A model generated the notes under the pieces. That model was not told the DNA's origin. It did no database searches and worked only from the letters and a program-made list of their open reading frames with translations. A DNA stretch of 64,000 nucleotides from Fidelibacterota bacterium. Lineage in GTDB: Bacteria; Fidelibacterota; Marinisomatia; Marinisomatales; Marinisomataceae. Location: contig BPEH01000002.1 of assembly GCA_019654715.1 (NCBI GenBank), forward strand, positions 1 to 64,000. The letters run 5' to 3'. Numbering within the stretch: position 1 is the stretch's first letter; the number at the start of each line of letters is the position of its first letter. The position numbers were made by a program, and so were the translations under genes. Of the stretch, positions 1-64,000 are shown one piece after another.

Positions 1-251
1 ACCTTGTTAACCTTGTTAACCTTGATAGAAGCTATGCTAGGAGAGTGAAGAGGAAAAATTCTTTCAACACCTATACCATTAGAAACTTTTCTGACGGTAA
101 TTGTTTCCCCAACACCAGAACCTTTTCTTGCAATTACTGTACCTTTAAAAAGCTGTTGACGAACTTTCTGTCCTTCTTTTACATTGACGTTGATTGATAA
201 TATATCGCCAGGTTTAAAGTCTGGAATTTTTTTTGAATTTTCTTTACTCAT
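1..251 (-). CDS. rplS: 50S ribosomal protein L19, C-terminus cut by window edge
   Basis: L19 sits at the 30S-50S interface. The visible N-terminal part (about 83 residues) shows the family core: [19 protein letters not shown], the stretch [20 protein letters not shown], and the hallmark [18 protein letters not shown]. The ATG at 251 overlaps the trmD stop as ATGA, so the two are translationally coupled at the end of the rpsP-khpA-trmD-rplS run. The last visible residues read NKVNKV from a short direct repeat, where the family normally continues with a basic GKVRRAKL-like stretch. This may be an artefact at the edge of the assembled sequence. Confidence 0.93.
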
Positions 252-946
252 TTCTTTTTTTCTTTATATTTCTTCCAAAGATCAGGTCTTTTATCTTTAG
301 TTATCTCAATTTTCTTATTTTTTTTCCACTCTTCAATCAACTGATGATTCCCAGATAACAGCACATCAGGCACTTTTAACCCATCAATCTCATTTGGTCG
401 CGTAAAATAAGGAGCATCAAGTAAATCGTCAACAAAAGAATCTGTCATTGCCGAATTTAAATCATTAAGAACTCCTGGTACTAATCTGATAATTGAATCA
501 AAAACTATCATAGAAGAAAGTTCTCCATTTGAAATAACATAGTCTCCTATTGAAATTTCAGAATCAACGTATTTATCAATTACTCTCTGATCTATACCCT
601 TGTAATGACCGCATATAAAAATCAATGAATTTTCTTTACTTAAATTTTCAGAAACTGAATGATTTAGAATTTCACCTTTTGGAGAAGGAAAGATTATCTT
701 AGGTTTATGAGAAGATTTATCAATACAATGTTCTATAGCCTTAAACAAAGGCTCACACATCATAATCATTCCACTTCCTCCACCATAAGGTTCATCATCA
801 ATTTGTTTATATTCATTGTTTGAGAAATCTCTAAGATTAATAACATCAATATTAACCAAATTTTTCTTTATCCCTTGGTTTGAGATATTATTTTTAACTA
901 GAGTTTCAACTAGTTCTGGAAAAGGGGTAATAAAATAGATATTCAT
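248..946 (-). CDS. trmD: tRNA (guanine-N1)-methyltransferase TrmD
   Basis: TrmD methylates G37 of tRNAs with S-adenosylmethionine, which prevents +1 frameshifting. Its length (about 232 residues) is normal. The SPOUT trefoil-knot motifs are present: [15 protein letters not shown], then [16 protein letters not shown] and the RLVPGVL segment; [10 protein letters not shown] near residue 52 matches the conserved DD.PYGGG loop. I start it at the ATG at 946 ([12 protein letters not shown]) rather than the TTG two codons upstream. It lies 18 nt after khpA. rimM, which usually lies between the KH gene and trmD, is absent here. Confidence 0.95.
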
Positions 947-964
947 TATCAATAACCTAAAAAT

Positions 965-1204
965 TTATTCAACTACATCAAGTCTTGCTTTTTTACCACC
1001 TTTTTTGGCATTAATAGCAAATAATATTGTTCTGATTGCAGAAATATTTCTTCCACTTTTTCCAATAACTTTACCAAAATCATCTTTAGAAACTTTTAGT
1101 TCAAGAATTATTTGATTTTCTGTCTCAACCTCTTTGATATCAACTTCTTCAGGACTATCCACTAATTCGCTAACAATTGCCTTAATAAGATCCGTCAATT
1201 CCAT
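965..1204 (-). CDS. khpA: KH-domain RNA-binding protein KhpA (YlqC family)
   Basis: This small RNA-binding protein of about 79 residues is a single KH domain. The GxxG loop is visible as GKVIGKSGRNISAIRTIL near residues 45-62. Proteins of this family usually sit between rpsP and trmD, as here, and act in RNA binding and cell-shape or ribosome-associated control. A perfect AGGAGG at 1209-1214 lies 1 nt before a first ATG (1207) and 4 nt before a second (1204). The second Met (MELTDLI) therefore has the more usable spacing. Confidence 0.9.
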   Translation of the reverse strand: MELTDLIKAIVSELVDSPEEVDIKEVETENQIILELKVSKDDFGKVIGKSGRNISAIRTILFAINAKKGGKKARLDVVE

Positions 1205-1236
1205 CATACCTCCTTATTATAATATCAAATCTTTAG

Positions 1237-1755
1237 TTAAGATTTTTCTTCAGCTGGAGCTTCTTCTTTTGCTGGTTCTTCAGCTGGAGCTTCTTCTACG
1301 GAGCTTCTTCGTGTCTCGGGAGCTTCTTCTTTTGCTGGTTCTTCAGCTGGAGCTTCTTCTTTTGCTGGTTCTTCAGCTGGAGCTTCTTCTGGTTCTTCAG
1401 CTGGAGTTCTTCGCTGGAGCTTCTTCTACCGGAGCTTCTTCTTCCCAGCTGGAGCTTCTTCTGGAGCTTCTTCGCTGGTTCTTCAGCGGGAGCTTCTTCT
1501 GGTTCTTCAGCTGGAGTTCTTCGCGGGGTTCTTCAGCTGGAGCTTCTTCTTTTGCTGGTTCTTCAGCTGGAGCTTCTTTTTGCTGAGCTTCTTCCGGAGC
1601 TTCTTCTTTTGCTGGTTCTTCAGCTGGAGCTTCCTTTCTACGGTTTTTGGAGCTTCTTCTTTTGCTGGTTCTTCAGCTGGAGCTTCTTCCCCTTTTGCTG
1701 GTTCTTCAGCTGGAGCTTTCTTCTTTTGCTGGTTCTTCAGCTGGAGCTTCTTCTA
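1237..1755 (-). repeat. 30-bp tandem repeat encoding an EEAPAEEPAK-type acidic tail
   Basis: About 14 degenerate copies of a 30-nt unit lie directly downstream of the intact S16 frame. Each full unit encodes the decapeptide EEAPAEEPAK on the minus strand. Several copies are shortened or carry indels, so the frame drifts. The last copy reads APAEEKS followed by TAA at 1237-1239, in the correct frame for an extended S16 tail. The perfect copies at 1321-1380 are identical, which suggests slippage or unequal recombination. The plus strand is also open across the block, but it encodes only FAGSSAGASS-type low-complexity sequence and is a shadow. Confidence 0.85.
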
Positions 1756-2161
1756 CAAGTTTTTTAGAATCTTTTTCTTCTTTTTTCTTAATCTTTCTAT
1801 CGAGTCTAGCTTTTTTTCTATTTTTAACAACTTCATCTCTTTCTTCTTTCCATTTCTTAAGAGCTTTTTCTATTTCACTTTCAGAAAGTCCTTGTTTAAT
1901 TAGATGCCATTTATAAGCAAGACCAGATCTCTTCATAAGCTTATTAACAGGATCTGACACTTGTGCCCCTTCTTTCAACCAATCAATTATTCTATCTTCA
2001 TTAAAATTGAAGTTAGATTCTTTATCAGCTTTGATCGGATCATACCAACCTAACTGTTCAATAGGTGCACCATCTCTTCTTTTTCTAGAATCAATAACGA
2101 CCAACCTATAGAAAGGTCTATTTCTTCTTCCAATTCTTTTAAATCTAATTTTAGTTGCCAT
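1706..2161 (-). CDS. rpsP: 30S ribosomal protein S16 with acidic C-terminal extension
   Basis: The S16 core is at residues 1-80: MATKIRFKRIGRRNRPFYRL, DSRKRRDGAPIEQLGWYDP and DWLKEGAQVSDPVNKLMKRS. It is followed by a Lys/Arg/Glu-rich helical stretch and then the start of the repetitive tail EEAPAEEPAKEE. The family is normally 80-100 residues, though S16 of FCB-group bacteria often carries a tail. The open frame stops at 1706 inside the repeat, probably through an indel. The likely natural end is the TAA at 1237, which would give a protein of about 300 residues. It heads the rpsP-khpA-trmD-rplS run. Confidence 0.93.
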   Translation of the reverse strand: MATKIRFKRIGRRNRPFYRLVVIDSRKRRDGAPIEQLGWYDPIKADKESNFNFNEDRIIDWLKEGAQVSDPVNKLMKRSGLAYKWHLIKQGLSESEIEKALKKWKEERDEVVKNRKKARLDRKIKKKEEKDSKKLVEEAPAEEPAKEESSS

Positions 2162-2239
2162 ATTTATTATCTTTCCATTCTCTTTTAATGAATTAAAACA
2201 GGCGTAATTTGTGGAAAAGGATTGAATAGTCCAAATAAT

Positions 2240-4311
2240 TTATTTTTCAGCAAAATCAATCGAAATTACTTTTGAAATGCCTTTTCTTTCCGAAGTAACC
2301 CCATAAATACAATCAGTTGATTCCATAGTTAATTTATTGTGAGTTACCATTATAAACTGAGTATTCTTGCTATAATCCTTTATGACCTTAGTAAATTTAT
2401 TAACATTTATATCGTCAAGAGGAGCATCTATCTCATCTAAAATACAAAAAGGACTTGGTTTATATTGATATATCGCAAAAAGAAGCGCAATTGCTGTTAA
2501 AGATTTTTCTCCAGCAGACAGCATCCTTAATGAACTATTTTTCTTACCTGGAGGCTGTGCAAAGATTGTTATTTCAGAATTCAATGGATCATCAGTATCG
2601 CTCAAGGCAATTGTTCCTTTTCCTCCTAGAAAGAATGTCTCAAACATTATTTCAAAATTATTTTTAATCTTATTAAAAGTATCGGAAAATTGTTTTTTTG
2701 CCACATTATCAATTTTCTTAATTGCATCTTTCAAATTTGCTTCTGATTCTACTAAATCACTTCTTTGAGACTTTAATAATTGTAGTCTAGTATTTTGTTC
2801 GTTATACTCATCGGATACTGCCCAGTTAATTGGACCAATAGTTTCAATACTTCTTTTTGTCTTTTCTACATTATATGATATATCAGATAGATTATAATTC
2901 TTAATTGATTTAAGCTTAATATTCTCTCCAAATTTATCTATAATTTGCTCTTTAATTTGATCTATCCTTATCTTCGATTCTGCAATCTTCATTTCTGCAT
3001 TCTTTATATCATACAATATGTCGTCTTTTTTGAATCTTTCTGAATCCATCTTTGCACGAATTGACTCCATTTTTATAAAAGCATTATTCACATCAGTTTC
3101 TTTGCTTTTTATATCTGATTTTCCAATATCAATCTTTTGCTGAGTATCTTTAATTGAATCATTTAGTTTGTTGAAGTTGAATTCTTTACTACTTTTATAT
3201 TCTTGAATTTTATTTTTATAGTCTTCAATACTCTTTTTCAATTTCTCATATTTCTTTTTCGGTACCTATAACAGTTTTTCCACAATCATCACATTCCGAA
3301 ATAATTTTCATATAATCTTTGTCAAACTGATTTAATTGATTAATCTTTTTTTGAAGCTCACCTTCAAGAACATCTATCCCTTTTGAAGACTCAGTGTTTT
3401 TCTTCTGAACATCTTTGAGAAGTTTCTCAGTTAATTGATCAACCTTTTTTTGAGTCTTGTCTAATTCTTCTTTTTTATGTAAATAATTGTCCTTAGCGGT
3501 AGAAAAATCCAAATTTTCTGATTTCTGTTTTGAAGAATTTTTATCTAGCAACTTATTCTTCTTTTTAAGAAAAGATTCTAATGGCTTGGTTTCTTTTTCT
3601 AAATCGCTAATCCTTGCTTGAGCTAATTCTATTTCTAGTTTTTGTAATTTTTCACTTAATTTCTCATGTCTATTAAACCTCTTCAACTGCAATTGAAGAT
3701 TTTTAACCTGCATTTCTATTTCAATAATAATATCATCGATTCTTTCCCAAATCTCTATTATTGAGTTCAAATTTTTTCAAAGTTGAACGTCTTTGAGATT
3801 TATACTTATTTACCCCTGCAGCTTCCTCAAACATTATTCTTCTACTATGATCTTTATTTGATAGAATCTGCTCAATCATATTGAGCTCTATTACAGAATA
3901 AGCATCGGAACTCATACCTGTATCAACAAAAAGGTTATATATGTCTTTTAATCTGCATGAATTTTTATTAATAAAATATTCACTTTCTCCACTACGATAT
4001 AATTTTCTTCCGACTTCCACTTGATTATATTCTAAAGGAAGAAGTCCTTTATCATTTTCAACAGTTAAATACACTTCACAAAAACCTAGAGGCTTGACCC
4101 TAGATGTACCATTGAAAATCAGATCCTCCATTTTAGAGCTTCTCAATCTAGATGTTCTTTGTTCGCCAAGAACCCATCGTATTGCATCAACAATGTTTGT
4201 TTTACCACAACCATTTGGACCAACAATACCAGTAATACCATCATTAAAAACAACAGTTTGCTTTTTTGCGAAAGATTTAAAACCAAAGACTTCTAATTTT
4301 GAAATATGCAT
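2240..4311 (-). CDS. smc: SMC-family ATPase, short form without a visible hinge, central CxxC hook-like motif
   Basis: The ABC head is clearly SMC. The N-terminal part (MHISKLEVFGFKSFAKKQ) has Walker A GPNGCGKT at residues 31-38 and DAIRWVLGEQ; the C-terminal part has signature LSAGEKSLTAIALLFAIYQY and Walker B FCILDEIDAPLDD. Two single-base shifts interrupt the frame, an extra G near 3748 and a lost A near 3253; correcting them gives one protein of about 690 residues. Normal bacterial SMC has about 1150-1200 residues with a 150-residue hinge. No hinge is recognisable here. Arms of about 165 residues flank ISECDDCGKTVIGTEKE (Cys codons 3291-3293 and 3282-3284), almost exactly at mid-protein. 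That resembles the CxxCG(R/K) zinc hook of Rad50. The ATG at 4311 lies 5 nt after the HIT stop. The alternative is a collapsed assembly of a full-length smc. Confidence 0.88.
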
Positions 4312-4316
4312 AATAT

Positions 4317-4661
4317 TTATCCTGGAGGCCAACTCATTTTTCTTCCCCCCGATTAAGTGAAGGTGTATATGATAAACGGTCTGACCACCATCATCTTACA
4401 ATTAAAAACAGTTCTATAGCCTGTTTTATCAATATTAAATTGTTTTGCAAGATCTTTTGCAATCTCTATCATTCTACTAACGGTATTAGCATCTTCTTCT
4501 ATTAAATCATTTAAGGTTGGTATACATTTTTTAGGTATAATTAATAAGTGTACTGGTGCTACAGGATTGACATCTTTAATTGCAATTACCAAATCATCTT
4601 CATAAACAATCTCAGAAGGAATTTCTCTATCAATAATTTTTTGAAAAACTGTTTTACTCAT
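4317..4661 (-). CDS. HIT-family nucleotide-binding protein (two homopolymer frameshifts)
   Basis: This is a histidine-triad hydrolase of the Hint/PKCI branch, acting on nucleoside phosphoramidates or similar substrates. The N-terminus MSKTVFQKIIDREIPSEIVY, the DDLVIAIKDVNPVAPVHLLI stretch and PKKCIPTLNDL are typical. The frame breaks near 4395. Restoring it gives [20 protein letters not shown] and then SWPPG, which contains the catalytic HxHLHL triad and the standard family C-terminus. A second shift lies in the G-run near 4350. The restored length is about 114 residues, normal for the family. It overlaps the rsmE end by 8 nt and precedes smc by 5 nt. Confidence 0.88.
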
Positions 4662-5379
4662 ATTGTGCCATTAATTCATTCAAAACTGATAAAATAGATA
4701 TAACCGCTGTCTCAGTTCTTAGAATAGTATTACCAAGGTTAACTTTAAGAAATTTCTTATCATAAATGAACTTTTTTTCTTCATCTGAAAAATCTCCTTC
4801 AGGCCCAATTAAAACGGAAATTTTTTTCTTATCATCATTTGCTTTAAAAATTTCATCCTTAAAATCACTTAATCTTCTATTAGATTCAATAAAACAAACA
4901 ATATTGATAGCATCACGACTATACCAATCTGATAAAGAAGAAACAGGATTGATTTTTGGGAAAATACTTCTCATGGATTGTTTACCAGCAGACTGGGAAA
5001 TTGAATTTAATCTTTCAATGGAAGGATTAGACTTTACTGATCTATCTAGAGATAATGGTGTGATTTCTTTTACGCCACATTCAACAGATTTTTCCACTGC
5101 AATTTTGATTCTGGAATTCTTTATAATAGGTAAACCAAGGTGTATATAATGATTTGATTCATTTTTATTTTTATAACTTTCCAAGATCTCTCCCGAAGCA
5201 ATTCCATTGTCAAATGAATTAATCAAAACAGAATATGATGTTCCATCTCCATCGGTAAGCCAAATCTTCGAGTTAACTTTTAAACGCATAACATTTATTA
5301 AATGATGCGATTCATTATGATTTAAACAGAAATTATTTCTTTGAATATTCTTTTTATCTATAAAGAAAAAATTACTCAC
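4654..5379 (-). CDS. rsmE: 16S rRNA (uracil-1498-N3)-methyltransferase RsmE
   Basis: RsmE is a SPOUT methyltransferase that modifies U1498 of 16S rRNA. The visible family motifs are the N-terminal PUA-like part with HHLINVMRLKVNSKIWLTDG, then KSVECGVKEITPLSLDRSV, ISQSAGKQSMRSIFP, and the SAM-binding knot VLIGPEGDFSDEE followed by VNLGNTILRTETAV. The GTG at 5379 (MSNFFFIDKK) is preferred. It overlaps the preceding gene's stop as GTGAGTAA and gives the usual length of about 241 residues. Confidence 0.92.
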   Translation of the reverse strand: MSNFFFIDKKNIQRNNFCLNHNESHHLINVMRLKVNSKIWLTDGDGTSYSVLINSFDNGIASGEILESYKNKNESNHYIHLGLPIIKNSRIKIAVEKSVECGVKEITPLSLDRSVKSNPSIERLNSISQSAGKQSMRSIFPKINPVSSLSDWYSRDAINIVCFIESNRRLSDFKDEIFKANDDKKKISVLIGPEGDFSDEEKKFIYDKKFLKVNLGNTILRTETAVISILSVLNELMAQYE

Positions 5380-5953
5380 GACCAAGTCTATACTGTAGGT
5401 AAAGAAATCCTCCACCGAAATCTTCTTGATCATGAATTGGTTCCTCTACCTGCAAATGATCATAAGCTATACCAAATGAGAATCCAGAAGCTCTATCTGT
5501 CTGAAGGGTAACACCAAAACCAATGGAAGCACCAAGATTAACTTGTGTAGGTGCACCAGACCATTTATCAGAGAAACTACCGGCATCTTCATCACCATCA
5601 ATTGTTACAAATGGACCAAAAGATAATAATAGAAATGGTTGGAAATTATTTGCAATCTTGTCTTTAAATGGATAGTAGTTAAGCCTAAGATACATAGGAA
5701 GTATTAAGATGCTTTTTTCGCCAGATACATCGTACTGATTATAGAATGGATCATATACTGGATATTCATCAGTGCGAATATCATAGAATCTGAGATCAGC
5801 ACCAACTGATAAATCTGGTTTTACAAATCTTTGATATTCATATGATAAACCATAAGCATTATTTGCAAAAAGAAAATTAAGATTATGATTCTTCTCTTGG
5901 GAAAATATGGTAGATAACATTAGTAAAGTTATATATATATATTTATTGTTCAT
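5372..5953 (-). CDS. Secreted outer-membrane beta-barrel-like protein, unknown function
   Basis: The protein has about 193 residues. It begins with a signal peptide (MNNKYIYITLLMLSTIFSQ, cleavage before Gln likely) and continues with alternating polar and aromatic strands: LSYEYQRFVKPDLSVGADLR, PMYLRLNYYPF, LNLGASIGFGVTL-type stretches, ending LYLQYRLGRE. The pattern and the aromatic C-terminal strand fit an 8-stranded outer-membrane barrel of the OmpW/OprF N-domain kind. No catalytic motif is visible. The ATG at 5953 lies inside the end of the upstream small gene (11-nt overlap). I do not recognise a named family. Confidence 0.7.
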   Translation of the reverse strand: MNNKYIYITLLMLSTIFSQEKNHNLNFLFANNAYGLSYEYQRFVKPDLSVGADLRFYDIRTDEYPVYDPFYNQYDVSGEKSILILPMYLRLNYYPFKDKIANNFQPFLLLSFGPFVTIDGDEDAGSFSDKWSGAPTQVNLGASIGFGVTLQTDRASGFSFGIAYDHLQVEEPIHDQEDFGGGFLYLQYRLGRE

Positions 5954-6122
5954 CCAAATCCTCAAAATCTGCATCACGCACTTTGTCATAATTAACTTTA
6001 GTTATTTTCTTATCTGATACTATTTTATTCTTAGAAGATTTTGATAGATAAGACTTAAATCTTCTATAAAAAAGTATTAATAAAAAAGTTAATAATAAAA
6101 GAGGTAAAAGAGGAATTTTCAT
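5943..6122 (-). CDS. Small single-pass membrane protein, 59 residues, unknown function
   Basis: This short frame runs from the ATG at 6122 to the TAA at 5943. It starts MKIPLLPLLLLTFLLILFY, one hydrophobic helix, followed by basic RRFKSYLSKSSKNKIVSDKK and an acidic end VRDADFEDLDEQ. It fits tightly between the deoxynucleoside kinase (10 nt away) and the outer-membrane protein (11-nt overlap). That spacing and the sensible topology support a real gene. The function is unknown. Confidence 0.6.
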   Translation of the reverse strand: MKIPLLPLLLLTFLLILFYRRFKSYLSKSSKNKIVSDKKITKVNYDKVRDADFEDLDEQ

Positions 6123-6132
6123 TTCTATTTAT

Positions 6133-6769
6133 TTAAGCTGGATTAAAATACTTGGGTTTCCCTTTTATAGGTTTTTGAATAATATCTAATAATTCCTTCA
6201 AATCTTCCACATTTTCCACAAAATCAATATTATTAGTATTAATAATTAATAAAGGGGTATCTTCATAATTAACAAAAAATTCTTGATATTTTTGATTGAC
6301 TACATCGATATAATCAAATGTTACATCCTTTTCAAATTCTCTACCACGTTTTTTGATATTTTTCATTAATCTAGAGGTATCAGCTTGCAAGTAAACAACA
6401 AGATCAGGTTTGACAACATCTTTTTCAAGAATATCCGCAACATGACCATACAACTCATCTTCAGCTTGAGATTTTAGTGTAAAACTTGCAAATAAACGAT
6501 CTTTCTCAAACATATAATCGGTAACAACTCCTTTTTGGAGCGCATTTAGCTGTCTAATCTCTTTTTGTTGCTGTTGATATCTCTGCAATAAGAAAAAAAC
6601 TTGAGTTTGAAAAGCATTTGCATCAGGATCATCATAAAAACCTTCTAGAAAAGGATTTCTTTGAATTCTCCAATACTTTTCTTGTGTTTAATTTATCAGC
6701 AATGATTTCCGCTAAACTTGTTTTTCCAACTCCGATTGGTCCTTCAATTGCTATATACGATTCTATCAT
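6133..6769 (-). CDS. Deoxynucleoside kinase family protein (one frameshift)
   Basis: This protein phosphorylates deoxyadenosine, deoxycytidine or deoxyguanosine for dNTP salvage. The N-terminus MIESYIAIEGPIGVGKTSLA carries the P-loop. The middle part keeps the family DR(L/F) region (EKDRLFASFTL), the LVVYLQADTSRLMKNIKKRG substrate/lid segment and ENVEDLKELLDII. A single-base shift near 6670 separates the P-loop part from the rest. The restored length is about 212 residues, normal for dGK/dAK-type kinases. Its ATG overlaps the folK stop (ATGA), a pairing I know from other FCB genomes. The exact nucleoside preference cannot be read. Confidence 0.85.
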
Positions 6770-7272
6770 GCGTTTTTTTCGATTAAATGTTTAGACACTC
6801 TTGAAGTATCAGGACAATTCTTCAATAAATCAACAATCTTATAGTTTGTGCCAGGAAAAATTTCTTCGGGAATCAATTCAGCCAAAGGAATTAAGACAAA
6901 TTTACGCAATAATGCATGCGGATGGGGAATTGTAAGTTCTTCTGTCTCAATAAAAGAGTCACCAAATAAAACTATATCAATATCAATGGTTCTAGGTTGG
7001 TTTTTCTTTCTAGGTAATGTTCTACCTAACATTTTTTCTATATCATGAATCTTATCTAAAAACTGGAATGGAGAAAAAGTTGTATCAAGCTCCACAACAA
7101 TATTAATGAAAATAGGTTGATCCTTATTATAAAGGGGGTCTGAAGTGTAGAAGGAAGATGTTCTTATATTTTTATTTTCTACATGTGAACCTAGCATCGC
7201 AATAGAAGAGGCGATATTTGATTCTTTATCACCAAGATTAGATCCAATGGATAAATAAACTTTTTCGTTCAC
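6766..7272 (-). CDS. folK: 2-amino-4-hydroxy-6-hydroxymethyldihydropteridine pyrophosphokinase (HPPK)
   Basis: FolK transfers pyrophosphate from ATP to hydroxymethyl-dihydropterin in folate synthesis. SIGSNLGDKESNI near the N-terminus, then SSFYTSDPLYNKDQP, the metal/ATP segment PRTIDIDIVLFGD and the closing HPHALLRKFVLIPLAEL are all diagnostic. It has 168 residues, a normal length. The start is a GTG at 7272 that shares one base with the groEL stop (TAGTG). Confidence 0.95.
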   Translation of the reverse strand: MNEKVYLSIGSNLGDKESNIASSIAMLGSHVENKNIRTSSFYTSDPLYNKDQPIFINIVVELDTTFSPFQFLDKIHDIEKMLGRTLPRKKNQPRTIDIDIVLFGDSFIETEELTIPHPHALLRKFVLIPLAELIPEEIFPGTNYKIVDLLKNCPDTSRVSKHLIEKNA

Positions 7273-8910
7273 TACATCATGCCGCCCATGCCGCCCATAC
7301 CCATATCAGGCGCCCCGCCGGCAGGCATTGGTGTATCTGGTTCAGGTTTTTCAGTAATTGCTGCCTCTGTAGTCAAAAGCAACCAGAAATTGATGCGGCA
7401 TTTTCAACCGCAACCCTTGCAACTTTTGCAGGATCAATAATTCCAGCTTTAAACATATTAACATATTTCTCATCTCTGGCATCAAATCCAAAATCATCTT
7501 TCCCTTCAAGAACTTTTTGAACTATAATAGATGATTCAAGTCCAGCATTTTCACAAATTTGTCTAATTGGACCTTCCAAAGCACGTTTCATGATATCAAC
7601 TCCAACTTTTTCGCTGGCCGTTGCTTTTATACTATCAAGTTGTAGACTTGCCCTTAACAAAGCACTCCGCCTCCAGCAACAATACCTTCTTCAACAGCAG
7701 CTCTAGTAGCATGTAATGCATCGTCAACCCTTGCTTTCTTTTCTTTTATTTCAACTTCGGTAGCTGCACCAACATTTAATACGGCAACACCACCAGATAA
7801 TTTTGCAAGTCTTTCTTGTAGTTTTTCTTTATCATAGTCAGAAGTTGTTTTTTCAATCTGAACTCTAATTTCATTAACTCTAGCTTTAATAGCATTCTTT
7901 CCTCCACTACCATTCACAAGAGTTGTATTGTCTTTATCGCTAACGACTTTCTTACAAGATCCTAAATATTCTAGTGTAGCATTTTCTAGTTTATATCCTT
8001 GTTCTTCAGAGATAACAGTTGCTCCAGTTAGAATAGCAATATCTTCGAGCATTGCTTTTCTTCTATCACCAAAACCAGGAGCTTTAACTGCGAGCACTTT
8101 AAATGTTCCTCTTAATTTATTTACAACTAGAGTTGCAAGTGCTTCTCCTTCAATATCTTCTGCAATAATAAGAATAGGTTTACCAGCTTGAACAACTTTT
8201 TCAAGTAATGGTAATAAATCTTTCATATTACTAATCTTTTTATCATGAACTAAAACATATGGATCCTCTAAATCGGCTTCCATTGAGTCAGAATTAGTCA
8301 CAAAATATGGAGAAAGATATCCTCTATCAAATTGCATACCTTCTACAAATTCAAGGTACGTTTCAGCGGTCTTAGATTCTTCAACTGTAATTACGCCATC
8401 TTTTCCTACTTTGTCCATTGCTTCAGCAATTTTTGATCCAATTTCTTGATCATCATTAGCTGAAATAGTAGCAACTTGTGCAATTTGATTTGAGTCAGGA
8501 ATATCTTTTGATATTTTTGAAAGAAATTCAATTACATTATTTTTTGCTAAATCAATGCCTTTTTTAATTTCCATTGGATTAGCACCAGCTGTAACATTTT
8601 TTAATCCCTCAGCAATAATAGATTGGGCCAAAACTGTAGCAGTAGTTGTACCGTCTCCAGCAATATCAGAAGTTTTTGAAGCAACTTCCCTTAACATTTG
8701 TGCACCAACATTTTCGAGTTGGTCTTCTAAATCAATTTCTTTTGCAACTGTTACACCATCTTTGGTAATAGTAGGTGAACCAAATTTTTTCTCAATAACG
8801 ACATTTCGCCCTTTAGGTCCTAAAGTAACCCTAACAGCATTTGCCAATTTATCTACACCTTTTTTTAATGTTGCACGTGCTTTTATATCATATGCGATTT
8901 CTTTAGACAT
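7272..8910 (-). CDS. groL: Chaperonin GroEL (two frameshifts)
   Basis: This is the 60-kDa chaperonin ring subunit. The protein is canonical: [40 protein letters not shown], the ATP-binding [14 protein letters not shown], and the GG[M]-rich C-terminal tail [10 protein letters not shown] ending at 7272. Two indels split the frame, near 7655 (GIVAGGGV then [10 protein letters not shown]) and near 7375 (NAASISG then [15 protein letters not shown]). They lie in otherwise perfectly conserved segments, so they are most likely sequence errors. AAGGAGG stands just upstream of the ATG at 8910. The gene follows groES by 10 nt. Confidence 0.95.
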
Positions 8911-8920
8911 TTAATCCTCC

Positions 8921-9220
8921 TTAAAGTACTGCTAGAATATCAGTTTCTCTCATAATAAGCAATTCCTTGCCTTCATGGACAATTTCAGTACCAGAATATT
9001 TTCCATATAAAACTTTATCCCCTTTTTTAACGCTCATTGGAGTGACACAAGTACAAGTCTCTTTATCACATGCCTTACCTGGACCGACAACAACAACTGT
9101 TCCTTGTTGAGGTTTTTCTTGTGCTGTATCAGGTAGAATAATCCCACTAGCAGTCTTTTCATCTGCAGCTAATGGCTCTACAACAACACGATCATCTAAC
9201 GGTTTTATATTTAAAGACAT
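8921..9220 (-). CDS. groS: Co-chaperonin GroES with a Cys cluster
   Basis: GroES is the 10-kDa cap of Gro[22 protein letters not shown], the mobile loop [20 protein letters not shown] and [16 protein letters not shown] are canonical, and the length (99 residues) is normal. The segment after VVVVGPGK is unusual: it reads [15 protein letters not shown], with three Cys where most GroES have a short polar loop. A GGAGG-type site precedes the ATG. I see no CIRCE inverted repeat in the 71 bp upstream, so HrcA control is not supported. Confidence 0.95.
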
Positions 9221-9291
9221 TTTTCCTCCATTATTAATTTTGCGCTTGGAATTTTAATATTAATAAACAACAATATCAAACAAATTTGGAA

Positions 9292-9729
9292 TCACTTCCC
9301 TGTACTGCCAAAACCACCTTCTCCACGATCACTATCTGATAATTCATCTACTAACTCAAATTCTATCGGAGAACTATCTACAGCTACCAACTGAAAGTAT
9401 CTTTCTCCTTGTTTAATCTCATAATCTTCAGGGTATATATTATCAACCATTCCAACCAATTCTCCTCTATAACCTGCATCAATTAATCCAATTGAATTAG
9501 CTAACCGTAATGGGGTTTTGGAAATACTAGATCGTGGAAATAAGTAATAAGCTTTATTATCTAAATTTTCACAAGCGACCTGCAAATGAATTGGTTGAGA
9601 AGAGTTTCCAGGAATTACTTGATCATCTATTACAAATAAATCTAAACCAGCATCTCCTTGATGAAAATGAGAATGGTTTTCATATAAAGCTTTTGCTTTA
9701 TCGTTAAAAGGTTTAATTCTTATTTTCAT
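9292..9729 (-). CDS. dut: dUTP diphosphatase-like protein (dUTPase fold)
   Basis: This enzyme would hydrolyse dUTP to dUMP and keep uracil out of DNA. The trimeric dUTPase motifs are present: DAGLDLFVIDDQVI (motif 1), PRSSISKTPLRLANSIGLID (motifs 2-3), GYRGELVGMV, QGERYFQLVAVD and a glycine-rich end RGEGGFGSTGK (motif 5). It has about 145 residues. The ATG at 9729 (MKIRIKPFND) lies within the end of mscS (17-nt overlap). A longer upstream frame has no family similarity and is not used. Confidence 0.9.
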   Translation of the reverse strand: MKIRIKPFNDKAKALYENHSHFHQGDAGLDLFVIDDQVIPGNSSQPIHLQVACENLDNKAYYLFPRSSISKTPLRLANSIGLIDAGYRGELVGMVDNIYPEDYEIKQGERYFQLVAVDSSPIEFELVDELSDSDRGEGGFGSTGK

Positions 9730-10771
9730 TCTTGTGAATAACGGTACGAATTGGATATGGAATTTCAATATTCTCTTGTTGGAAACGCTTATGAAGCTTC
9801 TTAATAAATGCATTCAAAATAACATTATGATCTCCAAATTCCTTTCCTTGAAAATAAATAAAGAAATTAATACTTGAGGCAGCAAATTCTCTAAATCGAA
9901 TTGCTGGCTTATAATCCTTACTAACACAATCTAATTCATTGTAAATATTTTCTGCTACTTCAAGAGCTATTCTTTCTACATGATCTAAGTCGCTATCATA
10001 AGAAACTCCTACCTGTATAGGAACTCTAAAAGCTGCGTCCATTGAAGTATAATTTTTTGATACAGACCCAGAAAGAACAGAATTTGGAATTGATATTACA
10101 TTATTTGCTCTTTCTTGTATAGTGGTATATCTCCATCCAATGTTTTTAACATACCCTTGATACCCATTACTCAACTCAACATAATCTCCTTCCTTCATAG
10201 TCTTACTTAAAAGGATATTAATTCCACCAAATAAATCAGAAAGGGTATCTTTAAGTGCTAAAGATACAGCTAAACCACCTACTCCCAATGCAGTTAAAAG
10301 AGGAGTAATAGAGATACCAAATGATTGAAGAACCACTAGGAATGCAAGTGAAAAAATAGAAACATTAATTAATCCTTTAAAAATACCAGTAGACGGAAGT
10401 GAACTATTATTCTTTGACCACACATCTAACATTCCTAAAACTATTTTTGAAGCGGTTAAACTTATTGAAATGACTAAAAATGCAAATATTAATTGAGATG
10501 CGTAAACATTGTAAGGATCTCCAAGCTCAACATTATTAAGTGCAATTGATAAAGAGGCTAAGAAAAACCAAAATACTATCATAGAATTAAATGCATTTAT
10601 GACAACATCATCTCCTTTAAAAGATGTTTTATCAGAAAAACTCTTTAATCTGCTAAATAGATAGGTTTTAAAGAAGAAACCTATACATACACCGATCACA
10701 ACGGTTAAGACAGGCTCTAGCCACTCTAAATAAGGCGTTAGCCACTCTAAATAAGATATTTCTGTATCCAT
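9713..10771 (-). CDS. mscS: MscS-family mechanosensitive ion channel
   Basis: This 352-residue membrane protein has four or more N-terminal hydrophobic segments. The pore-lining helix LGVGGLAVSLALKDTLSDLF is followed by the beta domain (GDYVELSNGYQGYVKNIGWR, TIQERANNVISIPNSV) and an alpha-beta C-terminal domain. It would open under membrane tension to release solutes. An in-frame 21-nt tandem duplication near the N-terminus gives YLEWLTPYLEWLEP. There are 48 bp between it and ispG. Confidence 0.92.
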   Translation of the reverse strand: MDTEISYLEWLTPYLEWLEPVLTVVIGVCIGFFFKTYLFSRLKSFSDKTSFKGDDVVINAFNSMIVFWFFLASLSIALNNVELGDPYNVYASQLIFAFLVISISLTASKIVLGMLDVWSKNNSSLPSTGIFKGLINVSIFSLAFLVVLQSFGISITPLLTALGVGGLAVSLALKDTLSDLFGGINILLSKTMKEGDYVELSNGYQGYVKNIGWRYTTIQERANNVISIPNSVLSGSVSKNYTSMDAAFRVPIQVGVSYDSDLDHVERIALEVAENIYNELDCVSKDYKPAIRFREFAASSINFFIYFQGKEFGDHNVILNAFIKKLHKRFQQENIEIPYPIRTVIHKNENKN

Positions 10772-10819
10772 GGGGGTAGATTACTAATAAAAGTTTACTT
10801 CGTCAAGATAATGACAAAT

Positions 10820-12550
10820 TTAAATTGAAGGTTTAATCCAGTCATTATTTGCTTTAATTAAGTTAACTAACTCATCAACTGCATCTTTACTTGAAATATT
10901 CCTCTTAATTAAATCTTTTCCTTTATAGAGAGAAATTACTCCTTTACCTGACCCAACATATCCATAATCAGCATCTGCCATCTCACCAGGACCATTTACA
11001 ATACATCCCATTACAGCTATTTTTAACTGTTTTAGGTGATTTGTTTTCTCTTTTACTAATGCTGTCGTCTCTTGAAGATCAAACTTTGTTCTTCCACAAG
11101 ATGGACAAGAAATATAGTCAGTTTTGAAAATTCTTGTTCTTGTATTTTGGAGAATAGAAAAACTAAGTTCATTAATTCTATCTTGGTGGGTATCAGAATG
11201 TAACCACAAACCGTTTCCCATTCCTTCTAACAACATAGTTCCAAAATCTATTGATGCATCAATACATAGTTTTTCAAAATCTTCTTCTTCATAATTCTTT
11301 TTAAATAAGACAGGGTTAGTAATATCTTGTTCCTCAAAAAAATTGAAAATATATCTAAAATCAGCTACGCTATTGTCAAAATCGAAGACAAATACAACAT
11401 TTGTAGGCATAGAACTAATAATAGAATTAGTAATAGTTTCTTTATTTAAAGAGACAAAATTGATGACATCAGATTTATGTTCTGATTGGCGATATTCTTT
11501 AAGCGAAGGAAAATAAGGAAATTTTTCATTTTTATGACTTATCAAGTGTTCTTCATAAAAATAATCAGGGCCATTTCCTTCAAACAACACATTAGAGTTA
11601 GATATAACAACCGGAACACTATCTCCCCCAATATTGAGTATCTTTGAAGTAATTCTTTTTTGGTAACTTGATAGCCTTGAATCATTACTACTAATTGGAT
11701 TAGATATTTCAATTTTATCAATAATCTTTTTAGCAGAAGGTATTTCAAATTCTGGCTCTTCAGTAAGAGATACTCTAATTGTATCACCAATACCGTCATT
11801 AAGCAATGAACCAATTCCTAAAGATGATTTTATCCTACCATCAATTCCATCTCCTGCTTCTGTTACACCAAGATGTAATGGGAAATACATATTTTCTTCA
11901 TCCATTTTTTGGACCAATAAACGATATGCATGCACCATTACCAATGGATTGCTTGATTTCATCGATAAAATAACCTGATCAAAATTATGTTGATTACAAA
12001 TTCTTAGAAATTCTAATGCAGATTCAACCATACCAAGAGGCGTATCTCCAAATCGATTCATTATTCTATCTGATAAAGAACCATGATTTGTCCCTATTCT
12101 CATAGCAGTATTGTGTTTTTTACATACTTCTAACAAAGGAACAAAACGTTCTTCAATTTTGAGTAATTCATTATTATATGTCTTATCATCATATTCTTTT
12201 ATCTCAAATTTCTTCCGATCCACATAATTACCAGGATTAATTCTAACTTTTTCGACAATTTTTGCGGCAGTAATTGCTGCATTGGGTGTAAAATGAATAT
12301 CTGCAACTAAGGGAGCATTATATCCCTTCTTTCTTAAAATGCTCTTAATATTTTCTAGATTTTCAGCCTCTTTAATATTGGGAGCAGTAAATCGAACTAT
12401 TTCCCCACCTGCATTGATAATTCTAATGGCTTGATCAACGCTTGCATCTGTATCTAGAGTTGAAACAGTGGTCATTGATTGTGTTCTAATAGGATAATCA
12501 CTACCAATCATCATATCCCCAACTTGAACATTAACAGTTTTTCTTCTCAC
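10820..12550 (-). CDS. ispG: 4-hydroxy-3-methylbut-2-en-1-yl diphosphate synthase, long form
   Basis: IspG converts MEcPP to HMBPP in the MEP isoprenoid pathway with a [4Fe-4S] cluster. The N-terminal TIM barrel has PIRTQSMTTVSTLDTDASV, LVADIHFTPNAAI and RIGTNHGSLSDRI. The cluster ligands are in YISCPSCGRTKFDLQ and VMGCIVNGPGEMADADYGYV. At 576 residues it is the large type with a middle insertion, as in Bacteroidetes, Chlamydia and plants, not the 370-residue E. coli type. The start is a GTG at 12550, 2 nt after the mraY stop. Confidence 0.95.
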   Translation of the reverse strand: MRRKTVNVQVGDMMIGSDYPIRTQSMTTVSTLDTDASVDQAIRIINAGGEIVRFTAPNIKEAENLENIKSILRKKGYNAPLVADIHFTPNAAITAAKIVEKVRINPGNYVDRKKFEIKEYDDKTYNNELLKIEERFVPLLEVCKKHNTAMRIGTNHGSLSDRIMNRFGDTPLGMVESALEFLRICNQHNFDQVILSMKSSNPLVMVHAYRLLVQKMDEENMYFPLHLGVTEAGDGIDGRIKSSLGIGSLLNDGIGDTIRVSLTEEPEFEIPSAKKIIDKIEISNPISSNDSRLSSYQKRITSKILNIGGDSVPVVISNSNVLFEGNGPDYFYEEHLISHKNEKFPYFPSLKEYRQSEHKSDVINFVSLNKETITNSIISSMPTNVVFVFDFDNSVADFRYIFNFFEEQDITNPVLFKKNYEEEDFEKLCIDASIDFGTMLLEGMGNGLWLHSDTHQDRINELSFSILQNTRTRIFKTDYISCPSCGRTKFDLQETTALVKEKTNHLKQLKIAVMGCIVNGPGEMADADYGYVGSGKGVISLYKGKDLIKRNISSKDAVDELVNLIKANNDWIKPSI

Positions 12551-12552
12551 GT

Positions 12553-13657
12553 CTATAAAATTTTAAAGGTTGTAAGAGATAATAACGCAAAGAAAATTCC
12601 AAGCAACCAGAAACGTACCACCACTCTTGATTCAGGCCCAAACCTTTTAATTCAAAATGGTGATGAAGTGGTGCCATTAAGAATAATTTTTTTGGTTTTC
12701 CATATTTCTTTTTGGTCCACCTATGATATACTACCTGCAATATTACTGACAAAGCTTCCAAAACAAAAACTCCACCAACAATAATCAACAAAAGTTCCTT
12801 TTTCAGTAGTATTGCTAATGTTCCTAACGCAGCACCCATAGACAAAGAACCAACATCTCCCATAAAAATTAATGCTGGCCTTGCATTAAACCATAAAAAT
12901 CCAAGACAACCTCCAAAAAGAGCAGCTGCAAAAATTGTTAATTCACCTGCCATTGGTATATAGGTAATATTTAGATAGTCAGAAAAATCAACTCTGCCAG
13001 ATATATAAGAAAACACTCCAAACACACTCACAGATATAGCAAGCAATCCTGTAGCCAACCCATCAAGTCCATCGGTTAGATTCACAGCATTAGATGTTGC
13101 AGACACAACAAGAATAATGAATAATGTGTAAATGAATGGATTAAGAAAATCAATTGAAACATACTTTAAAAATGGAACAAAGGTGAAATAAGTCTTATCT
13201 ATGCCTTCAGTAATATAAGCACCAGAATTAATGATCATAAATGAGATAAAAATACCAAGCATAGATTGGGCAATTAATTTGTAACGTCCACCCAAACCTC
13301 CATCTTTTTTCTTGATAGATTTTAAATAATCATCTAAAAACCAACACAACCCATCCAAAGCATTGAAATACAAATAATTTGTATAAACAGATTACTTATA
13401 TCTGCAAATATCAAGGTAGGTATTATTGTAGCGACAATGATAAGAACACCGCCCATGGTTGGTGTTCCCTTTTTTTCATGATGGCTCTCTGGGCCATGCT
13501 CTGTGATCGATTCTCCAATTTGAAGCCTTGTAAGATTTCGAACAATAATTGGACCAAAAATAAAACTAATTAAAAGTGCAAAAATCGCACTTGCTCCTGC
13601 ACTAAATGTGATATATTGAAGTAAATTTTTTAACGGATCTAATAGTTCATTGAACAT
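12553..13657 (-). CDS. mraY: Phospho-N-acetylmuramoyl-pentapeptide-transferase MraY (two frameshifts)
   Basis: MraY makes lipid I from UDP-MurNAc-pentapeptide and undecaprenyl phosphate in the inner membrane. The visible motifs are HHEKKGTPTMGGVLIIVATI, the catalytic NLTDGLDGLATGLLAI, the Asp-containing FMGDVGSLSMGAALG and the tail APLHHHFELKG. One indel near 13340 (WMGCVGF then LDDYLKS) and one near 12620 break the frame. Restoring the second gives VVVRFWLLGIFFALLSL and a TAG at 12553. The ATG at 13657 overlaps the murF end by 11 nt. Confidence 0.93.
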
Positions 13658-14888
13658 AATTTTTAATATCTTCTGCTACCGAATCTAACCCCATACTTCG
13701 TGAACCTTTTAGTAAAACAATATCATTTTTTTCCAACAAATTACAAACCTTATTAGAAAGGGCTTCTTTACTGTTGAAATGTAAACTTAACGGAATGTTT
13801 TTACTACCATTAAAAGTATTTTTTGCTAAATCCCCATAACAAATAATAGTATCAATCTTTTCCTCACAATAATTGGCAATCTCTTCATGAAATTTTACTT
13901 CATCTTTTCCTAATTCTTTCATATCGCCAAACACAAAAATCTTTTTCCCTTCGGTTTGATAACTCTGGAGGTTATCAATAGCAGCTTTCACAGATTCTGG
14001 ATTTGCATTGTATGCATCATCTATTAAAGTAATATTATTGGATAAAAGACATGCTTCTCCTCTACCTTTTGGCAAAGTAAAATCTTGTAATAGTTCATCA
14101 AATCTCATTGAATCCCCTTCTGACATAAAGTCTTCACACACCTTACAAGCAATAGAAGCATTTTTCAGAAAAACATTGTTCTTTCCTAGAGGATGATTAA
14201 CAAGACCTCGGAATGGTTCAATTATATCTTCGTTATAGTATCCTTTTTTTGAATGAGTAAGAATAGATTTCTTTTCTTTTGTAATATTCTCAATTGAACC
14301 AAATCCTTCTAAATGAGCATCCGAAATATTCGTAATAACACCTATATCAGGCTTAACCATTGATGATAAGTATTCTATATCTCCCACTCTATTTGCACCA
14401 AGTTCCAAAACATAAACTTGGGAGGCATCATGTGGAAAAGAAAATATGCTTAAAGGAACTCCAATAGAGGTATTAAAATTGCCTTGTGTTTTAGATACAT
14501 CGTATCCTTTTTTATTTAAAATATGAGATATAAGATCTTTTGTTGTTGTCTTTCCGTTACTACCTGTTACAGCAATAACATTTCCATCAAAATCATTCAT
14601 CCATTGAGAACAAATCTTGCCAATAAACGATATAACATCATCAACAAGGAAAGTATTATGATTTTCATCGCCAGATTGAACAATAGCATAGGTTGCTCCA
14701 CTGGAAAATGCTTCCTCAACAAATTCAGATCCATCAAAATTTTCCCCTTTGATTGCTAAGAATAAATCACCTTTTTTTATATCGCGACTATCCGTGCTAA
14801 CCCCTTTTACTGGTAAAAGATCGCTCTTACCAATTGCATCAGAAAAATATCTGAAAAATAATTGTGTTTCTAGAATATCAACTCGCAT
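13647..14888 (-). CDS. murF: UDP-MurNAc-tripeptide:D-Ala-D-Ala ligase MurF
   Basis: MurF adds D-Ala-D-Ala to the UDP-MurNAc-tripeptide in the cytoplasm. The Mur-ligase layout is seen in order: GVSTDSRDIKKGDLFLAIKG, ATP site IAVTGSNGKTTTKDLISHIL, QGNFNTSIGVPLSIF, the central ELGANRVGDIEYLS and NISDAHLEGFGS, then LIDDAYNANPESVKAAIDNL and FVFGDMKELG. It has 413 residues. It starts at the ATG at 14888, overlapping murE by 11 nt. The order murE-murF-mraY is retained, but it is separated from the rest of the dcw cluster. Confidence 0.95.
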   Translation of the reverse strand: MRVDILETQLFFRYFSDAIGKSDLLPVKGVSTDSRDIKKGDLFLAIKGENFDGSEFVEEAFSSGATYAIVQSGDENHNTFLVDDVISFIGKICSQWMNDFDGNVIAVTGSNGKTTTKDLISHILNKKGYDVSKTQGNFNTSIGVPLSIFSFPHDASQVYVLELGANRVGDIEYLSSMVKPDIGVITNISDAHLEGFGSIENITKEKKSILTHSKKGYYNEDIIEPFRGLVNHPLGKNNVFLKNASIACKVCEDFMSEGDSMRFDELLQDFTLPKGRGEACLLSNNITLIDDAYNANPESVKAAIDNLQSYQTEGKKIFVFGDMKELGKDEVKFHEEIANYCEEKIDTIICYGDLAKNTFNGSKNIPLSLHFNSKEALSNKVCNLLEKNDIVLLKGSRSMGLDSVAEDIKNYVQ

Positions 14889-16329
14889 AAAAACTGTCTA
14901 TAATTTTTCTATCAGAATAATGAAGTTTTTTACCATTAATCTCTTGAAATTCTTCATTTCCTTTCCCAAAAATAACTAAAATATCATCGGTATCTAAGTG
15001 TTCAAGAGCAATTAATAGTCCTTTTTCACGATCATCAAATACTGTATATATATCCTTCGAGAATCCTTTTACCACATCGTTATTAATATCATTGATATTT
15101 TCAAATCTTGGATTATCTGGTACTACATAACATTCGGTGGCAAATTGTTCAACCGCTTTAGCCATTTCTGTTCGTTTGGATTGATCTCTGTTACCACCCG
15201 CACCAAACAATACCTTAATTTTCTTATTCGGATATATTTCTTTCAAAGAACTTAACATATTTACATAAGCATCTGGAGTATGCCCATAATCAACAATAAT
15301 ATCTGGAAATCCTGGTTTTGATATATTTTCGTGTCTTCCACTAATATAATTACAATTATTAATCCCTTTTTCAACGATGGAAGGCTGTACCCCAAGCTCT
15401 AATGCAATCGAAGAAGCTAAAACAATATTTTCAAGGTTGTACCTCCCTTTTAATTTTGAATTAATCTCCAAAGAACAACTATCTGAAACCATTGTTCCAG
15501 TAATACCATCTTGATTAATAGAAAATGCTGTACAAAAGTAGTCTGCTTGATCATTTTTTAGAGATATCTTCTTAGAATTTGGATAATCCTTGCAAATATC
15601 TTCTCCATAACTACTATCACTTAATACTAATGGATTATTACCGTCTTTTATCAGATTAAATAGTTTCTTTTTATCATTAAAATAATTTTCTAGTGATTTA
15701 TGATAATCCAAATGATCTAGGCTAAGATTAGTAAATCCCACAGCATCAAAAGCGATACTATCCACTCGATTTTGAGAAAGTGCATGAGATGACACTTCAA
15801 GGACAGCATAATCAAATTCTTCTTTAACCGCATGATGCAAAATTTGGAAAAGAGATATAGAATCTGGAGTAGTAAGAGAAAGATTTAGATTGGTAATATC
15901 TGGGATCACCCCCAACGTTCCAACCTGAATAACTTTTTTACCATCAGCTTCCAAAATATCTTTTAATATTAAGGTAGTAGAAGTTTTTCCATTTGTACCG
16001 GTAATTCCAATTGTTTTGATATGCTTTTCAGGATTTCCATAATAATTTGATGCAAGACATGTTAATGCTTTTCGGGCATTCTTAACTTTAATGATTCTAT
16101 CTGTTTCTTCTATATCATTTGAATCAGTAATGATACACACAGCTTCTTTATTTAACGCTTCTTCAATAAACTGATTTCCGTCGACATTAACACCTTGAAT
16201 CGCAACAAAAACAAAGTTAGGTTGAACCTCTTTTGAATTAGAAGTAATCCCTGATACTTTCTCTCCTAAGATAGCACTATTTGGTTGCGCGATATTGCGC
16301 AGAACTTTTTCAATTACGATTTCGATCAT
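14878..16329 (-). CDS. murE: UDP-MurNAc-L-Ala-D-Glu ligase MurE, probably meso-diaminopimelate-adding
   Basis: MurE adds the third peptide residue. The motifs are GITSNSKEVQPNFVFVAIQG, ATP site TIGITGTNGKTSTTLILKDI, LTTPDSISLF, EVSSHALSQNRVD, NLSLDHLDYHKS and the GRHE motif in YISGRHENIS. A DNPR sequence (VPDNPRFENIND) is the family signature for meso-DAP rather than lysine. I start at the ATG at 16329 (MIEIVIEKVL). A longer frame upstream lies inside the preceding gene. It has about 483 residues. Confidence 0.94.
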   Translation of the reverse strand: MIEIVIEKVLRNIAQPNSAILGEKVSGITSNSKEVQPNFVFVAIQGVNVDGNQFIEEALNKEAVCIITDSNDIEETDRIIKVKNARKALTCLASNYYGNPEKHIKTIGITGTNGKTSTTLILKDILEADGKKVIQVGTLGVIPDITNLNLSLTTPDSISLFQILHHAVKEEFDYAVLEVSSHALSQNRVDSIAFDAVGFTNLSLDHLDYHKSLENYFNDKKKLFNLIKDGNNPLVLSDSSYGEDICKDYPNSKKISLKNDQADYFCTAFSINQDGITGTMVSDSCSLEINSKLKGRYNLENIVLASSIALELGVQPSIVEKGINNCNYISGRHENISKPGFPDIIVDYGHTPDAYVNMLSSLKEIYPNKKIKVLFGAGGNRDQSKRTEMAKAVEQFATECYVVPDNPRFENINDINNDVVKGFSKDIYTVFDDREKGLLIALEHLDTDDILVIFGKGNEEFQEINGKKLHYSDRKIIDSFYAS

Positions 16330-16873
16330 AGATCGTATTTGCTTCCATTGGATGTACATTAGTCATAGTTGGTGGTATATGCATATAACGAATATAATCG
16401 TTAATGTCTCTTTGGTTCCAAGGATCTTTAAAATAATTATCAGTATCTACAAAACCTTTTCTTGAATTATAATAAGTAAATTTTTCAAATGAAGTATTAA
16501 AAAATCCACTTGAATATGATTCGTTGTTCTCAAGCAACCATTTACTAGCCTCTGTCCAACCAAGTATCCCATTGTCTAGATATAATGTTGTAGCGCGACC
16601 AGTAGGAAAATAAAGTCCTCTGTTATTTTTACTATCAAATCGATCATACTCTGGAGCATTTAATTCCAAAGATTCTGCAATAATGTCCATTTGTAGATAT
16701 TTTTCTAAAATCTTATTTCTATTGATATCAGCGATTAACATTAATTCTAAATCGGTCATTTCTTCACCAACAATAAATTCGAACAAGGTAGAATCATTTT
16801 TACTTTCTTCATTAATGATTTCTTGAGAAAGAACTAAAGAAAAAATAAATAATACACTAATATATCTAATCAT
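16310..16873 (-). CDS. Secreted protein of unknown function
   Basis: This 187-residue protein has a clear signal peptide (MIRYISVLFIFSLVLSQ, cleavage before Glu/Gln likely). The mature part is acidic and aromatic-rich: VGEEMTDLELMLIADINRNK, YFPTGRATTLYLDNG, ESYSSGFFNTSFEKFTYYNS and DPWNQRDINDYIRYMHIPP. I recognise no domain. It is locked between arfB (8-nt overlap, ATGATTAG) and murE (20-nt overlap), in the position where a division or cell-wall factor might be expected. That is only positional inference. Confidence 0.75.
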   Translation of the reverse strand: MIRYISVLFIFSLVLSQEIINEESKNDSTLFEFIVGEEMTDLELMLIADINRNKILEKYLQMDIIAESLELNAPEYDRFDSKNNRGLYFPTGRATTLYLDNGILGWTEASKWLLENNESYSSGFFNTSFEKFTYYNSRKGFVDTDNYFKDPWNQRDINDYIRYMHIPPTMTNVHPMEANTIYDRNRN

Positions 16874-17264
16874 CTAAACTAACTTTCTTTCTACTCTTTT
16901 TTATCATTGATCTCTTTTTTTTGCTTTCCACTCTTCTAACTTGCGAAGCCTTAGAAGGTTTCGTAGCAATCCTTTCCACAGGAATTTTTATATCAGAAAA
17001 TAAAGATTCTAGTCGATTGATAGCATCAATTTTATTTTTATTCTGTGTACGATGGGTTTGCGCAACAATGATAATATCTCCATTTTTGGATATTCTATTA
17101 CGATATTTTTCTAGAAATAATTGCTTAAGATAATCTGGAACATCAGAATCATGAATATTATATCGCAATTGTACTGCGGTGGAAACCTTGTTCACATTCT
17201 GTCCTCCAGGACCTTGAGAACGAACAAATGAAAAACGTAATTCTGATTCTTTAATTTTAATCAT
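16866..17264 (-). CDS. arfB: Peptidyl-tRNA hydrolase ArfB-like (ribosome rescue)
   Basis: This RF-1-like rescue factor hydrolyses peptidyl-tRNA on stalled ribosomes. The GGQ catalytic loop is in FVRSQGPGGQNVNKVSTAVQ near residues 13-32. The C-terminus is strongly basic (VESKKKRSMIKKSRKKVS), as ArfB needs to enter the mRNA channel. Its length of about 132 residues fits. The ATG at 17264 (MIKIKESELRF) is preferred; a longer upstream frame would run antisense into rlmB. It is divergent from rlmB with 30 bp between. Confidence 0.92.
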   Translation of the reverse strand: MIKIKESELRFSFVRSQGPGGQNVNKVSTAVQLRYNIHDSDVPDYLKQLFLEKYRNRISKNGDIIIVAQTHRTQNKNKIDAINRLESLFSDIKIPVERIATKPSKASQVRRVESKKKRSMIKKSRKKVSLDD

Positions 17265-17294
17265 GAATTTTCTTCCTAAATTTAACAAATATTT

Positions 17295-18038
17295 ATGGAC
17301 CAATTCACAAAACGTAAAATTTCTGTTTATGGCATTAATGGATGCCTTGATGCATTGAAATCTAGCTTGGTTGAAATCAATCAAATCTACATTGAAACCG
17401 CATCTCCTGCATCAAAACATAAAGAACTTAAATCGCTGTACTCAAAATTACCGAAGGATAAAGTACTTTTGGTAGATCAAGTTGGTTTTGCAAAAAAAAT
17501 AGATACCAATAGAGCACAAGGAATATTAATTAATGCACAAGTATCTGTTTCTCAAACCTTACCATTACCTAAACATAAAAACGAATGTTATGTTATCCTT
17601 GATCGAGTACAAGATCCACATAACCTGGGACAAATATTACGTATTTGTGCCGGCGGAAACGTTGATGGCGTAATTATAACCGATAAAAGCAGTGTTTCGA
17701 TGACCAGTGCAGTAGCACAAGTAAGTCAAGGGGGTTTTGCAAAAATTCCTTTGTATGAAATCAACAATATTAATCAAACTATACTCCATTTCAAGGAACA
17801 TGATTGTTGGATTACAAGCTTCGAGAACAATATTAATGCTCAAAATTGGTATTCCATTGATTTTCAAGGAAGAACTGTATTGATTTTTGGAGGAGAAGGT
17901 AGCGGAATTAGTAAACAGGTATTAAAAAATTCTGATTTTACTGCAACTATTCCAATGTCAAATGAAATGAATTCATTAAATGTATCTTCAGCTGTCAGTG
18001 CAATTGTGTTTGAACGATTAAGACAAATTTCTAAATAG
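17295..18038 (+). CDS. rlmB: RlmB/TrmH-family 2'-O-ribose RNA methyltransferase
   Basis: This is a SpoU-class methyltransferase, probably acting on 23S rRNA G2251. The N-terminal substrate-binding part starts KRKISVYGINGCLDALK. The knot motifs are VILDRVQDPHNLGQILRICA (motif 1), VLIFGGEGSGISKQVL (motif 2) and IPMSNEMNSLNVSSAVSAIV (motif 3). It has 247 residues. It ends one base before the stop of the convergent dipeptidase gene. Confidence 0.92.
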   Translation: MDQFTKRKISVYGINGCLDALKSSLVEINQIYIETASPASKHKELKSLYSKLPKDKVLLVDQVGFAKKIDTNRAQGILINAQVSVSQTLPLPKHKNECYVILDRVQDPHNLGQILRICAGGNVDGVIITDKSSVSMTSAVAQVSQGGFAKIPLYEINNINQTILHFKEHDCWITSFENNINAQNWYSIDFQGRTVLIFGGEGSGISKQVLKNSDFTATIPMSNEMNSLNVSSAVSAIVFERLRQISK

Positions 18039-18039
18039 A

Positions 18040-19296
18040 TTATTGAGACTGAGCAAATTCTTCATTTGCTTTCCAAACACGCCAAACATTCTTATAACAT
18101 ATTTTTTCGATATCCTCTTCTGAATATCCTCTCTTTAATAGATGATAAATCAAATTAGGAAAATCAGAAGCATCTTTTAAATCATATGGAAGACTATCGC
18201 CACCCCATCATAATCTGATCCAAATCCAACGTGATCAACACCAACCAACTAACGACATGATCAATATGATCAGCAGCATCAGTTACATCACAAAAAATAG
18301 GATTTCTTTGAAACACTCTCTTGGCAAATGCTTCAACTTTTTCATCATCAGGTTCAAGATTATTTTCCTCAGCATATGCGCTTACTCTTGCGCGATTTGC
18401 TTCTCGTTTATCTTGTGATTCTTTAGTTAAAAATGTTGATCCAAAATTAATCTGGATTACCCCACCATTTTCAGCAAGGCGTTTTATCATGTCATCATTC
18501 ATATTACGTTCAAAACCTGGCGTAAAATGACGACACGAAGAGTGGGAAGCGATTGCAGGAACTTTTGTCACATCCATCACTTGATAGAAGGCATTATCGA
18601 TACATGAGAAATATCTACCATAACTCCCACACGATTCATTTCAGCAACAACATCTCTACCAAAATCACTTAATCCTTGATGGGTTCCAGTAGTATCATAC
18701 GATGAATCACAAATGCATTATCTTTTGCATGTGTTAATGTATATACGAATTCCTCTTTCATGAAAATAAGCTACATTCGCCAAATCACCTTCAAGTGGAG
18801 CACCATTTTCCATTCCCATTGGCAACGCAATTTTGCCTGCAGCAACTATTGCTTCTGCATTTTCTGGACTATAGGCTACTTCAAATTTATCAGGGTGATC
18901 ATCTGCCATCTTTTTTACCATATCAATCAATGAATCCGCTTTCGCTTTGGCACCGCCAGTTACTTGGTAACTTGAAGGAACATAAATAGACATAAAGGGA
19001 ACATCTAATCCTCCTTCTTTGGCTCGAACATAATCAAAATCGCCCCCTTCTGTTCTAACAGATAAGTCTTCATGGCCTCCTTTATTTAATCGCCATGGAA
19101 CATCAATATGTCCATCTGTAATAATAAATTTTTGTGCTAACTCATTTGCTTTATCCATCAATAACTCCTCAGAAGATTCTGATTTAGTTTTATCCCATAC
19201 TGACCAAGCCATAAAAGCTACTAGCAAAAAAAGAAAGAAGGATTTAATAGAATCTTATCCAAATTTACTATACTCTTTTTTATTTGATAATTTCAT
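18040..19296 (-). CDS. Membrane dipeptidase, peptidase family M19 (several frameshifts)
   Basis: This zinc dipeptidase has an N-terminal membrane anchor ([17 protein letters not shown]). The metal site starts at [12 protein letters not shown]. Further conserved parts are [77 protein letters not shown] and [13 protein letters not shown]. Indels near 18210, 18590, 18715 and 19255 split it. Joining the pieces gives a protein of normal length (about 410 residues), anchored to the membrane and probably periplasmic. The substrate could be dipeptides or D-amino-acid dipeptides from the wall. Confidence 0.88.
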
Positions 19297-19327
19297 TTTT
19301 AATTGTCCTTTGTTGAACGGAGGTTAG

Positions 19328-19401
<74 letters not shown>

Positions 19402-19430
19402 AACTGCATGTATAATAAGTAAAAAAAAGA

Positions 19431-19448
19431 AAAAAGGGGAACCTTTTT
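19431..19448. terminator. Possible bidirectional A-stem-U terminator
   Basis: A short stem AAAAAGG/CCTTTTT with a 4-nt loop (GGAA) and a T-run on each strand lies 30 nt upstream of the tRNA. It could stop transcripts from either side. The stem has only two G-C pairs, so support is modest. Confidence 0.35.
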
Positions 19449-19471
19449 TTTGTGAAAACATATACCTATAT

Positions 19472-19544
19472 GAGGAGCAAGTTAGAATTTAAAATTACCT
19501 CTTAATTCCTTTCTCTTACCCTTGGTTAGGTTAATTTGCTCCTC
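19472..19544. other. Unassigned hairpin element, possible small RNA
   Basis: Perfect inverted arms GAGGAGCAA (19472-19480) and TTGCTCCTC (19536-19544) enclose a 55-nt interior. On the plus strand the right arm is followed by TCC and seven Ts, like an intrinsic terminator. The spacer from the tRNA to the next gene (19402-19667) is the longest apparently non-coding stretch in the window and shows no coding signal. I could not match the element to 4.5S, 6S, tmRNA, RNase P or a riboswitch I know. Confidence 0.4.
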
Positions 19545-19667
19545 TCCTTTTTTTATAATTTAAAGGGACAAACCCGGTAGCCCTTTTTTTTTTATGTAAA
19601 TTGGGAAACCCCAAAAAAATTAGACAAACATTATGGATATATTAGAATTTTTCTATACATTTATATT

Positions 19668-19861
19668 ATGGATGGTTTTGGACAACAATTAATTGCGCAG
19701 CTTCCATTTAAAAAAAACTAATCTTAATTATATATTTCATTCCAACTTTCATTGCTAGAAACAATAAAAATTTCCTTCCAATTTTTATAGTTAATTTTCT
19801 CACAGGCTGGACATTTGTTGGTTGGGTTGTAGCATTCGCTTGGGCTATTGCTAAAGACTGA
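19668..19861 (+). CDS. Superinfection-immunity-like small membrane protein (one frameshift)
   Basis: The frame from the ATG at 19668 shifts in an A-run near 19711. The restored protein has about 64 residues and two hydrophobic helices: LILIIYFIPTFIARNNKN and then a second segment ending FLTGWTFVGWVVAFAWAIAK. This GWTxxGWVxA pattern is that of the superinfection immunity family named after phage T4 Imm (PF14373-type). Such proteins are common as orphan chromosomal genes with unknown roles. It ends exactly where the convergent alr stop begins (19861/19862). No phage genes are nearby. Confidence 0.65.
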
Positions 19862-20959
19862 CTAATAAATTCTTTTTGGACGAATTCCAATCGCAGTCAC
19901 CAGAACATATGATGTAGAATTAATAGTGTTTTCAATTTCATTGACATCAATAGTGCCATATTCATTGGAACCAAAGATTAAGACTTCATCTCCATTTGAA
20001 TATCAGCTGATCCGACATCAATCATCAACTGGTCCATACAAATTCTTCCTGTAATCTTGAAATTTTGATCTTTAAACTTTACAAACCCATCTACATACCA
20101 AGGACGTGGTACTCCATCTGCAAATCCTGCTTGTACTACTGCAATTCTTGTATCTTTTTTGGTGGTATATACCCCTCCATAGCTAATATGGGTTCCTGCT
20201 TTGACCTCTCTTATTCTACCACAGGCGCGGTAAAGGTCATCACCGGTTTAATAGGCAAATCTTGTGGCACTTCATCGGATGGAAAGGCTCCATACAGCAA
20301 CATTCCTACTCTTATCATATTGAATCGAGATTCTGGAAGGTTTAACATGGCCCCACTATTACTACAATGAATAAACGTAGGGTTCATTCCTAATTTTTCT
20401 GCAATCTTTAATACATCATTAAACTTATTGAGTTGATCATTTGCATATGATAAATCGCCTTCATCAGCAGTTGCAAAGTGTGAATACAGTCCTTCAATCT
20501 CAATGGTATCAATTTGATGTGCTTGTTGTAAGAATTCTTCTGCTTGTTCTAGTGGAATACCCAATCGAGTCATTCCAGTATCTACCTTAAGATGTACTCG
20601 TAGCTTATTATCCCCCTGATGAGCCTTTAAAGCTTCAAATCATCAAAAGAAGATACATTTAAGAGTAGATTATGGGTTTCAGCATCTGAAAGCGTATGAG
20701 GGTTTAATCTAGAATACACAAGAATGTCAGCAGTAATGCCAGCATCACGTAATTCAATACCCTCTTCAATGGTAAAAACAGCAAAATGCTGTATTCCTTC
20801 TTTTTCTAATGTTTGTGCAACTTGGACTGCACCATGGCCATATCCATTTGCTTTGACAGTAGCCATAATCGGAATATCTCCCACCTCATTCTTTAGCAAA
20901 CGATAATTGTTTGCCAATCGTTCTAAATCAATATGTACTTTTGGTCCGATATAGCTCAT
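19862..20959 (-). CDS. alr: Alanine racemase (several frameshifts)
   Basis: This PLP enzyme makes D-alanine for the wall precursor built by MurF. The catalytic Lys lies in MATVKANGYGHGAVQVAQTL. Further landmarks are FAVFTIEEGIELRDAGI, VDTGMTRLGIP, IEGLYSHFATADEGD, FIHCSNSGAML, NMIRVGMLLYGAFP, the catalytic Tyr segment THISYGGVYTT and CMDQLMIDVG. Indels near 20010, 20205 and 20600 split the frame. The restored length of about 365 residues is normal. The ATG at 20959 overlaps the polA stop (TAATG). Confidence 0.93.
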
Positions 20960-23678
20960 TAATGTGCCTCATACCATGAAGATCCAACTCCACAATCAAT
21001 TTCAATTGGAACATCCAAGTCCATTGCATTTTTCATATGTTTTACTACCATTTCTGTAACATAATCAATTTCATTATTATGTACTTCTAAAAGTAGTTCA
21101 TCATGAATTTGTAAAATTAATTTTGATTTTAAATTATTTTCCTTCAAATCTTTATCGATTCTAATCATTGCTAACTTAATCATCTCTGCTGCGGTTCCCT
21201 GAATTGGCATATTAATCGCCATTCTCTCTGCTGCATCCCTTCTCACTTGGTTTTGGCTGTCTGAATCCCATACTGCACGCTTTCTACCAAGTAATGTTTG
21301 TACTGATTTATCTTTTTTAACCAATAATTTTGTGTCTTCCATGTATTGTTTGATTCCTTTGTACTTCTCAAAATAAACATCAATGATTTTCTTTGATTCT
21401 GCAAATGGAATTCCTAATTCTTGGCTTAATCGAAACGATCCCGCACCATACATGATACCAAAATTGACGATTTTGGCAATACGTCTCATTTCAGGCAATA
21501 CATCTTGGTCTTCTTTTACATTAAAACATTTTTTGCAGTAAAAGTATGAATATCTTCCCCACTATTGAGTGCTTTTGTAAGTGCCTCATCTTTGCTCAAA
21601 TGTGCCATGACCCTTAATTCTATTTGGGAGTAATCTGCAGACAAAATCTGATAATCATCAGATTGGGCTTTAATGGCCTTGCGTACTTCTTTCCCATCTT
21701 CGGTACGAATAGGAATATTTTGGAAATTAGGAGTACTGGTTGATAAGCGACCCGTTGCTGTCATGGTTTGATTAAAAGAAGAATGCACACGATTGGTAAT
21801 CTCGTTGATATTGTTTGGAATAGGATCTAGATATGTGTTTTTTAATTTAAATAATTTTCTATACCCTAAAATCAAACTTGGTAGTTCATGGTATTCTTTT
21901 AGTTTGGTTAGTATTGCTTCAGCAGTTGAACGTTTTTTAATCATAGGAAGGTTTAATTGATCAAAAAGTATCTCTGCAAGTTGCTGAGACGAATTTAGAT
22001 TAAACTCTTTTCCAGCAAGCTTAATAATACTCTTTTCCAGCGCATCAAGTTTGATACCAATTTCTTCAGAACGAGATAAAAGATAATTACGATCTACAAA
22101 TATACCGTGAAACTGCATATCAATTAGCACGGGAAGCAAATCGATTTCAATATCTTTAAAGTAAGAGTATAGCTCTTGTTTTTTCAATTCTTTTAAGAAA
22201 ATATCGGTTAATTCGATTACAACATCTGCATCTTCAGCGGCATAAAAAGTAATATCGGCAAGCGCTACTTGATCCATGGTAATTTGGTTGCGTCCCGAAC
22301 CAATTAAATCTTGGATTGGAACCATTTTATAATTCAAATGGGATAAGGATAAGTTGTCCAGCTTATACGAACGTGCATTAGGATTGATTAAATGAGCAGC
22401 AATCATAGTATCAAATTCAATTCCTTGTAAATCAATTCCAAATCGCTTCATAATCAGTGCATCGTACTTAATATTTTGTCCTGTTTTTGGTATTTTTTCA
22501 TTTTCTAGTATAGGTTTTAGAATATTGGTAGCTATTTCTAAATCATTATCTCCAAACAGATTGTCAACCTTATCTTTAAAGTGAATAGGAACATATACTC
22601 CAGTATCTTTCTTCACAGAAAAACTAAATCCTACAATCTCTGCTATCATCGGATTGACTGAAGTGGTTTCCAAATCAACGGACAACCATTCTCCTTCTTT
22701 AATAGAGTCTGCAAAAGATTGGAGACGATCTAAACTGGTTATTAAATCATATTCTTTTTTTCTTTGTACTGTTTCAGGAGAAATACTGGTATCAGAACCT
22801 ATCTTTTTAAGTAATCCAGTAAACTCAAGTTCCTTAAAGATTGATTCTAGCTTTGTGTTGTTTGCTTCTTTCTTTTCAAAATCAGAAAGAGAGGCATCCA
22901 CTGTTACATCTGTTAAGATGGTAACAAGTTGTTTGCTAAGAAATGCATTGTCTTTATTATTTAATAATTTTTCTCTCATTTTTTCATTTTCAATCTGATC
23001 AATATTTTCATATATCTTTTCCATTGAACCAAATTTTTGAATCAGTTTCTTGGCGGTAACAGGGCCAACGCCTTCTACTCCAGGAACATTATCAGAGCTA
23101 TCACCCATTAACCCGAGTAAATCAATAATATGTTCTGGACCAACTCCCCATTTTTCTGATACTTTTTGTGCATTAAAAACCTCTTTTTCTCTTCTTCTAG
23201 CTTGCGGAGCATATAACAGAGTTTGATCATTAATTAATTGCATAAAATCTTTATCTCCGCTTACGATATTGCATTGTAAATCATCTTTTTCACACATTTT
23301 GGCAACTGTTCCAATAATATCATCTGCTTCCACTCCTTCGATTCGTAGCACTGGAATATTCATCCCATCCAAGAGTTCCCATAAGTATGGAAGTTGGGTT
23401 TGAATTTCATCTGGCATCGCAGATCGATTGGCTTTATAGTCTGTATATAGTTCGTGGCGAAAGTTTTTTCCTTTTGAATCAAATGCAGCAACAATGTAAT
23501 CTGGATTTTCTTCTTCTAATAATTGAAATACTTGATTTGCAAATCCAAATACAGCACTTGTTGGTATCCCTGCAGTAGTCGTTAACGGATTACGAATTAA
23601 AGCGTAATGTGCTCGATATAAAGTAGCATATCCATCAATAATGAATAGCCTCTTTTTGTTGTTTTTTGAAGGACTCAT
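20959..23678 (-). CDS. polA: DNA polymerase I (one frameshift)
   Basis: All three domains are present in about 905 residues. The 5'-3' exonuclease has RLFIIDGYATLYRAHYAL, VEADDIIGTVA, VSGDKDFMQL and LLGLMGDSSDNVPGVEGVGP. The 3'-5' proofreading domain is active by its motifs (LSVDLETTSVNPM; QNIKYDALIMKRF; FYAAEDADVV). The polymerase has STSTPNFQNIPIRT, SADYSQIELRVMAHLS, KIVNFGIMYG and LQIHDELLLEV. The shift near 21510 lies between TAKNV and the following conserved region. The ATG at 23678 has no visible ribosome-binding site and lies in the 3' arm of a perfect inverted repeat. No alternative start keeps the conserved N-terminus. Confidence 0.95.
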
Positions 23679-23708
23679 AACTTAGCGGGATAACCCCGCT
23701 AAGTTATG
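23676..23708 (-). repeat. Perfect 14-bp inverted repeat covering the polA start codon
   Basis: On the minus strand the sequence is CATAACTTAGCGGG, a 5-nt loop (GTTAT), then CCCGCTAAGTTATG. The final ATG is the polA start. The element begins 11 nt after the stop of the TonB receptor gene. It lacks a U-tract. It could terminate the upstream transcript, protect its 3' end, or hide the polA start codon. Confidence 0.75.
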
Positions 23709-23719
23709 AAAATAGCAGC

Positions 23720-26153
23720 TTAGAAACTATAAGTTAATGACACGCCAAGCTCTCTTGGAGGTGCAAAAGACTTATATAGTTTCTCTTCAAATGGAGGTTC
23801 TAAAGCAAAAATAAATCCTCTATCTGCGTAATCTTCATCAAGGATATTTTTTGCATAGAATCCTAAATTAATTTTATTGAACGAATGAGAATAGTATGCA
23901 TTCAATAGATGATATGGATCTGATTCATATTCATCATGTGCAGAATCAAATACGAATCCATCTTTTCCTGAAATCTCAATCATTAAAGAATTGTTTTTAG
24001 TGAAATTATAGTTAAATGATAAGCTATAATTCCAGTTTGGTGAATGTGCTTTTTTACCATGTGCATGACCTGCATGTTCATCACCATGATCATCATCATG
24101 ATCAGTCATCATGTCGTCGTCTGGTCATCATCGTGATCATCACCATGATCATCTCCATGGTCTTCGTCACCGTGTTCATCATGATCTCCTAGTTCAACTT
24201 CAGAACTCAATAATCCTAAAGTAGCATTAATAGTAAATTTGTCACTTATTCTAAATTCACCAGTTGATTCAGAACCATACTCATAACCTGATTCAGCATT
24301 TGTCTTAAAGAAAGCAAACGCATTAGGATTTGTTGGATCCAACTGCTCACTTGTTTCATAAATATGACCATCATGCTCTAAATAAAATAGAGAACTTGAT
24401 AATTTTATATTATCAGTATACCATCTTATTCCAGTAGTAATATCATAATAAATTTCCACATCATATGTTTTTTCATCTTCATCCAAATATGGATTTTGAT
24501 TTATACCTGCAGGATGATACCCTTGAGCATAATAGGCAAACCAGTGAAGGTTTGGAGCTGGATGTAATTCATAAGAAACTTTATATGAATTTTCAAAATC
24601 ACCCATGATATCAAAGCTTGCTGTTTTATCATTAAGATCATCATATGTAATATCTCTAGCTTCTGATCTAAAGGCTAAAGCAAGTGATGAATTATTTTTA
24701 AAATTATATGCAAATTCACCATATAGAGCCTTTGTACAATATCATAATTAGAAGATAAAGCGGTGGCAGAACCTCCAAAAATATATCCTGCAGCATTAGT
24801 TTTTTCTTCATAATTAGACTGATATAATCCAATGACATAGTCTATTTTATTATCATTAGCAGTATTTGGTCTTAATCTGAAATCAACAGTTCTTGTATCA
24901 ATATCTCTGTCAAATGAATCAAAGAAGTCATATTGATATCCTTCAACTGTTGGATCAAAGTTATAAGGATCTTGAAGCCAGAATTGATAATTACCCCAAT
25001 CTGAGTCATAACTGTGCAATGTTTCATTGTTTGACATACCAATATTCAAATCAGCAACACCCTCACCAAGATCATAACTATAGTCAGCTATAAAGATCTG
25101 TGATTTTTGACTATCTTTACCTGGATTATCTGAATATGTAATATGATCAGTATTATTATCTGGAGCCCAATTATCATACCCATTGTCAAAATCAGAGTAA
25201 ATCATTGTATACTTTTGTGTAATATTATTATCACCAACCTTTAATAGTTTAGCTCTAAATGATGACTCATCTCTATTTGCTGATGCATTACCCTCTAAAG
25301 TAACATTTTCTTTATATCCATCTGAAACATTCGAATGACCTACCAGTCTTAACTTCCAACCGTTTGATAGTGGAGTGTTATAAACAATTCCATTTGTAAA
25401 AGTATTGTATGAACCAAGCTGGGTCATAACATATCCTTCTTTTTTATCGGTTGGATCGTTGGTTTTGAAATTAATCAAACCAGAAGATGCTGCTGCACCA
25501 AATAAACTAGTTTGAACACCCATTAATACTTCTACTTGCTGCATATCAAAAAGAGGTGTAATCATACCAAGTTCAGATAAATCCATTCCATCCAACACTA
25601 ACCCAACATAAGTACTTGGAGGTCCTTGGTCAGCATATCTACTTACAGAACCCTCTCCTCTAATTTGAAAATATCTCGGTCTGGAAGTTCCACCTGCATA
25701 ATTTAGATTTGGAACTTTTTGTATTAAGTCACTGAAGTGTTGTCCTTGTCTATTTCTTAGCTCATCATTAAAAATGATTGCTGAATTAGCTAAATCACCT
25801 TCATTTACTTTTCTTAATGATGAATATACCTCAACACCTTCAATAGAGACGGCTTGTTTAGCAAGTTCAAATCTAATTGGTTGCGTAAATCCTTTTTTCA
25901 AGGTTACATCAGTTGATAAATCTTCATATCCTATTACAGATACTTCTAACGAATATTCACCTTCATCTAGATTTAAAAATGTAAACTTTCCATCATCTCC
26001 TGATGATGTTCCGCTATCAAAACTATCTGATTTAATCAATATATTAGCATCAGCTAATGGAAGATTGGTTTCTTTGTCAACGACTAAACCTGAAAGTGTT
26101 GACTGAGCATATGTAAAGCTCGTAATTAGTAATAATAAAATAAAATTTTTCAT
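23720..26153 (-). CDS. TonB-dependent receptor with His/Asp-rich loop (frameshifts)
   Basis: This outer-membrane transporter would be driven by TonB. Order: signal peptide MKNFILLLLITSFTYAQ; carboxypeptidase-D-like domain (LSGLVVDKETNLPLADANIL to about residue 110); plug domain with FSDLIQKVPNLNYAGGTSR, YFQIRGEGSVSRY and VEVLMGVQTSLFGAAASSGL; then a long beta barrel ending GVSLTYSF. A loop coded at about 24050-24190 is packed with His and Asp (DHDEHGDEDHGDDHGDDHDD, then DHDDDHGDEHAGHAHG). That points to a divalent-metal ligand such as zinc, copper or nickel. Indels near 24112, 24640 and 24740 interrupt the frame. The gene lies 49 nt after a small Cys/His protein. Confidence 0.88.
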
Positions 26154-26202
26154 TTTTTTCTCCTTAGAAAAATTAGTTTAACAAAAATATAATATTAGGT
26201 TG

Positions 26203-26511
26203 CTATACTAAAGGGGGAGATTTATTAGGAATTGTATGAACAGATTTATAAGAAACAAAATTTAAATTTTTCAAAAAAGAATAATTTGAAGAAGAATCGT
26301 GAGTTACAGATTTATCAATATTAGAAACATACTTAGTAAAACCAAATTTACAGAAATCACAATTATGTGAATCTTTATTGCTTAGAATATCTACACATTC
26401 TTGATTGCAAATGTATTTGTCTGTTGAATTAAATTCGTGTTGATGATAGACTTGAAAATTTATCATCATTAAACCAAACAAAGTGATTAGTGAAATTAAT
26501 TTGTTTTTCAT
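26203..26511 (-). CDS. Small membrane-anchored Cys/His protein upstream of the TonB receptor
   Basis: The protein has 102 residues. An N-terminal signal/anchor helix (MKNKLISLITLFGLMMINF) leads into YHQHEF, then CNQEC and HNCDFCKFGF, and the C-terminus ends NKSPPLV. The layout of anchor, His, CxxC and a C-terminal PP motif is like DUF2946-type proteins that accompany metal-related TonB receptors. This is a likeness in layout, not a proven match. It probably forms a two-gene operon with the His-rich receptor, and a role in metal sensing, delivery or reduction is inferred. It is divergent from the OPT gene with 37 bp between. Confidence 0.65.
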   Translation of the reverse strand: MKNKLISLITLFGLMMINFQVYHQHEFNSTDKYICNQECVDILSNKDSHNCDFCKFGFTKYVSNIDKSVTHDSSSNYSFLKNLNFVSYKSVHTIPNKSPPLV

Positions 26512-26548
26512 ATTGTTTATAAAAATTAAAAATTTGTAAGTTGATATT

Positions 26549-28398
26549 ATGAAAAATGAGATAACTGTCAAAGCCATATTTTTAAGTATAATCCTTTCAA
26601 TCGTTCTTTCTGCTGCAATGGCATATTTAGGATTGTATGCAGGCATGACCGTCTCTGCATCTATTCCAGCAGCAATTGTATCGATGGGAATTTTACGATT
26701 ATTTCGGAATTCAAATATTTTAGAAAACAATATTGTACAAACTGCAGCGTCTGCTGGAGAATCCTTAGCCGCTGGAGTTATTTTTACCATACCTGCTTTG
26801 GTATCATTGGATATTGGGACAGTATTGATGCTTGGGAAGTAACCAAAATCGCAATGATGGGTGGTATACTTGGAGTATTATTTACTGTACCTCTAAGACG
26901 TGCTTTAATTTTAAAAGCAAAACTGAAATTTCCTGAGGGCGTTGCAACAGCAAAAGTGTTAGAAACAGGACATGAATCTGATCCAGATAAATCGGCAAAT
27001 AGTTTAAAAATAATTGGAATATCTGCTCTTATTGGAGGAATTGCTAAACTCGGAACCAAATTTGGTTTTAATATTTGGTCTGAGGCGATTGGAGGAGCCA
27101 CTACAATCAAAAATACAGTCTTTGGAATGGGATCTAGCTTATCTCCTTCTCTTATCAGTGTTGGATATATTGTAGGACGGAATATTGGCATTCTAGCTTT
27201 TTCAGGTGGATTAATATCTTGGGCGATTGGTATTCCGATTTACTCTTATTTAGAAAATGTATACAACGAAGATGCATGGGAAGCTGCTAACAACATTTGG
27301 AGTAAGAAAATTCGTTATTTAGGAGTAGGTGCAATGGTAGTTGGAGGTATTTGGTCTATTATTCAACTTGCTAAACCGCTTATCGAAAGCATGAAACTAA
27401 GTTTAAAAACTTTAAATAGGGATTCTGATAGTGTCCCTCTTGAAGAAAGAGATTTACCAATTAATTATGTTTTTATTGGTATCCTTGTTTTGCTAGTTCC
27501 TATCTGTCTCACTTATTTCAATGTTATACCATCCTGGGGAGCAGCTGTTATTTTATCATTAACTATGTGTATTTTTGGGTTTTTATTCTCAGCAGTAGCA
27601 GCATATATGGCTGGAGTAGTTGGATCATCCAATAATCCTATATCAGGAGTAACAATTGCTACAATTCTATTTACTTCTTTACTAATCTTTACTTTGTTTG
27701 GTAAAGAATCTGGAGCTGCAGCAGCCATTTTAGTCGGAGCTGTTGTATGTTGTGCTGCAGCAATTGGAGGAGATAACTTACAGGATCTAAAAACGGGTAA
27801 TATTGTAGGAGCAACCCCTTGGAAACAACAAATTATGCAAGTCATAGGGGTTATAAGTGCAGCACTAAGTCTTGGTTTTATATTGATGGTTTTAGATGGG
27901 GCATATGGTATTGCAGATGTTACTAGAGAAACATCTTTAGATGCGCCACAAGCTACATTAATGGCTAGTGTAGCTGAAGGGGTTTTTGAAGGAAATTTAG
28001 AATGGACAATTATCTGTATTGGTGCAATCATTGGATTATTAATTATTTTAGTCGATCAGTATCAACTTAAAAGAGGATCAGACTTTAGAGTTCCAATTTT
28101 AGCAGTTGCCATTGGAATGTATCTTCCAATTGAATTAACTTTTCCAATCTTTATTGGTGGGATGATTAATCACTATGCCAATAAAATTTCTTCACAAAAA
28201 GGTAAAAATAATGGATTACTAATAGCTGCTGGGTTAATTACAGGAGAAGCATTAATGGCAATATTTATCGCTATTCCATTATTTTTTGAAAAAGCATTAC
28301 CAAAATATCCACTTCCAGATGAAATGTATGCTAATATAATTGGAGTTATTATCTTGGTATGCATTATTATTGGATTATACAGAACTGCTAAAGAATAA
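26549..28398 (+). CDS. OPT-family oligopeptide/metal-chelate transporter (one frameshift)
   Basis: This polytopic inner-membrane protein has about 616 residues. The N-terminal AAMAYLGLYAGMTVSASIPA is the OPT signature; more than a dozen hydrophobic segments follow. Other parts match the family: TAASAGESLAAGVIFTIPAL, MMGGILGVLFTVPLRRALI, KFPEGVATAKVLETG, GSSNNPISGVTIATILFTSL, AAIGGDNLQDLKTGNIVGAT and YLPIELTFPIFIGGMI. A single indel near 26835 breaks the frame. Substrates may be oligopeptides or metal-chelating peptides. Its place beside a metal-type TonB receptor is suggestive only. Its stop is one base from that of the convergent SPOR gene. Confidence 0.9.
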
Positions 28399-28399
28399 A

Positions 28400-29038
28400 T
28401 TAATAACCTACAATAGCAAATGTAGAATCATATCTTCTTAATTGTGCGGCTTTCTTGCTAGCGGATGCATAAGATTTAAAACTTTTACTACGTACATAAT
28501 ATGTCATTTTTCCTCTATTAAATGCCTGAGTTACTGTTATATCTGATATTCCTGTTTCATTCAATGCATTCTTTAAAGTAAGAGCATTTTCTTTATTCTC
28601 AAATGCACCAAATTGAATAAACCAAGTCTTATTAGATTGAACTTTTTTTTGATTAATAATTGGTTTATTTAATTTTTTCTGATATTCTTTTGCTGTTTTA
28701 ATTTCTCCAGCAGCAGTCAATGCCTTATAAAGTAATTCTTTTGAAATATCTGTCACAAGATGGCTAGGAGCATTTACATTAAATTCTTTAAGTAATGTAG
28801 AAGACTGGATATAAGATCCTATAGCATACCTTAATTCAGCTTTTTTTAGAATAGACAACCAATAATAATCAGAATTGTCATTTAATTGAATAATCTGCTC
28901 ATATATTTCTAGTGCTTTGTCACCATCAACAGTATTAATTGCTTTTTGATAGAGAACGCTCGAATCTGCATTCTGACCATAACAGAAAGCAATCAAAGAA
29001 ATAAGTAAAATTGCCTTTATTTTAATTTTTATCTTCAT
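28400..29038 (-). CDS. Secreted SPOR-domain protein
   Basis: The protein has 212 residues with signal peptide KAILLISLIAFCYGQ. The middle is helical and TPR-like (ALEIYEQIIQLNDNSDYYWL and following). The C-terminal SPOR domain (TWFIQFGAFENKENALTLKN to FAIVGY, about 75 residues) binds denuded glycan strands at the septum. Its neighbours are the LapB-like gene upstream (17-nt overlap) and, farther off, the division genes. A periplasmic peptidoglycan-binding role in division is likely. Confidence 0.83.
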   Translation of the reverse strand: MKIKIKIKAILLISLIAFCYGQNADSSVLYQKAINTVDGDKALEIYEQIIQLNDNSDYYWLSILKKAELRYAIGSYIQSSTLLKEFNVNAPSHLVTDISKELLYKALTAAGEIKTAKEYQKKLNKPIINQKKVQSNKTWFIQFGAFENKENALTLKNALNETGISDITVTQAFNRGKMTYYVRSKSFKSYASASKKAAQLRRYDSTFAIVGY

Positions 29039-30056
29039 TAATAGTAACGCTATAACAAACTTCAGATAATGATTTTCTTAACTCAATATCATCAGTATTA
29101 AGTTTTATTCGATTTAATTTAATGATATAAGATTCTTCATGTTGTTTTGCAAATTTTTCTATTAGCTCTTCTGCGGCATCTTTGTCATTTTTTTCAAGGT
29201 GAATATCGATAAGGCGATTAAATACATACTTATGAAACATATTAGATAGTATGCCTTGATATAATGCTTCCATTTCATTAAACCTATTCTCTTCAAACAA
29301 CATATTCTCAATATCTTTAAAGGTTTCAATACTTGCCTTTGGCTCTTTTTCTGCAAATGCAATGAGGTTTTTTATTGCTAAGTCGATATCTCCTTTCTTT
29401 TGATAAACTTTAGCAAGCTCTAAATATGATTCATGGTATACATGTTCTGAAAGAACACTTTTCTCAAGAAAATTAATATAGTTCTTTTGATTATCTTTCT
29501 CTTTGTAGTCCATTGCAATAAAATAATTCAGCATTGATGCTTCATTTTTCGATTTTGATTGATGTTTAATCAACTTTTTTTCTAAATCCAATGCTTTATC
29601 CCATGATTGATTATCAATACAAATATTTTTAAGCATTGTTAAAGCCCATATGTTTTTCGAATCTAAGTCAATTATTTTTTTGAATTCATCCTCTGCTCTA
29701 ATCATATTGCCAACTTCTAGATAATCCAATCCAAGAGCTTGATGAATCTGAATTTTCATTTGCTTAGATAATCCAGGTCTAACAATAATACTTTGATGAA
29801 TTCTGATTGCTTTATTTATATTTCTATCTCTCAGGAGATTCCCTAACAATAGATATGCTTCAGTATTATTTGAATCTTTTTGAATAAGATCTTTCAAGAT
29901 TTGAAAAGCTCTTTCATGTTTATTATCAATGATAGCTTTTAACGCTTTATTATAGACTTCAACATCGGTAGACTGTTTTGATTTCCTATTATTCACCAGA
30001 AAAATAATAAGAATCACAACAATTAATATTAGAGGGAGGAAATACGTTATTTCCAA
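29022..30056 (-). CDS. Membrane-anchored TPR protein, LapB-like without a visible rubredoxin domain
   Basis: An N-terminal membrane helix (YFLPLILIVVILIIFLV) is followed by about nine TPR-like helical pairs: AFQILKDLIQKDSNNTEAYL, LLGNLLRDRNINKAIRIHQS and VGNMIRAEDEFKKIIDLDSK. It lies directly after a LapA-like gene, as in the lapA-lapB pair that controls LPS synthesis. The C-terminal rubredoxin-type metal domain of E. coli LapB is not seen. The TTG at 30056 has AAGGA 8 nt upstream. A GTG at 30092 is possible but would overlap lapA by 32 nt. Confidence 0.78.
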   Translation of the reverse strand: MEITYFLPLILIVVILIIFLVNNRKSKQSTDVEVYNKALKAIIDNKHERAFQILKDLIQKDSNNTEAYLLLGNLLRDRNINKAIRIHQSIIVRPGLSKQMKIQIHQALGLDYLEVGNMIRAEDEFKKIIDLDSKNIWALTMLKNICIDNQSWDKALDLEKKLIKHQSKSKNEASMLNYFIAMDYKEKDNQKNYINFLEKSVLSEHVYHESYLELAKVYQKKGDIDLAIKNLIAFAEKEPKASIETFKDIENMLFEENRFNEMEALYQGILSNMFHKYVFNRLIDIHLEKNDKDAAEELIEKFAKQHEESYIIKLNRIKLNTDDIELRKSLSEVCYSVTINEDKN

Positions 30057-30060
30057 AAAG

Positions 30061-30375
30061 CTATTCCTTATCAGTAAAATTAAATTCTTCACCGATAGCT
30101 ACATTTCTTAAGCTATCAAGTTCATCAGAGACTTCTTTATTTTTCTTTACCAAACCAGAAATTTCAGAACGATAAGAAATCACCGATTTCAAAGAAATGA
30201 TATATCCTATCACCATTCCAATCATAATAAGAGCTACAATTACTATATACCCTTCATTTGTGATACCTTCTTCTCTAAAAAAATAGATGGTAATAGGATC
30301 GCTATTCATTCGAAACCAAAAGAAAGTTCCAGCAAGAAATGCTGAGAAAAATAAAATTTTTAACAATCTAAACAT
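30061..30375 (-). CDS. LapA-like small membrane protein (DUF1049 type)
   Basis: The protein has 104 residues and two membrane helices (ILFFSAFLAGTFFWF and GYIVIVALIMIGMVIGYIIS), followed by a basic and coiled-coil tail (YRSEISGLVKKNKEVSDELD). This is the LapA/YciS layout. It sits beside a LapB-like TPR protein, which supports the assignment. Its ATG overlaps the miaB stop (TAATG). Confidence 0.75.
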   Translation of the reverse strand: MFRLLKILFFSAFLAGTFFWFRMNSDPITIYFFREEGITNEGYIVIVALIMIGMVIGYIISLKSVISYRSEISGLVKKNKEVSDELDSLRNVAIGEEFNFTDKE

Positions 30376-31705
30376 TATGCTTCAACCATTTTTTTTCCAT
30401 GTAAAATTACTCCTGTTGCATCTACAATTTCTACCGGAATTATATCTTTAATTTTACTTGAATTTTTTTCTAAAATCACCCATTCATTTGAGTCAGTTCT
30501 TCCAGCCCAGTGATTAGATGATTTTTTGCTTTCTTTCTCTATTAATACATTTTCAATTTTACCAATCTTTTTTGAATTCAATTCTAAAGTGTGTTTCCTT
30601 TGAACATTAATTAGTTTGTCTAATCGTTCTTTTTTGATTGTTTCATCAATTTGATCGGTAAATTGTTCAGCTTTTGTATATGGCCTAGGTGAATATTTAA
30701 AGGTAAAAGCAGAATTAAATTTTATTTTTTCCATTAAATCTAACGTTTCTTCAAAATGTTTCTCAGTCTCACCAGGAAAACCAACAATAATATCAGTTGA
30801 TAATCCACAATTAGGCATTATTTCTCTTATTGTATCAGCCATATAATGAAAATGTTCCCTTGTGTATGTTCTGTTCATACGTTGTAAAATTTCGTTAGAA
30901 CCAGACTGCATAGGAAAATGAACATAATTACAAATATTTTTTCTTGAAGCCATCACTTCTAATAATTCAACATTAATATCCTGAGGATGTGGAGAAGTAT
31001 AACGAATACGTTTTACTCCATCAATATCTGAAACAGAAAGAAGTAAATCAGCAAACGAATTTTTCTCGTGTTTATATGAATTAACATTTTGGCCTAATAA
31101 AGTTATTTCTACAAAACCTTGATCAACTGCTTTTCTTACTTCAGTAACAATGCTTTCAACACTCCTACTTCTTTCTCTTCCTCTCGTGAATGGTACAATA
31201 CAAAATGAACAAAATTTATCACATCCTCTCATAATTGAAACCCATGCATTAACACCTTTGTTTCTTTTTGGGAATAAATCTTCATATACTTCATATCTTG
31301 ATAATTTTGTATCAACAATACTATTCTGTTCTACCATATGACGATTCATCAATTGAGGAAGGTTCCTATAAGAATCTGGACCAAGAATAATATCAACATA
31401 AGGCTTATTTTTTAGCAAGTCATTCTTAAGGTTTTGAGCCATACATCCTAGGACACCAATAATCAAATGTGGTTTTTCTTTTTGAGCTTGTGAAAATTCC
31501 CTAAACGAGAATGGATTTTCTTTTCTGCATTCTCTCTAATTGCACATGTATTGACAAAAATAGCATCTGCATCATCTAAATTTTCTGTTTTTTTTAACCC
31601 AATATCCTTGAGAATACCATCGACAAGTTCTGAATCGGCCATATTCATTTGACAGCCATAGCTCTCAAGCGCATAGCGTTTCACTTTTAATTCAGAATTG
31701 TGCAT
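30375..31705 (-). CDS. miaB: tRNA-2-methylthio-N6-dimethylallyladenosine synthase MiaB (one frameshift)
   Basis: MiaB is a radical-SAM methylthiotransferase acting on A37 of tRNAs reading UNN codons. The N-terminal UPF0004 domain has its three Cys in YGCQMNMADSE, NTCAIRENAEKK and GVLGCMAQ. The radical SAM CxxxCxxC is in RGCDKFCSFCIVPFTRGRER. Further parts are YTSPHPQDI, FPMQSGSNEILQRMNRTYTR and IVGFPGETEKHFEETLDLME, with a C-terminal TRAM domain. One indel near 31465 splits it. The restored length is about 443 residues. Confidence 0.95.
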
Positions 31706-31706
31706 A

Positions 31707-32603
31707 TTATTTGATATAACCGGTAAAAAAGTATTTTTTAGGATCTTCTACTTTTTTATTCTTATGTACTTCGTAGTGGAGATGGAATCCAGCAGCTCTA
31801 CCGCTGTTACCAGATTTTCCTACTACATCACCTCGTTTGATTTTCTGACCTTTTTTAACATTAATCTTATAAAGATGGGCATATATTGTTTCATAGCCAT
31901 AACCATGATCAATCTTTACATAACGTCCCCAACCAGAATCATACTGTGCTTTTGTTACAACTCCATCACCTGCTGCAATAACAGGAGTATTTAGGTTAAC
32001 CGCAAAATCTTGTCCACGGTGCATTCTTCTTTTTCCATCTATTGGATCAGTTCGATAACCATAACTTGAACCTAAGTATGCAGATTCGACAGGCATAATA
32101 GATGGAACATGACGATACATTTTTTCATTTGATTTAATTTTATTAAAAATAGTGTTATAACTATTTTTCTGTGAATTCACAGTATATGATAATGAATCAA
32201 TCGTATTTTTTAATTTATCTAATATCGTCGAAGAATCTTCATCATTTATTTCTTCAATATCCGATCCACCTGTTCCCATCTTCTTAATATCATCATCTAA
32301 TGGTGGCAATGCAGCATATGTTCTCATTTCGCTGTCTTTTTCTTCTAACAATGCTAAATCTTTTTCAAGTTCAGCAACTTTATTTAATAATTCTTCAGAA
32401 ACATCAGAATATTTCTGATTGGTTTCTTCTATCTTTCCTTCGTAATAGTTGCTTGAAAATTCGATAGAAAGATAATAATTAATCCCAATGAATAACATGA
32501 AAAGGACAGTAAGAAAAGTGGCAACATCCAAGAGTGAAAAATTAATCTGACGCAATTTATTAGAAGAAAGATAATGGAATGAAAAATATTTTTTCTTATT
32601 CAT
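31707..32603 (-). CDS. M23-family (LytM) peptidase, membrane-anchored
   Basis: The protein has 298 residues. A cytoplasmic basic start and one membrane helix (FLTVLFMLFIGINYYLSI) lead into a coiled coil (about residues 60-105) and a C-terminal LytM domain. The zinc ligands are visible in KRRMHRGQDFAVN and GFHLHYEVHK, and GSSYGYRTDPIDG precedes them. These residues are those of an active endopeptidase rather than an EnvC-type regulator. The family cleaves peptidoglycan cross-links. It lies 2 nt after a small coiled-coil gene and close to ftsZ, so a role in division or elongation is likely. Confidence 0.92.
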   Translation of the reverse strand: MNKKKYFSFHYLSSNKLRQINFSLLDVATFLTVLFMLFIGINYYLSIEFSSNYYEGKIEETNQKYSDVSEELLNKVAELEKDLALLEEKDSEMRTYAALPPLDDDIKKMGTGGSDIEEINDEDSSTILDKLKNTIDSLSYTVNSQKNSYNTIFNKIKSNEKMYRHVPSIMPVESAYLGSSYGYRTDPIDGKRRMHRGQDFAVNLNTPVIAAGDGVVTKAQYDSGWGRYVKIDHGYGYETIYAHLYKINVKKGQKIKRGDVVGKSGNSGRAAGFHLHYEVHKNKKVEDPKKYFFTGYIK

Positions 32604-32605
32604 AA

Positions 32606-32944
32606 TTACTTGTTTTCCTCTTCGATTGAATCCATTGGTTCAGATGTTTCATGATTAGGATTGTTAATTTCATCTTTTTTATCTTTAATTCTTTTTTTAA
32701 TCACAACAATATCATTAATTAGTGATAAATAACGTTTATCACCAACAAAATTTAGAACATTTTTATCCTGAGTCTTATTAAATACATAGAGTCCCAATTT
32801 TACATACAAGCTAGAAAGTTTTCTTTCTAATTGAAGAATATCAAGACGAAGTCTGCTATTGTGAGTAAACTCTTCTGCTTTTTCAGAGGCGACTATGCCC
32901 CATTCAGATATACTCTTTTTAAAATCTTCCCAAACATTGCTCAT
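32606..32944 (-). CDS. Small coiled-coil protein of unknown function
   Basis: The protein has 112 residues, is soluble and largely helical: MSNVWEDFKKSISEWGIVAS, LRLDILQLERKLSSLYVKLG and IVVIKKRIKDKKDEI, ending in an acidic tail. The first part resembles small cytoplasmic proteins linked to M23 peptidase genes in FCB-group bacteria, but I cannot name a family. It starts the transcription unit downstream of the ftsZ terminator and is followed 2 nt later by the M23 peptidase. Confidence 0.7.
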   Translation of the reverse strand: MSNVWEDFKKSISEWGIVASEKAEEFTHNSRLRLDILQLERKLSSLYVKLGLYVFNKTQDKNVLNFVGDKRYLSLINDIVVIKKRIKDKKDEINNPNHETSEPMDSIEEENK

Positions 32945-32990
32945 GAAAGTGAATTTATAGATGAAAATAAATATAGCAAAGAATTTAAAG

Positions 32991-33023
32991 AGGGGCTCCC
33001 AGCCATTTTGGCTAGGAGCCCCT
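32991..33023 (-). terminator. Rho-independent terminator of the dcw cluster, after ftsZ
   Basis: On the minus strand AGGGGCTCC pairs with GGAGCCCCT. An inner AGCC/GGCT pairing around AAAAT extends the stem, which is followed by TCTTT. It lies 26 nt past the ftsZ stop and before the next gene. It is the strongest G-C stem in the window. Confidence 0.85.
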
Positions 33024-33049
33024 TTCCCTTTTATCGGTAGCCAACCAAT

Positions 33050-34297
33050 TTATTGATTTTGTTTTCTCAAATAAGCAGGGATATCAGATTCATCTTTCTG
33101 ATTTTCTTTCTGATTCTGATCTGCTTCATGAGTTTGATTATGCCCATCTCCGAACACAAGTGTCGGTCCATCTTCATCTTTTTCTAAATCAATTTCTTCT
33201 TTCTTCTTAAAAGTTGAACTATTATTAGAGCTACTTTCTCTAAATAATGGAGTATCTTCTATCTCCATTATTTCTTCACTTTTTCTATTATAATTACCTC
33301 TTAATACATCTTGTGATTTTTCCATTTGTTCAATTGGTTTTGAATTAAAGCCTGTAGCAATAACAGTTACTTTTAATTCATCTCCCATATTTTTATCAAG
33401 AACATACCCAGAGATTAGATTTACATCTTTTCCTGCTTCTTCAAAGACGATTTTTGTAGCAGCTGAAAGTTCTTCCAGAGTCATATCTTCATTTGCTGTA
33501 ATATTAACAATGGCTCCTTTTGCTCCACTAATTGATTGTGTATCTAACAATGGACTAGATATTGCTTGCTGAGCAGCTAAAACAGCTCTTTCTTGTCCTC
33601 TCGCGATACCTGAACCCATCACTGCATCACCCATTCCTCGCATCACAGTCTCAACATCAGCAAAATCTAAATTAATTTCTCCTCGTTGATTAATTAAGTC
33701 CGATATTCCTTGTGCTGCTTGCAATAATATTGAGTCAGACATTTTAAATGCATCTTTTGCAGTTGTTTCTTTCTTAGTAACTGATTTTAGTCTTTCGTTA
33801 GGAATAACGATTAGTGTATCACAAAAATTTCTTAATATAGAAACTCCTCGTAAAGCCCTTGACATTCTCTTCGGTGCCTCAAAATTAAAGGGTAAGGTTA
33901 CAATTGCAACTGTGAGAATTCCTAAATCTTTACATACTTTTGCAACAACAGGTGCTGCACCTGTTCCAGTACCGCCTCCCATACCAGCAGTCACAAAAAC
34001 TAGGTCAGATCCAGCAACAAGCGATTGAACATGTTCTTGATCATTTAGCATTGCTTTACGACCAATATCTGGTTTTGCACCTGATCCTAAACCTTTGGTT
34101 AGATCTTTCCCAATCTGGATTTTAGTCTCAGCATGATTAGTATCTAAATCTTGGACGTCAGTATTAATCGCAATGAAATTTACTCCTTCCATTCCTGATG
34201 TAATCATCCTATTTACTGCATTTCCTCCAGCACCACCGACTCCTAGTACCTTAATTCTAGCTTTTTGATCTTTTATATCATCAAATTCAAATAACAT
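33050..34297 (-). CDS. ftsZ: Cell division protein FtsZ
   Basis: This tubulin-like GTPase forms the Z ring. The GTP site has KVLGVGGAGGNAVNRMI, then the signature GMGGGTGTGAAPVVAKVCKD, and INLDFADVETVMRGMGDAVM. The globular domain ends near residue 325. A charged linker follows, and the C-terminal peptide SDIPAYLRKQNQ would bind FtsA. It has 415 residues. It ends the 12-gene dcw run and is followed by a strong terminator. Confidence 0.97.
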   Translation of the reverse strand: MLFEFDDIKDQKARIKVLGVGGAGGNAVNRMITSGMEGVNFIAINTDVQDLDTNHAETKIQIGKDLTKGLGSGAKPDIGRKAMLNDQEHVQSLVAGSDLVFVTAGMGGGTGTGAAPVVAKVCKDLGILTVAIVTLPFNFEAPKRMSRALRGVSILRNFCDTLIVIPNERLKSVTKKETTAKDAFKMSDSILLQAAQGISDLINQRGEINLDFADVETVMRGMGDAVMGSGIARGQERAVLAAQQAISSPLLDTQSISGAKGAIVNITANEDMTLEELSAATKIVFEEAGKDVNLISGYVLDKNMGDELKVTVIATGFNSKPIEQMEKSQDVLRGNYNRKSEEIMEIEDTPLFRESSSNNSSTFKKKEEIDLEKDEDGPTLVFGDGHNQTHEADQNQKENQKDESDIPAYLRKQNQ

Positions 34298-34312
34298 TAC
34301 TTTCTCCTTTTT

Positions 34313-35542
34313 TTATTCAAAGAAACCTTTCCATATATTCGAAAAGTTTTCTGTAAATGATTTTTTAATACCAATAAGAGGGCTATCGTCTTCTACATGC
34401 GATACTGGCCATAATAATAGACCAATAAGCGTTGCATATTCTCGTTTGTCCTCTAAATTCTCTTTGAAGACTGTCTTCTTTAGTTGTAAATATTCACATT
34501 TTGTTCCTAGTTGTTCCTTAACTAGTAAATCAAGGTTTTTTACGTTTGCTCCGCCTCCAGTGATTTTAATACCCGATCCAAATTTTAATATATTTACCCC
34601 TGAAGCTTGAATTTCTTCATTCACTTTATTAATTATTTCTTTAAACCTTGATTCTGCGATTTCTGAGACTTCTTTTTTATTAAATTTTCTTTTTAAATCA
34701 TCGTTTTCTATTGGTAGCTCAAAATTTGATTCAACATCAGCAAGTTTTGATAGTGCAGATACATGTTTTCTTTTTATTTCTTCTGCATGTTGAATTGATG
34801 TATCAAATCTTGTCGCTAAATCTTTTGTCACTAAATTAGATCCTATAGGAATTACCTTTGAGTGAATAAGGTATTTGTCTTTATAGATTACAACATTAGT
34901 TTTATCAGAACCAATATCTACAAATACAACTCCGAGCTTCTTATCGTCTTCTGAAAGATTACCATAAGAGGATGCTAAACCATCAAACACGGGATTAATA
35001 TCAATTGCTAAATCTCCAGTAAAACATGCATCAATTTGAGCTAAATTGAATTCTTGAACATGAATTACGTGAGCTCTTGCTTCAACAATTTTCCCACGCA
35101 TACCAAGAGGATTACGAACGAGAGGTGAATCATCTATAACAAATCCTTGAGAAATCTTGTGTAAGATATGTCTGCCTGTAGAAACTTGAATATCAGCACA
35201 CTGCGATAAAAGTTTTGATTTAATTTCTTCATCTATCTTAGAATCAGTACTATCATTGATGCTGGTACGACTTAATGAATTAATAGATTTAATAGTTTCA
35301 CCTGACATTGAAACCATAACATCTTTAATGTTAATTTTTGCTTCTTTTTCAAGTCTATCTATTAAATATTCCAAATCTTTTCTTAATCTTTCTTTATCAA
35401 CGATAGTTCCACATTCTATGCTTTCAGTTTTAATAGTTTGAATAGATAAAATCTCTAATTCTTGGTCCTGATTTACTCTTCCCACAGCACCTTTGATACT
35501 AAAAGAACCTAAATCAAAAGCTACATGTAATGGATTGCTCAT
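34313..35542 (-). CDS. ftsA: Cell division protein FtsA
   Basis: This actin-like membrane tether of FtsZ has 409 residues. The phosphate-1 loop is AFDLGSFSIKGAVG, the SHS2 1C domain follows (VSMSGETIKSINSLSRTSIN), then VVFVDIGSDKTNVVIYKD (phosphate 2) and IKITGGGANVKNL (adenosine). The C-terminal amphipathic helix IKKSFTENFSNIWKGFFE fits membrane binding. It overlaps ftsQ by 4 nt and lies 15 nt before ftsZ. Confidence 0.95.
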   Translation of the reverse strand: MSNPLHVAFDLGSFSIKGAVGRVNQDQELEILSIQTIKTESIECGTIVDKERLRKDLEYLIDRLEKEAKINIKDVMVSMSGETIKSINSLSRTSINDSTDSKIDEEIKSKLLSQCADIQVSTGRHILHKISQGFVIDDSPLVRNPLGMRGKIVEARAHVIHVQEFNLAQIDACFTGDLAIDINPVFDGLASSYGNLSEDDKKLGVVFVDIGSDKTNVVIYKDKYLIHSKVIPIGSNLVTKDLATRFDTSIQHAEEIKRKHVSALSKLADVESNFELPIENDDLKRKFNKKEVSEIAESRFKEIINKVNEEIQASGVNILKFGSGIKITGGGANVKNLDLLVKEQLGTKCEYLQLKKTVFKENLEDKREYATLIGLLLWPVSHVEDDSPLIGIKKSFTENFSNIWKGFFE

Positions 35543-36291
35543 ATTCTTTCTCTAACTATTATTTGATTTTTATATCTAAGATCTATGTACTTATAAATAT
35601 TAAAGTTTTTATCGTCAGGCAAAGCGCTTTCAAAAGCTTGCAAATAATCTAGTTTTTTAAAGATTCCATCTGATCCAAGTAAAATTTTTGTTTTACCATT
35701 CTTGAGAATTATTTCATATTCATTTTCTTCATTAAAAAGAAATTCTGAAATTTCTTCATACAAACTGGCAAAGTTTTCCTTTGAATATCTGATAATATTT
35801 ACAGATTTCAGAACATTGGAAGATTTGGTTTTTTCTCCTCTTGGATACAATTCTTTGTTAGTTTTAAAATTCGATAATATTGGAAGAGACATGCTAGAAT
35901 ATTGAACTGGTAAACAAATACCATCAGAATCTAGCATAATTAAATCTTCCGCATTTATTATAGCAATAGGCTCTCTTTCATAGATAGTAATATTAATTGT
36001 TTGAGGAAATGTTCTGAAAACCTTGCAATCTTTTATATACTCTAGAGATTGAATATCATTCTTATAAGATTGCAAATCAAAAAACATAATATGATTATTA
36101 TTAATTTGATCTTTATAAGAAAGTAATGGGGTTTCGTCAAAATAATTTATACCATCAATCTCAACATTTTTAATGGTAAACATATCATTAAATGCCGCCC
36201 ATTTAATGGCCAAGAAAATTATTATTACCATTCTTAACAAAAAGAAAGGAATTTCGATATAGGATTTTCTAATGTATTTATTAATATTCAT
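35539..36291 (-). CDS. ftsQ: Cell division protein FtsQ/DivIB
   Basis: This bitopic protein has 250 residues. It has a short basic cytoplasmic part, one membrane helix (FFLLRMVIIIFLAIKWAAF) and a POTRA domain (FTIKNVEIDGINYFDETPLL) continuing with CKVFRTFPQTINITIYEREP and AIINAEDLIMLDSDGICLP. Sequence similarity in this family is low. The POTRA pattern plus its place between murB and ftsA identify it. It connects FtsK to the FtsB/L group in the periplasm. Confidence 0.9.
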   Translation of the reverse strand: MNINKYIRKSYIEIPFFLLRMVIIIFLAIKWAAFNDMFTIKNVEIDGINYFDETPLLSYKDQINNNHIMFFDLQSYKNDIQSLEYIKDCKVFRTFPQTINITIYEREPIAIINAEDLIMLDSDGICLPVQYSSMSLPILSNFKTNKELYPRGEKTKSSNVLKSVNIIRYSKENFASLYEEISEFLFNEENEYEIILKNGKTKILLGSDGIFKKLDYLQAFESALPDDKNFNIYKYIDLRYKNQIIVRERI

Positions 36292-37214
36292 AATGATTCA
36301 ATCTCTCTTTCTTCAAAACCCATTAGTTTCACTTCCAAATTCATTTCTATATCAAATTTGTCTTTAACGGTAGATTTTGCTTTCTTTATTAAGGCCAACA
36401 TCTCTTCTGCTTTTGCATCTCCTACATTCACAAAAAAATTTGCATGTTTTTCAGAAATTTGTGCTTGTCCAATAGTCAAACCTTTTAATCCTGCTTTATC
36501 AATTAACATTCCAGCAGGATTATCTTTTGAAGGATTCTTGAATACGCTACCAGCAGAACGATAGTTCAATGGTTGTGTATCTTTTCTTCCAGATTGAGCT
36601 ATTTGAGATTGGTCTTTTATTAAATTTTCATCCGATAAAGTAAGATCAAATATTGCTGATAAAAGTATACTTCCATTTCTAAACGAAGAGGATCTATAAC
36701 CAAAATCAATCTCAGATTTTAATAAAGTTACGAGCTGGTTATCAGGATCAAGTAATTCTACGCTCTTCAAACAATTTGAAACTTCGCCTCCCCATGCACC
36801 AGCATTCATAATTAATGCCCCTCCAAGAGTACCTGGAACTCCAACAAGATTTTCTAAACCTTTTAGATTATTTTTAATGGATTCTCTTACTAATTTTCCC
36901 AACATTACTCCACATTCTGCATAAATTTTATTATTGTTTACTTCTAAATTTTTTAGACAATCTTTAATACAAATCACCACCCCTTTAATGCCATTATCAC
37001 TAACTAACAAGTTAGATCCTGAACCAATAACATTAATTTCTTGATTAGCTTCTCTACTTATTTCAAATACTCTAATCAAGTCTTCTTTATTCGATGGCAA
37101 AACAAACATTTCCGCAGGACCACCAATACCATACGTTGTATGTTTCTTCATCAATTCATCAACTAAAACCGTTGAATTTGTATCATTTATAATATATTCT
37201 TTCAATTGTTGCAT
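36288..37214 (-). CDS. murB: UDP-N-acetylenolpyruvoylglucosamine reductase MurB
   Basis: This FAD enzyme makes UDP-MurNAc. The motifs are MKKHTTYGIGGPAEMFVLP, INVIGSGSNLLVSDNGIKGV (FAD), LENLVGVPGTLGGALIMNAG, FGYRSSSFRNGS, the RSAGSVFKNPSKDNPAGMLI substrate segment and ISEKHANFFVNVGDA. The order and the 308-residue length fit the short type II enzyme. The ATG overlaps the murC stop by one base. Confidence 0.95.
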   Translation of the reverse strand: MQQLKEYIINDTNSTVLVDELMKKHTTYGIGGPAEMFVLPSNKEDLIRVFEISREANQEINVIGSGSNLLVSDNGIKGVVICIKDCLKNLEVNNNKIYAECGVMLGKLVRESIKNNLKGLENLVGVPGTLGGALIMNAGAWGGEVSNCLKSVELLDPDNQLVTLLKSEIDFGYRSSSFRNGSILLSAIFDLTLSDENLIKDQSQIAQSGRKDTQPLNYRSAGSVFKNPSKDNPAGMLIDKAGLKGLTIGQAQISEKHANFFVNVGDAKAEEMLALIKKAKSTVKDKFDIEMNLEVKLMGFEEREIESL

Positions 37215-38581
37215 TATAGCAGTCTATCCTTAAGTGGATCACAATATCGCCATATATTTCCTGCTCCAATCATTAGAATTATGTCTCCTTTTTTGTAATT
37301 TGATTCTATATCGTTAATCAAATTTTCTAATGTTGTATTAGAGACCGATTTGTGTCCTAAATTTTTCATTTCCTCTACAATCTTTTCAGAATTAATAGAT
37401 TCATTCATTGATTCTCTAGATGCAAAGATTTCAGTTACTAGTACTGAATCAGCTGACAAGAGAGATTGTGCAAATTCTTTGGAAAATTGCGCTGTCCTTG
37501 AATAAAGATGAGGTTGAAAAGCTACTACTAACCTTCTATCCCAATTATCTTTTATTGCTTTTATAACACTCTCTACTTCTACTGGATGATGTCCATAATC
37601 ATCAATAATTGTTAATTCTTCACTGTGAGTTTTAATATCAAATCTTCTTTTTACCCCATCAAAATCATTTAGACTTGTAGTAATCTTATCTATCGGAATA
37701 TTCATTATGGTAGCTATTGAAATAGCTCCTAAAGCATTCAATACATTATATTGACCAGGAAGATTTATCGATATAGGATATTTTTTATTCTTTGTGATTA
37801 GATTAAATGTAGTTTTACCATTTTCCTGTACAATATCTTCTGCTCTAAAATCAACATCTTTTGATTTGATTCCATAAGTAAAAATTGGTTTATCAATTGA
37901 CTCAATTAATGAGGCAGCATTCTCAGAATCTTTACAGATACTTACAGCCCCATAGAATGGAATAGGACTTGTAAATTCAAGAAAAGTTCTTTTTAAATCA
38001 TCTATATCCTTATAGCAATCTACATGTTCTAAGTCAATATTGTTGATAAGAGCTATGGTAGGATTGAGTTCTAGAAGACTTCTATTGTATTCATCGGCTT
38101 CAACCACAAAAATATCTCCTTCGCCTAATACTGAATTAGTATTGATAGATTTAACAACCCCTCCAACAATAATTGTAGGATCCAATTCAGAGTCTTTTAA
38201 TATTGAACCAATCATTGATGTTGTTGTTGTTTTTCCATGTGTACCAGAAATTGCAACCGTAGAAGTTTTCAATTTTGCAAGCTGTGAAATCATTTTTGCT
38301 CTAGAATAACAAATGATATTTTGTTTCTTTGCCTCTATTAATTCACAATTGTCTTTTGGAATAGCATCAGAGTAAACTACAATATCAGATCCATTGATAT
38401 TTTCCGCTTTGTGCCCTATAGATATTTCAATATTGAGTTTTTGAAGCCTATCTACGTTAGTAGATTGAGTTAAATCAGATCCAGTAATATTAAATTTCTG
38501 ATTATGCAGTAATTCTGCAATACCACTCATTCCGATACCTCCAATACCAATAAAATGGATATTTTTTGCACTAATTAGCAT
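37214..38581 (-). CDS. murC: UDP-N-acetylmuramate-L-alanine ligase MurC
   Basis: MurC adds L-Ala to UDP-MurNAc. The N-terminal UDP-binding part is IHFIGIGGIGMSGIAELLHN. The ATP loop is VAISGTHGKTTTTSMIGSIL. Then come VVEADEYNRSLLELNPTIAL, NIDLEHVDCYKDIDDL, VKRRFDIKTHSEELTIIDDY, the HHPVEVESVIKAIK segment and FQPHLYSRTAQFSKEFAQSL. It has 455 residues. It overlaps murG by 11 nt. Confidence 0.96.
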   Translation of the reverse strand: MLISAKNIHFIGIGGIGMSGIAELLHNQKFNITGSDLTQSTNVDRLQKLNIEISIGHKAENINGSDIVVYSDAIPKDNCELIEAKKQNIICYSRAKMISQLAKLKTSTVAISGTHGKTTTTSMIGSILKDSELDPTIIVGGVVKSINTNSVLGEGDIFVVEADEYNRSLLELNPTIALINNIDLEHVDCYKDIDDLKRTFLEFTSPIPFYGAVSICKDSENAASLIESIDKPIFTYGIKSKDVDFRAEDIVQENGKTTFNLITKNKKYPISINLPGQYNVLNALGAISIATIMNIPIDKITTSLNDFDGVKRRFDIKTHSEELTIIDDYGHHPVEVESVIKAIKDNWDRRLVVAFQPHLYSRTAQFSKEFAQSLLSADSVLVTEIFASRESMNESINSEKIVEEMKNLGHKSVSNTTLENLINDIESNYKKGDIILMIGAGNIWRYCDPLKDRLL

Positions 38582-39683
38582 GTAAATGCTCCAAAATATT
38601 GTCAGTAATGATTTTTAAAGAATTAGGTTTGTTTATTGCTTTTATATTCTTTCTCATAGAAGAATAAATTCTCTCATTGGTGAATATTTCATTAATTTTT
38701 TTAAATAATGATTCACTTGTAATATCTTTCTCTTGCATAATGATAGATGCAAAATTCTCCTCTAAAACTTTAGCATTATAGTATTGATGGTTTTCTGCAG
38801 CAAATCTAAATGGTACAAAAATTGCAGGTTTCTCAAATTGTAATAATTCGGATACTGTCATTGCACCAGATCTTGATATAACTAAATCGGCAATACCATA
38901 TAGGTAAGGCATATTTTCAACAAATGATAATACATTAATTGAACTATTACTGTATTCTTCATACTTATTAAAGTTATTTTTTCCCACAAGCCAAATAAGA
39001 TTAATATCTGGAATAACATTTTTCTTAATTCCCTCCAAAACAAGATTATTTAAGAATTCTGATCCTTGACTTCCTCCAACAACAAGTAACACTCTTTTTT
39101 TATTATCAATATCTAATGATATATCTTTGTAGGGTTTACTATGTAGTGGATTTCCAGAGAATATAGTATTTGATTTTTTTAAATAAGTTTTTGCACTATC
39201 AAATCCAAGAAAAACAATTTTTGCCTTCTTACCAAATAATCTAGTTACAATACCAGGAAATGAATTCTGATCATGTAAAAAATATGAGATATTGAATATT
39301 CTAGCTACTTGAAGAGGTAAAAAGGAAGAATATCCACCAGTTGCAATAACTAAATTTGGCTTGTTCTTTAGGAAAAATAAAAATACTCTTATAAAACCAA
39401 AAAATAATTCAAACAATAGGAAAAAGCTATTTACCAAATTTTTGATACTAAAAGATCGATTTAATCCTCTAATTGGAATTAATAAACTTTCTAAGTTTTC
39501 AGAAATTATTTTTTGTGATTCAATTCCATATTTTGATCCAATATAATACATGCTTTTATTTTTTAACTTTTTATCAAGTTCTTGTTTAATTGCCATCAAC
39601 GGATAATAATGACCTCCTGTTCCTCCACCACAAAATACTATGTTAACTTTACGTACCAATGCGAGGTCTCCATTCTTTAACAT
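38571..39683 (-). CDS. murG: UDP-GlcNAc:lipid I N-acetylglucosaminyltransferase MurG
   Basis: This peripheral membrane GT-B enzyme forms lipid II. The glycine-rich loop is IVFCGGGTGGHYYPLMAIKQ. Further motifs are IATGGYSSFLPLQVARIF, FLHDQNSFPGIVTRLFGKKA, LLVVGGSQGSEFLNNLV and the UDP-GlcNAc site DLVISRSGAMTVSELLQFEK. It has 370 residues from the ATG at 39683; a TTG at 39662 nearer the conserved loop is possible. It overlaps the ftsW end by up to 35 nt. Confidence 0.95.
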   Translation of the reverse strand: MLKNGDLALVRKVNIVFCGGGTGGHYYPLMAIKQELDKKLKNKSMYYIGSKYGIESQKIISENLESLLIPIRGLNRSFSIKNLVNSFFLLFELFFGFIRVFLFFLKNKPNLVIATGGYSSFLPLQVARIFNISYFLHDQNSFPGIVTRLFGKKAKIVFLGFDSAKTYLKKSNTIFSGNPLHSKPYKDISLDIDNKKRVLLVVGGSQGSEFLNNLVLEGIKKNVIPDINLIWLVGKNNFNKYEEYSNSSINVLSFVENMPYLYGIADLVISRSGAMTVSELLQFEKPAIFVPFRFAAENHQYYNAKVLEENFASIIMQEKDITSESLFKKINEIFTNERIYSSMRKNIKAINKPNSLKIITDNILEHLHAN

Positions 39684-40766
39684 TTAATTTTCGTTGAGCT
39701 TTACTAATATTTAAAAGAATACCTATCATCAATAAATTCATTATTAAAGCCGATCCACCATGACTAATAAAAGGAAGAGGAATTCCGGTTACAGGAAGCA
39801 TACCTACAACATATCCAATATGAACGAAGGCATAATAAGTAATACTTAATCCAAAACCGATAGTTAAAATTATTCCAAAAATATCATTTGAATTTTTTGC
39901 AATCTGTACAACTCGATAAAAAATAATCATATAGGCAATAATGAGAATTGTAGCACCTATGAATCCAAGCTCTTCTCCAACAATTGCAAAAATAAAATCT
40001 GAATATTGTTCTGGAAGATATCCCAATTTTTGTGTGCCTTCTCCAAGCATTCCAGATAGACCACCTTGATTAAGTGCAATTTCTGCTTGCGTTGCATGAA
40101 ATACTGTTGCTGAATCATCGCTAGATGCAATACCTAGAATTCCATTTGCAAAGTCAACTATTCTATCTGTCCAATAATTTCCTCTATTAAGAGCAAATAT
40201 TAAGAAAGAACTTCCCGCTAATAAAACTGTGGTAGAAAACTGTACTAATCTTGTCCCACCAACAAATAATAGCGAAAAAACAATGGCCATAAGCACCATT
40301 GCAGTAGATAAATCAGGCTGACTCCATATTAAAAGAGCAATTGGAGAAACAACAAGAACTGGAAAAACAATTCCTGTAAGAAACTGATTCATATTTTTAT
40401 AGTTTTTATCAATATAATCAGCTAAAAACACTATTACTGAGAATCTGGCAAAATCGGCAACTTGAAATGAGATTGGTCCAATGGAAATCCATCTAAAATC
40501 TCCCCTAGTTTTGTGTACAATAACAAGAGGAATGAAGTACCCATTAAAAACCAAGCCAACTTTTGAAGATGTCTATAATTAAAATAGGACATAAATAGTA
40601 GTATTAATACTCCAGGAACAAGTTTTGCAGCTTGTCTAAGAAAATATGAATAACCTACTTCAGGGGAACTTGCAATAAGAAGCATTGGCAAACCAAGAGC
40701 AACTAGGAAAACAACCGTCCAAAGCAACCATTTATCTTGTTTTTTCTCTTTAATATTAATTTTCAT
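39649..40766 (-). CDS. ftsW: Septal lipid II polymerase FtsW (one frameshift)
   Basis: This SEDS-family protein has about ten membrane helices. The N-terminal piece WLLWTVVFLVALGLPMLLIA and the C-terminal piece (IGPISFQVADFARFSVIVFL) are split by an indel near 40500. Diagnostic parts are SQPDLSTAMVLMAIVFSLLF, AIVGEELGFIGATILI and the tail MLPVTGIPLPFISHGGSALI. It polymerises glycan strands with the adjacent transpeptidase FtsI. Restored length is about 372 residues. It overlaps murD by 4 nt. Confidence 0.93.
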
Positions 40767-42106
40767 GATGCATATCCGTTAACAATCTCTTTAAAGAAAG
40801 AGCCTCTATGTTCAAAATTATCAAACTGATCAAAGCTTGCACATGCAGGTGACATTAAAACAGAATCTCCTTCTTTTGCTAAAGCAAAAGCATTATCAAC
40901 AGCATCTTTAAATTCATTTTGTTCTATTACATGTATCGAAGAAGATAAAGAAGCTGTAATATCTTTTGCTGCCATACCATATGCTATTATTAATTTGATT
41001 GCACTATGATATTGTAAAATTTTAGAAAAATCTGAGTCTTTTGATAATCCACCCATTATAAGAAGAACATTCTTTCCGATAGATTTTATAGCTACTTCTA
41101 CTGATGAAATGTTTGTTGCTTTAGAATCATTAATAAATTTTATACCATTAATCTCGTTAACAAATTCAAATCTATGCTCCAAACCTTCAAACTCTTTTAA
41201 AGAAGAGAAAATTAATTTATCATTCATATTCAATTTTTTTGCAATGGTAGCAATACCAATGAAATTTGAAATATTATGTATACCCTTTAATTTGCAATCA
41301 TCTGTCAAAAGAAAATTTTCATTAGAAGAAGATTTTATCTTATTGTCTTCTAAATAAAATTGACTATGTTCTTTATTCAAAGAGTAGCTTATACAAGGAA
41401 CATTTATTTTATTAATTTCTTTCGATATTACTTCATCATCGCAATTATATATGACCAAATCATCTTTACCCATGTTTTTGAGTAGATTCATTTTTGACTT
41501 ACAATAACTTGTAAAATTATCATATCGATCTAAATGATCTTCGGTAATATTTAAAATAAGTGCTATCTTAGGTTTAAATTCTTGTATATCTTCAGTTTGG
41601 AAACTAGATAATTCAAGAATACAAAAATCATTTTCTGTAATCATATTTTTATTTTCTTCATAAACAATCTTTGAGAAAGGAATACCGATATTGCCAGATT
41701 TTATAACATTAAATTTCTTTGATAATATTTTGTGTAAACAACTAACTGTAGTTGTTTTCCCATTAGTTCCAGTAATAGCAATTAATTCTAGATTAGAAAA
41801 TCTATAGGCAAATTCAACTTCACCAATAATCTGGATATTATTTTTCTTAGCTTCTTGCAAAATTTCTATATTTTTAGGAACTCCAGGAGATTTGATTATT
41901 AAGTCTGAATTCAAGACTTCTTTTGAATGATTCCCGAGTTCAACTTTTACATTTAAATCGGTTAGATCTTGGATATAATCTTCATTAATATTTTCTTTTG
42001 AATCAGAGACAAATACATTAGCCCCAAGCAATGATGCTAGCTTAGCAGACCAATAACCGCTATCACCTAATCCGATAATACTAATATTTGTTTTCTTTAG
42101 ATTCAT
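40763..42106 (-). CDS. murD: UDP-MurNAc-L-Ala-D-glutamate ligase MurD
   Basis: MurD adds D-Glu. The N-terminal Rossmann part is ISIIGLGDSGYWSAKLASLL. The ATP loop is IAITGTNGKTTTVSCLHKIL. Then come SGNIGIPFSKIVYEENKN, ELSSFQTEDIQEFKPKIALI, NITEDHLDRYDNFTSYCKSK, EGLEHRFEFVNEINGIKFIN with DSKATN, and SPACASFDQFDNFEHRGSFF. I start at the ATG at 42106 (MNLKKTN), which overlaps the ftsI stop as ATGA. Confidence 0.95.
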   Translation of the reverse strand: MNLKKTNISIIGLGDSGYWSAKLASLLGANVFVSDSKENINEDYIQDLTDLNVKVELGNHSKEVLNSDLIIKSPGVPKNIEILQEAKKNNIQIIGEVEFAYRFSNLELIAITGTNGKTTTVSCLHKILSKKFNVIKSGNIGIPFSKIVYEENKNMITENDFCILELSSFQTEDIQEFKPKIALILNITEDHLDRYDNFTSYCKSKMNLLKNMGKDDLVIYNCDDEVISKEINKINVPCISYSLNKEHSQFYLEDNKIKSSSNENFLLTDDCKLKGIHNISNFIGIATIAKKLNMNDKLIFSSLKEFEGLEHRFEFVNEINGIKFINDSKATNISSVEVAIKSIGKNVLLIMGGLSKDSDFSKILQYHSAIKLIIAYGMAAKDITASLSSSIHVIEQNEFKDAVDNAFALAKEGDSVLMSPACASFDQFDNFEHRGSFFKEIVNGYAS

Positions 42107-44024
42107 ATTTTGGCTTCCAGTTTGCAAATTGAATTTTTTGGTACCTTTGTTCCAGGTTCCAAGGACTGGAATACTATTCTACCAGAACCAATAATCTGAG
42201 GTTTTATACCTCGTAGTTTCAAAATCTGTATTGCTTCTCTTACATTTTTATCTTTTAAATCAGGAACAACTACTAATTCTATATTTTTTTGAATTAAAAC
42301 TTGATTTGATCTTTTTAATTTTCCGTTTATGTTTTTTGTCTCTCTTTTTTTATCCACTTTAATGCTTGGATCAATATTGATAATTCGATTCATCACCGAT
42401 TTGAAAACAGGTGCTGCTGAAACTCCCCCAAAATGCTGATTATCCGAAGTTGAAGGTTCGTCTATTATAATCAATGCAAGCAATTGAGGATTATCTTTTG
42501 GAAAAAACCCAACAAAACTTGATAGAAATTTAGATTCTGAATATCCACCATCTGTTTCTAATTTTTTTGCAGTACCTGTTTTTCCAACAATATCCCAACC
42601 TTCTAAATAAGCTTTTTGACCAGAACCAATATTAATAGTTTTGAATAATATATTTTTTAAAGTTTCAGCATTACTTTGTGATAAGACACGTTTTTTAACT
42701 CTCTTTTTATTATTAAGAGTTGTCTTATCATTCTTTATAACTTTATCAATGAGATATGGTTTCAATAAAAAACCTCCATTTGCGATTGATGCATATGCCA
42801 TTGCCACATGAATTGGAGTGACAGAAACTTCATATCCTATTGGAATACTATGCATACTAGAAAGGGTCCATTTTTTTGTATCTTTAAGTGTTCCATTAGG
42901 TTCCCCATAAAGACTTAAACCAGTTTTTGAACCAAAACCAAGTTCTTTAGCTTTGTTATATATACGATCTCTTCCTAATTCTTCAGCAATTTTAATTGTT
43001 CCAATATTACTTGAGTAAATCAAGATTTCTTCCATTGTTAATATGGTATTAGGTTCATAATCTTCTACCATCTTTATTCCATGGAAATCATATGGACCTT
43101 CAACATTATATTCTTGAAGCGGTTTAATACCATCCTCTAAAGCAGCACCAATAGTGACAATCTTAAATGTGGATCCTGGTTCAATTAAATCTGAGACAAT
43201 TCTATTTTTTTTATAACTTGCTTCAAATTCTCGCTGAAAATTTGGATTAAAGTCAGGTACGCTAACCATTGACAAAATTCTACCATCTTCAGGATTAATA
43301 ATAATACCCATAGCACCAATTGCCTCTGTTTTTTCCATTTGATTTATTAATTCTTCTCTTAGAATAGCTTGATATTCCTTGTTAAGCGTTAAATATATAT
43401 CTGAACCGTCTTCAGGATCTTCAGAATCCAGTGTTGGATCAGAGATTCTTTTTCCTCTATTGTTTATTTTAAATGCCCTTGACGTGGATTTTCCCTTCAA
43501 ATGTTTATCATATTGATATTCTAAACCCTCTATTCCCCTATCATCAGTATCTGTAAATCCAACAATCTGACCAAATAATTCCTGTTGTGGGTAATATCTT
43601 TTATAATCTTTTTCTATTTTTAATATTTCTGGATATTTTCTTGTCAGATTTCGACAATTTTTCTTTGTTTTCTTCTCTAAAACTATATAAGATTTATTAG
43701 TATTAAGAAGCTTGGTTTCGTAATAATCTATATCTTTACCAGTACAATCTGATAGATCTTTTAAAAGTGTTTTCTTATCATTTAGATATTCAGGATGAAT
43801 ACCAATTTCATAAAATGTTAAATTCTGTGTAAGGGGTCCACCATCTCCATCAAAAATATTTCCTCTTTTCCCTTCAACATTTTCTTGTCTGAAACCTTGC
43901 AATTTATCAGTTGCATTACAATTTGTAAATCAAACAGTCTAAAAATAAATAGTATTCCCACAATTAATAGCATACTGCTTAAAAATCGTATTCTATTCTT
44001 AAAATTTAGAAAGCTTCTAGTCAT
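42103..44024 (-). CDS. ftsI: Septal transpeptidase FtsI/PBP3 with C-terminal PASTA domain (one frameshift)
   Basis: This class B penicillin-binding protein has a membrane helix (MLLIVGILFIFRLFDLQIV), a dimerisation part (VEGKRGNIFDGDGGPLTQN after correcting an indel near 43910), and the transpeptidase with SxxK in EPGSTFKIVTIGAALEDG, SxN in YSSNIGTIKIAEE and KTGT in VGKTGTAKKLE. The C-terminal 60 residues (VVPDLKDKNVREAIQILKLR onward) form a PASTA domain, as in FtsI of Bacteroidetes relatives and Spo VD-type proteins. Total about 640 residues. Confidence 0.93.
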
Positions 44025-44340
44025 TATTTAACTTTGTATTTACTATAATTATTTCTGGCTTACTATCAACAAGACCAATTGTTTTTGCTTTTTTTGATAG
44101 TGCGTCAGATCTTTTCATTTTTTCAACCTTATTAGCTGTTAAAGCCAATTCTTCTTTCAATAAATTCAATGTTTTTAATTGGATATCAATATGTGATTGT
44201 GTTTTATCCATCTCTAGGAAACTCGCTAGATATATATAAACACTTATAAAAACTATTAAAAACATCGCCCCCCACTTGTAATTATCCCTTCTTTCAATCT
44301 GAGCTATAGTTAATCTTTTTTTCTTCTTCGATTTAGCCAA
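44017..44340 (-). CDS. ftsL: FtsL-like small bitopic division protein
   Basis: The protein has 107 residues. The basic cytoplasmic start (MAKSKKKKRLTIAQIERRD) is followed by a membrane helix (WGAMFLIVFISVYIYLASF), a leucine-rich coiled coil (LKTLNLLKEELALTANKVEK) and a short tail. FtsL sequences are poorly conserved. The topology and the place between rsmH and ftsI identify it. It would bridge FtsQ and FtsWI. Confidence 0.8.
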   Translation of the reverse strand: MAKSKKKKRLTIAQIERRDNYKWGAMFLIVFISVYIYLASFLEMDKTQSHIDIQLKTLNLLKEELALTANKVEKMKRSDALSKKAKTIGLVDSKPEIIIVNTKLNND

Positions 44341-45220
44341 TTTTTTCTCCCACTCTCATTTTTGCACTTCTTGATCTTTTATTTGATGTAATCTCTTCAT
44401 CAGTTGGAATAAATGGTTTCTTTGATAAGATCTGAAGCTGTTTATTTCGACTTAATTCTTTAAACTTATTTTTAACCATTCGATCTTCCATAGAATGGTA
44501 ACTAATAATTACAATCCTACCCTTAAGCGCAAGAAAATCTATAAAGACATCTAGGAATGACTCTAAATGTGCTAATTCATTATTGGTTTTAATTCTTAAA
44601 GCTTGAAATACTCTTGCACGCGTCTTGATACGATATTTATAAGGAGTCAGTCTATTTATAATATCTATTAACAATTCAGTGTTTATTGTTTCTTTTGATT
44701 CTTTAATAGCTCTTGCGATTCGGAATGCATTTCTTTCTTCTCCAAATTCTTTCAAAATTATCCCTAATTCTCTTTCTGAAGAATTTGTAATAACATCTTC
44801 TGCTGTTTGTTGATTATCTAAATCAAATCTCATATCTAATCTTGAATTATATCTATATGAAAATCCTCTGGAAGGACTATCCAATTGAAAAGAAGAAAGA
44901 CCAAGATCTAGAAAAATACCATTCACTTGGGTAATCTTCAGTTTAGAGAGAACATTTTCTAAATCTTTATAGCTTGAATGGAATAATTCAAAATTCTTAA
45001 AATCACTTAATTTGTTTCGCGCAATTCTAATTGAATTGGAATCCCTATCAAAACCAACTAAGAATCCATTTTTTAAATTTTGTAAAATTTCATAAGAATG
45101 TCCACCGAGGCCAACAGTTCCATCAATATAAAACCCAGTTTCTAGAATATTTAGATTATTAATTGTTTCCGACAACATTACAGGAAAATGACCATGATTT
45201 TCTGTCGGAATAGAATTCAT
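44333..45220 (-). CDS. rsmH: 16S rRNA (cytosine-1402-N4)-methyltransferase RsmH
   Basis: RsmH (MraW) methylates C1402 of 16S rRNA. The motifs are HFPVMLSETINNLNILETGF, IDGTVGLGGHSYEILQNL (SAM loop), GIFLDLGLSSFQLDSPSRGF, YNSRLDMRFD, TRARVFQALRIKTNNELAHL and GRIVIISYHSMEDRMVKNKF. It has 295 residues. The ATG overlaps the mraZ stop as TGATG. Confidence 0.96.
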   Translation of the reverse strand: MNSIPTENHGHFPVMLSETINNLNILETGFYIDGTVGLGGHSYEILQNLKNGFLVGFDRDSNSIRIARNKLSDFKNFELFHSSYKDLENVLSKLKITQVNGIFLDLGLSSFQLDSPSRGFSYRYNSRLDMRFDLDNQQTAEDVITNSSERELGIILKEFGEERNAFRIARAIKESKETINTELLIDIINRLTPYKYRIKTRARVFQALRIKTNNELAHLESFLDVFIDFLALKGRIVIISYHSMEDRMVKNKFKELSRNKQLQILSKKPFIPTDEEITSNKRSRSAKMRVGEKIG

Positions 45221-45677
45221 CAGACAGTTACTTTCTTGGAGAGTTCTTCGTAAGAATCGTCATCAACAACGGTTTTCTTATCGCTAAAGATAAGGGTTCT
45301 CTTATCCCAGATTTCAACTTTATTTAAAACACCAATAATTGTTAAATCTTTAACAATTTTTGCATATTTAATTAATTGTTTTGATAAAATTACCCTTCCT
45401 TGATCATCGCATGAAGCCATTCTTGCATGCCTTAGATGGTTTCTTAAAAAAATACGATTGGTGGTAGACAATGAAGATAGTTGGTTTAATTCAATTTCAA
45501 TTTTTTTCCATCACTTAAAGGATATACCCATATGCATGAATCAATACCTCTTGTTAAAACAAATGTATTTTTATCACTTTTTTTAAGTTGTTGTCGGAAT
45601 GGAGAAGGAATATTGACTCGGTTCTTTGAATCAACTACAAAATTATATTCTCCTATAAATGTATATTGGCTACTCAT
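45220..45677 (-). CDS. mraZ: Transcriptional regulator MraZ (one frameshift)
   Basis: MraZ is the AbrB-like regulator that represses the dcw cluster. It has two SpoVT/MraZ repeats. The first is in FIGEYNFVVDSKNRVNIPSP with FVLTRGIDSCIWVYPL; the second is in LRHARMASCDDQGRVILSKQ with KVEIWDKRTL. An indel near 45480 separates them. I start at the ATG at 45677 (MSSQYTFIGEY). An upstream GTG would lie within the operator. Restored length is about 152 residues. Confidence 0.92.
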
Positions 45678-45690
45678 AATAAAAAGGGAA

Positions 45691-45711
45691 AATTTCCCAC
45701 AATTCACCACC
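45691..45711 (-). promoter_or_regulatory. Probable MraZ operator boxes
   Basis: On the minus strand two direct repeats, GTGGTGAATT and GTGGGAAATT, are spaced exactly 10 nt apart, 14-34 nt before the mraZ ATG. MraZ is known to bind G-rich TGGG-type boxes repeated every 10 nt in front of its own gene. The boxes lie at or just after the expected start of transcription of the adjacent promoter, which fits repression. Confidence 0.65.
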
Positions 45712-45712
45712 T

Positions 45713-45741
45713 ATCTTAATAAGAAGACATATCTGAGTCAA
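45713..45741 (-). promoter_or_regulatory. Sigma70-type promoter of the mraZ-to-ftsZ cluster
   Basis: On the minus strand a TTGACT -35 box (45736-45741) and a TAAGAT -10 box (45713-45718) are separated by exactly 17 nt. They lie 36 nt upstream of the mraZ start and next to the MraZ boxes. No other promoter-like pair of this quality is seen before ftsZ. Confidence 0.7.
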
Positions 45742-45806
45742 TAAGTTTATTGAAAAAGATATTTAATTAGACCAAAACAATGAAAAAAATAGAAATGGGT
45801 AATAGT

Positions 45807-46611
45807 TTATCTACTAGGAATGTATTTTATTACAGAAACTACAGTAGGATTAGATTTTAGATTAACTACAACTGGAAAATTATTTGCAACGAGAGTAGAA
45901 AGATCAACAGGAGATCCAAATTGAGATTTAGAATATAAAATTAATTCAATATCATTAGTATTTCCTATTATGATTGTTTTATTTTTTCCATCCCATTGTT
46001 CGTTAATAATGTCAGATTCGACTTTATCACAAATATCACAGAAAAAATATTCTTGTTCAAAATTGGCATGGGAAAAAAATAAATATAATTCTCATCAGAT
46101 GATTCGAAACGAATGGTTATAGGAAACTTTAAGTCTTCAGTGAAAGAGTCTTCAGAATTAATTCATAAAGGGATTCTAGATCATTTGATCTAGTCGCAGA
46201 GATTCCTCTTTTTAAAATACCGAAGAAGTTGGCCTATTCTGCAGTGTAATAATGGCCACTAAAACTATAATAAATATAAAACCAATTAAAACATTAGATC
46301 TTTGTATATCAGATAATTGAATATTAAAAATATCTTTTTTTTCTGGTTCATACTGAGAATCAATAATTCTTCCTTCTTTTTTCTTATTTAAAAAATCATC
46401 TAGACTATCAATGGCTTCATCAACATCACAACCAATCTTTTTTATATAAGCTTTAAAAAATAATCTTAAATATACACTAGGGACTTCAATAAACTTTCCA
46501 GATTCAAGTGCTTTTATATATTTAACATCAATTTTTGTTCTACGACTTATGTTTTCCCAGAGAAATTTTATGTTCTCTTCTTATCTTCTTAAAATGTGAG
46601 TAAAAAATCAT
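45807..46611 (-). CDS. RodZ-like protein: HTH, membrane helix, C-terminal beta domain (frameshifts)
   Basis: The N-terminal HTH_25-type domain reads REHKISLENISRRTKIDVKY, then IKALESGKFIEVPSVYLRLF and FFKAYIKKIGCDVDEAI after correcting a shift near 46555. A membrane helix follows (NVLIGFIFIIVLVAIITLQ). The periplasmic end (FSHANFEQEYFFCDICDKVE to SNPTVVSVIKYIPSR) fits a DUF4115-like domain. At least two more indels fall between 46080 and 46220. RodZ links MreB to the cell-wall machinery. Its ATG overlaps the end of a maf remnant (ATGA), and the mraZ promoter follows 66 nt later. Confidence 0.72.
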
Positions 46612-46712
46612 AATTTTTTTAATATTCTTTCGATTTCACTACTTTTAAACTTCCTTAACGGAAAACCTACAATATTATGATAACATCCGTCAATCTTTTT
46701 AATTAAAAGATG
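46608..46712 (-). pseudogene. maf: C-terminal remnant of a Maf-family nucleotide pyrophosphatase
   Basis: The last 34 codons before a TGA at 46608 read LLIKKIDGCYHNIVGFPLRK and then FKSSEIERILKKL. This is the highly characteristic Maf C-terminus (K-I-x-G-C-Y-x-N-x-V-G-[LF]-P). The remaining roughly 155 residues of Maf are missing. A TAG and a run of eleven Ts lie at the break, and the divergent aconitase gene begins 55 nt beyond. The fragment overlaps the RodZ-like gene as ATGA. It is either a real gene truncation or a joint made by assembly. Confidence 0.65.
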
Positions 46713-46767
46713 CTAATATTATTTCCTTTTTTTTTTAAGTAAATTTAGTTATTTTTGTTGAGTAAAA

Positions 46768-49032
46768 ATGAATGATTTAAAAACAGTAACTGAAACTTAT
46801 TCAAAATATATTAATTCAATACCTAAGGCTAGAGAATTTTTTAATCGACCTTTAACATATACTGAAAAAATTCTTTTCTCTCACTTAAGTGAACCACTTG
46901 AATCTATCCCTAATAGAACAAAATCATTTTGTTCTATTAAACCAGATAGAGTTGCTATGCAGGATGCAACGGCTCAGATGGCTTTGCTTCAATTCATAAA
47001 ATTTTGGAATGAAAACCACAGCTGTTCCAACAACAGTCCATTGTGATCACTTGATTACAGCAATAAATGGTGCAAAAGATGACTTAGATAATGCTATTAT
47101 TAAAAATAAAGAAGTTTATGATTTTCTGGTTTCTGTATGTACTAAGTATGGAATTGGATTCTGGAAACCTGGTGCAGGAATTATACATCAAATTGTTCTA
47201 GAAAATTATGCTTTTCCAGGATCATTAATGATTGGAACAGACTCTCATACTCCGAATGCAGGAGGTTTTGGAATGATCGCTATTGGTGTAGGAGGAGCAG
47301 ATGCAGTTGATGTAATGACTGATTCTTTGTGGGAAGTAAATTGGCCAGGAATTATTGGAGTAAAACTGACTGGGAAATTAAACAATTGGACTTCATCAAA
47401 AGATATAATATTAAAACTTGCAGGAATTTTGACAGTAGAAGGTGGTACAGGCAAAATCATTGAGTATTTTGGTGAAGGAACACAAAGCATAAGTTGTACT
47501 GGAAAAGGCAACAATTACTAATATGGGAGCAGAAGTTGGAGCAACTACTTCGATTTTTCCATATGATAAAAAAATGTATGAATATCTTGTTGCAACATCG
47601 CGATCAGAAATTGCAGCAGAGGCCGAAAAAATAAAAGATGAATTAAAAGCTGATGATGAGGTTTTTGATAATCCAGAAAAATATTATGATGAAGTAATTA
47701 AAGATTAATCTGTCTGAATTAGAACCACATATTGTTGGTCCTTATAGTCCAGATCTTTCAAGAAAAATATCAGAAATGCCTAATGCAATTGAAAAAAAAT
47801 AATTATCAAAATAATCTAAAAGTTGGATTAATTGGAAGCTGTACTAACTCATCATATGAAGATATTGAAAGAGCAGCTCATGTTGCAAAACAGGCATTAG
47901 ACAAAGGTTTAAAAACTAAATCACAATTCTATATTACTCCTGGTTCGAATCAAATAAAAGCGACGATGGAACGTGATGGATATACAGAAATATTTGAAAA
48001 ACTTGGTGGAGAAGTACTTGCCAACGCATGTGGACCATGTATCGGTCAAGGGAAAAGAGATCTGATGTGGATGATGGTGAGAAAAATACGATTATTACTT
48101 CTTTCAATAGAAATTTTGCAAAACGTAATGATGGAAATGCGGCAACTGAAGCATTTGTTGCTAGTCCTGAAATTGTTACGGCTTTAGCAATTGCAGGAAA
48201 ATTAGATTTTAATCCTATTTCGGATAGTATCATGCTTGACAATAATGAAAAATTTATATTTGAAGCACCAGAGGGTTCGGAATTACCTAATGAAGGATTT
48301 GCAAAAGTTAAAACATTAGATTTTGATCCTTGTGAAATCCCAGAAATCAATAAAGAAATTTTTATCAATCCTAACAGCAAAAGACTACAGATATTGCAAC
48401 CTTTTGAAAAATGGAACAATAAAGAAATGGGAGATCTCAGAATACTTATAAAAACAAAAGGAAAATGTACAACAGATCATGTTTCTCCAGCTGGACCATG
48501 GCTTAGATTTAGAGGACATTTAGAAAATATATCAGAAAATATGTATTCTGGAGCATTAAATGCTTTCACAGAAACTACCGGTGAAGCAATTAATACAGAC
48601 AACAGAAAAACAGAAAATATATATGAAGTTGCCAAATATTATAATTCAAATAATATTAATTGGATAGTTATTGCAGATGAAAATTATGGTGAAGGATCTA
48701 GTAGAGAACACGCAGCCATGGAACCAAGATTTATGGGTTGTAAAATAATTCTTGCAAAAAGCTTTGCTAGGATTGCACAAACTAACCTTAAAAAACAAGG
48801 GATTATACCTTTAATCTTTGAGAATGAATCAGACTACGATTTAATTGAGGCATTTGATATAATTTCAACTGTCAATTTGAAAGAATTCAAATCAGGAAAT
48901 AACATTAAACTATCTCTAAAAAAACCAGATGGATCAATACATGCAATTAATACTTTACACACATTTTCTAACAATCAAGTTTCATGGTTTAAAGCAGGAT
49001 CTGCATTAAATCTTATAGCAAATCGATCATGA
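46768..49032 (+). CDS. acn: Aconitate hydratase, mitochondrial-type (several frameshifts)
   Basis: This [4Fe-4S] enzyme interconverts citrate and isocitrate. The N-terminus [19 protein letters not shown], then [65 protein letters not shown], the Cys-bearing [20 protein letters not shown] and [30 protein letters not shown] and [20 protein letters not shown] are all typical of the mitochondrial-like class. Indels near 47005, 47515, 47705, 47785 and 48050 interrupt the frame. Restored length is about 750 residues. It overlaps gatB by 4 nt. Confidence 0.93.
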
Positions 49033-50488
49033 ATGGTATAAATAAAATAAATAAAGATTGGGATTTTACTATTGGATTAGAAATTCATGTTCAATTGGAT
49101 ACAAATTCTAAGATGTTTAGTTCATGTGAGTATTCTTATGATAAATCAGAAAATTCATTAACATGTCCTACCTCTCTTGGATTGCCTGGAGCTTTGCCAA
49201 CTATTAATGAAAGAGCAATTGATTTTGCAATCAAATTTGGTTTAGCAGTAAAGGGAAGCATTAATTCATCTTTCTCGTTTGCTAGAAAACACTATTTTTA
49301 TCCTGATCTTCCTAAAGGATATCAAATTTCACAATACGAAAAACCAATTGTAACAGGAGGATCAATCCCAATTTGGTGGGATAATAAGAAATATAATATT
49401 GATCTAACACGAGCTCATCTTGAAGAAGATGCAGGAAAATTAACTCACAACCTCTCTAAAGATAAAAGCGAAGTTGACTTTAATAGAAGTGGTGTTCCTT
49501 TAATTGAAATTGTAACAGAACCAGTTATGTCTCATCCTGAACAAGCAAGAGCTTTCATCCAAAGAATTAAACAAGTTGTTAATTATATTCTTATATCTAA
49601 TGCTGAAATGGAACAAGGAAAGTTAAGATGTGATGCAAATATTTCTATTAAGAAGAAAAATTCAAAAAAACTTGGAACAAAAACGGAAATTAAAAACATT
49701 AATTCTTTTAGAAATGTACAAAAAGCAATTGAATCTGAAATAAAAAGACAACATAAATTGTTGATGACTGGAAAATCGGTTAAACAAGCAACTCTTACAT
49801 GGAATAATGAAAAAAATATTGCAGAAGTGATGCGAATCAAAGAAAATGCTGACGATTATAGATACTTTCCTGACCCTGATTTGCCACCAGTAGAAGTTGA
49901 TCAAAAAAGAATTCAATCGATCAAAAAATCACTTCCTCTTCTTCCATTTGACTTAGAAAATAGGTGGATAAAAAATTATAATCTTACATCTATTGAAGCT
50001 ATGACTCTATCCAACACTGCTGAGATTGCATCCTATTTTGAAAAAATGATTTCAGTCAATACAAATCCCAAAGATGCAAATAAATGGATTACAGGAGAAT
50101 TATTTAGACTATTTAATGAAGAAAATAAATTATTTGATAGCAAGAAAATCAGTCCTAAAGATTTATCAGAAATTATATCTTTAGTCAATACGGAAAAAAT
50201 AACAGCGTCTTCTGGAAAAGATATCTTAAGAAAATTATTCCACTCTAAATCATCTCTTAAAAAACAATTCTCAAAGATGGAAAATATACTGATGATTCCA
50301 AAAAAATCAACATTAAAGAGATTGTACAGTCAGTTCTTAAAGAAAATCGAGACGAAGTTTCTAGATTTAGGAATGGGGAAGAAAAATTACTTGGTTATTT
50401 TATAGGAAAGATAATGAAAGTTTCTGGTGGAAAAATAAATCACAAAAAAATTATTGAAGTTCTGAATAAAGAATTAAAGAAAAAATAA
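49029..50488 (+). CDS. gatB: Aspartyl/glutamyl-tRNA amidotransferase subunit B (one frameshift)
   Basis: GatB activates mischarged Glu-tRNA-Gln or Asp-tRNA-Asn for amidation, working with GatA and GatC, which are not in the window. The signatures are DFTIGLEIHVQLDTNSKMFS, LPGALPTINERAIDFAIKFG, FARKHYFYPDLPKGYQISQY, DLTRAHLEEDAGKLTH, FNRSGVPLIEIVTEPVM and DYRYFPDPDLPPVEVD. An indel near 50290 shifts the GatB/Yqey tail domain; reading through gives ENRDEVSRFRNGEEKLLGYF and FIGKIMKVSGGKINHKKI, ending at 50488. Its stop touches that of the convergent rpmB. Confidence 0.94.
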
Positions 50489-50725
50489 TTAGAATTTTCT
50501 TCCTTGAGACACTAAATCTCGAATCACAACATCAATACCTTTTTTATCAATAATTCTTAGTCCCTTTGCAGATACTCTTAAAGTAATAGACTTGTTTAAA
50601 CTATCAACCCAAAAAGTCTTCTTTTGAAGATTAATATCGAATTTTCTACGAGTTTTGTTATGAGCATGACTAACATTGTTACCATGCATAACTTTCTTAC
50701 CTGTAACTTCACAAACTCTTGACAT
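50489..50725 (-). CDS. rpmB: 50S ribosomal protein L28
   Basis: The protein has 78 residues with the family core [40 protein letters not shown] and [20 protein letters not shown]28 is an assembly protein of the large subunit. It is a single gene, divergent from dusB (53 bp between starts) and convergent with gatB with no base between the stop codons. Confidence 0.96.
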
Positions 50726-50778
50726 TTTTTAACCTTTTTTTGTTTAATTTTATTAAGGTTTGGAAATATAAATCATTT

Positions 50779-51759
50779 ATGACTCATTTCAAAAAAAAAT
50801 TACAAATTGGAAATATTAATATAGACTTCCCTTTCTTCTTAGCTCCTATGGCTGGAGTGACAGATTATGCTTTTAGAGTAATAGCAAAAGAATTCGGTGC
50901 TGGCATAGTATATTCAGAATTTGTCTCTGCACATGGCATTATTAGAAAAAACGAGAAAACTCTCAAAATGATTCAGTTTTCCGATTTCGAAAGACCGATT
51001 GGAATTCAAATATTTGGTGATAGTCCTGAAGTAATGAGAGATGCAGCCAAAGTTGTCTATGAAAAATTTAAACCAAATCTTATTGATATTAATTATGGAT
51101 GTCCAGTACCTAAAGTAACTAAGAAAGGAGCTGGGTCTGCTGCATTAAAAGATTTATGTCTTATGGAAGATATTACTCAAGCAGTCGTAGAATCTGTTCC
51201 AAAAATTCCAGTAACTGTTAAAATGAGAGCTGGATGGAATGCAGAAAAAATAGTTAGTACAGAAGCTGGCATTAAACTTGAAAAAATTGGAGTTAAAGCT
51301 ATTACATTGCACCCAAGAACTACGGTTCAAATGTATAAATCAAAAGCAAACTGGGATTTGATAAAAGAATTAAAAGAAAATGTTGATATTCCAGTCATTG
51401 GAAATGGTGATGTAAGTAGCATTGATGATATAAAAAGAATGTTCAAAACTACAAATTGCGATGGTATTATGATTGGGAGAGCTGCGCTTGGTAATCCTTG
51501 GTTTTTTACTGAAATAAAAAAATATATGAATAATGAAGATCCAAAAGATATTAGCATGAAAGAAAGGTTCGAAGTCTGTCAAAAACATTTAGATTTACTT
51601 GTACAGACTCATGGTGAAGTCATTGGAACAAATAATATGCGAAAACATTTTGGTTGGTACTTTAAAGGATTTAAAGATGCATCGGCATTGCGAAAAAAAT
51701 TAGTTTTAGTAAAGAATTATTCTGAAATGAAAGATATTTTATCTAATATTAGGCACTAA
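50779..51759 (+). CDS. dusB: tRNA-dihydrouridine synthase DusB
   Basis: This FMN enzyme reduces uridines in tRNA D-loops. The TIM-barrel motifs are FFLAPMAGVTDYAFRVIAKE, IGIQIFGDSPEVMRDAA, LIDINYGCPVPKVTKKGAGS (with the active-site Cys in NYGCP), VTVKMRAGWN, ITLHPRTTVQMYKSKANWDL, IPVIGNGDVSSIDDIKRM and DGIMIGRAALGNPWFF. I start at the ATG at 50779 (MTHFKKKLQIG), giving 326 residues. An earlier frame start has no family support. Confidence 0.95.
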   Translation: MTHFKKKLQIGNINIDFPFFLAPMAGVTDYAFRVIAKEFGAGIVYSEFVSAHGIIRKNEKTLKMIQFSDFERPIGIQIFGDSPEVMRDAAKVVYEKFKPNLIDINYGCPVPKVTKKGAGSAALKDLCLMEDITQAVVESVPKIPVTVKMRAGWNAEKIVSTEAGIKLEKIGVKAITLHPRTTVQMYKSKANWDLIKELKENVDIPVIGNGDVSSIDDIKRMFKTTNCDGIMIGRAALGNPWFFTEIKKYMNNEDPKDISMKERFEVCQKHLDLLVQTHGEVIGTNNMRKHFGWYFKGFKDASALRKKLVLVKNYSEMKDILSNIRH

Positions 51760-51788
51760 AAACAAAGGAAAAAATAATAAGGGAAATT

Positions 51789-53413
51789 ATGGACAAAAAT
51801 TTTAAAGCAATTAATGAACCAATACTCGATTTTGAACCAGGTTCAAAGCATAGAGAAGAGCTATTAAAAGAATTAGAACGACAATCAAGTAGACAAGTTG
51901 AGATTCCTGTTATTATTCATGGAAAAGAACACTTCACAGGAAATACAAAGAAATGTGTCAAACCACATGATCATAATCATATCCTTGGTCAAAGCCCTCA
52001 AGCTGGTGAGAAAGAAATAAAAATGACTATTGAGTCATCAATGAAGCTTGGAAATCATGGTCTACTACATCTCTAGAATACAGAGCATCAATTTTCAGAA
52101 AAGTTGCAGATTTAATAGCCGGACCTTATAGATATAAAATCAATGCAGCAGCAATGTTAGATATTGGAAAAAGTATTTTTCAAGCAGAAATTGATGCATC
52201 ATGCGAATTAATTGATTTTTTGAATTTTAACATAGAATATGCTCATAAAATGCATGGAGTTTTTCAACCATTCTCCCCTTCTGAGATGGATAATTCATTA
52301 GAATTTAGACCTCTTGAAGGATTTGTATTTGCAATAGCTCCATTTAATTTCTTCAGTATTGGTGGAAATCTTGCCGCTGCACCTGCTTTACTTGGGAATA
52401 CAGCAATATGGAAACCAGCAAGTAGTGCCATTTATTCATCTTATTATATTATGAAACTTTATAAAGAAGCTGGACTTCCTGATGGAGTTATCAATTTTCT
52501 TCCAGGATCTGGAGCAGAAATTGGAAACGAAGTTTTAAATCATAGAGACTTGGCTGGTATTCATTTTACCGGATCTACAGAAACATTTAGATCAATATGG
52601 AAAACAGTATCTAATAATATAGAAAATTATAAAACTATCCAAAACTTGTTGGTGAAACAGGGGGAAAAAGATTTTTGTATAGCACATGAATCTGCAAATA
52701 TGATCCCTTAGTAACTGGAATGATTAGAGGAGCATTTGAGTATCAAGGACAAAAATGTTCAGCAATGTCTAGGGCTTATCTTCCTAAAAATCAATGGGAT
52801 GAAATTAAAGAAAACTAGTCACAGAAGTTGCAACCATTGATGTTGGACCGCCTGAAAATTTAAAAAACTTTGTTAATGCTGTAATCGATGAAAATGCTTT
52901 TGATAAAATTGCTTCTTATGTTGATTTTGCTAATATGCAGATGATTGTGATGTTTTATGTGGAGGCACATATGATAAATCAAAAGGATATTTTATTCAAC
53001 CTACTGTTATTGTAACAACGAATCCTCACTTTAAAACTTTTGAAGAAGAAATTTTTGGACCGGTGCTTACAATTTATGTTTATGACAATGATAAATGGTC
53101 AGAAACATTAGATCTCATTGATAATACTTCTCCTTTTGCATTAACGGGGTGTGTTTTCTCAGAAGACAAAGCTATTGCTGAAGAAGTAAATCAACATTGA
53201 GATTTGCAGCTGGAATTTCTATATCAATGATAAACCAACAGGTGCAGTTGTTGGTCAACAACCATTTGGAGGAAGCAGAGCATCTGGCACAAATGACAAA
53301 GCTGGATCAATGCTAAATCTATTAAGATGGACTTCACCAAGGACTATCAAAGAAACTTTGAACCTCCAGTAAAATATCAATACCCATTCATGGACGAACA
53401 TGAAGATTCATGA
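51789..53413 (+). CDS. 1-pyrroline-5-carboxylate dehydrogenase, ALDH4-like (many frameshifts)
   Basis: This enzyme oxidises glutamate semialdehyde to glutamate in proline catabolism. The N-terminal part (NEPILDFEPGSKHREELLKE, VKPHDHNHILGQ) and LEYRASIFRKVADLIAGPYR match the ALDH4 / mitochondrial-type P5CDH. Further parts are GFVFAIAPFNFFSIGGNLAA, the NAD loop region HFTGSTETFR and the catalytic Cys in FEYQGQKCSAMSRAYLP. The C-terminal FGGSRASGTNDKAGS segment is typical. At least six indels fall between 52070 and 53360. No proline dehydrogenase gene is seen here. It overlaps sucC by 14 nt. Confidence 0.88.
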
Positions 53414-54555
53414 ATATCAAGCAAAAGAAATTCTAGAAAAATTTGATATTCCGATTTAAAGAGGTTACCCTCTAGAAACAAATCAGATATCAATTCTACT
53501 ATCAAAAGAGTTCAAGAAAACTTTGACACTGAAGCAGTAATTGTTAAAGCACAAGTTCATGCTGGGGAAGAGGCAAAGGTGGTGGAGTAAAATATTGTGC
53601 AAATTATGAAATGCTCAAAATGCAGCAATAGTATTTTAGGAATGAATCTCATTACACATCAAACCGTCCTGAAGGTAAAAAAGTGAATAAAATACTTATT
53701 ACTGAAGCTTTGGATATTAAAAAAGAGTATTATTTTGCTATCACATTTGATCGTTCAAAAAATTGTGATGTATTGATTGTATCAGATGAAGGTGGTGTTA
53801 TATTGAAGAAGTTGCACAATTCACCAGAAAAAATTATAAGGGTGGATTAATGACTCAGAAAATTCTCTTTTAAATGGAATTAATGAGATTATTTCAAAAC
53901 TTTCATTAGAAAAGTATCAAAATCAAATTGAAGACATCTTTAGAAAACTATATAGATGTTATTATGAATCAGATTGTTCTTTGTTAGAAATTAATCCACT
54001 TGTTATTACTACAGATGATGATGTTATTGCACTTGATGCTAAAGTAATATTGACTCTAATGCTCTTTTTAGACATCCTGAAATCAAATCATACCGAGATA
54101 AATCAGAAGAAAATCCGCTAGAACTGAAAGCGTCTGAATATGGACTAAATTATATTAAACTTGATGGCAATGTAGGATGTATGGTTAATGGTGCCGGATT
54201 AGCCATGGCAACTATGGATATAATAAAACATTATGGAGGTGAACCAGCAAATTTCTTAGATGTTGGTGGTGCTGCTAATGTAGAAACTATTAAAAATGGA
54301 TTTAAGATTATTCTATCTGATCTAATGTAAAATCGATTCTAATTAATATCTTTGGTGGAATTGTACGATGTGATAGAGTTGCAAATGGAGTCATTCAGGC
54401 TGTTAAAGAATTGGATTTTGGGTGCTTCCGTTGTTGTAAGACTTCAAGGAACAAATGCTGATTTGGCTAAAAAAATACTTGATGATTCTGGTATTAATAT
54501 AATTAGTGCTGAAACAATAAACGAAGCTGCTAAAAAAGCAGTGGAGGCAGTGTAA
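53400..54555 (+). CDS. sucC: Succinate-CoA ligase beta subunit (many frameshifts)
   Basis: SucC is the ATP-grasp subunit that makes succinate and ATP or GTP from succinyl-CoA. The start [19 protein letters not shown] is canonical. Later blocks are [70 protein letters not shown] with GGAAN, and [20 protein letters not shown]. About eight indels fall between 53450 and 54420, so no long single frame exists before the last 67 codons. It overlaps the P5CDH end, and its TAA shares a base with the sucD ATG. Confidence 0.88.
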
Positions 54556-55430
54556 TGTCAATACTTTTAGATAAGAATACAAATATTTTGGTACAAGGAA
54601 TCACTGGATCTGAAGGCCTCTTTCATACTGAACAAATGCTTAACTATAATGCGAAAGTATTGTGTGGAGTTACTCCAGGAAAAGGTGGACAAGTAGTTAC
54701 AAAAAATCAATTACCTGTTTTTAACTCAATTAAAGATGCAAAAAAACAATTTGATATTCATCCCACTACTATTTTTGTTCCTCCAAAATTTGCAGCAGAT
54801 GCAATAATTGAAGCCATTGAAGAAAATATCAAATTAATAGTATGTATTTCTGAAGGGATACCTGTTAGAGATATGATTGAGGTAAAAAATATGCTTAATA
54901 AATCTTCTAGCATACTAATAGGACCAAATTGTCCAGGCATTATTACTGCAGAAGAATCAAAAATTGGTATTACTCCTGGTTTTATTTGTAAAAAAGGATC
55001 CATAGGAATTTTATCCCGATCTGGAACATTAACATATGAAGCTATCGACCAAGTTGTTAATATAGGACTTGGACTAACAACAGCAGTAGGAATTGGTGGT
55101 GATTCAGTAATTGGTTCAAGTATGATTGATATTCTAAAACACTTTGATGCAGATGAAGAAACAAAAGGAATTGTTATGATTGGAGAAATAGGTGGTAATA
55201 TGGAAAATGAAGCTGCAAAATGGATAAAAGATAACATGAATAAACCAGTGGTTTCCTTTATTGCTGGTCAAACAGCTCCAAAAGGAAAAAGAATGGGTCA
55301 CGCAGGTGCTATCATATCAGAAGGATCAGAAACTGCTGAAGCAAAAATTACCATATTGAAAGAATGTGGGGTTACAATTTCGAATACCGTATCAGAAATT
55401 GGAAGTACTATGAAAAGAATAATAGGATAA
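54555..55430 (+). CDS. sucD: Succinate-CoA ligase alpha subunit
   Basis: SucD binds CoA and carries the phosphohistidine. The motifs are VQGITGSEGLFHTEQMLNYN, GVTPGKGGQVVTKNQLPVFN, IFVPPKFAADAIIEAIEENI, IGPNCPGIITAEESKIGITP, GILSRSGTLTYEAIDQV, VGIGGDSVIGSSMIDILKHF and the catalytic His in GKRMGHAGAIISEG. It has 291 residues with an undamaged frame, unlike sucC. It is the second gene of the sucCD pair. Confidence 0.96.
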   Translation: MSILLDKNTNILVQGITGSEGLFHTEQMLNYNAKVLCGVTPGKGGQVVTKNQLPVFNSIKDAKKQFDIHPTTIFVPPKFAADAIIEAIEENIKLIVCISEGIPVRDMIEVKNMLNKSSSILIGPNCPGIITAEESKIGITPGFICKKGSIGILSRSGTLTYEAIDQVVNIGLGLTTAVGIGGDSVIGSSMIDILKHFDADEETKGIVMIGEIGGNMENEAAKWIKDNMNKPVVSFIAGQTAPKGKRMGHAGAIISEGSETAEAKITILKECGVTISNTVSEIGSTMKRIIG

Positions 55431-55433
55431 TCA

Positions 55434-55834
55434 ATGAATCAAACACTAGCAATTATAAAACCAGATGCAATGAAAAAAGATAATATGAATAATATCAAAG
55501 AAGATATTATAGACAATGGATTTAGCATTCTAAAAGAAAAAACGTTGTTGCTTACAGATAAACAGGCATGTTCTTTTATGATATTCATAAAGAAAAACCA
55601 TTTTTTGATGAATTAGTAGAGTTTATGACATCATATGAATGTCATGTGATGATATTAGAGAAAGAAAATGCTGTAGAAGAATGGCGTAAGCTCATGGGAG
55701 CAACAGATTCACAAAAAGCTGAGATTGGAACTATAAGAAATAAATATGGAACGGATGTATCTATGAATGCTACGCATGGTTCAGATAGTAATGAAAACGC
55801 AATAAAAGAAATCAACTTCTTCTTCAATGACTAA
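55434..55834 (+). CDS. ndk: Nucleoside diphosphate kinase (one frameshift)
   Basis: NDK equalises nucleoside triphosphate pools through a phosphohistidine. The start MNQTLAIIKPDAMKKDNM is the family N-terminus. After an indel near 55565 the frame continues GMFFYDIHKEKPFFDELVEF, MTSYECHVMILEKENAVEEW, RKLMGATDSQKAEIGTIRNK and the active-site His in NATHGSDSNENAIKEINFFF. Restored length is about 133 residues, normal. It lies 3 nt after sucD and overlaps the next gene by 8 nt. Confidence 0.93.
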
Positions 55835-56204
55835 ATACATTACACTACTACTTCTGATGACTATATGCTATGCACAAGAATCTAGCGATGCATGGCTTGA
55901 TATTACTTTAGAAGAAGATAAGACACCTCAAAATGTAGAATCAAATATAGTAGATAAAGATGACAATATATATTTCATTATACAAGTTGCTGCAAGAAAA
56001 AATTTTCCTGAAGCTATTGATGTAGTTAAGAAACTCAATGAAATTGGCTTTGATGCATTTATTCAAAAAAATGATACCAATCCAGATGCAAGATATAGAA
56101 TCCGTTATGGAAATTTCTCCTCTAGAGAAGATGCTTCTAAAACAGCAGATATTATCAAAGAAAAACTAGGATATGACTGTTGGATTAATCAAGTAGAATT
56201 ATAA
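55827..56204 (+). CDS. Small secreted SPOR-domain protein
   Basis: The protein has 125 residues. A signal peptide (MTKYITLLLLMTICYAQ) is followed by an acidic linker and a C-terminal SPOR domain (IYFIIQVAARKNFPEAIDVV to CWINQVEL). SPOR domains bind peptidoglycan lacking stem peptides at division sites. It overlaps the ndk end by 8 nt and lies 56 nt before rpmF. It is the second SPOR protein in the window. Confidence 0.8.
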   Translation: MTKYITLLLLMTICYAQESSDAWLDITLEEDKTPQNVESNIVDKDDNIYFIIQVAARKNFPEAIDVVKKLNEIGFDAFIQKNDTNPDARYRIRYGNFSSREDASKTADIIKEKLGYDCWINQVEL

Positions 56205-56260
56205 AAATTATTTTAATTCAAACATTTATTTGTTTATATTGGCGCTGATTAAGGAAAAAA

Positions 56261-56437
56261 ATGTTACCAAAAAAGAGACAATCAAAAACGAGGTCAAAAA
56301 AGAGAAGAACTCATTATAAATCTTCACTAGTACGTACTGTCAAGTGTAAGAATACAGGTGAAGAACACTTGCCTCATCATGCATACTATCATGACGGAAT
56401 TCTTTATTATAAAGGAAAACCTGTCGATCAAGAATAA
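56261..56437 (+). CDS. rpmF: 50S ribosomal protein L32
   Basis: This 58-residue protein starts MLPKKRQSKTRSKKRRTHYK, the basic L32 N-terminus (MAVPKRK.SKSR..-RR.H in most bacteria), followed by CKNTGEEHLPHHAYYHDGIL and YYKGKPVDQE. AAGGA lies 6 nt upstream. Only one Cys remains of the zinc-ribbon type, so it is the Cys-poor form. It heads the fatty-acid genes, a classic rpmF-fab linkage, and its TAA overlaps the fabD start. Confidence 0.92.
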   Translation: MLPKKRQSKTRSKKRRTHYKSSLVRTVKCKNTGEEHLPHHAYYHDGILYYKGKPVDQE

Positions 56438-57347
56438 TGGATTGTTGTTTTATCTTTTTCAGGACAAGGTTCACACCGTCCTGGCATGGGAATAAATCTC
56501 TATAAACACTCTTCAATAGCAAAATCAAAAATTGATTTAGCTGACTTTAGTGTTGGGTTATAAAATATCTCAAATTATGTTTGATGATAATGAACCTGTT
56601 TTAAAAAAAACAATTAATGCCCAAGTAGCAATTTATATTCATTCATGTATTTTATTTGATATTATAAGAGAGAGTAAATACAACCCTGTTGCAGTTGCTG
56701 GACATAGTTTAGGTGAGTTTTCAGCGTTATATGCAAATGGAACATATAATTTTGAAGATGGATTAGAAATTGTCAAAACACGTGCACAGGCAATGCATCA
56801 ATGCGAAACCAATAATAAAGGTAAAATGAGTGCGGTAATGGGTCTTAGTAAAGAAACAATCTCTCAAATATGCAATAATAGTGATACACAAGTTGCTAAC
56901 ATTAATTCTGATCAACAAATTGTTATTTCTGGATCAGATATATCCGTTGAAGAAATTTCTAATGAATTAAAGTCTTTAGGAGCAAAACGTATTATTCCAT
57001 TAAATGTGAGTGGTGCATTCCATTCAAAATTAATGTCCGAAGCAAAACCAAAATTAAGAGATATTATTGCAGAAAAAATATTCCAAACTCCTCACTGCCC
57101 TATTGTTTCAAATTATGATGCAAAAGACAAAACAAATACTGATGAAATAAAACATGCTTTAATTGAACAGATTGATAATACGGTACTCTGGCTTGAAAGT
57201 GTTAAACAACTTGGAAACATTAATAATAATTTCATTGAGATAGGCCCAAAGAAAGTTTTAACCGGATTAATAAAAAAAATAAATGAATCATTTCATATCT
57301 CTAGTTTTAATTCTTATAATGATACTAAACAATTATTAAATGTTTAA
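56437..57347 (+). CDS. fabD: Malonyl-CoA:ACP transacylase FabD (frameshifts near the start)
   Basis: FabD loads malonyl groups onto ACP. After the probable ATG at 56437 a shift leads into IVVLSFSGQGSHRPGMGINL. A second shift near 56560 leads to LGYKISQIMFDDNEPVLKKT. The catalytic Ser is in VAVAGHSLGEFSALYANGTY. Then come NKGKMSAVMGLSKETI and the active-site His region NVSGAFHSKLMSEAKPKLRD, with FIEIGPKKVLTGLIKK at the end. Restored length is about 303 residues. It overlaps fabG by 8 nt. Confidence 0.93.
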
Positions 57348-58070
57348 ATATTCAAATAAAACTGCTGTTGTAACAGGAGCATCCAGAGGTATTGGAAAGG
57401 AAATTGCAACAACTTTAGCAGACAATGGAATACAAGTAATTGGTATTGCAACTTCTGAAAAATCACTGGATACAATTAGAGATATAAACAATATCATTCC
57501 TTTTTGCTGTGATATATCAGATGAAAAATCTATTGAAGATTTATATACTTTTGTCACAGAACATTCTAGCAACATTGATATCTTAGTTAATAATGCTGGA
57601 ATTCATATGGATAACATTCTGTTAAGAATGCAAACAGAAGAATGGAAAAAAGTATTAGATGTAAACCTGAATGGACCTTTTTATTTAACAAAAATATTAT
57701 TGAAAAATATGGTAAAAAATAAAAAAGGTAGGATAATTAATATATCGTCTATTTCAGGAACTGATGGCAATAAAGGACAAAGCAATTATTCTGCTTCTAA
57801 AGGCGGATTATTAGCATTTACAAAATCCCTTGCAAAAGAAGTAGGAAAACGCAATATAACTGTAAATTGTATCGCTCCAGGAATTATTGAGACTGATATG
57901 ATCTCTGACTTGAGTGATATAGTAAAAAAAGCTATTTGCAAAGAATTCCATTAAAAAAATTTGGAAAACCAGAAGATATTAGCAAAATGATTTTGTTTTT
58001 ATGTTCTGATGAAGCTAGTTATATTACTGGTCAAACATTTTATATTGATGGTGGAATGTCATTAAACTAA
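57340..58070 (+). CDS. fabG: 3-oxoacyl-ACP reductase FabG (one frameshift)
   Basis: This NADPH-dependent short-chain dehydrogenase has the cofactor loop KTAVVTGASRGIGKEIATTL, the NNAG motif in IDILVNNAGIHMDNILLRMQ, the catalytic Ser-Tyr-Lys set IINISSISGTDGNKGQSNYS and ASKGGLLAFTKSLAKEVGKR, and NITVNCIAPGIIETDM. A frame change near 57945 joins to FGKPEDISKMILFLCSDEAS and YITGQTFYIDGGMSLN. Restored length is about 243 residues. It is followed by acpP after 14 nt. Confidence 0.94.
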
Positions 58071-58084
58071 TTAGGAGTTAGAAT

Positions 58085-58318
58085 ATGTCATCAAATGATA
58101 AAGTAAAAAATATAGTTGTTGATAAGTTAGGCGTTGAGGAATCAAGAGTTGTACCTGAAGCGAATTTTCTTGATGACTTAGGTGCAGATTCACTAGATAT
58201 CGTCGAATTAATTATGGAATTTGAAGAAGAATTCGATATAGAAATTCCTGATGAAGATGCAGAAACAATTACTACTGTCGGTGCAGCACTAGACTATATC
58301 GATAAACACACTAGCTAA
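58085..58318 (+). CDS. acpP: Acyl carrier protein
   Basis: This 77-residue acidic four-helix protein carries the phosphopantetheine site Ser in [20 protein letters not shown]. The flanking VPEANFLDD and [20 protein letters not shown] are canonical. TTAGGAGTTAGAAT stands before the ATG as a ribosome-binding site. It lies between fabG and fabF in the standard order. Confidence 0.97.
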
Positions 58319-58320
58319 TC

Positions 58321-59538
58321 TTGGAAAATAGAGTTGTCATTACTGGGGAAGGTAGCATTTCCCCGTTAGGTCTTTCATCACAATCCTTGTGGGATAATTT
58401 AATTGGTGGCGTATCTGGAATTAGATTAATAAAACAATTTGATACAGAAAATTTAAGTGTAAAAATTGCTGGAGAAATTTCCGATTTTAATCCTTCTGAA
58501 TTTTTTGACCGTAAACAAGAAAGAAAGCTTGATCGGTATACTATGTTTGCACTCGTTGCAGCTGAAGAAGCAATCAAACAATCAGGAATTGACTCTTCAG
58601 AAGCTGGTGTAATTCTTGGTGTTGGGATTGGTGGTATGCATACTCTTGAAGAACAACATTCAAGAGTTGAGAATCGAGGGCAACGTGGTGTATCACCACA
58701 ATTTATTCCAAAGATGATAGCCAATATTGCTGGAAGTCAAATTGCCATAAAATATGGATTTCATGGACCAAATTATGCAGTTACCACTGCATGTTCATCA
58801 GCAACCGATGCGATTGGGATGGCATATCAGCTTATTCAATCTGGACAGACTAATGTAGTCATCTCTGGTGGATGTGAAGCAGGAATTACCCCATTAACTC
58901 TTTCAGGGTTTGCTAATATGAAAGCTTTGTCTACACAAAATGATAATCCAACTGAGGCATCTAAACCATTTGATAAAAATAGAGATGGATTCATACTATC
59001 TGAGGGTGCAGGAATCTTAGTGTTGGAATCTTTAGAGCATGCAGAAAAAGAAATGCAACTATTTTAGGTGAAATTGTAGGATATGGATGTACAAATGACG
59101 CCTATCATGTTACCCAGCCAGACAATGATAGCAAAAGCGCAACAAAAGCAATTAATCTTGCTTAGAAAATAGCAATCTTAATCCTGCTGATATCGACTAT
59201 ATTAATGCTCACGGTACTTCCACATATTATAATGATATGTTAGAAACTCAAGCAATTAAACAAGCCTTTGGAAATCATGCAGAACAATTATTAGTCAGCT
59301 CAACAAAATCGATGACAGGTCATTTGTTAGGGCTGCGGGGCTATTAAAGGCAATCGCATGTATTCATGCATTAAATCAAGGAATTATCCCCCCTACCATC
59401 AATTATAACACTCCTGATCCTGAATGTGATTTAAACTATGTCCCAAATAAGCATGTGAAAAAAGACATTAATATTGCAATGAGTAATTCTTTTGGGTTTG
59501 GTGGTCATAATTCTGTGTTAATATTTAAGAAATTCTAA
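58321..59538 (+). CDS. fabF: 3-oxoacyl-ACP synthase II FabF (frameshifts)
   Basis: This condensing enzyme elongates acyl-ACP. The start is a TTG at 58321 ([20 protein letters not shown]), 2 nt after acpP. The catalytic Cys is in [20 protein letters not shown], and [20 protein letters not shown] follows. The two active-site His are in [17 protein letters not shown] and [10 protein letters not shown], read in shifted frames; the tail [15 protein letters not shown] closes it. Indels near 59060, 59165 and 59330 break it. Restored length is about 406 residues. It ends 2 nt before the stop of the convergent isomerase. Confidence 0.93.
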
Positions 59539-59540
59539 AT

Positions 59541-60508
59541 CTATTCGACGGTTATAGATTTTTTTAAAGTATCAATATTATCAATGTTCATAATATCCAC
59601 ATCATGAAGTTTAGCACACCAACAACTTAACCAATCAACATAATTAACTAAATAGAGACACGAAGCGAGATGATTAGAAGCTATTTCTGATGGAACATCA
59701 ATATGATGATTAGAAACAACTCTATCTTTTAAAATATTGTTTGTAATGTTCATTCTTTTAACATTTTTATTATATCTGATATCAATCCAAACTAAAGAAA
59801 ATGCATTTTTGTCAATTTCTTTACCCTGCCATCCTACGATTTCATTATGATTCATTTCTGGAAGTGTAATATTATAAGATAACATTTTACTATTTTCATT
59901 CAACTGCGACTTCAGTCTAAAACCAATAGATGTTTGTGTTCTCTTCTGTGACAATAATTGGAATAGTAGAATATATTTTTTTTGCTAAGATATGTGCTGT
60001 GCTCTCCTCCAAAGATAATTGATCGGAATAATTCTGAAGAAATCAACATTAATATCTTTAAGAAACTACTATCTAATAATCTAATTAGAACTGTTAGGTA
60101 TAACCTGTTGCAGATCTTGGAGGATATCCCTTTTGGGAGAACATAGTAATCCTTGTTATCATTTTTTAAAGTTTCTAAAAGTTCTCCTCCTGATGTTATT
60201 CCAAAAATATTATTGGTAAGTTTTTTTTGCAGAATGATAATATGATAGAGTTTCTTCTGTGTTTCCAGAATAAGATGATACAATGACTAACGTATTCTGA
60301 TTAATTGCAGTATTTGGAATATAATTTCTTTCTACAACAATATTTACTTGAGGTAAAAGGTCTTTAATAATCAATCCAGCAATGGCAGATCCCCCCATCC
60401 CTACAATAACAACTTTATCATAATCTGAACCAATACTAAGTGACTTGGTATTATCAATAGTATTAGAAATCTGTTTTGGAAAGTTTTTTATTTTGTTATA
60501 ACAAACAT
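59541..60508 (-). CDS. Bifunctional phosphoglucose/phosphomannose isomerase-like SIS protein (frameshifts)
   Basis: The N-terminal SIS domain has KVVIVGMGGSAIAGLIIKDL and VIVSSYSGNTEETLSYYHSA, the two sugar-phosphate loops of the archaeal/bacterial PGI/PMI type. The C-terminal region has LPEMNHNEIVGWQGKEI, typical of that enzyme's second half. It would interconvert fructose-6-P with glucose-6-P and mannose-6-P. Indels near 60490, 60230, 59950 and others split it. The ATG at 60508 fits if one A is restored in the adjacent A-run. Restored length is about 325 residues. A phosphomannomutase gene close by fits a GDP-mannose supply route. Confidence 0.82.
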
Positions 60509-60530
60509 TTATGTCGCTTAATTATCAAAT

Positions 60531-61469
60531 TTAAAAGTATTTCCCAAAATCTTTTTTAATTCTTTTTGGTAGAGAATTTACAACTTCTCTACATTTTTTC
60601 TCATAACTACTCAGCAAATCATTTGCTTTATTTAAAACACCACTTTCTTTGAAATAATCTTCCCAAAACTTGTTTTTTTTCAACAATGTCTATTGATTTT
60701 ATTTGATTTTGTAATTTTTCCCAATTTTCTTTATCATATTCAAAGCTATGCTTGATAGAACTGTTTTTTTTCTTCTTTCAATATCAGAACTGGTTCCTTT
60801 TCCCATATTTTCTTCTGATGTCAACATTTCTAAGATATCATCCTGCATTTGAAAGATTATTCCTAGATTCTCACCTAATTCTTTGAGAGACGGTCTATGC
60901 TCTAGGTATATTTCACCCATTAATGCTGGAATTTCAAAACATAAAGAAAATAAAGACCCCGTTTTCTTTTTACTCATTAACAGATAATCATTTACTGAGG
61001 CATTTCTATTCTCAAATTCCATATCATACGCTTGTCCTTCACAAACCTTTCCCAAAATAACTTCATTATATCTAACAAGAACTTCTAAAGTATTGGTCTT
61101 GATTTTACCAATATAGATAGGCCCTAATGCTCCCAACGCATCTCCAGACAATATTGCATGGGCATTATCCCATTTTTCTGAATTGTAGTAACATTATGCC
61201 TTAGAGTATCTTCATCCATTATATCATCATGGACTAGTGTAAAATTATGTAACAATTCTACCCCCATAGCAGCATTTATAGTATCATTAGAATCGTTCTC
61301 AAAAAAATCTCCCAAAAATTGCACGATAATCGGTCTTAATCGTTTTCCTTCAGACTGTATAATATGCTTAATAGGATCATAGATATAGGATGGATCTTTC
61401 AAATCTTGAAGCTTATTCCATTCTTCAAGAAAATGTCCTTTTTTATTCTTCTATACTTTTAATCTTCAC
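60531..61469 (-). CDS. Polyprenyl diphosphate synthase (frameshifts)
   Basis: This trans-prenyltransferase carries the first Asp-rich motif in HNFTLVHDDIMDEDTLRHN, the substrate loop SEGKRLRPIIVQFLGDF, the YDMEFENRNASVNDY region, the KKKTGSLFSLCFEIPALMG part and the second Asp motif in GIIFQMQDDILEMLTSEENM. It would make a C15-C40 chain from IPP. The exact chain length cannot be read safely, although the residues before the first motif are small. Indels near 61420, 61160 and 60700 split it. A GTG at 61469 is the likely start, overlapping the PMM end. The last codons read RIKKDFGKYF. Confidence 0.85.
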
Positions 61470-62201
61470 TAAGTGTTTCTAGTATTGTTTTAGTATGTTT
61501 ATAGCCATCTTCTGCAGAAGGTGTCCCTGCTTGATACACACTACAATTATCTGTTTTATTCATGATATATCCCTAATGGATAATCATTACCACCTTCCAT
61601 TGTTCTATCTCCTATAAAAATATATTGACTGGTAGGAAAATCTTTTTTTCCCTTCGCTTAATACTTGAGATTTATTCATTCCTTTTGGTGTAATATCAAT
61701 TGATATTTGTCCTCCAATAACAGCTTCGATATTTTTCCATTTTGCATTAATTTCTTCTGCGATAGAAGACCTTTCACCAACATTATTATCATATTCAAAA
61801 TAATCTTGTCGTTGTTCCAAAGAACAATCTCTTCCTACTATACTAAAATTGAGCATTGAACCTCTATCTTCAATATGGTTCCCTGTTTTAGTAGTATAAT
61901 TGGTATTTTTTAATTTTTCTTTTAGGAAATTAAGTAGATCTTCTGGTGGTTTAAATTCACGATTATACTTTTGAGTATCATTGATAAATAACTGATTCCC
62001 ACCACAAGGAAACACCCCTGCTGCAAGATTCAATATATAATTGGGAAGTTGTTCCTTTATTTTTTCTAGATTACTACCACTAACAAGATAAAAAGTGTTC
62101 TCTTTAGCCCATTTTGAAAAAAATGCTTCAAAATCTTCCGTTATTGGTCTTCTTGAAGGTGTTAAAGTACCATCTACATCAAAAATATAAATCTTTTCCA
62201 T
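61459..62201 (-). CDS. Eukaryotic-type phosphomannomutase, HAD superfamily (one or two frameshifts)
   Basis: PMM converts mannose-6-P and mannose-1-P. The HAD nucleophile is in IYIFDVDGTLTPSRRPITED. Further parts are FYLVSGSNLEKIKEQLP, DRGSMLNFSIVGRDCSLEQR and GGQISIDITPKGMNKSQVL, which parallel eukaryotic PMM (R-x-G-M-[LI]-N-x-S-P-I-G-R and GGQ.S.D..P.GWDK). After a shift near 61640 the end reads IYFIGDRTMEGGNDYPLGIY and then YQAGTPSAEDGYKHTKTILE. Most bacteria use an unrelated alpha-phosphohexomutase instead. Restored length is about 245 residues. Confidence 0.85.
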
Positions 62202-62203
62202 AT

Positions 62204-63477
62204 TTATTTTTTCTCCTCTAATTGTGAAAAATACCTACCAAATTCTTTTTCAACATGGCCTGATAAATAAAGGGCAGAAATCATTGTTGGAATCGCCATC
62301 AAAGCAAACATTGAATCAACAATACGCTAATCTAAAGAAAGACAGCCCAAATTACAAGGAAAAGACATAAAAAATTCTATAGTATACCTTTGAACCTGTT
62401 CCAAACAAGTAGGATGCACATTTACAACCAAAATAGAATAACCAAACATAGTGAAAAGAAAAAGTTAACTGAAAAACGGGATAAAATTCCAATCCCAAAA
62501 TGATTAGAAAAAGCTTTTTGAGTTAACTCTCCTTAAACTTGTTCCAGCCAAATCATTTGAAAGCAAAATAACAATACCAGTAATAGAACAAACAAGGATT
62601 GTATCAATAAAGGGGCCAAGCATTGCACAAACCTGACCGATAGGTTCTTTGTTTTGTGCCCAATAGCCTTTACTTCTGTTCCCATTCCAGCTTCATTTGA
62701 AAATGCGCTCTTTAAAACCTTAACCATAATACGGCAAAAAACCTCCGAAAAAACTTCCTTAAAAGCCCCATTAAAAATTAGACTAAATATTGATGGAAGG
62801 GATCAATTTATAATAAAATAGAAACCCAAAAAAATAAAAATACCAAAAAAGGCCCAATTAGATGCACATCAGCAATACGTTTAACCACCAAAAATTACAA
62901 TGAAACTATTATAGCAAAATAATTCCAATAATAAGTTTAATGATTTTTCCCCCCTTTGATAAATTATTTGAAAAATCTCTTTTAATTGATTAACTTGAAG
63001 AAGGATAAACATCCAAAAGACCAGCAAACTAAACCAAAAAGATAAAATTTAATTTTTTTCCCATCCTTGTTCTATGACATACATAGGCCCCCTGCAATTC
63101 ATTTGCAGAATCAAAACCTCAAACATAATCCCAAAGAACAGGTAAAAAATTTGTTGCCATACCAACTATGGCCTAACCCACATCCAAAATAAGCCCAGGC
63201 CCTCCCATTGATATGCAATGCAACCCTGCATATTACCTATACCAACTGTCTTGAAAAGCGGTAGACAAGTTTGGGAAAATGGCAAATTTTGGGCCTTTTC
63301 ATCGGGTTCATATTTACCGGAAAGTCCCAAAAAGCATGTTTAAAATATTGAATTGGTTCAGCCTAGAAAAAATATCAGATTCTATTAATATGTAAAAAAT
63401 ATATACCCCACCAATAACAAAATTTGAAACAAATTCCAATAATTGAAAATTTGAAAAAAATTGTTAATTAAATCCAT
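62204..63477 (-). CDS. Sodium:alanine symporter (AGCS family), heavily damaged reading frame
   Basis: Only fragments can be read, spread over all three frames. The start MDLINNFFQIFNYWNLFQIL at 63477 fits the family; then come TVGIGNMQGCIAY and EGLGLFWMWV, resembling TVGxGNIAGVA and GPGAxFWMWV. Next is VLKSAFSNEAGMGTEVKAIG (family FSNExGxGS), a following intact helix, and the C-terminal SMFALMAIPTMISALYLSGH ending EKK at 62204. A natural protein would have about 425-450 residues. The indel density here is the highest in the window and includes substitutions, so this is either poor consensus or a decaying gene. Confidence 0.68.
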
Positions 63478-63500
63478 CTTTAAAGTAAGTTAAGAATATA

Positions 63501-64000
63501 ATGAAAAAAATTGATTATTATATTTTAAGAGAATTCTCAATAATATTCTTATTTGTATCAATATTTTTTGTTCTTGTATCGTTTATTGTAGATATTTTGA
63601 AAATCTCAATAGGTTTATAGATAACGAGGTAACAAACGATATTCTTATTGATTATTATTTGCATCGCTCCCAGAAATGATTAGTGTTACTATTCCTGTAA
63701 CCTGTCTGGTTGCATCAGTATTTACCTATGGCATGATGGTACAAAGAAAAGAATGGTTAGTCTTTAAATCATCAGGCTTAGTCTATATAGGCTTGCGCTT
63801 CCTATATTATTTGTAGGATTATTTATGAGTATAGGATCATTTTATTTTGAGAATAATATCGTAATAAAAAACAATAAAATAAAAAATGAGATAAAAGACA
63901 ATCATCTTAAAAAAAAACGAAAAAAGCAAAAGATAAATCAATCTATGAAAATGTTTATCTCCAAAAAAATCAGAACTACTTAATTGCTGTTGAAGAATAC
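63501..64000 (+). CDS. LptF/LptG-type permease, N-terminal part, cut by window edge (frameshifts)
   Basis: The visible part is MKKIDYYILREFSIIFLFVS, then FENLNRFIDNEV-like sequence read across a shift. It continues YYLASLPEMISVTIPVTCLV, ASVFTYGMMVQRKEWLVFKS and SGLSLYRLALPIL-like text before VGLFMSIGSFYFENNIVIKN. This is the YjgP/YjgQ pattern of the inner-membrane components that extract LPS and pass it to LptC. Indels near 63605, 63655, 63790 and 63935 are present. It is divergent from the symporter gene with 23 bp between. Whether it is LptF or LptG cannot be told. Confidence 0.85.

What the first reader, a model, noticed from the sequence alone, without database searches (positions are those of the whole stretch)
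23720..26511. Two-gene metal-uptake unit: Cys/His membrane protein plus TonB receptor with a His/Asp-rich loop
Seen: the receptor has a loop of about 45 residues made mostly of His, Asp, Glu and Gly. The small upstream protein has HxH, CxxxC, CxxC and a C-terminal SPPLV. Known: DUF2946-like proteins with a similar layout accompany metal-linked TonB receptors. Inference: the pair takes up zinc, copper or nickel, and the loop captures the ion at the cell surface. An OPT transporter diverges 37 bp away and could form the inner-membrane step.
Basis: partly seen in the sequence, partly recalled or inferred. Interest (0 to 1): 0.5.

Follow-up and report, generated by a model that had tools for sequence, protein, structure and literature searches.

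The report
Metal-sensing switch on a vitamin receptor
In a small-genome group of ocean bacteria, a surface receptor whose relatives are switched by a vitamin B1 sensor in their RNA now carries metal-binding-type surface loops and sits behind a small gene that looks like a copper-sensing switch, suggesting that a vitamin receptor was re-fitted for a metal.

Summary
In detail: a 102-aa ORF with HxH, CxxC and C-terminal KSPPLV precedes a TonB receptor with a His/Asp/Glu/Gly-rich loop. In the window the receptor and neighbouring genes are broken by frameshifts, probably errors. The organism is SAR406 (Candidatus Marinimicrobia).

The receptor belongs to a phylum-wide family under TPP (vitamin B1) riboswitches: 40 of 40 fetched loci outside the genus, two distant proteobacterial homologues and 3 of 24 genus genomes have one at this locus. 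By descent it is a thiamine-type receptor. The small gene was found only in this genus (18 of 24), and long His/Asp loops only there among the loci read; most members lack the riboswitch.

The small gene is probably no metal carrier. Hydrophobic N-terminus, CxxC and C-terminal PP with an invariant 42-residue spacing (16 of 16; 45 in Bordetella CruR) match copper-sensing CruR/CutF-type upstream ORFs. In 12 distinct relatives (not the window) a covarying RNA hairpin follows it.

Best reading: a thiamine-type receptor re-fitted with a metal-sensing nascent-peptide switch and metal-binding loops, probably for copper. G023 has both switches in tandem. Arrest and substrate are untested; retained thiamine uptake is the main rival.

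The parts
26203..26511 (-). Small ORF (102 aa), proposed CruR/CutF-like metal-sensing upstream ORF
   Evidence: family; spacing; no Pfam/NCBIfam family
26437..26445 (-). HxH codons (residues 23-25), just after the hydrophobic N-terminal helix
   Evidence: helix 2-24 in a low-confidence model
26350..26361 (-). CxxC codons (residues 51-54), proposed metal site
   Evidence: invariant in 16 of 16
26212..26226 (-). NKSPP codons (residues 96-100), proposed arrest motif
   Evidence: invariant in 16 of 16; 42 residues after CxxC in each
26155..26172 (-). Weak predicted hairpin around the receptor's AGGAG (26160-26164)
   Evidence: window fold no better than shuffles (z 0.1)
24675..26153 (-). TonB receptor, first piece: CarboxypepD_reg-like domain, plug, first barrel strands
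24109..24606 (-). TonB receptor, second piece (other frame)
23720..24112 (-). TonB receptor, C-terminal piece (third frame)
24044..24189 (-). His/Asp/Glu/Gly-rich loop A, interrupted by a frameshift; extracellular by strand count on a relative's model
26544..26571 (-). Promoter-like TTGACA-16-TAATAT inside the OPT start; would leave a short leader with no room for an aptamer
   Evidence: 12 such sites found, 20 expected in shuffles: weak
26549..28398 (+). Divergent OPT-family transporter (TIGR00733), split at 26842/26854; neighbour, role in the unit unproven

Best explanation
The receptor descends from a TonB receptor family that across Marinimicrobia is switched by a TPP riboswitch and presumably imports thiamine or a thiamine moiety (family and riboswitch shown; substrate inferred). 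In this streamlined SAR406 genus the unit was re-fitted: a short ORF stands in front and the receptor has His/Asp-run surface loops; most members lack the riboswitch. The short ORF most likely acts in cis like CruR/CutF: while it is made and exported, metal (probably copper) at CxxC changes pausing at the C-terminal KSPP, and this decides whether the downstream receptor is expressed, through RNA structure between the genes (inferred from architecture). The receptor then most likely imports a metal, or a metal-bound ligand, captured by the loops (inferred).
For: Family: TPP aptamer directly upstream in 40 of 40 fetched loci outside the genus (35 above gathering, 5 at 51.3-53.5 bits), in two proteobacterial homologues and in G005, G017, G023, whose only TPP match is this one. 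Genus-only additions: small gene in 18 of 245 phylum genomes, all in the genus; loop A with 8-20 His after the small gene against 0-1 His in 40 of 40 outside. Sensor: CxxC and C-terminal KSPP exactly 42 residues apart in 16 of 16 while the part before CxxC varies from 39 to 50; CruR has 45, with -2 to +2 tolerated; no structure beyond an N-terminal helix, and CruR is predicted to be poorly structured; in G019, 1 of 897 ORFs of 60-150 aa has [KR]xPP in its last 15 residues, this one. RNA: hairpin after the ORF with 7 of 10 pairs changed on both sides. Published CutF-like proteins with Cys motifs mostly precede copper genes, TonB-like genes among the commonest neighbours.
Against: No DUF2946 or HYC_CC_PP match. 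Motif is KSPP, not RAPP; KSPP does not occur in the arrest-motif paper. The covarying hairpin is absent in the window, G020 and G021, and fold z-scores range from -3.5 to +0.1. The second hairpin has no double changes. G023 keeps a TPP riboswitch before the small gene, and 70 receptor positions are shared with TPP-controlled relatives. No metal or arrest assay exists.
Confidence: 0.5

Rival explanations
1. The receptor still imports thiamine or a congener. The riboswitch was lost by streamlining, the acidic His/Asp loops concentrate the cationic vitamin or bind bulk cations, and the small ORF tunes expression or is incidental.
For: Riboswitch family; G023 has riboswitch, small gene and long loop together; 70 universal residues; no ThiC in 24 of 24 genus genomes and thiamine pyrophosphokinase in 18 of 24, so B1 or precursors must be imported.
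Against: Loops are almost purely His/Asp/Glu/Gly and go with a Cys-motif ORF; no TPP match in 21 of 24 genus genomes, several incomplete; most of the genus has another TonB receptor beside the kinase (7 genus kinase loci read).
Confidence: 0.28
2. One reading: the small protein is an exported metal carrier that takes metal from the receptor, and OPT completes import.
For: HxH, CxxC, conserved pair and OPT neighbour.
Against: Invariant C-terminal KSPP, fixed spacing, no predicted fold and a covarying hairpin fit a cis-acting sensor better; OPT stands beside the TPP-controlled receptor without any small gene in the order.
Confidence: 0.12
3. The loops are hypervariable surface decoys, for example against phages or grazers, unrelated to substrate.
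For: Loop length varies strongly among relatives and part of the genus has a second run in loop B; receptor alleles were exchanged between lineages.
Against: Composition restricted to a few metal-binding or acidic residues; the link with the Cys-motif ORF stays unexplained.
Confidence: 0.07

Closest known systems
TPP-riboswitch TonB receptors, e.g. OMthi/BT2390 of Bacteroides thetaiotaomicron (PMC5613172, passages read)
   Same: TonB receptor with a TPP aptamer at the gene start, in the family and in 3 genus genomes
   Different: No sequence comparison with BT2390 was made; the window lacks the aptamer and has the small ORF and His/Asp loop
CruR-CrtA/BfrG, Bordetella pertussis (PMC9426467: abstract, passages, sections 9-10; PMC12914433: passages)
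   Same: Small exported ORF with CxxC and C-terminal xxPP, similar fixed spacing, heads a TonB receptor gene
   Different: No DUF2946 match; 42 not 45 residues; KSPP not RAPP; short gap (43-75 nt) not 162; no PepSY gene seen; another receptor family history
CutF-CutO and CutF-like proteins (PMC9973294: passages, section 11)
   Same: Below 150 aa, N-terminal signal-like helix, Cys motif, PP near the end, short gap with hairpins
   Different: Downstream gene is a receptor; the hairpin that covaries is not the one around the SD; not compared with their sequence clusters
HYC_CC_PP family (NF047658)
   Same: Small secreted Cys protein with C-terminal PP
   Different: Model does not match; hhalign probability 0.2% against one member
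Zinc receptors such as ZnuD (search listing only; loops recalled)
   Same: TonB receptor with proposed metal-binding surface loops
   Different: No sequence tie found; this family is TPP-controlled

Membership tests
TPP-riboswitch (thiamine-type) TonB receptors | Homologous TonB receptor over its length | tested here: met
   91 of 245 phylum genomes at E <= 1e-60; proteobacterial homologues at 28-30%
TPP-riboswitch (thiamine-type) TonB receptors | TPP aptamer upstream | tested here: not met
   Met in 40 of 40 outside loci and in G005, G017, G023; not in the window or its genome, which is 65% complete
TPP-riboswitch (thiamine-type) TonB receptors | Imports thiamine | not testable with these tools
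   needs binding or uptake
CruR (DUF2946) | Match to PF11162 | tested here: not met
   no DUF2946 hit in 16 members at E <= 5
CruR (DUF2946) | CxxC and C-terminal xxPP at fixed spacing near 45 | tested here: inconclusive
   fixed at 42 in 16 of 16; published range 45 within one or two; KSPP not RAPP
CruR (DUF2946) | Heads an operon with a TonB receptor gene | tested here: met
   adjacent in the relatives whose contig spans both; one transcript not shown
CutF-like proteins | Below 150 aa, signal peptide, PP within 15 of the end, same-strand gene close downstream | tested here: met
   signal peptide judged from a predicted helix only
CutF-like proteins | Stem-loop shielding the downstream SD | tested here: inconclusive
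   weak hairpin around AGGAG in 16 of 16 folds, without covariation
CruR / CutF-like | Metal-dependent translation arrest | not testable with these tools
   needs toeprinting or reporters
HYC_CC_PP | Match to NF047658 | tested here: not met
   1 of 245 phylum genomes (G065), none in the genus

The most novel reading that the evidence does not exclude
A vitamin B1-type TonB receptor switched from RNA-based (TPP riboswitch) to nascent-peptide (CruR/CutF-type, metal) control at the same mRNA position while its surface acquired metal-binding loops: a change of sensor and of substrate caught in intermediate states, with G005/G017 (riboswitch only), G023 (both in tandem) and the rest (peptide only) coexisting in one marine genus, the receptor cassettes being exchanged between lineages.
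Probability: 0.42. Interest if true: 0.78.

Novelty: new variant of a known kind. Interest (0 to 1): 0.6.

Why it matters
It would make two unrelated post-transcriptional sensors, a vitamin riboswitch and a metal-sensing arrest peptide, alternatives on the same receptor, and give a natural series for how TonB receptors change control and perhaps substrate. It points to the probable vitamin B1 receptor of an abundant uncultured marine phylum (SAR406), suggests CutF/CruR-type control there, and warns against assigning TonB substrates from His-rich loops alone.

Tried and rejected
Pfam and NCBIfam for the small protein gave no family. HYC_CC_PP considered and rejected. Fur/Zur boxes (consensus recalled): none of note. 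Small protein model: mean pLDDT 45.7, no fold beyond a helix. Receptor model of relative G014: mean pLDDT 61.9, plug poor, used only to count strands. Solved structures by sequence: pesticin receptor only; by fold FoxA and FyuA first; neither informs the substrate. Reading the 24 genus-specific receptor substitutions as proof of a metal switch was rejected: TPP-bearing G005 has the genus residue at 23 of 24 and G017 at 20 of 20 readable. The kinase-linked second TonB receptor was not studied beyond its neighbourhood. A first loop table picked receptors by motif, missed 15 of 42 loci and mislocated one; it was redone on all 40 outside rows by coordinates, and the numbers given are. The AU tests named their groups after trees were seen.

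Full report
What is there. On the minus strand, 26203-26511 encodes a 102-residue protein and 23720-26153 a TonB receptor. In the window the receptor is split into three open pieces; the divergent OPT gene and at least one more gene are split too. Thirteen relatives have complete receptor frames of 718-880 aa, while G012 is also broken, G021 is interrupted by N, and others are cut by contig ends. I treat the breaks as probable errors; this is not proven. The window's genome is 628 kb at 65% completeness. Close relatives with named records are Candidatus Marinimicrobia/Neomarinimicrobiota (SAR406) or titled uncultured bacterium. No Fur-like site was found and Zur-like matches were at chance level.

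The pair is conserved in one genus. A profile of the small protein finds it in 18 of 245 genomes of the phylum, all in this genus of 24 (a 19th match, in G016, is a weak second hit in a long protein). It stands between the divergent OPT gene and the receptor in the relatives whose contig spans all three. Invariant in 16 aligned copies are Met1, both Cys of CxxC, and N-K-S-P-P near the C-terminus.

The receptor belongs to a TPP-riboswitch family. Genus genomes G005 and G017 have no small gene between OPT and receptor; that gap holds a TPP riboswitch (58.7 bits; 42.2 bits in G017, below the gathering score of 54.3, and no ATG start was seen there). G023 has one (57.1 bits) ending at the start of the small gene. 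These are the only TPP matches in the 24 genus genomes, of which only eight are at least 90% complete. Over the phylum 91 of 245 genomes have an orthologue at E <= 1e-60, 70 of them outside the genus. I fetched 40 of those 70. All 40 have a TPP aptamer directly upstream of the receptor: 16 of 20 and 19 of 20 above gathering, the other five at 51.3 to 53.5 bits. From the printed tables 57 of 70 have it in place, and six more are seen in fetched loci, giving 63 of 70; of the other seven, G121, G123, G029 and G140 have a TPP match whose place was not printed, and G051 (receptor at a contig start), G059 and G127 are not among the genomes listed with a match. Two homologues of 28-30% identity, in records titled uncultured proteobacterium, also follow TPP riboswitches (70.8 and 70.7 bits).

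Thiamine context. ThiC is found in 0 of 24 genus genomes and 6 of 245 phylum genomes. Thiamine pyrophosphokinase is found in 18 of 24 genus genomes and 106 of 130 of the order. OPT stands by the receptor in 22 of the 26 fetched loci of the order by motif, with a 23rd (L178, partly masked) by eye, and in 0 of the 14 others. In 9 of those 14 a sodium/solute symporter starts right after the receptor (four confirmed by NCBIfam; five by eye). Of 23 kinase loci read outside the genus, 19 have a symporter of this look next to the kinase by motif, and the other four by eye; four of these symporters are 38-44% identical to two that follow receptors. G019 has only matches of at most 28% to them. In the seven genus kinase loci read, the kinase stands beside a second TonB receptor. 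So descent and neighbourhood say thiamine or a moiety of it. B. thetaiotaomicron OMthi is the experimental precedent for the class (PMC5613172, passages).

What the genus added. Loop A, between barrel strands 17 and 18 by my count on a low-confidence model, has 15-32 residues with 0-1 His in 40 of 40 rows outside the genus, and 28-73 residues with 8-20 His in the 12 genus rows that follow the small gene on one contig; G006 and G013, cut before the small gene, have 48 and 56. G021's loop has 68 residues with 21 His. G005 has 22 residues (5 His), G002 26 (8 His; no small gene found in its genome, receptor cut by a contig end), and G017's loop is cut by the contig end. Part of the genus has a second His/Asp run in loop B (strands 7-8). 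Both loops would be extracellular. 70 residues are shared by genus (17 rows), outside loci (40 rows) and the two proteobacterial homologues; 24 sites are conserved within genus and outside but differ, including two new His (548, 595). G005 has the genus residue at 23 of 24 and G017 at 20 of 20 readable, so these changes do not track riboswitch loss.

Exchange. In the OPT trees G005 lies with G023 and G014, and in the smaller tree G017 with G020; in the receptor trees G005 and G017 are sisters. Holding G005+G017 together is rejected for OPT (p-AU 6e-8); holding G005+G014+G023, or G017+G020, together is rejected for the receptor (p-AU 9e-53 and 2e-62; groups named after seeing trees). The receptor cassette has therefore been swapped between lineages.

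What the small gene does. Published CruR (B. pertussis) is an exported DUF2946 protein encoded before a TonB receptor gene; copper at its CXXC relieves arrest at a C-terminal RAPP motif and so shuts the receptor off; [quoted passage not shown] it is predicted to be poorly structured (PMC9426467: abstract, passages, sections 9 and 10). CutF combines a CxxxC, a C-terminal PP motif and a stem-loop over the next gene's SD; after outer membrane efflux proteins, TonB-like and PCuAC-like proteins are the most frequent neighbours of CutF-like proteins, and most with Cys motifs precede copper genes (PMC9973294: passages, section 11). Arrest by CruR was shown in vitro, and RSPP was partly permissive in other arrest peptides (PMC12992588, passages). 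The present protein has the same plan: N-terminal helix 2-24 and no further structure, CxxC, PP one to five residues from the end, and exactly 42 residues between CxxC and KSPP in 16 of 16, while the part before CxxC varies from 39 to 50 residues. Of 897 mechanical ORFs of 60-150 aa in G019, 33 have PP in the last 15 residues, 4 of these a CxxC or CxxxC, and one [KR]xPP: this one. Between ORF and receptor I folded 16 sequences: 13 show a hairpin after the stop codon; the window, G020 and G021 do not. Fold z-scores run from -3.5 to +0.1, and five are below -2. On 12 distinct rows, 7 of its 10 pairs changed on both sides; 91.1% of cells of both helices pair, against 40-60% when slid; shuffles reached the covariation score in 0 of 500, though relatedness can cause that. 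A second, weak hairpin puts the receptor's AGGAG wholly or partly in its loop; it shows no double changes. Against membership: no DUF2946 or HYC_CC_PP match, and Lys-Ser in place of Arg-Ala.

Conclusion. Shown: family, riboswitch distribution, genus-only additions, exchange, motif spacing, covarying hairpin in relatives. Inferred: arrest, metal sensing, metal uptake. The most likely account is a thiamine-type receptor re-fitted for a metal, probably copper because sensors of this type are mostly copper-linked in print. Retained thiamine uptake is the main rival. In the held library 'TPP riboswitch' with 'Marinimicrobia' gave 0 papers, and 'CutF' with 'Marinimicrobia' one, on a salt-lake microbiome by its title (listing only).

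Noticed in passing
L087-L091, L218, L223; e.g. G007:C1:94860-96123: In the genus, thiamine pyrophosphokinase stands divergently beside a second TonB receptor (about 29% identical to the window's at its N-terminal part); in the rest of the order it stands beside a sodium/solute symporter instead.
   Followed up: partly
L151, L152, L155, L161-L165, L177: Outside the order, TPP-riboswitch receptor genes are followed with almost no gap by a sodium/solute symporter gene, a candidate inner-membrane vitamin B1 (or precursor) transporter of Marinimicrobia.
   Followed up: partly
G014 (93% complete), G011 (92%), G008 (87%): Fairly complete genus genomes with neither ThiC nor a thiamine pyrophosphokinase match; how they obtain TPP is open, import of TPP itself being one possibility.
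   Followed up: no
L197 1483-1872, next to 1975-3168: The one HYC_CC_PP protein of the phylum (G065) precedes an ORF that looks by eye like a CusA-type efflux pump: another small Cys/PP gene heading a probable metal gene.
   Followed up: no
window 20959-28398: Several neighbouring genes (DNA polymerase I-like, OPT, receptor) are split by frameshifts, so this assembly probably carries many single-base errors.
   Followed up: partly
G055 (family f8): One genome lists 12 TPP riboswitch matches where nearly all others of the phylum have one or two.
   Followed up: no
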